Source of the DNA: a virus
IMG/VR virus record: IMGVR_UViG_3300035698_021976
Span: 1-27,476 of that record
Strand: one strand, 5' to 3'
Length of the DNA: 27,476 nt
Part shown: piece after piece, positions 1 to 27,476 of the stretch
Layout of the letters: each line of letters opens with the position of its first letter
Numbering within the stretch: position 1 is the stretch's first letter
The notes under the pieces: generated by a model
Told to the model about the DNA's origin: nothing
The model's input: only the letters and a program-made list of their open reading frames with translations
Databases searched by the model: none
Made by a program: the position numbers and the translations under genes

Positions 1-2064
1 AAAGTAGGGTTGAAAAAAGGAGAATTAGATGTATTAGATGGTTCTCCACCGTGTTTTGAAAAAAATGTATTAGTAATGACTGATAGTGGGTATAAAAAAA
101 TTAAAGATATAACTATTAGTGATAAAGTATTAACTCATACAAACACTTTTCAACAAGTAGAGCAAACTTTTAAAAGAAAAACAAAATATATTTATGAAAT
201 AAAAGTAGCAGGTTCACCAATGTTTAAAGCGACAGGTAATCATCCTTTTTATGTAAGAAAAAAAACTCAAATAACTTTAAACAAACGATGGAAAAATAAT
301 AGAAAAAAGAAAATAAGAGCTTTTGAAAAAGCAGAATGGAAATTATTAGAAGATATAGATACCTCTTATTATGTAGGAGTTGCTATAAATAAAAATAAAA
401 AACTTCCTGATTATAAAGGTATAACTATCAATCAAAATCAATTTGATAAAAATGATATTAAAATAAACACGTTGCCTTTAAAAAACAAAGATTTTTGGTG
501 GATAATTGGAAGATATTTGGGAGATGGATGGGTTAGACATGAAGAATATACTTCTAATAAAAAAAATAGATATAATTTTATTATTTGCTGTAACAAAAAT
601 AATAATGAAAAAGATATTATTATAAAAAAAATATCTAAACATTTTAAATATAGACTCTTAGAAAGACGAACTGCATTTAGAATTACCATAGACAGTAAAG
701 AATTAGTTTATTTTGTAAATCAATTTGGGAAAGGAGCAAAAAATAAAAAATTAACATCTACTATTTTTAATTTACCAAATTCTTTATTAAAAGAGTTTTT
801 AAATGGATATTTTAGTGCAGACGGATGTAAAAGAGTTTCTAAATTTAATATTAGTATACAAGGAAGTTCTTCGATTAGTCTTGAATTAACTATGGGTATT
901 ATCGCTTGTGTGCATAAAGTATATAAATCATTTTGTAGTTTTAGTACACCCAAACATAACAGTACTCATAAAATTGAAGGAAGAACTGTTAATGTTTCTC
1001 AATCTTATGGTTTGAGATTTGATACAAATATAGATTATAGAGATGAAGCTTTTTATGAAAATGGTTATTTATGGGTACCTTTTAGAAACAAAAAAAAGAT
1101 TATATGGAATAATTATGTTTATAATCTAGAAGTTAAAAAAGACCAGTCTTATACTATTTTCAATCTAATTGCTCATAATTGTGCTTCGTTCTCTACTGCT
1201 GGTAAAAGAGAACAAAAATGGGGACAAGTAACTAAGTATAGTGATGTAGAACAAAGATGTGATGATTTGCTCTTTGAATATGCAAGAATATTAGGAGAAA
1301 TACAACCAAAAACTTTTGTAGTAGAAAATGTTAAAGGTTTAGTAATGGGAGAAGCTAAGAAAGTTTTTAATGAAGCTAAGAAAGAATTTGAGTCAAAAGG
1401 GTATAATGTAGCTGTAAGATTACTCAATGCAAAATATTTTCAAGTTCCACAAAATAGACCTAGAATTATTTTCATTGGTGTTAGAAAAGATTTAGATGTT
1501 CAGCCATCCCACCCAAAACCTCAATATGCAATTATCCCAATTAAAAATGTTTTAAAAGATGTTGTAAGTACAGAAAAAGAGATAGAAGATTCAAAATACC
1601 CTGAACATTATTCTGTTATGAAGTATTTGAAACAAATGAAACCCGGAGAGTCTGGTTCTGATTATCATGAAAAAGGTTCTTACTTTGGTTTAATAAGATT
1701 ACATTGGGATAAACCTGCAAACACAATTCTACAAAGTGATGCAAAACACATTTCTTGCAGTGCAATTCATCCAGACGAACATAGAAAATTAACTATACCT
1801 GAATTAAAGAGAATATCTACCTTCCCTGATGATTTTAAATTGCTTGGGGATTATAAACAAAACTGGGAAAGAATAGGTAGAGCAGTACCACCTAATATGA
1901 TGAAAGCTATAGCAGAACATATTAGATATGAAATATTAGACAAAATAAATAACATAAAAAATGATTATAGTCCTCCTTATTATAATGAAGAACTTAAAAA
2001 AACTGGACAGTTAGGGTTTGATTTTGGAGAGGGTTTTGAAAAAGGGTTTAAGGAGTACAAATAA
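1..2064 (+). CDS. DNA cytosine-5 methyltransferase, 5'-truncated, interrupted by an intein
   Basis: C5 methyltransferase that would methylate cytosine in DNA using S-adenosylmethionine. The reading frame is open from base 1, so the gene starts upstream and the AdoMet-binding motif I is outside the window. The TTG at 10 is an internal Leu codon, not a start. Visible motifs: DGSPP followed, after the intein, by CASFSTAG (motif IV, catalytic Cys at 1180-1182); ENV at 1324-1332 (motif VI); QNRPR at 1450-1464 (motif VIII); the LTIPELKRISTFPDDF region (motif IX); and GRAVPPNMMKAIAEHI (motif X). The C-terminal tail after about 1940 is extra and uncharacterised. Phages use such enzymes to protect their DNA from restriction or to modify the host. 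The extein part is complete from motif IV to X, so the protein should be active once spliced. Confidence 0.93.
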   Translation, partial: KVGLKKGELDVLDGSPPCFEKNVLVMTDSGYKKIKDITISDKVLTHTNTFQQVEQTFKRKTKYIYEIKVAGSPMFKATGNHPFYVRKKTQITLNKRWKNNRKKKIRAFEKAEWKLLEDIDTSYYVGVAINKNKKLPDYKGITINQNQFDKNDIKINTLPLKNKDFWWIIGRYLGDGWVRHEEYTSNKKNRYNFIICCNKNNNEKDIIIKKISKHFKYRLLERRTAFRITIDSKELVYFVNQFGKGAKNKKLTSTIFNLPNSLLKEFLNGYFSADGCKRVSKFNISIQGSSSISLELTMGIIACVHKVYKSFCSFSTPKHNSTHKIEGRTVNVSQSYGLRFDTNIDYRDEAFYENGYLWVPFRNKKKIIWNNYVYNLEVKKDQSYTIFNLIAHNCASFSTAGKREQKWGQVTKYSDVEQRCDDLLFEYARILGEIQPKTFVVENVKGLVMGEAKKVFNEAKKEFESKGYNVAVRLLNAKYFQVPQNRPRIIFIGVRKDLDVQPSHPKPQYAIIPIKNVLKDVVSTEKEIEDSKYPEHYSVMKYLKQMKPGESGSDYHEKGSYFGLIRLHWDKPANTILQSDAKHISCSAIHPDEHRKLTIPELKRISTFPDDFKLLGDYKQNWERIGRAVPPNMMKAIAEHIRYEILDKINNIKNDYSPPYYNEELKKTGQLGFDFGEGFEKGFKEYK
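52..1179 (+). mobile_element. Intein with LAGLIDADG homing endonuclease, inserted before the methyltransferase catalytic Cys
   Basis: A 376-residue in-frame protein intron. The first residue is Cys (TGT 52-54), followed by a typical block A (FEKNVLVMTDSGYKKIKDI). Block B carries TGNHPF. Two LAGLIDADG-type helices are present, IIGRYLGDGWV at about 499-531 and FLNGYFSADGCK at about 793-828, and both acidic residues are retained. Block F is VYNLEVKKDQSYTI and block G ends NLIAHN, followed by Cys as +1 residue. All splicing residues (Cys1, block B His, terminal His-Asn, Cys+1) are present. The spliced junction SPP/CASFS restores methyltransferase motif IV. Both the splicing and the endonuclease functions look intact. 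Boundaries are exact to the residue because the flanking motif is so well conserved. Confidence 0.93.
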
Positions 2065-2066
2065 TA

Positions 2067-2339
2067 ATGATAAAAGTCATAATATTAAGTATATGTATTT
2101 TTCTATCAGGGTGTACTAAATTAGAACCTTATGAACATACATTTAAAAAAGGTGATTTTGTTAGAATAACACTAGATGGTCGTAAAGGACAAGTAATGAA
2201 CTGTTATTTATATAATGAGAACCTTTCTGTGCGTGTAGCAGGTGATTCTTATGATGCACCATTACTTGGTGGTAAAGTAGAGGTTCAACCCTATAGCTAT
2301 GTTATTTTTTCTGACTGGGAATTGGAGAAGTGGGATTAA
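2067..2339 (+). CDS. Small putative lipoprotein (90 aa)
   Basis: The N-terminus is a short hydrophobic stretch (IILSICIFL) followed by LSGC, a lipobox. This predicts export, cleavage before Cys16 and lipid attachment at a membrane. The rest (about 74 residues) is predicted beta-rich, with a pattern KKGDFVRITLDGRKGQV that resembles small SH3-like barrels; this fold assignment is inference. The ATG lies 2 bases after the methyltransferase stop, and AAGGAG at about 2050 serves as ribosome site. I do not recognise a function. Lipoproteins in phages sometimes act in superinfection exclusion, but nothing here proves that. Confidence 0.7.
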   Translation: MIKVIILSICIFLSGCTKLEPYEHTFKKGDFVRITLDGRKGQVMNCYLYNENLSVRVAGDSYDAPLLGGKVEVQPYSYVIFSDWELEKWD

Positions 2340-2533
2340 TGAAATTAAAAAAATTAACAGAAAAACAATTAATAGAAATAGCTTCTTGGATTGATAATGA
2401 AGGATTTTGGTATGGGTTTGCTCATTGGGGAATAAAACCAGAAGGGTTATTAAAAAAACAAGAAGATATTGATAGAGTTAATGAAGCTATAAAAACATTA
2501 ATAGAGTTTGAAAATATTTGTCCACAACTTTAA
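2339..2533 (+). CDS. Hypothetical protein (64 aa)
   Basis: Start chosen at the ATG that overlaps the preceding stop by one base (TAATG); an in-frame GTG at 2330 is possible but lies inside the previous gene. The protein is helical and rich in Trp/Phe/Tyr in its first half (EIASWIDNEGFWYGFAHWG) and then Lys/Glu-rich. No Cys pairs, signal peptide or membrane segment. I do not recognise the family. Confidence 0.55.
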   Translation: MKLKKLTEKQLIEIASWIDNEGFWYGFAHWGIKPEGLLKKQEDIDRVNEAIKTLIEFENICPQL

Positions 2534-2541
2534 GAGAATAT

Positions 2542-2979
2542 ATGAAAACTAAAATAAAAAAAGTTCATTATTGTGAATATTGCAAAAAACATGGATTGAA
2601 AGGTCCTAACATAGAACGTCATGAACAACATTGTACAGGAAATATTGATAGAACATGTAGATTATGTGGAAGAACAGAAAGTGTAAGAGAATTAGTAAAT
2701 ATATTGAAAAGAAAATGTTCTATTGAAACTGTAAAAGTAGATGTTAGCGAAAGTTTCCAAAATGAAATACAGCAGAAGGTAAAAAATCCTAAAGTAGAAG
2801 ATATTAAAGATGTTATTGAAAATGACTGCCCTGCTTGTATATTAACAATTATAAGAGGGATTGGTTTACAACATTATCCTTATGAAATAAAGTTTGATTA
2901 TACAGAAGAATTAAAGAAATGGTGGGCTAATAAAAACGAAGAATCTTATCAATCAGAAATGCGAGAATGGACTAGCTAA
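2542..2979 (+). CDS. Zinc-finger protein (145 aa)
   Basis: ATG 2542 is taken as start; a TTG at 2518 would give 8 more residues but overlaps the previous gene. The N-terminal third has a C2H2-like finger (CEYCKKHG, then HEQHC at about residues 10-33), followed by CRLCGR. A further CPAC lies at about residues 96-99. The first finger resembles DNA-binding fingers, but the protein could equally be a structural Zn-ribbon protein. It sits between small proteins and the 5' nuclease in a replication-linked operon. Function unknown. Confidence 0.65.
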   Translation: MKTKIKKVHYCEYCKKHGLKGPNIERHEQHCTGNIDRTCRLCGRTESVRELVNILKRKCSIETVKVDVSESFQNEIQQKVKNPKVEDIKDVIENDCPACILTIIRGIGLQHYPYEIKFDYTEELKKWWANKNEESYQSEMREWTS

Positions 2980-2980
2980 A

Positions 2981-3121
2981 ATGCAAAAAATTAAGACTTT
3001 AATTTGTAAACTTTTTGGACATAAATGGAATAGAAAGAATTTTTCTAAAGATTCATATACACAGTTATGTTTTAGATGTGGTAGACAAGAATGGGGTGGA
3101 CCTGCTGATGAATGTTTCTAA
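2981..3121 (+). CDS. Small Cys-rich phage protein, DUF1660-like (46 aa)
   Basis: A short gene starting one base after the previous stop and overlapping the following gene by 14 bases. The sequence has the pattern LICKLFGHKW near the start and CFRCG at about residues 30-34, with a final Cys at 45. This matches the small prophage proteins called DUF1660, which have an N-terminal CxLFGHxW and a C-terminal CxxCG and probably bind zinc. No function has been established for the family as far as I know. Confidence 0.6.
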   Translation: MQKIKTLICKLFGHKWNRKNFSKDSYTQLCFRCGRQEWGGPADECF

Positions 3122-4112
3122 TAATAAAGGTAAAATAGTATTTGTAGATTGGGGTATAATAATGTTTCGTTCAATCTTTGCTCATGCTAGAGATAAAACA
3201 ATTCCCTCAACTCGTACAGCAGTAGCTATACTTATAAGTAACTTAAAGAAAGTTGGTTTAGATAAAGAAGATTTAGTAATTATAGCCGCTGACAGTCCAA
3301 AAGGTTCATGGAGAAAAGAAGTTGATGTAGCTTATAAAGCAAATAGAAAAGAAAAAAGACAACGAGTTGATATTAATTGGAAAGAACAATTTGCTGCTTT
3401 TTGGAATTTACTTGAAAAATTAGAAATGTATACTCCTTTTCATACAATTTCTTTATATAAATTAGAAGCAGATGATATAATAGCTTACGGGTGTAAAAAA
3501 TTTAAGGATAAAAAATGTGTGATAATAAGTAGTGATGGAGATTATGAACAATTATTTATCTATCCTAATCTTGAGATATTTAGTCCATCTTCTAAGCGTT
3601 ATAAATTATATGTAGACCCTTATAAGGTATTGGCTAAGAAAATACAAAAAGAAGCTTCAGATAATTTAATTACTCCTATTTTGAATGAAAAAGATTTTGA
3701 AAGAAGAAATAAAATTGTTAATTTAATGACCTTACCAAAAGAAATAGAAGAACAAATAGAAATTCATTTAAATCTTTTTCCTGAAAAAAACTGGATGATT
3801 GAAAATTTACCTTATCAATCATTACATAATAGATTTGAAACAATATATGAAACAGACAAACTAGCAGGTGTTAGAAGATATGGAATAAAAGAAAGATGGG
3901 AAAAAGCTAGAAATAAAATAGAAACTACATATACAGATGAAAATTTGTCAAAAAGAGGTATAAATATAATAGCGTGTTGGTATCCCGATAAAAATAATGG
4001 ATGGATTAAAACAATAGAATGGGAAAATGTAAGAAAAAAAGAACTGAAAGAACAAGTAGTAAAAAAGCGTTTAAGAGAGAAACGCAAGAAAGGAGACAAA
4101 AACAATGGATAG
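3108..4112 (+). CDS. 5'-3' exonuclease / flap nuclease, T4 RNase H-like (334 aa)
   Basis: PIN/FEN-type 5' nuclease that would remove RNA primers and flaps during phage replication. Start at ATG 3108, inside the end of the preceding small gene; the longer frame back to 3015 lacks a family-like N-terminus. Conserved acidic residues: D14 (VFVDW), D62 (AADSPKGSWRK), the basic YKANRK arch segment at 76-81, E120 and D122/D123 (LEADDI), and D143/D145 (SSDGDYEQL). The SPSSKRYKLYVDP segment recalls T4 RNase H. The helix-hairpin-helix region that normally follows is poorly conserved. The C-terminus ends in a Lys/Arg-rich tail. It overlaps the next gene by 8 bases. Confidence 0.82.
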   Translation: MNVSNNKGKIVFVDWGIIMFRSIFAHARDKTIPSTRTAVAILISNLKKVGLDKEDLVIIAADSPKGSWRKEVDVAYKANRKEKRQRVDINWKEQFAAFWNLLEKLEMYTPFHTISLYKLEADDIIAYGCKKFKDKKCVIISSDGDYEQLFIYPNLEIFSPSSKRYKLYVDPYKVLAKKIQKEASDNLITPILNEKDFERRNKIVNLMTLPKEIEEQIEIHLNLFPEKNWMIENLPYQSLHNRFETIYETDKLAGVRRYGIKERWEKARNKIETTYTDENLSKRGINIIACWYPDKNNGWIKTIEWENVRKKELKEQVVKKRLREKRKKGDKNNG

Positions 4113-4329
4113 AGAACAAATTGTTGAGATAGCTCTCCAGAGAATAAGAGAAGAAGAACAAGCAAATAATGTTATTAAAACAGTTGAAGAAGCAGAAATA
4201 GATTCATCAATAGACTTTGTTATTAAACTAATCAAGGATATCAATAAAGGCGAAAAAGCCAAAATAGTCCTTGACAAATACCAGAAAGGGGAGTATAATG
4301 GAACTGAAGTTAAAAATGAGACTAAATGA
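4105..4329 (+). CDS. Hypothetical acidic helical protein (74 aa)
   Basis: Start at ATG 4105 with AGGAG at 4091. The sequence is Glu/Lys-rich and predicted helical throughout (IALQRIREEEQANNVIK and similar), without Cys, signal or membrane segment. The 3' end overlaps the next gene by 32 bases and contains the promoter-like element at 4271. Family not recognised. Confidence 0.55.
   Translation: MDREQIVEIALQRIREEEQANNVIKTVEEAEIDSSIDFVIKLIKDINKGEKAKIVLDKYQKGEYNGTEVKNETK
4271..4299 (+). promoter_or_regulatory. Sigma70-type promoter overlapping a start codon
   Basis: TTGACA (4271-4276), a 17-base spacer, then TATAAT (4294-4299): a perfect consensus. The -10 box overlaps the ATG at 4298, so a transcript from here would begin inside that gene, around 4306. 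It would serve the Zn-ribbon gene at 4628 and the primase-helicase rather than the gene it overlaps. Confidence 0.6.
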
Positions 4330-4618
4330 TAAGCAAGAAATAGAAATGACTTTTGATGGAGCTGATTTAGGAGATGTTATTTTAAAAGCAAGTCCTTTAC
4401 TAGATTTTAATGGTGAGTGTAGTTTTTGTAAAAACAGTAATGTTCAATTAAGAACAAGAACTGCAGGTGAGGGGGGAGAATTCAAATATACAGAATTTTT
4501 ATGTAGGGAATGTGGTGCTAAAAGGCAAATGGGTAGACATAAATCAGATAATTCATATTTTTTAAAGCAATGGGAACCAAAATATGAAAAGCCTGCAGGT
4601 GCTGCTCCAACAGAATAG
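4298..4618 (+). CDS. Zinc-ribbon phage protein (106 aa)
   Basis: Start at ATG 4298 after GGGGAG; the TTG at 4271 is less likely. Four Cys in two pairs: CSFC (about residues 40-43) and CREC (about 69-72), followed by GAKRQMGRHK and a Trp-containing end (LKQWEPKYEK). This layout (beta strands, CxxC, strand, CxxCGA, then G-H-K) is one I know from small proteins often found beside single-strand annealing or replication genes in phages. The function is not established. The preceding and following genes make a replication role plausible, but that is inference. Confidence 0.65.
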   Translation: MELKLKMRLNDKQEIEMTFDGADLGDVILKASPLLDFNGECSFCKNSNVQLRTRTAGEGGEFKYTEFLCRECGAKRQMGRHKSDNSYFLKQWEPKYEKPAGAAPTE

Positions 4619-4627
4619 GAGTGTAAA

Positions 4628-5110
4628 ATGAAAGTATGTGCGGTTAGTGCGGATAAAAAGTTTTTAAGATTGGGAGAAGATTTTAACAATTCACGATGGT
4701 ATGAAGTAACTGACGAAGTTGCAGAGATTACAAAAAATCTTATTTCTGGAGATATTGTTGAAGTAGAAGCTGATAAAAAAGATGGGGGAAAATTGTTTCT
4801 AACTACAATAAAGAAAATAAGCAGTGGTCCCGTTTCATCAACTAGCAAATCTAAATATGCTTGTGAAAAATGTGGTAAAGCTTTAAAAGATGATTCTTAT
4901 CCAACTTGTTATACTTGTAGCATGAAAGAAAAAAATAGCCCAGAAAATCTTGATAAAGAAGCTAAAAAACAAGAAAGCATTAGAAGACTAGCTATTGGTA
5001 ATATGACTTCTAGAGCACTAATTGCATTACAAGGTCAAATTGAAATAAATAATATTAATGCTGTAGCTGAAACTCTTTATAAAAAGTTTCAGTCATTGGT
5101 AACAGATTAA
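4628..5110 (+). CDS. Zn-ribbon protein with possible OB-fold N-terminus (160 aa)
   Basis: The first 65 residues have an alternating strand pattern with ISGDIVEVEADKK, similar to small OB-type nucleic-acid-binding domains. Next comes a Zn ribbon CEKCG plus CYTC at about residues 79-98. The C-terminal 45 residues are helical (RRLAIGNMTSRALIALQGQI) and resemble the tail domain of phage replication accessory proteins. It ends in TAATGG, sharing one base with the start of the primase gene. A single-stranded DNA-binding or replication accessory role is my inference from architecture and position. Confidence 0.55.
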   Translation: MKVCAVSADKKFLRLGEDFNNSRWYEVTDEVAEITKNLISGDIVEVEADKKDGGKLFLTTIKKISSGPVSSTSKSKYACEKCGKALKDDSYPTCYTCSMKEKNSPENLDKEAKKQESIRRLAIGNMTSRALIALQGQIEINNINAVAETLYKKFQSLVTD

Positions 5111-6969
5111 TGGATATTTTAAAATATAGTTTAGAATATTTGGAAAAAAAGTTCGAAGAAATAAAAGTTAAGAAAAATGTAAAACTTCCTCAATTTTGGT
5201 GTCCATTGTGTCATAAAATAGCTTGTCAAATAATTCCACATAGTGGATATAAGATGATTTGTCATAGCTGTGGTAATGGCAAGAATATGGGCACCATAAT
5301 TGCTGTTATGAAAAAACTTTGTAATATGAGTGAAAATGAAGTTGTAAAAGATATTAAAGAAGTTTTAAATTTAGATATAATAACTGCCGATGACCAAATT
5401 GCAATATTAGATTTTTATGAACAACATAAATTTGATATGGTTCCAATAGCAAGAAATCAAAAGGTACCTATAGAAAAAGGGTGGACTACTAAACATCATA
5501 AACATAAAAGAGAATGGGCAACATGGTTACAAGAAGGTCTTAATATTGGTGTAAAAACAGGTGAAATTAGTGGAATTACAGTTATAGATGTAGACCAAAA
5601 AGAAATACCTGAAGAGATAAAGTCTTTGTTATTGAACTCTAAAACATTATCTCAGATAACAACAAAAGGTTACCATTTTTTCTATAAATATTTAAAAGAA
5701 TTTCCAAAAACTAGAATATCTGAATTAAAAATAGATATAGAAAATAATGGTGGGCAAGTTGTTATATCTCCGTCATCTATTGATGGTGTACAAAGAAAAA
5801 TTAACTTAGCAGAAATACAAGAAATGCCAAAAGAACTAAAAGAACTTTTATTATCAAAAGTTGCTTTGAATTCTCCAAATATTGATAAAGAAAATATAGA
5901 AGGGCAAGTTACTAAAAAATATAATTTTGCTCTTATTAAAGAGGGAGAAGGAAGAAATGATTTTTTAGTTCGAATGAGTGGTATCTTTAAAAAACATTTT
6001 AATAAAAATCAGATTGTAATATTAGTTAATATTTTAAATAATGTTTGTTGTTCTCCACCATTGTCACAGATAGAATTAAATTCTACTATTGTTAAAACTA
6101 TAGAAAAATTTACAGGTTTTGATGAAAAAGAATTAGCAAATGAAATAATAAAGTATTTAAAAGATGTAGGAGAATCAAACAAACCTGAAATAGAATTAGC
6201 TGTTAAAGGAAATTTTACAAAAGGTGCAGATAAAACTAAAATAGGAAAAGCATTAAATTTTCTTATTAAAGAAAGATATATTTCAAAAAGTGGAAGAATT
6301 TATCAATTAGTAAAAAAAGCAGATTGGAAAGAAAACTTTGTAGATGCAGGTACTAAAATAAATTTCAAAATGCCTTATTTCGATGATTGTGCTATTTTTC
6401 GTAGTGGAGATATGATAGTTATAGGTGGAAAAAGTGGACAAGGAAAAAGTCATATAGCAATTAATATAATGAAAAGATTAATTGAAGACAATATAAAACC
6501 TCATTATATTACTTTAGAGAGTGGGAATAGATGGGCAGTAATATCAAGACAGTTAGGGTTAAAAGAAGGAGAGTTTGTTTGGGATGAACATTATAGCCCT
6601 GAACATATAGAAATAGAAAAAGAAGTAGTAACAATCATAGATTGGTTACTTCCTAAAGATTACGCAAATACTGATAAAATATTTGAATATTTTTCACAAC
6701 AGTTATCAAGACAAGGAGGAATATTAATAATATTTGTTCAGTTAAGAGGAAATGGTGAATTTTTTGCAAGTGATATGATACAATTCTTTCCTGCTTTTGT
6801 TTGTAAGTTTTTATATGAAGAAGAAGATAATACAAAAAGTTATTTTGAATTAATAAAAATAAGAGAAAGATTAAATAATTACAGAGTTGAAGGTAAGAAA
6901 GTTCCTACCTTTTTTGATTGGGATACTAAAGAATTAAAAAGAGTAGACGAATTAGATGAATATAGTTAA
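5110..6969 (+). CDS. Primase-polymerase / replicative helicase fusion (619 aa)
   Basis: A bifunctional replication protein. Domains in order: an N-terminal Zn-binding module with C31/C34 and C51/C54 (CPLC, CHSC); a PrimPol (AEP) domain at about 105-245 with the catalytic D160/D162 (IDVD), H189 (TTKGYHFFYKY) and D209 (KIDIENNGGQVVISPSS); a PriCT-like helical segment around 279-340 (EGRNDFLVRMSGIF); a winged-helix-like segment at about 345-400; and a RecA-fold ATPase with Walker A GGKSGQGKS at 439-447. The ATPase is short (about 180 residues) compared with DnaB, and the Walker B is not obvious. The protein would prime and perhaps unwind DNA at the phage fork. It starts on the last base of the upstream gene's stop, and tRNA-His follows. 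Confidence 0.82.
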   Translation: MDILKYSLEYLEKKFEEIKVKKNVKLPQFWCPLCHKIACQIIPHSGYKMICHSCGNGKNMGTIIAVMKKLCNMSENEVVKDIKEVLNLDIITADDQIAILDFYEQHKFDMVPIARNQKVPIEKGWTTKHHKHKREWATWLQEGLNIGVKTGEISGITVIDVDQKEIPEEIKSLLLNSKTLSQITTKGYHFFYKYLKEFPKTRISELKIDIENNGGQVVISPSSIDGVQRKINLAEIQEMPKELKELLLSKVALNSPNIDKENIEGQVTKKYNFALIKEGEGRNDFLVRMSGIFKKHFNKNQIVILVNILNNVCCSPPLSQIELNSTIVKTIEKFTGFDEKELANEIIKYLKDVGESNKPEIELAVKGNFTKGADKTKIGKALNFLIKERYISKSGRIYQLVKKADWKENFVDAGTKINFKMPYFDDCAIFRSGDMIVIGGKSGQGKSHIAINIMKRLIEDNIKPHYITLESGNRWAVISRQLGLKEGEFVWDEHYSPEHIEIEKEVVTIIDWLLPKDYANTDKIFEYFSQQLSRQGGILIIFVQLRGNGEFFASDMIQFFPAFVCKFLYEEEDNTKSYFELIKIRERLNNYRVEGKKVPTFFDWDTKELKRVDELDEYS

Positions 6970-6975
6970 CAACAT

Positions 6976-7054
6976 GGTATCTGTAGCTTAAACGGTTAAA
7001 GTGCTTGGTTGTGACCCAAATGCGATACCAGTTCGATTCTGGTCAGGTACCCCA
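6976..7054 (+). tRNA. tRNA-His (anticodon GUG), CCA encoded
   Basis: Cloverleaf read by hand. An 8-bp acceptor stem includes the His-specific extra G(-1) paired with C73. D stem GCTT/AAGT with GG in the loop. The anticodon stem TTGG/CCAA encloses TTGTGAC with anticodon GTG at 7011-7013. T stem ACCAG/CTGGT with loop TTCGATT. CCA is encoded at 7052-7054. Oddities: position 27-43 is a C/A mismatch and the variable loop has 6 bases (TGCGAT). It lies 6 bases behind the primase-helicase stop in the same orientation, so it is probably cut from the operon transcript. Confidence 0.92.
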
Positions 7055-7075
7055 AAAAGATGAAATGAGGCAATA

Positions 7076-7234
7076 ATGAGAAAAGAAATTAAAGACAAGA
7101 AAAGAACTCGTTGTAACTGTGACTGTAAAGCAGATATTAAGAAAAAAGTATCTTATTATAGAGATGGTAAATATTATAAAAGTATAAGTCATTATAAAAA
7201 GATGAAGAAGGAGAAAGCAAATGCCAAATCGTAG
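7076..7234 (+). CDS. Small basic Cys-containing protein (52 aa)
   Basis: Short frame from ATG 7076, overlapping the next gene by 14 bases. About a third of the residues are Lys/Arg, with a CNCDC motif at residues 13-17 and a Tyr-rich middle (VSYYRDGKYYKSISHY). It may bind metal or nucleic acid. Not recognised; the overlap with the following gene is the best evidence that it is translated. Confidence 0.45.
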   Translation: MRKEIKDKKRTRCNCDCKADIKKKVSYYRDGKYYKSISHYKKMKKEKANAKS

Positions 7235-7505
7235 ACATGGTGGTTCAAGTCCTAGAAAACAACAATTATATCAACAACATGCTGAAATATTAAGAGAAAG
7301 AAGACCTTTACAAATTCAAACAAAGTTGAAAAAAAAGGTAAAAGAGTTACAGAAATTGCACCCAGATAATGAATATCAAATACAGACTGTCCAAAATAAA
7401 GAAAAAAAAGAAATTAAAATAATAAAACTGATAGCAGGTAAAAGATATAAAAAATCTAAAGAACAAAGAATGAAAGAAAAACAAGAACGACAGAAGGGAA
7501 ATTAA
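7221..7505 (+). CDS. Highly basic hypothetical protein (94 aa)
   Basis: ATG 7221 is preceded by AAGGAGAAAG, a good ribosome site. The composition is Lys/Arg/Gln-rich with a charged helical pattern. The N-terminus is MPNRRHGGSSPRKQQ and the C-terminus is KEQRMKEKQERQKGN. A nucleic-acid-binding role is plausible from charge alone. No family recognised. Confidence 0.5.
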   Translation: MPNRRHGGSSPRKQQLYQQHAEILRERRPLQIQTKLKKKVKELQKLHPDNEYQIQTVQNKEKKEIKIIKLIAGKRYKKSKEQRMKEKQERQKGN

Positions 7506-7517
7506 GATGTTAACAAA

Positions 7518-7724
7518 ATGAAAACATATAAATGTAAATTATAAGGTAAAACTGTAGTACTTAATGCACATCATAAAAAAGGGTTTGCTAAGTTATTAAA
7601 TTTTTATAAAATTAAAACATTAGAAGAAGCAATATCATGTAAAACATTATGGGATTTAGATATTGGAAAAACTTTATGTTTAGTATGTCATAATAAAACT
7701 AAAGGAAGAGAGGTGTTCAATTAA
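7518..7724 (+). pseudogene. HNH endonuclease fragment with an in-frame TAA
   Basis: From ATG 7518 the frame reads YKCKL, TAA (7542-7544), then GKTVVLNAHHKKGF and later DIGKTLCLVCHNKTKGR before the final TAA at 7722-7724. This is a compact HNH nuclease module: the HH pair, then LCxxCHNKxxGR. The stop sits where the second Cys of the first CxxC pair is expected (CKLxGK). The 200 bases after the stop have no further stop and keep their family character, so the damage looks recent, or it may be a sequencing error. It is too short to be recovered as an open frame with a normal start. Confidence 0.65.
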
Positions 7725-8193
7725 CATTTACCTTGCAGGATATATAAGTGGAAACAAGTTAAAAGAATGTTTAGAATGGCGTAAAAGAATTAGAGAGTAT
7801 TTTGATTTAAAATCTAAGTGGCATGGGTGTATTAATTTTTTAGACCCATTAAATGGAAAGAAATTTGAAGATATAGATAATAAGGGATTTAAAAGTAATA
7901 TTCCTGGAAAAGCTTTTGTTAAACGAGATTATAAATGTGTTAAAATATCAGATTTACTTATAGTAAATTTAAATACTTTTGGAGAACCTAGACCATTAAC
8001 AGGTACTATCTATGAATTAGCTTGGGCTTGGTTTCATAAAATTCCAGTAATAGTTATTACTACCGACCCAAACTATCTAGAACATCCTTTTATTATAGAT
8101 ACTGCATGTATTATAGTTTCTAGTATAGAAGAAATTTTTGAAAAAGAATATATCGAATATTATTATCGTGGATTAGTATCTGCAACTTATTAA
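7720..8193 (+). CDS. Nucleoside 2-deoxyribosyltransferase-like protein with apparent ATT start (157 aa)
   Basis: The frame has no ATG, GTG or TTG start. It is closed upstream by TAG at 7681, and the only fitting initiator is ATT at 7720 behind GAGAGGTG (7708-7715). Initiation there gives (M)NIYLAGYISG, the usual beginning of this fold. The family signature follows: ISDLLIVNL, then GTIYELAWAWFHKIPVIVI, where the Glu of GTxxE is the likely catalytic nucleophile. NDT-fold enzymes cleave or exchange the base of (deoxy)nucleosides, or of related N-glycosides. Phage versions are thought to act in nucleotide salvage. The start overlaps the stop of the decayed HNH gene. It could also be a gene that lost its ATG. 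Confidence 0.72.
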   Translation: MNIYLAGYISGNKLKECLEWRKRIREYFDLKSKWHGCINFLDPLNGKKFEDIDNKGFKSNIPGKAFVKRDYKCVKISDLLIVNLNTFGEPRPLTGTIYELAWAWFHKIPVIVITTDPNYLEHPFIIDTACIIVSSIEEIFEKEYIEYYYRGLVSATY

Positions 8194-8196
8194 ATT

Positions 8197-8357
8197 ATGA
8201 ACTATTGTAAAGACTGTACATTGATTATAATAAAAAAAATAATAAGACCCAAAACTTGATTACCTTATGTAAATCTTGTAATGTTAGAGCAAATTATAAC
8301 CGTGAATATTATAAAAACAAATTTAAATATAAAATATTAGTATCAGCGGAGTATTAA
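8197..8357 (+). pseudogene. HNH endonuclease remnant, frameshifted
   Basis: ATG 8197 begins MNYCKDCTL, which looks like the first CxxC of an HNH protein, but this frame soon stops. The C-terminal part continues in another frame from about 8220: IDYNKKNNKTQNLITLCKSC, then NVRANYNREYY, to TAA 8355-8357. The HH-containing link is missing, so a deletion removed it and shifted the frame. The second frame is closed by TAA at 8208 and has no own start. This is a broken homing-type endonuclease, and the second one within 700 bases. Confidence 0.6.
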
Positions 8358-8358
8358 A

Positions 8359-8535
8359 ATGAATGAAATAGCATGGAGAATAATTAACGGATTTTGTGGG
8401 GCTTGTGGATTTGGTTTTTTTATAATTTTCATATTTGGCACTTTTAAACCAAAATATACTATTTTGTTAGGGTTAGTTGCAGGGTTATTGGTACTTCTTG
8501 CATTATTATTTGGGAAATATTTTTTCTCATATTAA
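8359..8535 (+). CDS. Small membrane protein (58 aa)
   Basis: ATG 8359 follows the remnant's stop by one base, with GGAG at 8349-8352. Two hydrophobic segments (CGACGFGFFIIFIFG and ILLGLVAGLLVLLALLF) are joined by a short KPK turn, which predicts a two-pass hairpin in the inner membrane. Size and topology would suit a holin-like or other small phage membrane protein, but there is no further support for that. The consensus promoter follows 13 bases after its stop. Confidence 0.55.
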   Translation: MNEIAWRIINGFCGACGFGFFIIFIFGTFKPKYTILLGLVAGLLVLLALLFGKYFFSY

Positions 8536-8547
8536 TGAATTTTTTAC

Positions 8548-8576
8548 TTGACAAAATAAACAAGTTATGTTATAAT
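8548..8576 (+). promoter_or_regulatory. Consensus sigma70-type promoter
   Basis: TTGACA (8548-8553), 17-base spacer, TATAAT (8571-8576): a perfect match, in a true intergenic gap. Transcription would start near 8583, leaving a leader of about 35 bases before ATG 8618 with GGGAAGGAG as ribosome site. It would drive the segment with the NAD genes. The -35 context ACTTGACAAAA recurs at 17601 and 21045. Confidence 0.85.
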
Positions 8577-8617
8577 AGTATCAATAAATAAAATATAGAA
8601 GGGAAGGAGAAAATAAA

Positions 8618-8857
8618 ATGAATCAAAAAATTAAAGAAGTTGACATTGTAGAAAACAAAATATGGGAAATAGGAAGATATACTATAGTGCAAGTTAAAGA
8701 TTCTTCTGGGATTAGAGCAGTTGGTTTGTCCAGAAAATCACAATCAGATAAACATTATAATAAAGAATTAGCTTTAAAAATAGCTAATGGGAGAGCATTG
8801 AAATCCTTATCTTTAAAAAAAGCAAAAAAATCTGTTTATCATCCTCTTATGGGATAA
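8618..8857 (+). CDS. Hypothetical phage protein (79 aa), first gene behind the 8548 promoter
   Basis: The first cistron of the new transcript. The N-terminal half is beta-strand-like (VENKIWEIGRYTIVQV) and the C-terminal half is basic and helical (ELALKIANGRALKSLSLKKAKK). The ANGRAxKxL pattern is one I have seen in short phage proteins of unknown function. Being promoter-proximal and with a strong ribosome site, it is probably made in quantity early in infection. Confidence 0.6.
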   Translation: MNQKIKEVDIVENKIWEIGRYTIVQVKDSSGIRAVGLSRKSQSDKHYNKELALKIANGRALKSLSLKKAKKSVYHPLMG

Positions 8858-8872
8858 ATGAAAGGAGAAAAA

Positions 8873-9082
8873 ATGTATTGGATTCTAATACCTGTAGGAA
8901 TAGCACTTGTACATTGTGTAAATTGTTTAGTAGTAAAAGGAATAATATGGACTATATATGAATTGTTTAATTATTCTTTGTATGGTAAATTTTGGCCAGT
9001 ATATGTTTTATTAGTGATAATAACTATGTTATTAAAACAAATAGGGCCTATAAAAATCTTTCCAGAAGGAGACAAAAAATGA
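8873..9082 (+). CDS. Small membrane protein (69 aa)
   Basis: ATG 8873 is chosen over ATG 8858 because AAAGGAG (8861-8867) lies just before it and inside the longer version. Two hydrophobic segments: WILIPVGIALVHCVNCLVV and FWPVYVLLVIITMLL. It is predicted to span the membrane twice. The ATGA overlap links it to the nicotinate phosphoribosyltransferase gene. Function unknown; a role in uptake of a pyridine precursor would fit the neighbours but is only a guess. Confidence 0.55.
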   Translation: MYWILIPVGIALVHCVNCLVVKGIIWTIYELFNYSLYGKFWPVYVLLVIITMLLKQIGPIKIFPEGDKK

Positions 9083-10185
9083 GAAATTTTCAGCTACCGA
9101 TAGATTACAAACCCTACATTGATAAATATTTTCTTAGAGCAAAAGAAGTATTGCAAAAAGAAGACTTAAACCCTATAGTTAAAGCTCAAGTATTCATTAG
9201 AAGAGGAGATTGTCAAGTTTATGGTATTGATGAAGCTATAGCTATACTTACTAAATACGCCAATACAAAAAATCTTGAAATTTGTGCTTTAAAAGAGGGT
9301 AGTCACTTTGAAGATAAAGAATGTTTAATGACTATTAAAGCTCCTATTCAGGATATTATAGATTTAGAAACTATGTATTTAGGAGTTTTAAGTGCAGAAA
9401 CTACTTTGCAAAATGGTGAGAATGATATTGATTTAGTTTCTATAAGAGATAATATGAAAAAAATTGTAGAACTAATTGATGGTAGACCTGTATCATATTT
9501 TGGAGCAAGACATTGGAGATATGATAGAGATTATGATATAGCAAAAGCTTGTCAAGAAGCAGGTGCTAAAAATTGTTCTACAGATATAGGTGCTAAAGCT
9601 TGGGGAGATGATGCTAAAGGTATTGGAACCATTCCTCATGCATTAGAAGCTATTTATCATTGGAAATATGGATTAAAAAGAGCAGTTGTTGAATCAACTA
9701 AAGCTTTTGATAAACATATGGCTTGTAATATTCCTAGAATAGCTTTGATAGACTATGCAAATAGAGAAATAACAGATACTTTGTTAACAGTTAATGAAAT
9801 TCCACATTTGTATGGTATAAGAATAGATACTTGTGGAGAAAATTATATACAAGGTCACATTGTAATTCCTCAAGATAGTGGAGATGATATTTATTCATTT
9901 AGTAAAGGAGTTTCATTATTTGGAACATTTATGTTACATAATATCTTAAAAGCTGAAGGAAATTATAAAGTAATGCTTTCTAGTGGTTTTGGTAACCCAG
10001 AAAAAATAGAAAGTTTTATAAATGCAGAAAGAGAACTTGGTTATCAAGTATTTGATGGTCTAGGTGTTGGTGGTATATTTGAATCTCGTATATCTACTAT
10101 GGATATAATAGAAGTAGATGGTCAAAATATACATAAAGTTGGTAGACTACCAAAAGATGTTTCTAAACTAGAAAAAGTTGTATAA
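9079..10185 (+). CDS. pncB: Nicotinate phosphoribosyltransferase (368 aa)
   Basis: Joins nicotinic acid with PRPP to give nicotinate mononucleotide, the committed step of the Preiss-Handler route. Family hallmarks: FGARHWR at 141-147, STDIGAKAW near 167-175, GTIPHAL at 183-189, GIRIDT at 246-251, the phosphate-binding SSGFGNPE at 301-308 and GLGVGG at 327-332, then DIIEVDGQ. The size and motif spacing recall the short archaeal (Thermoplasma-type) enzymes rather than the longer bacterial PncB or NAMPT. The start is the ATG of ATGA with AGAAGGAG before it; an upstream in-frame start at 8992 lies wholly in the previous gene. Protein level should follow the 8548 promoter. Nicotinamide as substrate (NAMPT/NadV activity) is less likely, because a nicotinamidase is encoded further on. 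Confidence 0.88.
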   Translation: MRNFQLPIDYKPYIDKYFLRAKEVLQKEDLNPIVKAQVFIRRGDCQVYGIDEAIAILTKYANTKNLEICALKEGSHFEDKECLMTIKAPIQDIIDLETMYLGVLSAETTLQNGENDIDLVSIRDNMKKIVELIDGRPVSYFGARHWRYDRDYDIAKACQEAGAKNCSTDIGAKAWGDDAKGIGTIPHALEAIYHWKYGLKRAVVESTKAFDKHMACNIPRIALIDYANREITDTLLTVNEIPHLYGIRIDTCGENYIQGHIVIPQDSGDDIYSFSKGVSLFGTFMLHNILKAEGNYKVMLSSGFGNPEKIESFINAERELGYQVFDGLGVGGIFESRISTMDIIEVDGQNIHKVGRLPKDVSKLEKVV

Positions 10186-10212
10186 TTTAAATAATATAAA
10201 ATGGAGAACATT

Positions 10213-10674
10213 ATGAATATGAATGCTTTAGAAGCAGATAGATTACTAGTTTTAGCTGAAAAAATTGCAACTCAAGCACATAAAGGACAATTCAGAAATG
10301 ATGGAGTTACTCCTTATATAGAACATCCAAAAGCAGTTGCTAACTCATTTTATAGAAGTTCTAAAAATAATTTGCCACGATGTAATTTTGAAGGAAAAAT
10401 AAGTGCTTGGTTACATGATGTTATAGAAGATTCTGATATTACCTTAGCCGATTTATTGAATAAAGGTATCCCTTTTGAGATAGTTAATACTGTTGAGACA
10501 TTAACAAAAAGAAAAGATGAAGATTACTTAGATTATATATTACGAATAAATCAAAACTCAGATGCAATTCCAGTAAAACTAGCAGATTTAAAACATAATA
10601 TGAAAGAATGTAAAAATAAACATCAATTAAGGAAATATCAATTAGCAACATTTATTTTGGAGAAACTTTTATAA
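10213..10674 (+). CDS. HD-domain hydrolase, SpoT/MESH1-like (153 aa)
   Basis: Stand-alone metal-dependent HD hydrolase of the RelA/SpoT N-terminal kind. Motifs: HKGQFRNDG with PYIEHP, WLHDVIEDS (the HD pair) and KLADLKHN. No synthetase or TGS domain, so this is a small alarmone hydrolase type. Members of the group remove pyrophosphate from (p)ppGpp, and the animal MESH1 can also take the 2' phosphate from NADPH. The start at ATG 10213 is preferred because GGAG (10203-10206) precedes it; ATG 10201 would contain that site. Its position between pncB and nadD makes a nucleotide-signal or pyridine-nucleotide substrate attractive, but this is inference. Confidence 0.8.
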   Translation: MNMNALEADRLLVLAEKIATQAHKGQFRNDGVTPYIEHPKAVANSFYRSSKNNLPRCNFEGKISAWLHDVIEDSDITLADLLNKGIPFEIVNTVETLTKRKDEDYLDYILRINQNSDAIPVKLADLKHNMKECKNKHQLRKYQLATFILEKLL

Positions 10675-11087
10675 TGTCACAAGTTATATTTCAAAAATTT
10701 ATTTGTAGAGAAGATGTGCAAAACAACCCTGAGGTAGTATACTTATTTGGTGATAATGATATGTGAATTGGAAAAGGGGGCCAAGCTAAAGCTATGCGAG
10801 GAGAACCAAATACTATAGGAATTAGAGTTAAAAAAGCTCCTCTTACTGATAAAGAAGTTTATTATACAGACAAAGAATTTAGTCAGAATGTTTTAAAAAT
10901 TGAAGCAGATATAAATAATGTTTGTAAAGTATTAAATGATGGTCGCATAATAATAATACCTTCTGATGGAATAGGAACTGGTTTAGCAAGATTAAAACAA
11001 TTTGCTCCAAAAACTTTAGAATTTTTACAAAAAAAATTAAGAAACATTGCAGAGGACTATAATGAGATATGGAATAGTAGGGAATAG
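10674..11087 (+). pseudogene. Uncharacterised phage domain gene interrupted by an in-frame TGA
   Basis: ATG 10674 shares a base with the preceding stop. The frame reads VVYLFGDNDM, TGA (10764-10766), then IGKGGQAKAMRGEPNTIGIR and, near the end, IIIPSDGIGTGLARLKQFAP, ending at TAG 11085-11087. I know this family from many phages as a domain with GDNxxRxGxGGQAxxMRGEPN and IPxxGIGTGLAxL. The TGA stands where the family has Arg, so a single change (CGA or AGA to TGA) is enough. The glycine-rich loops recall macro-type nucleotide-binding folds, which is a guess. The 3' part could still be translated from an internal start near 10794. Confidence 0.65.
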
Positions 11088-11427
11088 AAAAGGATGGGAT
11101 AAGAATTTTGTTTTTAATATTCTTTCTAAAAAGTTTAAAATAAACAGTGATGATATAATTCTATCAGGTGGGGGAAATGGTATTGATACTTATGCTCAAG
11201 AATATGCTAAAAAAGTTGGTTCTTTAATGATAATATATTATCCTAATCCAAAAATATCTAGCCCAAAAAGATATTTTGACAGAAATAAAGATATAGCAAA
11301 TAGTTGTGATATATTAATAGCTTTTGACAAAGGAAGTTCATCAGGTTCAGGAACATTAAATACAATTAATCATGCTAAAAGAATAAAAAAAGCAGTAACA
11401 GTTATAAAGGATATAAAATATGTTTAA
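11062..11427 (+). CDS. SLOG-fold protein, YspA/DUF2493-like (121 aa)
   Basis: Rossmann-like fold of the SMF/DprA-LOG superfamily. Motifs: YGIVGNRKGWD at the N-terminus, LSGGGNGIDTYAQEYAKK (nucleotide-binding Gly-rich loop), KRYFDRNKDIANSCDILIAF, and SGSGTLNTINHAKRI. Start at ATG 11062 with AGAGGAC before it, overlapping the previous gene by 26 bases. SLOG proteins bind or process nucleotide-derived ligands, and in anti-phage systems such as Thoeris a SLOG domain senses a cyclic ADP-ribose signal. Here it lies within the NAD gene cluster, so binding of an NAD-derived ligand is a reasonable hypothesis but unproven. Confidence 0.75.
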   Translation: MRYGIVGNRKGWDKNFVFNILSKKFKINSDDIILSGGGNGIDTYAQEYAKKVGSLMIIYYPNPKISSPKRYFDRNKDIANSCDILIAFDKGSSSGSGTLNTINHAKRIKKAVTVIKDIKYV

Positions 11428-11442
11428 CATTAAGGATAAAAA

Positions 11443-11628
11443 ATGACCGAGAAAAAAATATTATCTGAAATAAATTCTAAGTTAGACTATATAATATCTA
11501 AGATACCAAAAAGTTATATAGGTACTATAGTAGGCAATCCTATGAATCCTATGAATCCAGGACATTATTATGAACCTAAAGAAGACCCAGAAAATCCTAT
11601 AAGGCCTTCTGAAAGGAACAAACCATGA
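11443..11628 (+). CDS. Small Pro/Asn-rich protein (61 aa)
   Basis: An N-terminal helix (ILSEINSKLDYIISKI) is followed by a low-complexity tail with NPMNPMNP and a Pro/Glu-rich end. The middle is encoded by a short tandem DNA repeat (11536-11558). The stop overlaps the NadD start (ATGA). Family not recognised; disordered tail likely. Confidence 0.5.
   Translation: MTEKKILSEINSKLDYIISKIPKSYIGTIVGNPMNPMNPGHYYEPKEDPENPIRPSERNKP
11536..11558 (+). repeat. Short tandem repeat, unit AATCCTATG
   Basis: Two full 9-base units and a partial third (AATCC), in frame, encoding the NPMNPMNP stretch. In-frame unit length allows copy-number change without a frameshift. Confidence 0.7.
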
Positions 11629-12149
11629 AGATAGGAATATTAGGTGGTTCTTTTGACCCACTCCATAATGGACACTTATATTTAGCAGAGTGTGCTAAAA
11701 ATTGGTTGAAACTGAATAAAATTATTTTTGTTCCTTGTAGTATTTCACCTTATTTAGATAAAAAAATAGCTACTTCTAAACAACATAGATTAAATATGTT
11801 AGATATGTCTATTAATAATAGTTATATGAAAGTTGATGATTATGAAATAAAAAGTAAGGGTATATGTTACACTATAGACACTATTAAATATTTAAAAAAG
11901 AAATATAAAAAAGATAAATTATATTTAATTTTAGGTCCCGACTGTGAAGACACGTTTAGCACATGGAAAGATGTTGATAAAATTACAAAATTAGTTAAAC
12001 CCATGTTTGCAGGTCGGAATATTCCAATAATACATTTAGATATAAGGTCAACATTCATTAGAAATTTAGTTGAAAATAAAGAGAATATCAAATATTTAGT
12101 ACCCAAAGAAGTTGAAATGTACATAAATATATATAAACTATATAGATAA
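11625..12149 (+). CDS. nadD: Nicotinate mononucleotide adenylyltransferase (174 aa)
   Basis: Transfers AMP from ATP to nicotinate mononucleotide, giving nicotinic acid adenine dinucleotide. HIGH-type nucleotidyltransferase: GGSFDPLHNGH at 7-17, YTIDTI at 82-87, LGPD at 103-106 and the second ATP-binding motif STFIR at 142-146, with the usual C-terminal helix KEVEMYI. At 174 residues it is slightly shorter than most bacterial NadD. The start is the ATG overlapping the upstream TGA. Nicotinate specificity rather than nicotinamide (NMNAT) is inferred from the NadD-like motifs and from the neighbouring pncB and nadE. Confidence 0.88.
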   Translation: MKIGILGGSFDPLHNGHLYLAECAKNWLKLNKIIFVPCSISPYLDKKIATSKQHRLNMLDMSINNSYMKVDDYEIKSKGICYTIDTIKYLKKKYKKDKLYLILGPDCEDTFSTWKDVDKITKLVKPMFAGRNIPIIHLDIRSTFIRNLVENKENIKYLVPKEVEMYINIYKLYR

Positions 12150-12152
12150 AAA

Positions 12153-12407
12153 ATGAATAAATTAATATTAAAAATATTATTTGGTAAACGAAAAGATAGT
12201 TATGAAGGAGAATATGCTTCAGAAGCTTTGGAAATCATTGATGAATATTCTGAGGACGAAGCTCCTGATTTTCTTACAGATAAATTAAAAGATTATCAAA
12301 AAGACGATAGCTTTGCAAATTTAACAATAATTGAAATAGAAGTAGATGAAGAAAAAATAAATAATTTTTTGAAACCTATAAACAAAATTGAAGGAAAAAT
12401 AAAATGA
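12153..12407 (+). CDS. Acidic hypothetical protein (84 aa)
   Basis: Sits between nadD and nadE and overlaps the nadE start (ATGATGA). Acidic middle (YSEDEAPDFLTDKLKDYQKDD) and a final strand-helix (LTIIEIEVDEEKINNFLKPI). No Cys, signal or membrane segment. Not recognised. Its position between two enzymes of one pathway makes a link worth testing, although small unrelated genes are common in phage operons. Confidence 0.5.
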   Translation: MNKLILKILFGKRKDSYEGEYASEALEIIDEYSEDEAPDFLTDKLKDYQKDDSFANLTIIEIEVDEEKINNFLKPINKIEGKIK

Positions 12408-13195
12408 TGAAAATAGACTGCAAAAAAGAAACTGAAAAAATAGTAAATTTTATACAAGGTACTTTTGAAGAAAAAGGTTTTGAGAATGCAGTTATAGGTA
12501 TTTCTGGGGGATTAGATAGTGCTGTTGTACTTGCTTTGTTGATTAAAGCATTAGGAAAAGATAAGATATATGGATATTATATTCCTTTAGACAACCCTGA
12601 CGGATTCACTACTGATGCATTTGTTGTTAGTGACAAATTTGAAAATCGTATGGATACTTATAGTATAGGAAAATTCATTGAGATGTTTAAAGTTACTTTT
12701 CCAAAATTAAAAGATTGGAAAGTTAGAGTTGGAAATATTATAGCTAGAACTAGAATGATGATTTTATATGATATGTCAGCTAAAAATAAAGCTTTAGTAG
12801 TTGGAACAAGTAATAAAACTGAATTAACTTTAGGATATTTTACTCAATTTGGTGATGGAGCTTGTGCTTTAGAACCAATTGGACATCTATATAAAACACA
12901 AATAAAACAGTTAGCTGAATATTTAGAAGTTCCTCAACAAGTTATAGATAAAGCTCCAAGTGCAGAATTATGGGAAGGGCAAACCGATGAAGAAGAATTA
13001 GGTATGACTTATGAAGAAATAGATAAAATATTATTTGCTATGCAAAATATGAGTGATTTTTGTGATTTACAAGTTGTAAAAAAAATGAGTGACAAATATA
13101 ACTTTGTAAAACTTGATAATAATTTTTACAAAATAAAAAATATAATTAAAACAAATAAATTTAAATCAGAATTACCTTATAAGATATGGGAGTAA
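12404..13195 (+). CDS. nadE: NH3-dependent NAD synthetase (263 aa)
   Basis: ATP-dependent amidation of nicotinic acid adenine dinucleotide to NAD+. N-type ATP pyrophosphatase: PP-loop SGGLDS at 34-39, then ARTRMMILYDMSAKN, VVGTSNKTELTLGYFTQFGD and KAPSAELWEGQTDEEELG, all typical. It is the short, single-domain form without a glutaminase domain, so it should use free ammonia. Start ATG 12404 (ATG 12407 is equally possible; both lie in ATGATG). Its product ends the pathway begun by the pncB and nadD genes just upstream. Confidence 0.92.
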   Translation: MMKIDCKKETEKIVNFIQGTFEEKGFENAVIGISGGLDSAVVLALLIKALGKDKIYGYYIPLDNPDGFTTDAFVVSDKFENRMDTYSIGKFIEMFKVTFPKLKDWKVRVGNIIARTRMMILYDMSAKNKALVVGTSNKTELTLGYFTQFGDGACALEPIGHLYKTQIKQLAEYLEVPQQVIDKAPSAELWEGQTDEEELGMTYEEIDKILFAMQNMSDFCDLQVVKKMSDKYNFVKLDNNFYKIKNIIKTNKFKSELPYKIWE

Positions 13196-13198
13196 AAA

Positions 13199-13399
13199 AT
13201 GAAAGTAGGACAAGAAGTAAAAGCAATATTACCTTGTGATGGAAAAACATCTATTCAATATGAAATAGGTAAGATAATTTATATAGGAAGGAGAGTTCTG
13301 GTAGAATTTTTTAGTAATGTATGTGGACATAATGGAAATGGTATAGGCAAAAACAGACACTGTTGGATGATTGATTTCAACAAATTACAGGAGGTTTAA
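13199..13399 (+). CDS. Small SH3-like phage protein (66 aa)
   Basis: Begins KVGQEVKAILPCDGK, followed by YEIGKIIYIGRRVLVEFF and a C-terminal GHNGNGIGKNRHCWMI. This is the pattern of small phage proteins with a KOW/SH3-like barrel that end in G-H-x-G-x-G-x-x-x-H-C-W. The His/Cys residues may bind metal. No known function. It continues the nadE transcript with a 3-base gap. Confidence 0.6.
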   Translation: MKVGQEVKAILPCDGKTSIQYEIGKIIYIGRRVLVEFFSNVCGHNGNGIGKNRHCWMIDFNKLQEV

Positions 13400-13400
13400 A

Positions 13401-13673
13401 ATGGGAAATGATTTGGAAAGAGGATTATTTCAGATAATAGCAATAAACAAAGATAATGATAGTATAATTTATGAAACAAAAATAGTTGCTGAAGGTGAAA
13501 AAGAAGCTCTTTATGAAAGTAATATGAAAGAAGAACTTGCAAAAAAAAGCTTGACAAAAAATGATGTGTATGTTATAGTAAAAGAGATTGCTAGAGTACC
13601 AGAAAAAGAAGAAGTTAAGAAAGTTAAGATTATAGGTCAAGTAGGTAAAACTATTTTAGCTACAGAAAGATAA
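13401..13673 (+). CDS. Hypothetical phage protein (90 aa)
   Basis: ATG 13401 is preceded by AGGAGGT, a near-perfect ribosome site; an in-frame ATG at 13371 lies within the previous gene and is rejected. Mixed strand/helix pattern: LFQIIAINKDNDSIIYETKI, then a Lys-rich helix, then VYVIVKEIARV. Resembles short phage proteins with an alpha/beta plait, without a specific family. It contains a promoter-like element near its 3' end. Confidence 0.55.
   Translation: MGNDLERGLFQIIAINKDNDSIIYETKIVAEGEKEALYESNMKEELAKKSLTKNDVYVIVKEIARVPEKEEVKKVKIIGQVGKTILATER
13551..13579 (+). promoter_or_regulatory. Putative sigma70-type promoter inside a gene
   Basis: TTGACA (13551-13556), 17-base spacer, TATAGT (13574-13579). 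It lies in the 3' third of the gene at 13401 and would start transcripts near 13586, ahead of the gene at 13684. One mismatch in the -10 box. Confidence 0.45.
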
Positions 13674-13683
13674 GGAGAATAAA

Positions 13684-13989
13684 ATGACTATAGTTGCTGA
13701 TAAAATATGTGAAATGAGATTGTTAATTTCTACTAAGGAATTAGCTTGGTTTAAAGAAAACTTTCCTAGTTTCAAATGGGAATCGGGAGATACCACAATA
13801 AAGTGGAATGCTAATGATTCAAATGAAGTTGAAATGGCTAAAAAAGCATTTAACGCATATAAAAAGAAACATCCAAAAGCATTAGCTTTTAAAGTTGATA
13901 AAAATGATAAGAAAAATGCTAATGAATTAAAAGATTTTGACCCTAATGCAGAAATGATAATAATGCAAGATTGGATGCATAAAGGATAA
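13684..13989 (+). CDS. Hypothetical phage protein (101 aa)
   Basis: ATG 13684 with AAGGAG before it. N-terminal strands (CEMRLLISTKELAWFKENFPSF read in two parts) and a Lys-rich helix (AKKAFNAYKKKHPKALAFKV), ending in EMIIMQDWMHKG. No Cys, no membrane segment. One base separates it from the next gene, and it may be the first gene behind the promoter at 13551. Not recognised. Confidence 0.55.
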   Translation: MTIVADKICEMRLLISTKELAWFKENFPSFKWESGDTTIKWNANDSNEVEMAKKAFNAYKKKHPKALAFKVDKNDKKNANELKDFDPNAEMIIMQDWMHKG

Positions 13990-13990
13990 A

Positions 13991-14953
13991 ATGGAATTTC
14001 GTAAGTATAATAATCCTAATAACTTTACAGAAACTCTTAGTATACAATATGCTTTACCTAATGGGGAAGAAAAAGTTTTAGGTATAGATATAGATAAAAA
14101 TAGATATCTTCGTGATGGAGCTATGGATTATTATAAGCATACTGAAGAAGTTGCTAAAAGAGAATTGAAAAGAAGAGCAGATGAAGATATTCAAAAATGT
14201 ATGGATGAAAGGATAAGAGCAATGGCTACTATACCTACTAATTATCTTAATTGTGAAGAACCTACTAGAGCTGAAGCATATCAACAATATGTTCAAGGGA
14301 ATTTTGTAGAAGAAGATAGAATAGATGCTACATCATATGCTGTTGCTTCTTCTACTGCTTCAAGTAATGCAACTTTAAATTTTACTACTTTAGCAAATTC
14401 TATAGCAAGTTTAACTGAATGGGCTAATGGGTATTCAAATCAATGCCAACAATATCCAAGAACAATTAAGATTAAGTTTAAAGATGGTAATAAAACTTTA
14501 GAAATAGAAAAAAATGTTAAGGATTCTATAGAAATAACTAAAGAAGATATTGAAAAAGCTAGAGTTAAATGGTGGAAAGGTGCTAGATTTCAGATATTGG
14601 AACGCAAAGCAGAAAAGAAAGCTGAAACATTACTCCAATCTTTTATTGGTGAAATAGATTTTAGAAATTATAAAGAGAGAGGTTTCTTTACTGTTAAACA
14701 AGGAAATAAAATATTTAGAATATGGAAAGATAATCATAAACATATAGATATGTGGGAACAAGAAGGATTACTTTTTCAGCCTAAAAATAGATTATGTGTT
14801 CATACTCCTACAAGAGAAGTTCCATTGGCAGACGAAGCATTAAGTAAATTATTAATGATAAGGTCTGGAAAAATTATAAAAGGAAGTAATCATTATTCAG
14901 TGAATGGATTATTACCTACTATAAAAAATGAAAAAGAATTAGTACTAATATAA
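13991..14953 (+). CDS. Conserved phage protein of unknown function (320 aa)
   Basis: Two parts. Residues 1-200 are mostly helical with an Ala/Ser/Thr-rich segment (SYAVASSTASSNATLNFTT). Residues about 210-300 hold a module I know from many phage proteins: KAETLLQSFIGEIDFRNY, then RGFFTVKQGNKIFRIWK, and a closing LCVHTPTREVPLADEALSKL. That module (L-x-x-x-I-G-x-x-x-F-x-x-Y, then a strand hairpin) occurs in predicted phage accessory proteins. No biochemical function is known to me. Fairly long for this region, so probably important to the phage. Confidence 0.6.
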   Translation: MEFRKYNNPNNFTETLSIQYALPNGEEKVLGIDIDKNRYLRDGAMDYYKHTEEVAKRELKRRADEDIQKCMDERIRAMATIPTNYLNCEEPTRAEAYQQYVQGNFVEEDRIDATSYAVASSTASSNATLNFTTLANSIASLTEWANGYSNQCQQYPRTIKIKFKDGNKTLEIEKNVKDSIEITKEDIEKARVKWWKGARFQILERKAEKKAETLLQSFIGEIDFRNYKERGFFTVKQGNKIFRIWKDNHKHIDMWEQEGLLFQPKNRLCVHTPTREVPLADEALSKLLMIRSGKIIKGSNHYSVNGLLPTIKNEKELVLI

Positions 14954-14963
14954 AGGATTACTT

Positions 14964-15353
14964 ATGTGGCAATTTTTACAATTTTTGTTTATCTTCATAG
15001 CAGGACATAGTTTAGCTGATACAGCTTTACAACCTGTATCTATGGGTAGAGGTAAAAGTAGACATAGAAAAATAGATATGACTGCTGTTCCTCCTGGACA
15101 AAAACCTCTTAATTTATGGTTTTTATGGTTATGTCACCATGCTGTTTTACACGGGATTGTTGTATTTTTTCTAACCTTTTTACTTACTAAAAAGATATCG
15201 TTTTCAATTACTCTTGGAATGATAGAAAGTGTTTCTCATTGGATTATAGATTTTTTTAAATGTGAAGGTAAATATAATCCATATGTTGACCAAACATTAC
15301 ATTATCTTGTTAAAGCAGGGTTAGTAATTGCAATAATATGGAGTTTATTATGA
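14964..15353 (+). CDS. DUF3307-type membrane protein (129 aa)
   Basis: Four hydrophobic segments, with the family's conserved polar residues within or beside them: AGHSLADTALQ near the N-terminus, CHHAVLHG in the middle, ESVSHWIIDFFK, and YVDQTLHYLV near the C-terminus. The His/Asp set is the mark of DUF3307 proteins, which occur in phages and bacterial genomes and may form a membrane metal site. Function unknown. The stop overlaps the next start. Confidence 0.75.
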   Translation: MWQFLQFLFIFIAGHSLADTALQPVSMGRGKSRHRKIDMTAVPPGQKPLNLWFLWLCHHAVLHGIVVFFLTFLLTKKISFSITLGMIESVSHWIIDFFKCEGKYNPYVDQTLHYLVKAGLVIAIIWSLL

Positions 15354-15499
15354 AAAATTTAGTATTAGAAAGAATTGAAAAAGAACTTTGTCCTATTTGT
15401 GCTAAGAATATGAGTAGTGTAAAGATTAAAATAGTTAAGTATAATAATCAAGAAGTTTTTATATGTGAAAGTCATTATGTGGAAAAGGAGATAAGATGA
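15350..15499 (+). CDS. Small Cys-rich protein (49 aa)
   Basis: ATG 15350 overlaps the previous stop (ATGA) and its own stop overlaps the next ATG. Carries CPIC at residues 14-17 and CESH at about 40-43, a likely single Zn site (Cys3-His). Function unknown; one of several tiny metal-site proteins in this genome. Confidence 0.55.
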   Translation: MKNLVLERIEKELCPICAKNMSSVKIKIVKYNNQEVFICESHYVEKEIR

Positions 15500-15684
15500 A
15501 TGAAATAAGTTTATTCACTATAATTGTGTCTATATTTGTGGGTATGGGAATTTATAAAGTATTAGAAGCTTGGGCTGAAAAGATAAGAAAAAAAGCTTTT
15601 TCTAATGAAGTTATGAGATTATTTAAAAACAAATTTGTTTCAGAAGATTTTAAACTTACTATTACAAAAGGAAAGAAGAAATGA
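15496..15684 (+). CDS. Small single-pass membrane protein (62 aa)
   Basis: AAAGGAG precedes ATG 15496. One N-terminal hydrophobic segment (LFTIIVSIFVGMGIYKVL), followed by a basic cytoplasmic tail ending TKGKKK. Linked to both neighbours by ATGA overlaps. Not recognised. Confidence 0.5.
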   Translation: MNEISLFTIIVSIFVGMGIYKVLEAWAEKIRKKAFSNEVMRLFKNKFVSEDFKLTITKGKKK

Positions 15685-15830
15685 AAAAAATTAGGAAAAT
15701 AAAGTTTTATAATAACAAAACAACTACACATTGCTTAAATTTTCCATTTATTTGGTTTGAAAAAATCTATTCTGATATGTGTTTGATAAAAATAGGAAAT
15801 TATGTAATAGAAATAAATACTGGAGAATAA
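15681..15830 (+). CDS. Hypothetical protein (49 aa)
   Basis: A short frame linked by an ATGA overlap to the gene before and separated by one base from the nicotinamidase start. Basic N-terminus (KKIRKIKFYNNK), then an aromatic stretch and a strand-like end (CLIKIGNYVIEIN). Not recognised; translation is supported mainly by the tight spacing. Confidence 0.45.
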   Translation: MKKIRKIKFYNNKTTTHCLNFPFIWFEKIYSDMCLIKIGNYVIEINTGE

Positions 15831-15831
15831 A

Positions 15832-16473
15832 ATGAAAATATTATTTTGGAATGTAGATACTCAAAAAGATTTCATGAATAAAGATGGAGCCTTGTATGTT
15901 GAAGGAGCAGAAAGTATAAAACCAAACTTAAAAAAACTCACAGAATTAGCAGACAAACATTCTATAACAGTAGTTAATACTGGAGATTGTCATACGGAAA
16001 AATCTGAAGAATTATCAGAAACTCCAGATTTTAAAACTACTTTTCCAAAACATTGTATGGTCAAAACTGAAGGATGTGAATTCATAGATGAAACTAAACC
16101 ACAACTTAAAGACACTAATTTTTACATAACTAGTTCTTATATAGGAGAATTAAATCCAGATTTTCTAAAAGCTAAAAATATTATAATACACAAAGACAAG
16201 TTTGATGTATTTGAAGGAAATCCACATACAGACAAAATATTAAAAGAATTAAATCCAGAAGTTGTTGTAGTATATGGAGTTGCAGCTAATGTATGTGTGA
16301 ACTTTGCTATTCTTGGATTACTAGCAAGAGGTAAAAAAGTATATGTGGTCATAGATGCTATTAAAGGATTACCTAATTTACCATTAGCTCATTTAATAGA
16401 AGATTGGATAAAAGCAAAAGCTTTAGTAATCAAAACTGAGAATGTTGAAGAAATAATAACTAAAAATAAATAG
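15832..16473 (+). CDS. pncA: Nicotinamidase / isochorismatase-family hydrolase (213 aa)
   Basis: Would hydrolyse nicotinamide to nicotinic acid and ammonia, feeding PncB; the ammonia could feed NadE. Catalytic triad D9 (NVDTQKDF), K121 (IHKDKFDVF) and C155 (YGVAANVCV). Metal-site residues D52, H54 (TGDCH) and H74 (TFPKHC) match nicotinamidases rather than metal-free isochorismatases. Length is normal for PncA. Start at ATG 15832 follows TGGAG. It is separated from nadE by about 2.6 kb of small genes in the same orientation. Another amidase activity of the superfamily cannot be excluded, but the metal site and the presence of pncB, nadD and nadE make nicotinamidase the best call. Confidence 0.85.
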   Translation: MKILFWNVDTQKDFMNKDGALYVEGAESIKPNLKKLTELADKHSITVVNTGDCHTEKSEELSETPDFKTTFPKHCMVKTEGCEFIDETKPQLKDTNFYITSSYIGELNPDFLKAKNIIIHKDKFDVFEGNPHTDKILKELNPEVVVVYGVAANVCVNFAILGLLARGKKVYVVIDAIKGLPNLPLAHLIEDWIKAKALVIKTENVEEIITKNK

Positions 16474-16483
16474 GAGATACAAT

Positions 16484-16753
16484 ATGCCTTACATCAAAGA
16501 AAAGAGAAGAAAAGAGTTAGATAGAGGTTCTCAGCTAGAATTAATTGGGTTAGGTTGTCAAAATCAAGGAGAATTAAATTATGTTATTTCTATGATATGT
16601 AAAGGATATTTAAACAAGTTAGGAATAATTAAATATGCTCGTTTGAATGATATCATAGGAGCTTTAGAATGTTGTAAGTTAGAATTTTATAGGCGTGTAG
16701 CAGTAGCTTATGAAAATTTGAAAATCAAAGAAAATGGAGATGTCTATGAGTAA
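16484..16753 (+). CDS. Conserved phage/bacterial protein, DUF6899-like (89 aa)
   Basis: Starts MPYIKEKRRKELD and carries GELNYVISMICKGYL, then IGALECCKLEFYRRVAVAYE and the closing KENGDVYE. This signature (PYI at the start, GxLNY, IGALExxKxExYRR, NGDVY at the end) is shared by a widespread small family of unknown function found in phages and bacteria. It is complete. Its last 24 bases form the left copy of an imperfect direct repeat whose right copy lies behind the HNH gene at 16814. Confidence 0.75.
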   Translation: MPYIKEKRRKELDRGSQLELIGLGCQNQGELNYVISMICKGYLNKLGIIKYARLNDIIGALECCKLEFYRRVAVAYENLKIKENGDVYE

Positions 16754-16754
16754 T
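16727..16754 (+). repeat. Left copy of a 28-bp imperfect direct repeat flanking an HNH gene
   Basis: Covers the end of the gene at 16484 (coding for KENGDVYE and the stop) and the next bases. It matches 17257-17284 at 26 of 28 positions; the differences are T/G and C/T. The insert between the copies holds a 22-aa frame and the HNH endonuclease. Confidence 0.85.
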
Positions 16755-16821
16755 GAAAAGTAAAAAATTTTATTGTATAGATTGTGACAGAAAAATAAAA
16801 CGAGGAAGATATAATGTTTAA
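16753..16821 (+). CDS. Very short Cys-containing frame (22 aa), perhaps a truncated gene
   Basis: ATG 16753 overlaps the preceding stop (TAATG). The product has CIDC followed by basic residues and stops just inside the HNH gene. It looks like the first CxxC of a Zn-ribbon or HNH protein cut off by an insertion. It may be a leader that couples translation to the HNH gene. Confidence 0.35.
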   Translation: MKSKKFYCIDCDRKIKRGRYNV

Positions 16822-17257
16822 TCAAAAAGAATATATGAAATTATATTATCAAGAACATAAACTAAAAATAAAACAACAATCTAATAACTGGTATAACAGT
16901 AATAAAACACAAGCTTTAAATAATAATAAAGTTTGGAGAGAAAATCATCCTGAAAAAAAGAGAGAAATTGATGAAAAAGCTCGGAAAAAATTTAAAACAG
17001 TAAATCCTTGGGCAACTAATTATCATCATGCAAGAGAAAGATGTACTAACCCAAATCATATTAGTTATAAATCTTATGGAGGCAAAGGAATTAAATTTTT
17101 AATGACTATGGAAGATTTTAAATTTCTTTGGTTTAGAGATAAAGCTTATTTAATGAAATTTCCAAGTATTGATAGGATTAAAAATAGAGACAATTATATT
17201 TTATCAAATTGCAGATTTCTTGAATTAAAACAAAATATTCGTAGAAAAAGAAAATAA
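16814..17257 (+). CDS. HNH-type homing endonuclease (147 aa)
   Basis: The N-terminal half is a Lys/Asn/Gln-rich basic helix region. The C-terminal half has the module seen in many free-standing phage HNH/AP2-like endonucleases: HHARERCTNP, then YKSYGGKGIKF, then FPSIDRIKNRDNYILSNCRF and an Asn in ELKQN. The paired His, the D of SIDRI and the Asn are candidate catalytic residues. It lies between two copies of a 28-bp repeat, so it appears to be a mobile insertion. ATG 16814 overlaps the tiny upstream frame and has GAGGAAGA before it. Confidence 0.75.
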   Translation: MFNQKEYMKLYYQEHKLKIKQQSNNWYNSNKTQALNNNKVWRENHPEKKREIDEKARKKFKTVNPWATNYHHARERCTNPNHISYKSYGGKGIKFLMTMEDFKFLWFRDKAYLMKFPSIDRIKNRDNYILSNCRFLELKQNIRRKRK

Positions 17258-17284
17258 AAGAAAATGGAGAGGTTTATGAGTAAT
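17257..17284 (+). repeat. Right copy of the 28-bp imperfect direct repeat
   Basis: Begins on the last base of the HNH stop. Read in the frame of the upstream gene, it would encode KENGEVYE and stop, i.e. the C-terminus of the DUF6899-like protein with one conservative change. It also supplies the ribosome site GGAGAGG and the ATG of the next gene. Confidence 0.85.
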
Positions 17285-17593
17285 TGGATATATAGTATTT
17301 TATCAGGAGTTAGTCTTGTAATAGGTGGTCTTCTTTTTGCTGCAATTTTTGGTGGTTTTTGTGATTTTATGGAAAAAAGATTCCCAAGAATTTGGTTATG
17401 TATTGGTTTTGTTATATTAATAGGAGTAATAAGTCTCTTAACTTTACTTGTTAATGACCATTTATCTAGCCCTGAAACTAAACTAAAAAAAGTTACAAGT
17501 AGTATAGAATCAACTAAGGAAAAATTAATAGTAATAAATAAAGAATTAATAACATTTGAAAACGAATTTAATGAACTAACAAAAAATGAATAA
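17276..17593 (+). CDS. Membrane protein with coiled-coil tail (105 aa)
   Basis: Start at ATG 17276 behind GGAGAGG; ATG 17264 lies upstream of that site and within the repeat. Two hydrophobic segments (SILSGVSLVIGGLLFAAIFG and WLCIGFVILIGVISLLTLLV) are followed by a 40-residue heptad-like tail (SIESTKEKLIVINKELITF). It resembles phage accessory membrane proteins with a cytoplasmic coiled coil. Rz-type spanin or holin roles are possible but unsupported. The stop overlaps the next gene by 8 bases. Confidence 0.55.
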   Translation: MSNWIYSILSGVSLVIGGLLFAAIFGGFCDFMEKRFPRIWLCIGFVILIGVISLLTLLVNDHLSSPETKLKKVTSSIESTKEKLIVINKELITFENEFNELTKNE

Positions 17594-17918
17594 AAATTAC
17601 TTGACAAAAAAAGAAATATATGATAGAATTAGACTTGATTGGAAATTATTTAAAGATAAAATAAAAGATTGGATAGCAATAATAAAAACTCTAAAAAAAG
17701 CTGTAAATTCAAAAGGGTTTTTAGTAACTATAAGTTATAAGACAAAAACAATAGAAAATGAAAAAGATTTACTTCATTATTGGATATTAAAAGATTTTCC
17801 GACCAATGCTATTTTATCTTCTTTATCTGCATTATATAAGGATTTAGATAAGAAAGAAGTAACTATTAAAGAGATAGAAACATTTTTAAAAGAAAACAAA
17901 GGAGTCAACAATGAATAA
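17586..17918 (+). CDS. Hypothetical protein (110 aa)
   Basis: Helical, Lys-rich protein (KKEIYDRIRLDWKLFKDKI, IKDWIAIIKTLKKAVNSKGF), with a short strand segment LVTISYKTKTI. Its stop overlaps the next ATG by 8 bases. Its first codons contain a promoter-like element (17601). Family not recognised. Confidence 0.5.
   Translation: MNKNYLTKKEIYDRIRLDWKLFKDKIKDWIAIIKTLKKAVNSKGFLVTISYKTKTIENEKDLLHYWILKDFPTNAILSSLSALYKDLDKKEVTIKEIETFLKENKGVNNE
17601..17629 (+). promoter_or_regulatory. Putative sigma70-type promoter inside a gene
   Basis: TTGACA (17601-17606), 17-base spacer, TAGAAT (17624-17629). It shares the ACTTGACAAAA context with the promoters at 8548 and 21045. It would start a transcript within the gene at 17586 and serve the genes from 17911 on. 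Confidence 0.4.
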
Positions 17919-18243
17919 AACTATAAATATTCCAGCTTTTACAATTAATCAAATGGTTTACATTGTTAATTTTGATAATTTTACTATAGAACGAGGAAAA
18001 ATAGATGAACGACATTGTGATGAAGATGGTAATTATACTTATGTATTTATCACTACAAATTATCCAAGTATAAAAGTAATAACAAACGATGAAGAAGAAA
18101 ATTTTTATCCAGCAGAGTTAGTATGTGAAGAAGAAAATATATTTTTAAATTTTGAAATTGCTAAAAATTATATGGAAGACATAGTGAAAGAAACATTAAG
18201 TGATGTTAGGAAGTTAACTGAAAAAGATATAAGAGAGATATAA
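17911..18243 (+). CDS. Hypothetical protein (110 aa)
   Basis: AAGGAGTC precedes ATG 17911. The first two thirds are strand-rich (FTINQMVYIVNFDNFTIERG, GNYTYVFITTNYPSIKVI) and end in FYPAELVCEEE, the pattern of a small SH3-like or beta-barrel phage protein. A C-terminal acidic/basic helix follows. Function unknown. Confidence 0.5.
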   Translation: MNKTINIPAFTINQMVYIVNFDNFTIERGKIDERHCDEDGNYTYVFITTNYPSIKVITNDEEENFYPAELVCEEENIFLNFEIAKNYMEDIVKETLSDVRKLTEKDIREI

Positions 18244-18244
18244 A

Positions 18245-18595
18245 ATGAAATTTGAAAATCAAGTAGTTAGTTTAGAATTAAGTAACCGATTAAGAGAAGC
18301 AGGGTATAAGCAAGAAGGGTTGTGGTATTGGTATAAAGAACCCAACTTTAAGTTAGAAATTAAAGGATTACCTTTACTAACTAAATTTATTGTTGCTGTA
18401 GCTCCTACTGTTGCAGAGTTAGGTGAGGAGTTGCCAAATTGGTATGGTTCACAAAAATATGGAAAAAAAGAATGGTGGCTTTGCAAACCCTACGGTCTTG
18501 ACCCTGATAAGCATTCAATAATGGAAGAAGCTAACACCGAAGCAGATGCAAGAGCTAAAATGTGGTTATCTTTAAAAAAGGAAAAATTATTATAG
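18245..18595 (+). CDS. Conserved phage protein (116 aa)
   Basis: The pattern SLELSNRLREAGYKQEGLWYW, a middle VAPTVAELGEELP, and the end ANTEADARAKMWLSLKKE are marks of a small family very common in phages of many hosts. The C-terminal NTEADARAKM segment is especially constant. No function is established. The gene starts one base after the previous stop. A NUMOD3/HNH endonuclease gene follows 3 bases after its end. Confidence 0.7.
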   Translation: MKFENQVVSLELSNRLREAGYKQEGLWYWYKEPNFKLEIKGLPLLTKFIVAVAPTVAELGEELPNWYGSQKYGKKEWWLCKPYGLDPDKHSIMEEANTEADARAKMWLSLKKEKLL

Positions 18596-18598
18596 AAC

Positions 18599-19066
18599 AT
18601 GAGAATATTTACTAAAGAATGGAAGAAAAAAATTTCAGAAGCAAAAAAGGGACATCCACAATCTAATACTGGAAGAACTCACTTTAAAAAAGGACAAGTT
18701 CCTTGGAATAAGAATAAAAAAATGTCTAAAGAATTTTGTGAAAAAGATAGACTTTCTCATTTGGGAAAATTAAATGCAAATTATGGAAAATCTCGTTCAG
18801 CAAATACTAAAGAAAAAATAAGAAAAGCTCTTACTGGCAAAAAACAGCCAAATATCAGTAAAGCTATGAAAGGTAAATATAATGGAGACTCTATTGCTAA
18901 ACATCATATTTATCTAAAAGAGAACAGTTCTGATACTATTCCTCTTTCAAGAAGAGAGCATAGAAGAATTCATTGTTTGGCTTATGATTATTTATACTAT
19001 ACTTATGGTAAAAAAGGTATAGATAAATACATTAAATGGTTTTTAAAACGATTTGGAGGTGATTAA
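18599..19066 (+). CDS. Homing endonuclease with NUMOD3 repeats and HNH-like end (155 aa)
   Basis: Several copies of the DNA-binding NUMOD3 type: WKKKISEAKKGHPQSNTGRT, ANYGKSRSANTKEKIRKALT, and ISKAMKGKYNG. The C-terminal nuclease-like part is HHIYLKENSSDT, PLSRREHRRIHCLAYDY. The HH pair and later H match an HNH-type fold, although the first Cys pair is absent. It ends in GGAGGTGATTAA, so its last codons also form a strong ribosome site for the next gene. A free-standing selfish gene inserted between two unrelated phage genes. Confidence 0.75.
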   Translation: MRIFTKEWKKKISEAKKGHPQSNTGRTHFKKGQVPWNKNKKMSKEFCEKDRLSHLGKLNANYGKSRSANTKEKIRKALTGKKQPNISKAMKGKYNGDSIAKHHIYLKENSSDTIPLSRREHRRIHCLAYDYLYYTYGKKGIDKYIKWFLKRFGGD

Positions 19067-19067
19067 A

Positions 19068-19613
19068 ATTCGTTATTGGTTTACATCGGATTATCATTTA
19101 GGTCATTTTAATATTATAAAATATTGTAATCGTCCATTTTCTTCATTAGAAGAAATGAATACTACTATTATTCGTAATCATAACGAAAGGGTTAAACCCA
19201 ATGATATAGTATTCTTTGCAGGAGATTTTATGTTTCGTAATAGTGTTGGTGGTAAAAAAGGTGAAGGGGCAATATACAAAGCTGAACACTATATCAAACA
19301 ACTTAATGGGAGATTTGTATTTATTAAAGGAAATCATGACAGAAATAATTCATTAAAAACAATTATAGAAAGATTGGTTATTGGTTATGGTGGAAAACGA
19401 GTAAATATCGTACATAATCCTATACATGCAGATAGTAGTTATGTAATGAATCTAGTTGGTCATGTACATAACAACTGGTCATTTAGAAAATTAAATTCAA
19501 AGTCTGATATGATTAATATAGGTATTGATGTATGGAATTTTAGACCAGTTACTTTTGAAGAGATAATGAAGAAATATAATCAGTGGAAAAAAACTTGTAA
19601 TATAAAAAAATGA
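19068..19613 (+). CDS. Metallophosphoesterase with probable ATT start (181 aa)
   Basis: Calcineurin-like phosphoesterase. D8 and H10 (FTSDYHLGH), the GDF motif, the GNHD motif (IKGNHDR) and GHVHNN are present. Such enzymes cleave phosphodiesters, pyrophosphates or cyclic nucleotides; the substrate is not readable from sequence. Homologues start Met, then about six residues, then SD; here ATT 19068 is exactly at the Met position and lies behind GGAGGTGA (19055-19062). The in-frame TTG 19053 has no ribosome site, and GTG 19059 lies in the ribosome site itself. If those are used the protein gains 3-5 residues. It follows the NUMOD3/HNH gene by one base. Confidence 0.82.
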   Translation: MRYWFTSDYHLGHFNIIKYCNRPFSSLEEMNTTIIRNHNERVKPNDIVFFAGDFMFRNSVGGKKGEGAIYKAEHYIKQLNGRFVFIKGNHDRNNSLKTIIERLVIGYGGKRVNIVHNPIHADSSYVMNLVGHVHNNWSFRKLNSKSDMINIGIDVWNFRPVTFEEIMKKYNQWKKTCNIKK

Positions 19614-19987
19614 CTAAAGAAATAAGTAAAGCAGAAAAAAAAGCTAGAGAAGCACAACAAAATAAAGATAAGCGTAAGAAATTAGATTTCAGAAAATTCG
19701 CTAATAATATGTTTAAGAATCCTACTAAACACCTTCCTTTAGTAGTAAGAGGGATGGGACTAGGTAGAAAATCTTATTGTTATGACTGTGAATCTTATTG
19801 TTCAGAAGTTAGAATTAAAGAAAACGGAGATATGATTTGTGTTAAATGTAATAGTAATTCTGTAGAGTCAAGAGAAAAAAATCCTTCTTGGTGGAAAAAA
19901 GTATTTTGGAAATATAAACAAACTAAATATAGTCTGGGAGTAGTTAATGAATATTTTCAAAACGATTACAAAAATAAGGAAAAATAG
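19610..19987 (+). CDS. Zn-ribbon protein (125 aa)
   Basis: The ATGA overlap ties it to the phosphoesterase. Lys/Arg/Gln-rich N-terminal helix, then CYDCESYC (about residues 57-64) and CVKC (about 77-80), which form a Zn ribbon. The end is aromatic and basic (WWKKVFWKYKQTKYS). DNA or RNA contact is plausible. Family not recognised. Confidence 0.55.
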   Translation: MTKEISKAEKKAREAQQNKDKRKKLDFRKFANNMFKNPTKHLPLVVRGMGLGRKSYCYDCESYCSEVRIKENGDMICVKCNSNSVESREKNPSWWKKVFWKYKQTKYSLGVVNEYFQNDYKNKEK

Positions 19988-20151
19988 TGAGCCAAGACAA
20001 TAGATGGTTTTGGGGACAATTTGGAGTTGGAAAAGGTCAGTATGCTTACTGTGTCAAATGTAATAAAAGAGTTTCTGCAATTATAAAAGAAGATAGTAAA
20101 TCATATTGCAAAGAATGTAATTCAGAAGTAGAGTGGAGAAAAAATGATTAA
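19987..20151 (+). CDS. Small Zn-ribbon protein with GTG start (54 aa)
   Basis: GTG 19987 shares a base with the preceding stop (TAGTG). CVKC at residues 22-25 and CKEC at 41-44 form a compact Zn ribbon. Trp-rich beginning (RWFWGQFG). Overlaps the next gene by 8 bases. The GTG/TAG arrangement and Cys pairs support it as real despite its size. Confidence 0.55.
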   Translation: MSQDNRWFWGQFGVGKGQYAYCVKCNKRVSAIIKEDSKSYCKECNSEVEWRKND

Positions 20152-20398
20152 AACAAAATTTTATTTTACTTGTCAAGTATGTGGTAAAAAATATCAAGGT
20201 AAATCTAGTTTTTTAAAATTGTATAATGTAAAAAAAGATGACCTTGCTAAAATATTTGTATGTATTAATTGTTTTCATTTATTTGAAAATATGCTTAAAG
20301 GATTGTGTTTTGCTATGGCAAGAAAAAAAGCAAAGAAAAAACGAAAAGGAATGACTAAATCTCAAGCAACAAGATGGGCTTTAGACCATATAAGTTAA
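20144..20398 (+). CDS. Zn-ribbon protein with basic tail (84 aa)
   Basis: CQVC near residues 10-13 and CINC near 43-46, then a hydrophobic helix and a very basic tail (ARKKAKKKRKGMTKSQATRW). The layout suggests a Zn-stabilised nucleic-acid-binding protein. ATG 20144 has GGAG before it. Stop directly abuts the next ATG. Function unknown. Confidence 0.55.
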   Translation: MIKTKFYFTCQVCGKKYQGKSSFLKLYNVKKDDLAKIFVCINCFHLFENMLKGLCFAMARKKAKKKRKGMTKSQATRWALDHIS

Positions 20399-21031
20399 AT
20401 GAAAACTATTGTTATATCAGATACTCATAAAGATTTTTCTAAACTGCAAGTACCAGATGGTGATGTTTTAATTCATGCAGGAGATATAGATGCATATAAT
20501 TATTCATCAACATTGAAAGATTTTAATAAGTGGTTAAAAAAATTACCTCACAAACATAAAATAGTAATTGCAGGTAATCATGATAAATATATATATCAAA
20601 ACGATATTAACAAAGTAAAGAAGTATCTTGATAATGCTATTTATCTTGAAAACTCTGGGTGTGAAATAGAAGGGATAAAGTTTTGGGGGAGCCCAATTAC
20701 TCCAACTTTTGGTGATTGGTTTTTTATGGCTGAACGAGGCTCTGATATAAATGAATATTGGAAGAAAATACCTCTTAACACAGATGTACTTATTACTCAT
20801 GGGCCACCTTATAAAATATTAGATTATGTAGACTTTAGTTATGCTAATCATCATGTTGGGTGTAGTGATTTGTTAAAAAAAATAAACAAAGTTAAACCCA
20901 AATTTCATATTTTTGGTCATATTCATGGGGGATATGGAATACATAAGGAAAATGACATAACTTTTGTGAATGCTAGTGTTATGAACGAAGATTATGATGT
21001 AGTAAACAAGCCTATAGAAATAAATATATAA
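20399..21031 (+). CDS. Metallophosphoesterase (210 aa)
   Basis: The full set of calcineurin-type motifs is present: SDTH (D8, H10), HAGDID (D29), AGNHDK (N60, H61, D62), LITHGPP and FGHIHGGYG. The THGPP and GHIHGG forms resemble the MPPED/UPF0046-like group of small phosphodiesterases. It is not closely similar to the phosphoesterase at 19068. Substrate unknown; cyclic nucleotides are one option, which would matter if the host uses nucleotide-signalling defences. It is the last gene before a promoter-bearing gap. Confidence 0.85.
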   Translation: MKTIVISDTHKDFSKLQVPDGDVLIHAGDIDAYNYSSTLKDFNKWLKKLPHKHKIVIAGNHDKYIYQNDINKVKKYLDNAIYLENSGCEIEGIKFWGSPITPTFGDWFFMAERGSDINEYWKKIPLNTDVLITHGPPYKILDYVDFSYANHHVGCSDLLKKINKVKPKFHIFGHIHGGYGIHKENDITFVNASVMNEDYDVVNKPIEINI

Positions 21032-21044
21032 ACCAAAATAATAC

Positions 21045-21073
21045 TTGACAAAACCGGTCCCACGGGCTATATT
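21045..21073 (+). promoter_or_regulatory. Sigma70-type promoter with G+C-rich spacer, predicted leaderless transcript
   Basis: TTGACA (21045-21050), 17-base spacer, TATATT (21068-21073), in the 48-base gap after the phosphoesterase. The spacer is unusually G+C-rich for this genome and contains the palindrome ACCGGT and a CCC/GGG inverted pair, which could be an operator. Only six bases separate the -10 box from ATG 21080. Confidence 0.7.
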
Positions 21074-21079
21074 ATATAT

Positions 21080-21643
21080 ATGACACTAAATAATAAGAAC
21101 ACTAAAATAACTCCAGATTTTTTAGATAAAATGATAGAACCACGAAAATGGTATAGTCATTTATGGTGGTTAATTAGATATCAAATGTGGAACAAAATTA
21201 GAGATTTGAAATGGCAAGTCCCAAACCTTATTGGTCGTATGAGAAGAGGGTGGGGCAATGCTGATACATGGGGATTCTGTAATTACTTAGCAGATGTAAT
21301 ATCAGGTGGTTTAAAACACCTTAAAAAAATTAAACATGGACATCCCGCCACACTAGACCCACTCACTGGAAAATATGAATATGATGAAGCAAGATGGAAT
21401 AGAATTTTAGATAACATAATTTGGAGTTTTGATATTGCTGGTAAAATTGATGATATTGTACATTACCTACCTACAAAAGACTGGACTGAAAAAAGATATA
21501 AAGAACGTGTAAAGTTAATAAAGGAAATGAATAAAAAGTTTCCAGACCTTGAACAATCAATAGTACTCACAAAAGAAGAAAGCAAGAAGTATGAAAAAGG
21601 ATTTAGCTTGTTTGCTAAATATTTTCATAGTTTTTGGGATTAA
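21080..21643 (+). CDS. Conserved phage protein of unknown function (187 aa)
   Basis: Helical protein with a large aromatic content. The segment GWGNADTWGFCNYLADVISG, then LKHLKKIKHGHPATL, and the end GFSLFAKYFHSFWD, match a family common in phages (pattern DxW, YL, GxP, FAKYFxxxWD). No function is known to me. Codon use here is a little richer in G+C than around it. The ATG at 21080 has no ribosome site and sits at the predicted transcription start, so translation may be leaderless; ATG 21131 is the alternative but also has no site. Confidence 0.65.
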   Translation: MTLNNKNTKITPDFLDKMIEPRKWYSHLWWLIRYQMWNKIRDLKWQVPNLIGRMRRGWGNADTWGFCNYLADVISGGLKHLKKIKHGHPATLDPLTGKYEYDEARWNRILDNIIWSFDIAGKIDDIVHYLPTKDWTEKRYKERVKLIKEMNKKFPDLEQSIVLTKEESKKYEKGFSLFAKYFHSFWD

Positions 21644-21666
21644 TAAAAAGCAGATAAAAAAACAAT

Positions 21667-22347
21667 ATGATAATATATAAAATTACAAATACTGTAAATA
21701 AAAAAATTTATGTAGGTAAACAAATTCATAAAAATTCTAAATATATGGGGTCTGGTTTGTTATTACATAAAGCTATTAAAAAGTATGGAATTAAAAAATT
21801 TAAAAGAGAAGATATTGAAATTTGTAAAACTAGAAAAGAATGTGCTATGAGAGAACGTTATTGGATTAAAAGATTAAATTCTCAAAATCTGAAAATAGGT
21901 TATAATATTTCAGATGGTGGAGAATGTGGAGATAACTTTACTCATAATCCTAATAAAGAAGAAATACGCCAAAAAATTTCTATATCTTTAAAAGGAATTA
22001 AACATCCAGAATGGAGAAATAAAATAAAGAGTAAAGCACAAGGTGGTAAAAATCATTGGAATTATGGTAAACATTGGTCAAAAGAAATTAAAAAGAAAAT
22101 GAGTTTAAGTCATAAAGGACAAATATCTGCTATGAAAGGAAAGAAATTTTCGTTAGAAAGATGTTTGAAAATGAGAATTAGAAATTTTGTTCCAATTGTA
22201 CAACTAGATTTAAATAATAATATTATTAAAAAATGGAAAAGTTTTATAATTGTTAAAGAAACTTTAGGTTTTGTATCATCTAACATTGTAGAATGTTGTA
22301 AAGGAAAAAGGAATAAAGCACATGGATATAAATGGAAATATGCGTAA
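21667..22347 (+). CDS. GIY-YIG homing endonuclease with NUMOD3 and NUMOD1 repeats (226 aa)
   Basis: N-terminal GIY-YIG nuclease: IYKITNTVNKKIYVGKQ, KYMGSGLLLHKAIKKYG, then the catalytic Glu of ERYWIKRL and NISDGGECG. DNA-binding NUMOD3-type repeats follow (IRQKISISLKGIKHPEW, IKKKMSLSHKG). The C-terminus has a NUMOD1/IENR-like module (IVQLDLNNNIIKKWKSF, then NIVECCKGKRNKAHGYKW). All catalytic residues appear present, so it is probably an active free-standing homing endonuclease. Its stop overlaps the start of the HAD gene. Confidence 0.88.
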   Translation: MIIYKITNTVNKKIYVGKQIHKNSKYMGSGLLLHKAIKKYGIKKFKREDIEICKTRKECAMRERYWIKRLNSQNLKIGYNISDGGECGDNFTHNPNKEEIRQKISISLKGIKHPEWRNKIKSKAQGGKNHWNYGKHWSKEIKKKMSLSHKGQISAMKGKKFSLERCLKMRIRNFVPIVQLDLNNNIIKKWKSFIIVKETLGFVSSNIVECCKGKRNKAHGYKWKYA

Positions 22348-22657
22348 ATCATCTATTATAGCTTGCGATTTTGATGGGACTTTATGTGAACATAAATTTC
22401 CAAATATTGGAGAGCCATTCACTCATGTTATTGATAAACTCATAGAAAGAAGAAAAAATGGAGATAAACTTATTCTGTGGACTTGTAGAGAATGTTATCC
22501 TCTTAGACAAGCAATAGAGTGGTGTAAAAACAAAGGTTTAGAATTTGATGCTATTAACGAAAATGTACTTTCTCAAAAAAATAAAGATTATGCTATTAGA
22601 AAAATTTATGCAGATTCTTATCTAGACGATAGAAATATAACTTCAGAAAATTTATAA
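22340..22657 (+). CDS. HAD-superfamily phosphatase-like protein (105 aa)
   Basis: DFDGT motif with nucleophile D10 and D12, LILWTCRE (motif II, Thr), and a late YLDDRN (motif III acidic pair). Short, capless HAD protein of the kind many phages carry; these may act as nucleotide phosphatases, but the substrate is unknown. ATG 22340 is chosen because family members begin a few residues before DFDGT; ATG 22322 lies in the endonuclease gene. No good ribosome site is visible, so coupling to the upstream gene is likely. Confidence 0.75.
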   Translation: MRKSSIIACDFDGTLCEHKFPNIGEPFTHVIDKLIERRKNGDKLILWTCRECYPLRQAIEWCKNKGLEFDAINENVLSQKNKDYAIRKIYADSYLDDRNITSENL

Positions 22658-22670
22658 GGACGTACAACTT

Positions 22671-22859
22671 ATGGAAACACCAGAATGGGTAAAATCAGGA
22701 AGTTTTATAATAGGAGCTATGATAGTTTGGGATTTAATAAGAATTCCTTTACAAGCTTGGATTACTAAGTTATTTATGAGTAATAATTTTAAAAAAATAG
22801 AAGACAGTGTTGAAGACATAGAAGAAGCATTGGAAGAAGAAAATGGAAATAGCAACTAA
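22671..22859 (+). CDS. Small membrane-associated protein with acidic helix (62 aa)
   Basis: One amphipathic to hydrophobic segment (GSFIIGAMIVWDLIRIPLQAW), then an acidic helix (IEDSVEDIEEALEEENG). Overlaps the RuvC-like gene by 17 bases. The topology is like small phage membrane proteins or holin-related proteins; not specific enough for a name. Confidence 0.5.
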   Translation: METPEWVKSGSFIIGAMIVWDLIRIPLQAWITKLFMSNNFKKIEDSVEDIEEALEEENGNSN

Positions 22860-23358
22860 AACAATAGAAAAAATATTTGAAAGAAAAGTAGTTCCATTTA
22901 TATCTGTAATGGGAGTTGATACAGCATCTAGAACTGGATGGTGTAAAATTACTACAAATCCCAAATATATAACACTAGATTATAGTTTTATAGATATTCA
23001 AACTAAAAACAAATATCATAAATACAATCAATATATAGATATTTTTTTTAGTCTTCTAAGTCAAAATACAGATATTATAATTATTGAAGAAACTTATTAT
23101 GGAAAAAATGTTAAGACTTTTCAATTGTTATCTCGATTAGGAGGTCTTGTATATGCAGTTGCTCATAAATTAGGGATAAAAGAGAAAAGTTTTATATTAG
23201 CTGTTTCTGCTAGAAAAGCTTTAGGTTTTAAAGGAAATATTAAAAAAGCAATTATTCACAAACAATTTATAAAAAAAATGAATTTAAAATTAAATGATGA
23301 AGATGTTATAGATGCAATGATTCTTGCCTTAACAGGAATATTCGAGGAGGAAAAATGA
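22843..23358 (+). CDS. RuvC-like Holliday junction resolvase (171 aa)
   Basis: RNase H-fold resolvase that would cut four-way junctions during phage recombination and DNA processing. D26 in VMGVDTASRTGW, E82/E83 in IIIIEETYYGKN, the VSARKALG segment and D154/D157 in DEDVIDAMILAL give the catalytic acidic set. It is the first of a recombination block with a PD-(D/E)XK nuclease and RecA. The start at ATG 22843 lies in the previous gene; an internal ATG before GVDTAS would remove most of strand 1's lead-in, so the longer form is kept. Confidence 0.8.
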   Translation: MEIATKTIEKIFERKVVPFISVMGVDTASRTGWCKITTNPKYITLDYSFIDIQTKNKYHKYNQYIDIFFSLLSQNTDIIIIEETYYGKNVKTFQLLSRLGGLVYAVAHKLGIKEKSFILAVSARKALGFKGNIKKAIIHKQFIKKMNLKLNDEDVIDAMILALTGIFEEEK

Positions 23359-23819
23359 TTTTAGTAAAAATTTTACTTGTATTATTAGCTACTGTTTTAT
23401 CTGGAATTTTATATAGATTGGGTGGAGCAGCAAAGAAAAATGATTGGTTAGATATATTAAGAAATAGTAAGACTAGAGATTGGGGTTGCACATTAATAGT
23501 AATAGCTATGATGATAGCTAGTCCAATAACTTGGTGGGTACATATAATTGTATTTTTGCTTATGTGGGCAGCATTAACTACATACTGGGATGATATGTTT
23601 GGTTATGATAATTATTATATGCATGGATTTGTTGTTGGTCTTGCTTGTCTCCCATATGCTATTGTATTGGGTGGCTGGGCATGGGCAGCATGTGGATTGA
23701 GAGCTGTAATAATGGGAGTTGTAATGGGTTACTGGTGTAAAATAAATAATAATGATATAAAAGAAGAATTAGGAAGAGGAGCTATTATACCACTTACTAT
23801 ACCATTAATGTGGATATAA
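23355..23819 (+). CDS. Phage membrane protein (154 aa)
   Basis: GGAGG precedes the ATG overlapping the RuvC stop. Several hydrophobic segments: VKILLVLLATVLSGILY, CTLIVIAMMIASPITWWV, and more to the C-terminus. The conserved-looking central TYWDDMFGYDNYYMHGFVVG and the SG-x-L-Y-R-x-GG N-terminus are those of a membrane protein family found in many phages. No known function. Four or five passes predicted. Confidence 0.65.
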   Translation: MILVKILLVLLATVLSGILYRLGGAAKKNDWLDILRNSKTRDWGCTLIVIAMMIASPITWWVHIIVFLLMWAALTTYWDDMFGYDNYYMHGFVVGLACLPYAIVLGGWAWAACGLRAVIMGVVMGYWCKINNNDIKEELGRGAIIPLTIPLMWI

Positions 23820-23820
23820 A

Positions 23821-24138
23821 ATGAAAAAATGGGAAAAACTTCAATGGTATGTTGCTCGAAAATTAAATCAATTAGGAATAAAAGCAAGACCTACTAAAGC
23901 TTCAGGAGCAAGTACAGAATTAGGTGATGTATTAAATGATTCTTTTTTAGTGGAATGTAAACAAAGAAGTACTAAAAATATAACTATAGACTTAGCTACT
24001 TGGGAAAAAAATAAAGCATTGTTACCAATTAATAGTAAACGAATACCAATTTTAGTATTAGAAAATAAAGAAGTTAAAAGATTTGTAGTTCTTGACACAG
24101 ATGATTTTTTTGATATATTGAAAAATTGGATAAAATAG
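23821..24138 (+). CDS. PD-(D/E)XK nuclease-like protein (105 aa)
   Basis: Short Holliday-junction-resolvase-like nuclease. SGASTELGDVLNDSFLVECKQ holds the catalytic pattern D36, then E45-x-K47, after a Glu33. The rest has the expected strand-helix order, with PILVLENKEVKRFVVL. Such proteins often act on branched DNA. It directly precedes recA, as expected for a recombination cassette. One base separates it from the previous stop. Confidence 0.75.
   Translation: MKKWEKLQWYVARKLNQLGIKARPTKASGASTELGDVLNDSFLVECKQRSTKNITIDLATWEKNKALLPINSKRIPILVLENKEVKRFVVLDTDDFFDILKNWIK
24092..24119 (+). promoter_or_regulatory. Putative sigma70-type promoter ahead of recA
   Basis: TTGACA (24092-24097), 16-base spacer, TATATT (24114-24119), in the last 50 bases of the nuclease gene. 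Predicted start near 24126, about 20 bases before the recA ATG. Placement makes sense for recA expression; the spacer is one base short of ideal. Confidence 0.4.
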
Positions 24139-24148
24139 GTAATAACAT

Positions 24149-25117
24149 ATGACAAAAAAAGAAACAACTCACACAACTAAAGAAGAACGCATTGTAGCTC
24201 TTGCAAATATAATGAGAAAAGTTAATAAAGATTTAGGTGCTGATGCTATAAAATTTGCTAAAGAGGAAAAAATTAAAGGTAGAATTTCTTTTGGAGTTGA
24301 AGCAGTTGATGAATTTACAGGTGGTGGTGCAGTAAGAGGTAATTTTTGCATAGTATATGGAGGAGATAGTACTGGTAAAACATCATTAGCTTATTTTCAA
24401 ATAGCTAAAAATCAAAAAAAAGGTTTGACTTGTGTTTTATTTGATTTAGAACACAGTTTTGATACCATCAGAGCAAAAAGTTTTGGAGTAGATTTAAACA
24501 AATTAATTTTAATAGAAAAAATAAAAACTGCTGAACAAGCCATGGATATTTTAATTAAATTATGTAAAGAAAAAGTTATAGATTTTGCTGTAATTGATAG
24601 TATTCAAGCAATGTCTCCTAGAGGACAACAAGAAAGTAAAAAAGGAGCAGAAAAATCAGTAGAAGATGATACTATAGCATTACTAGCGAGAAAAATGAGT
24701 CAGTTTCTTGTTATGTCTAAAGATTCAGTATATGCTGCTAATGTAGGAGTTTTAATGATAGGACAAGTTAGAACTGGAGGTATTGGTACTTTTGTAATAA
24801 CTACTGCTTTAACGGGGGGTTTAGCTCAAAAACATTATTCTTTAATGACTTTGTTTATGAGAAGAGGTCAAAAAGCAGATGCTCCTGTAGAAAAATATAA
24901 AGAATATTTTGAAGATGAAAAAGGAAAACAACGTTATACAACCAAGGAAAGAATTGTTGGGTTTGATTGTGTTATAAAAATTGTAAAAAAGAAAATATCA
25001 AATTGTAAAAATGAGGGAAGTGTATTACATTTACCCTTTTATTTTGATACTGGATTTTTCCCACCCGAAAAAGAAGAAGATAACGAAGTTGTAGTTAAAA
25101 CAAAAAAGGAGAAATAA
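24149..25117 (+). CDS. recA: RecA/UvsX-like recombinase (322 aa)
   Basis: Strand-exchange ATPase for homologous recombination and recombination-dependent replication. Walker A is GGDSTGKTS at 71-79, a variant of the usual GPESSGKTT. The catalytic Glu is E101 (LFDLEHSFD). Walker B FAVIDSIQAM is at 146-155. GQVR at 205-208 and TGGLAQKHYS at 222-231 belong to loop 2 and the core. At 322 residues it is close to RecA in size, with an acidic/Lys-rich end (EEDNEVVVKTKKEK). The long Lys/Gln-rich loop GQQESKKGAEKS fits loop 1. Next genes encode possible partners. Confidence 0.9.
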   Translation: MTKKETTHTTKEERIVALANIMRKVNKDLGADAIKFAKEEKIKGRISFGVEAVDEFTGGGAVRGNFCIVYGGDSTGKTSLAYFQIAKNQKKGLTCVLFDLEHSFDTIRAKSFGVDLNKLILIEKIKTAEQAMDILIKLCKEKVIDFAVIDSIQAMSPRGQQESKKGAEKSVEDDTIALLARKMSQFLVMSKDSVYAANVGVLMIGQVRTGGIGTFVITTALTGGLAQKHYSLMTLFMRRGQKADAPVEKYKEYFEDEKGKQRYTTKERIVGFDCVIKIVKKKISNCKNEGSVLHLPFYFDTGFFPPEKEEDNEVVVKTKKEK

Positions 25118-25419
25118 TGTTAAAAACTCTTTATACTTACGACCCAAAGAAAAATAAAAAAATATTAGCTGGAACTTATAAAGATGGTTTCTTTTTTAAG
25201 AAAGCTTCTTCTAGACATTTTATGGTAAAAGAACAAGGGTATGGAATTCAAGAAGATATAATAATGAAATTGGAAGAATTAAAATGTGAACGAGTTTATA
25301 TAGAAACTCCTACTCATACTTATAGAACTGAATTTTCAGATTGGTTAAAACAAGAAATTAAGAATTATGGTCACGGAAATCAAAGATTTCTTTCAGTAAA
25401 CAGAACAAAATTATTTTAA
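25117..25419 (+). CDS. Conserved phage protein of unknown function (100 aa)
   Basis: The ATG shares one base with the recA stop (TAATG). The pattern TYDPKKNKKILAGTYKDG, SRHFMVKEQGYGIQEDI, ERVYIETPTHTYRTEFSDWL and a final GHGNQRFL identifies a family I have seen in phage genomes (SRHxM, GYGIxxD, GHGxQRFL). No function has been assigned. The fixed position behind recA in this window suggests a DNA-related role, by inference only. Confidence 0.6.
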   Translation: MLKTLYTYDPKKNKKILAGTYKDGFFFKKASSRHFMVKEQGYGIQEDIIMKLEELKCERVYIETPTHTYRTEFSDWLKQEIKNYGHGNQRFLSVNRTKLF

Positions 25420-25427
25420 GGAGATTT

Positions 25428-25880
25428 ATGAATCTTGAAGAAATATTAAAAATGTTTGAATCCGAAGAAAATATTCTACTTTTATTACAAGAATTAATGC
25501 CTATTTTTGAAAAAATAAATGATTATGCTCAAATATTTCAAAATCATAAAGTTTCAATAAATTCAGAAGAATGTAAAAAAGCATTAGATGAATTAACAGG
25601 GATATATATGTATTTAAATCCTATACATTCTATAGCACTTTCTACTAAACAAAATAAAGAAGATGAATATTATGTTGAAAAAAGAAGTGAAATTTTAAAA
25701 GAATTAGATGGGAAAAAATTTATTTCTGCTTCTTTAGATAGAGCAGCTTCTGTTCATGTAAAGAATTATAGATTAGTAAGAAATTTATTAAAAAAATATA
25801 CAGAATCCTGTGATAAAGCGATTTCATCTTGTCAATCTATATTAAAATATGCTGGTGAAGAAATAAAACTAAATAGATAG
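25428..25880 (+). CDS. Helical protein behind recA, possible UvsY-like mediator (150 aa)
   Basis: Almost wholly helical, with a C-terminal basic helix bundle (VHVKNYRLVRNLLKKYTES, then CDKAISSCQSILKYAGEEI). Length, helix content and place two genes after recA resemble T4 UvsY, the mediator that loads UvsX on single-stranded DNA covered by gp32. I see no clear sequence identity, so this rests on context and size. A structural protein is the other option. Confidence 0.4.
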   Translation: MNLEEILKMFESEENILLLLQELMPIFEKINDYAQIFQNHKVSINSEECKKALDELTGIYMYLNPIHSIALSTKQNKEDEYYVEKRSEILKELDGKKFISASLDRAASVHVKNYRLVRNLLKKYTESCDKAISSCQSILKYAGEEIKLNR

Positions 25881-25887
25881 GTTAAAT

Positions 25888-26157
25888 ATGAGTTTAATGT
25901 GGTTTGCAAATGAAATGGATAAAAAATTAATAGAGAATTCTCATAAATCTGGTTGGGCAAATTGTACACTTCAATATCTTTCAATGAGATTAACACAAGA
26001 ACGAAAAGAATTAGCAAGAGCAATAAAAAGCAAGGATAAAAGAAATATTATAAGTGAATGTGTAGATATAGCTAATTTTGCTATGATGATAGCTGATAAT
26101 ATGAAAGTTCAATTAGATGATGAAGAAACAGATATAAATGGAGATTTAACTATATGA
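25888..26157 (+). CDS. MazG-like all-alpha NTP pyrophosphohydrolase (89 aa)
   Basis: Carries E38-x-x-E41 (QERKEL) and E57-x-x-D60 (ECVDIANFAMMIAD), the metal-binding pattern of the all-alpha NTP pyrophosphatases (MazG, dUTPase-like). The DIANFAMMIAD form is frequent in short phage proteins of this group. Likely cleaves a nucleoside triphosphate to monophosphate and pyrophosphate, either to clean the nucleotide pool or to lower a signal nucleotide. Its stop overlaps the polymerase start (ATGA). Confidence 0.7.
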   Translation: MSLMWFANEMDKKLIENSHKSGWANCTLQYLSMRLTQERKELARAIKSKDKRNIISECVDIANFAMMIADNMKVQLDDEETDINGDLTI

Positions 26158-27476
26158 AATTGTTAAATATAGCTAATACTAAACGATTAGTTAGATTATT
26201 TTGCAGAGATGATAATGGAAATCAAGTGATTATAAATGACGATTCTTTTTTCCCATTTTATTACGAACCTGATTCAGTGGGAAAGTATGTAGGTTATGAT
26301 GGAGTAAAACTAAAAAAAGTAGTTTGTGCTGAACCAAAAGATATTAAGGTTCAACGAAGTAATAAGAGTTATAGTAGTGATATAGTTTTTGTTAAAAATT
26401 ATATGATTAATAAAGTAGACAAACTAGAAAAAACTATAATAAAATATCTGTTTATAGATATTGAAGTTCTTAATAATAGTACTAAATTTCCAGACCAAAA
26501 TGAAGCATTGTATCCAGTAAGTTGTATAACTGTATACAATTCATTGTATAACAATATGCAAACTTGGTGGCTTAAAGAGTTTAAAGATGAAAAAACGATG
26601 TTAGATGATTTTATTGCATATATAAAATCAGAAGCTCCAGATATATTATTAGCTTGGAATATTGATTTTGACTATGATTACTTATATAACAGAATACCTG
26701 ATTTTGCTAGAAGAATTAGTCCTATAGGTAGAGGAAGATTTCAAGGCAAAAAAGATATGTTCTATCCAACAGGTATAAGTATTTTAGATTATCTTGGTTT
26801 ATTTAAGAAAGTATTTCCTAGAGAACAGTCATATAAACTAGATGATATAGCTCAAAAACATCTAAAAGATGGAGAATGGGGAGATACTGTCTTTGGGCTA
26901 ACTGAGAGGGTCAGAGAGAAGAATATTAATGATGTCAATAGAATGGTCAAATTAGAGGAAAAGTACTCTCTAATAGCCTATTATGACGAAATACGCCGGT
27001 TATCTAAGTGCCAATGGGAGGATTTATACTATAATTCGAGAATTGTAGAATGTTTGCTATTAGAAGAAGCAAAACAGCAAAAGGTTGTTCTTCCATCACG
27101 AAAAGAATCAGCAGAAAAGGTAGACTATAAAGGAGCAACAAGAGAAGCTGTTAAAAACGGAATTTTTTATGATATAGGCAAATTTGATTTAGGTTCAGCA
27201 TATCCAGCAATGATATATAATTTTTGTTTAGATAGTACAAATATAAGTGAAAAAAAAGAAGGTGTAAATATTAATGGAATTTATTATAGACAAAAAGAAG
27301 GTGCTTTACTACCTTCTATAATTAAGAAAGTATTAACTATAAAAGATAATTTAAAGAAAGCTAAAAAAACTGATTCTTCTTTAAATAATCAATATGAAGC
27401 AATTAAAGCTATTGTAAATTCTTGTTATGGAGTTATGGCTAATCAGTACTTTAGATTATATGACCCTAAAGTAGCT
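26154..27476 (+). CDS. Family B DNA polymerase, 3'-truncated by the window (441 codons visible)
   Basis: Replicative polymerase with proofreading. Exo I is FIDIEV (D102, E104), Exo II LLAWNIDFDYDYLYN, and Exo III lies in the region IAYYDEIRRL. Polymerase motif A is FDLGSAYPAMI (D345, SxYP) and motif B is KAIVNSCYGVMAN at about 416-428. Motif C and the thumb lie beyond base 27476, where the frame is still open. Motif A reads SAYP instead of the common SLYP. The start overlaps the MazG-like stop (ATGA). Around 26880-27030 the codon use is clearly richer in G and C than in the rest of the gene. Confidence 0.92.
   Translation, partial: MKLLNIANTKRLVRLFCRDDNGNQVIINDDSFFPFYYEPDSVGKYVGYDGVKLKKVVCAEPKDIKVQRSNKSYSSDIVFVKNYMINKVDKLEKTIIKYLFIDIEVLNNSTKFPDQNEALYPVSCITVYNSLYNNMQTWWLKEFKDEKTMLDDFIAYIKSEAPDILLAWNIDFDYDYLYNRIPDFARRISPIGRGRFQGKKDMFYPTGISILDYLGLFKKVFPREQSYKLDDIAQKHLKDGEWGDTVFGLTERVREKNINDVNRMVKLEEKYSLIAYYDEIRRLSKCQWEDLYYNSRIVECLLLEEAKQQKVVLPSRKESAEKVDYKGATREAVKNGIFYDIGKFDLGSAYPAMIYNFCLDSTNISEKKEGVNINGIYYRQKEGALLPSIIKKVLTIKDNLKKAKKTDSSLNNQYEAIKAIVNSCYGVMANQYFRLYDPKVA

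Follow-up and report, generated by a model that had tools for sequence, protein, structure and literature searches.

A phage locus predicted to encode a complete deamidating NAD+ salvage pathway with an archaeal-type nicotinate phosphoribosyltransferase

Does one phage locus supply every step of the deamidating (Preiss-Handler) salvage of NAD+, and what purpose would such a set serve? In this pathway PncA converts nicotinamide to nicotinate and NH3, nicotinate phosphoribosyltransferase (NAPRT) converts nicotinate to NaMN, NadD converts NaMN to NaAD, and NadE converts NaAD to NAD+ at the expense of NH3 and ATP. The question is raised by the window, the whole stretch of DNA analyzed here, which is the entire 27,476-base IMG/VR virus record IMGVR_UViG_3300035698_021976. 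A sequence-only reading had assigned the four functions to four ORFs; an ORF check bore out that all four are intact, lie on the + strand and have the coordinates it had given. The features of the locus are as follows, where G001 is an 86-kb relative that is syntenic with the window (identities: NAPRT 70%, NadE 67%, NadD 52%).

8548 to 8576, + strand: perfect sigma-70 promoter-like site (TTGACA-17-TATAAT, TG extended -10)
9079 to 10185, + strand: predicted NAPRT (pncB function), archaeal type, 368 aa; from family models and fold
10201 to 10674, + strand: HD-domain hydrolase, SpoT/RelA-like N-terminal type; a neighbor, kept only in G001
10674 to 11087, + strand: DUF7831 gene with one in-frame TGA; a neighbor
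11062 to 11427, + strand: SLOG/DprA-like small protein; a neighbor (G001 ortholog 73%)
11625 to 12149, + strand: predicted NadD, nicotinate-nucleotide adenylyltransferase, 174 aa; TIGR00482 above cut-off, with 1kam and other NadD structures
12404 to 13195, + strand: predicted NadE, NH3-dependent NAD+ synthetase, 263 aa, without a glutaminase domain; NF010587 and TIGR00552 above cut-off, with 2e18 and 1xng
13551 to 13579, + strand: near-perfect (11/12) extended sigma-70 promoter-like site, upstream of the pncA-bearing stretch
15832 to 16473, + strand: predicted PncA-type nicotinamidase, 213 aa; from PF00857, residues and solved relatives

The NAPRT, NadD, NadE, and PncA genes share one orientation within 7.4 kb. 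They are interleaved with others rather than contiguous (the HD-domain, DUF7831, and SLOG genes and small ORFs lie between them), and the PncA gene lies 2.6 kb past NadE. Because four consecutive pathway steps fall in so short a stretch, and because the order NAPRT, NadD, NadE is the same in G001, chance clustering is not an issue. Between its NadD and NadE genes G001 carries a different isochorismatase-family protein, which replaces the window PncA and has a Pfam score under the cut-off. Scans of IMG/VR for close relatives with NadE yielded G001 at most. As this homologous relative runs on past both ends of the window, the comparison shows the window to be, by all appearances, a fragment of a longer genome.

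Several of the interspersed genes merit description in their own right. In the DUF7831 gene one in-frame TGA (FGDNDM*IGKGG) stands at a position where the intact G001 gene encodes Arg; this may be a nonsense change, a sequencing error, or recoding. HD, SLOG, and DUF7831 genes do not accompany other NAD sets outside the window and G001, and because they are found only in these two they give no general link to ADP-ribose signaling. The NadD-NadE gap of G001 (L001 14024 to 18029) also encodes a PP2C phosphatase, a protein with a kinase-like match under the cut-off, and a protein of 245 aa that is vWA-like by eye; this arrangement resembles a TerY-P triad and is absent from the window. A second cytidylyltransferase-like gene, CoaD-like by eye (L001 11886 to 12317), lies between the G001 HD and DUF7831 genes and is likewise missing from the window.

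The viral nature of the record rests on the surrounding genes. The window DNA polymerase belongs to family B, with T4-type enzymes as its best phage matches, and RecA, Prim-Pol, a 5'-3' exonuclease, and small one-strand ORFs are also present; several large ORFs of G001 match phage families, and the same kind of NAD set occurs in isolated phages (phage G and Phosso). A misclassified piece of a cellular genome would fit the lack of any recognized structural virion gene among the window proteins scanned, but against the genes just listed we consider that origin highly improbable. An Rfam scan of the window returned tRNA only. Two perfect sigma-70 sites were found in the window against 0.05 expected. 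The one at 8548 to 8576 precedes small ORFs that lead into NAPRT, and G001 has a perfect site (16921 to 16949) upstream of its ortholog of the window ORF at 8618. The NAPRT start, ATG 9079, stands behind an AGGAG ribosome site and overlaps the preceding stop. Such promoter-like sites and the AGGAG ribosome site suggest that the host is a bacterium. Elsewhere in the two records, the window has a tRNA-His gene (6977 to 7054) and G001 a tRNA-His guanylyltransferase (phrog_4717; 59553 to 60341); G001 also encodes a 512-aa protein (2876 to 4414) that matches phrog_850 "RNA-binding protein" and is possibly Ro/TROVE-like. At 10 to 2064 the window has a C5 cytosine methyltransferase with an intein and a weak LAGLIDADG match; the G001 homolog (375 aa, 87% over 294 aa) is considerably shorter, apparently with no intein.

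Both NadE and NadD clear curated equivalog cut-offs, and most of each protein can be matched to solved enzymes. NadE scores 279.9 bits against NF010587 (cut-off 255) and 231.6 against TIGR00552 (cut-off 63.65); with NF010587 above its cut-off and no glutaminase domain, it is predicted to be an ammonia-dependent NAD+ synthetase. NadD scores 142.6 against TIGR00482 (cut-off 112.45) and is predicted to be the NaMN adenylyltransferase.

The NAPRT is divergent. Only nicotinate-phosphoribosyltransferase models match it (PRK07188, 3e-38; PRK08662, 2.5e-37), with scores under their trusted cut-offs; PF02749 (QRPTase_N) exceeds its cut-off. No nadC or NAMPT model matched the protein at E ≤ 0.01, and PF04095 (NAMPT/NadV) had no match in the window. 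Among solved structures, 2i14 from Pyrococcus is the closest. When the protein was modeled (moderate confidence, pLDDT 67) and its fold searched, archaeal 2i14 and 1ytd ranked first and quinolinate phosphoribosyltransferases followed, with low global TM-scores. His187, in the motif GTIPHAL, is invariant among four NAPRT relatives, and we take it to correspond to the autophosphorylated histidine of NAPRTs. The protein is thus best read as a putative nicotinate enzyme and not NadC or NAMPT; we infer its substrate, rather than assign it, because the model scores lie below trusted cut-offs. A search of a phage collection returned no relative, and a single scan of cellular genome contigs returned one cellular NAPRT, in a Diapherotrites archaeon.

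PncA exceeds the PF00857 cut-off (77.9 versus 27), and the solved structures nearest to it, 1ilw/1im5 and 3pl1, are nicotinamidases. It has the D9/K121/C155 triad and the D52/H54/H74 metal ligands, roles that we assume from PncA structures. D9, C155, D52, H54, and H74 are kept in 24/24 phage PncA-type proteins compared, and K121 is additionally kept in window-type PncA. From family match and residues together, the protein is a predicted nicotinamidase. For all four proteins the solved-structure matches agree with the family models and catalytic residues. Could one of the four enzymes nevertheless act on another substrate, with the pathway then starting from host nicotinate? The likeliest candidate is the isochorismatase-family protein, acting on another amide: the superfamily is broad, the PRK11609 score of the window PncA is far under cut-off (40.9 of 174), and G001 has an unrelated isochorismatase type in its place. 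The nicotinamidase metal ligands are, however, kept in all the compared proteins, and window-type PncA (47 to 53% identical in four further viral records) lies near a NAPRT gene in each of the five viruses found to carry it, so that we regard a different substrate as unlikely. In G002 an archaeal-type NAPRT is 1.3 kb away; the NAPRT near it in G003, G004, and G005 is of the PncB type, from another family. G004 (42 kb) and G005 (508 kb) hold all four functions within 5 kb, and G002 and G003 show NAPRT and PncA only.

Taken together, it is very probable that the window belongs to a bacterial phage with genes for every step of deamidating NAD+ salvage, and the predicted chemistry from nicotinamide to NAD+ is likely. 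PncA would hydrolyze nicotinamide, which yields nicotinate and ammonia; the archaeal-type NAPRT would combine nicotinate with PRPP, with ATP, to give NaMN; NadD would adenylate NaMN to NaAD; and NadE would amidate NaAD to NAD+ using free ammonia, stoichiometrically equal to that released by PncA. For each of the four proteins there is good support for the deamidating route that the sequence-only reading proposed (nicotinamide, nicotinate, NaMN, NaAD, NAD+), which recurs elsewhere, and that reading's suggestion that PncA supplies the ammonia agrees with established pathway stoichiometry, by which NH3 balances. We counted in favor of the pathway the four family and structure matches, the catalytic residues, the clustering, the 21 distinct loci, with unrelated phages among the carriers and differing combinations of enzyme families, and the promoter-like site shared with G001. 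Counted against it were the NAPRT scores below trusted cut-offs, the moderate-confidence model, the interleaved unrelated genes, the G001 isochorismatase-family protein below the Pfam cut-off, and the presence in G002 and G003 of NAPRT and PncA only. From these data we infer the enzyme activities, expression during infection, and the benefit of the set.

The recurrence of the set was surveyed in 37 viral records, searched for NAD synthase, isochorismatase, cytidylyltransferase-like, and NAPRTase families; loci were also searched independently with seed profiles. The survey gave 25 complete loci, none spanning more than 9 kb; at a threshold of 95% NAPRT identity 21 of them, counting the window, are distinct. 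As the records were picked for their similarity to NAPRT or PncA, these numbers show that the set recurs but not how common it is. In some loci the adenylyltransferase assignment is weak (28 to 60 bits with seed profiles), yet over the Pfam cut-off. Atu_ph07 has all four families, dispersed. NAPRT or NadE matches on short unannotated Listeria, Enterococcus, and "Bacteriophage sp." records were left out of the count because these records may be bacterial DNA. Apart from the window, at least 20 distinct viral loci therefore carry the same four functions, and the set is neither unique nor rare; where the earlier reading was unsure whether it was known, annotated phage records (phage G, Phosso) already contain complete sets.

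Bacillus phage G (NC_023719.1) encodes an isochorismatase, NAPRT, NadD, and NadE (gp275, gp277, gp281, and gp283) in 5.7 kb on one strand; unlike that of the window, its NAPRT belongs to the bacterial TIGR01513 family, and its PncA and NadE are 21% and 31% identical to the window proteins. The literature found does not describe this set as a pathway. Sinorhizobium phage Phosso (PV764938.1) has NadE, NAPRT, an adenylyltransferase, and a hydrolase, also in 5.7 kb, but with a NAPRT of the PncB family and another adenylyltransferase type. The 735-kb uncultured metagenomic phage LR756501.1 has NAPRT, NadE, and PncA together, unannotated, with NadR instead of NadD and an adjoining PnuC-like membrane protein (by eye). 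Three NAPRT families are represented: the archaeal type, TIGR01513 (phage G), and TIGR01514/PRK05321 (Phosso, LR756501). The adenylyltransferases include NadD, NadR, and other kinds, and there are several PncA types; outside G001 and G002, NAPRT is 14 to 19% identical to that of the window, whereas PncA can reach 47 to 52%. Because the NAPRT, PncA, and adenylyltransferase types are combined differently among loci, the pathway appears to have been assembled or rebuilt repeatedly rather than inherited as one operon, and its recurrence from mixed enzyme families is good evidence that selection has favored the complete nicotinamide-to-NAD+ route.

Two surveys of viral NAD+ systems describe NadV, NadM, and NadR only, that is, the amidated route (PMC9503650, PMC7824862). 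NARP2 and KVP40-type systems (NadV with NadM or NadR) resemble the window in being phage-encoded nicotinamide-to-NAD+ salvage (PMC9503650), but comprise two enzymes and pass through amidated intermediates; PF04095 matched nothing in the window. NARP1 (Adps and Namat) likewise restores NAD+ from NADase products (PMC12774641), but it takes ADP-ribose and nicotinamide and is not the Preiss-Handler route. A 2026 paper on Xanthomonas phage X1, which refers to the NARP studies, lists pncB, nadM, nadD, and nadE as auxiliary genes and links them to NAD+-depleting defenses (PMC13384950). The list overlaps the window set in pncB, nadD, and nadE; it comes from automatic annotation, also includes NAMPT, names no nicotinamidase, and is accompanied by no pathway argument (PMC13384950). 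The huge-phage paper leaves NAD unmentioned (PMC7162821). No four-enzyme deamidating pathway is presented as a phage system in the literature found, which does not include the Nature 2024 NARP paper, and the lack of an earlier report is not proven. Within phage NAD+ salvage, the four-enzyme set is a variant seen in many phages, and the window is a divergent example of it with an archaeal-type NAPRT.

What the set is for is likely to be the upkeep of NAD+ during infection, including from nicotinamide freed by NADase defenses; whether counter-defense or metabolic supply is its purpose cannot be told from sequence. On the metabolic side, large phages would raise NAD+ for their own consumers and for long infections, or would infect hosts that make little NAD+, with defense secondary. 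We give this somewhat less than an even chance: an NAD+-dependent ligase occurs in 8 of the 18 carrier records tested, and the phage G cluster includes a KptA gene, but no ligase match was found in the window, G001, or LR756501 (the first two possibly fragments), and nicotinamide is most useful as a starting point while NAD+ is undergoing cleavage. The idea that the ligase is why the set exists is only partly consistent with these results. An anti-defense role is plausible. In its specific form, the set would rebuild NAD+ from nicotinamide freed by TIR, SIR2, SEFIR, and Thoeris-type NADases, in parallel to NARP1 and NARP2 but by deamidation. In favor of this, NADases release the compound with which the route begins, the route has all its steps and turns up repeatedly as an assembled set, and NARP1 has established phage NAD+ rebuilding as counter-defense (PMC12774641, PMC13232231). 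No link to a particular NADase defense was found in the window or its relatives, no defense or anti-defense gene ties the set to NADases, and plain supply fits the same genes; we place specific counter-defense somewhat short of even.

More tentatively still, the deamidating pathway could be a third phage strategy of NAD+ reconstitution, repeatedly and independently assembled in large phages and countering NADase immunity by consuming nicotinamide, with the window clade as its archaeal-type NAPRT version. Because the set uses nicotinamide rather than ADP-ribose, it would be expected to protect against every NADase, irrespective of the fate that the enzyme gives the ADP-ribose part. Current descriptions of phage NAD+ salvage recognize the NadV and NARP1 types, and surveys or counter-defense predictors that seek only these types miss carriers of the deamidating set, including phage G and Phosso, two isolates in which its role is directly testable.
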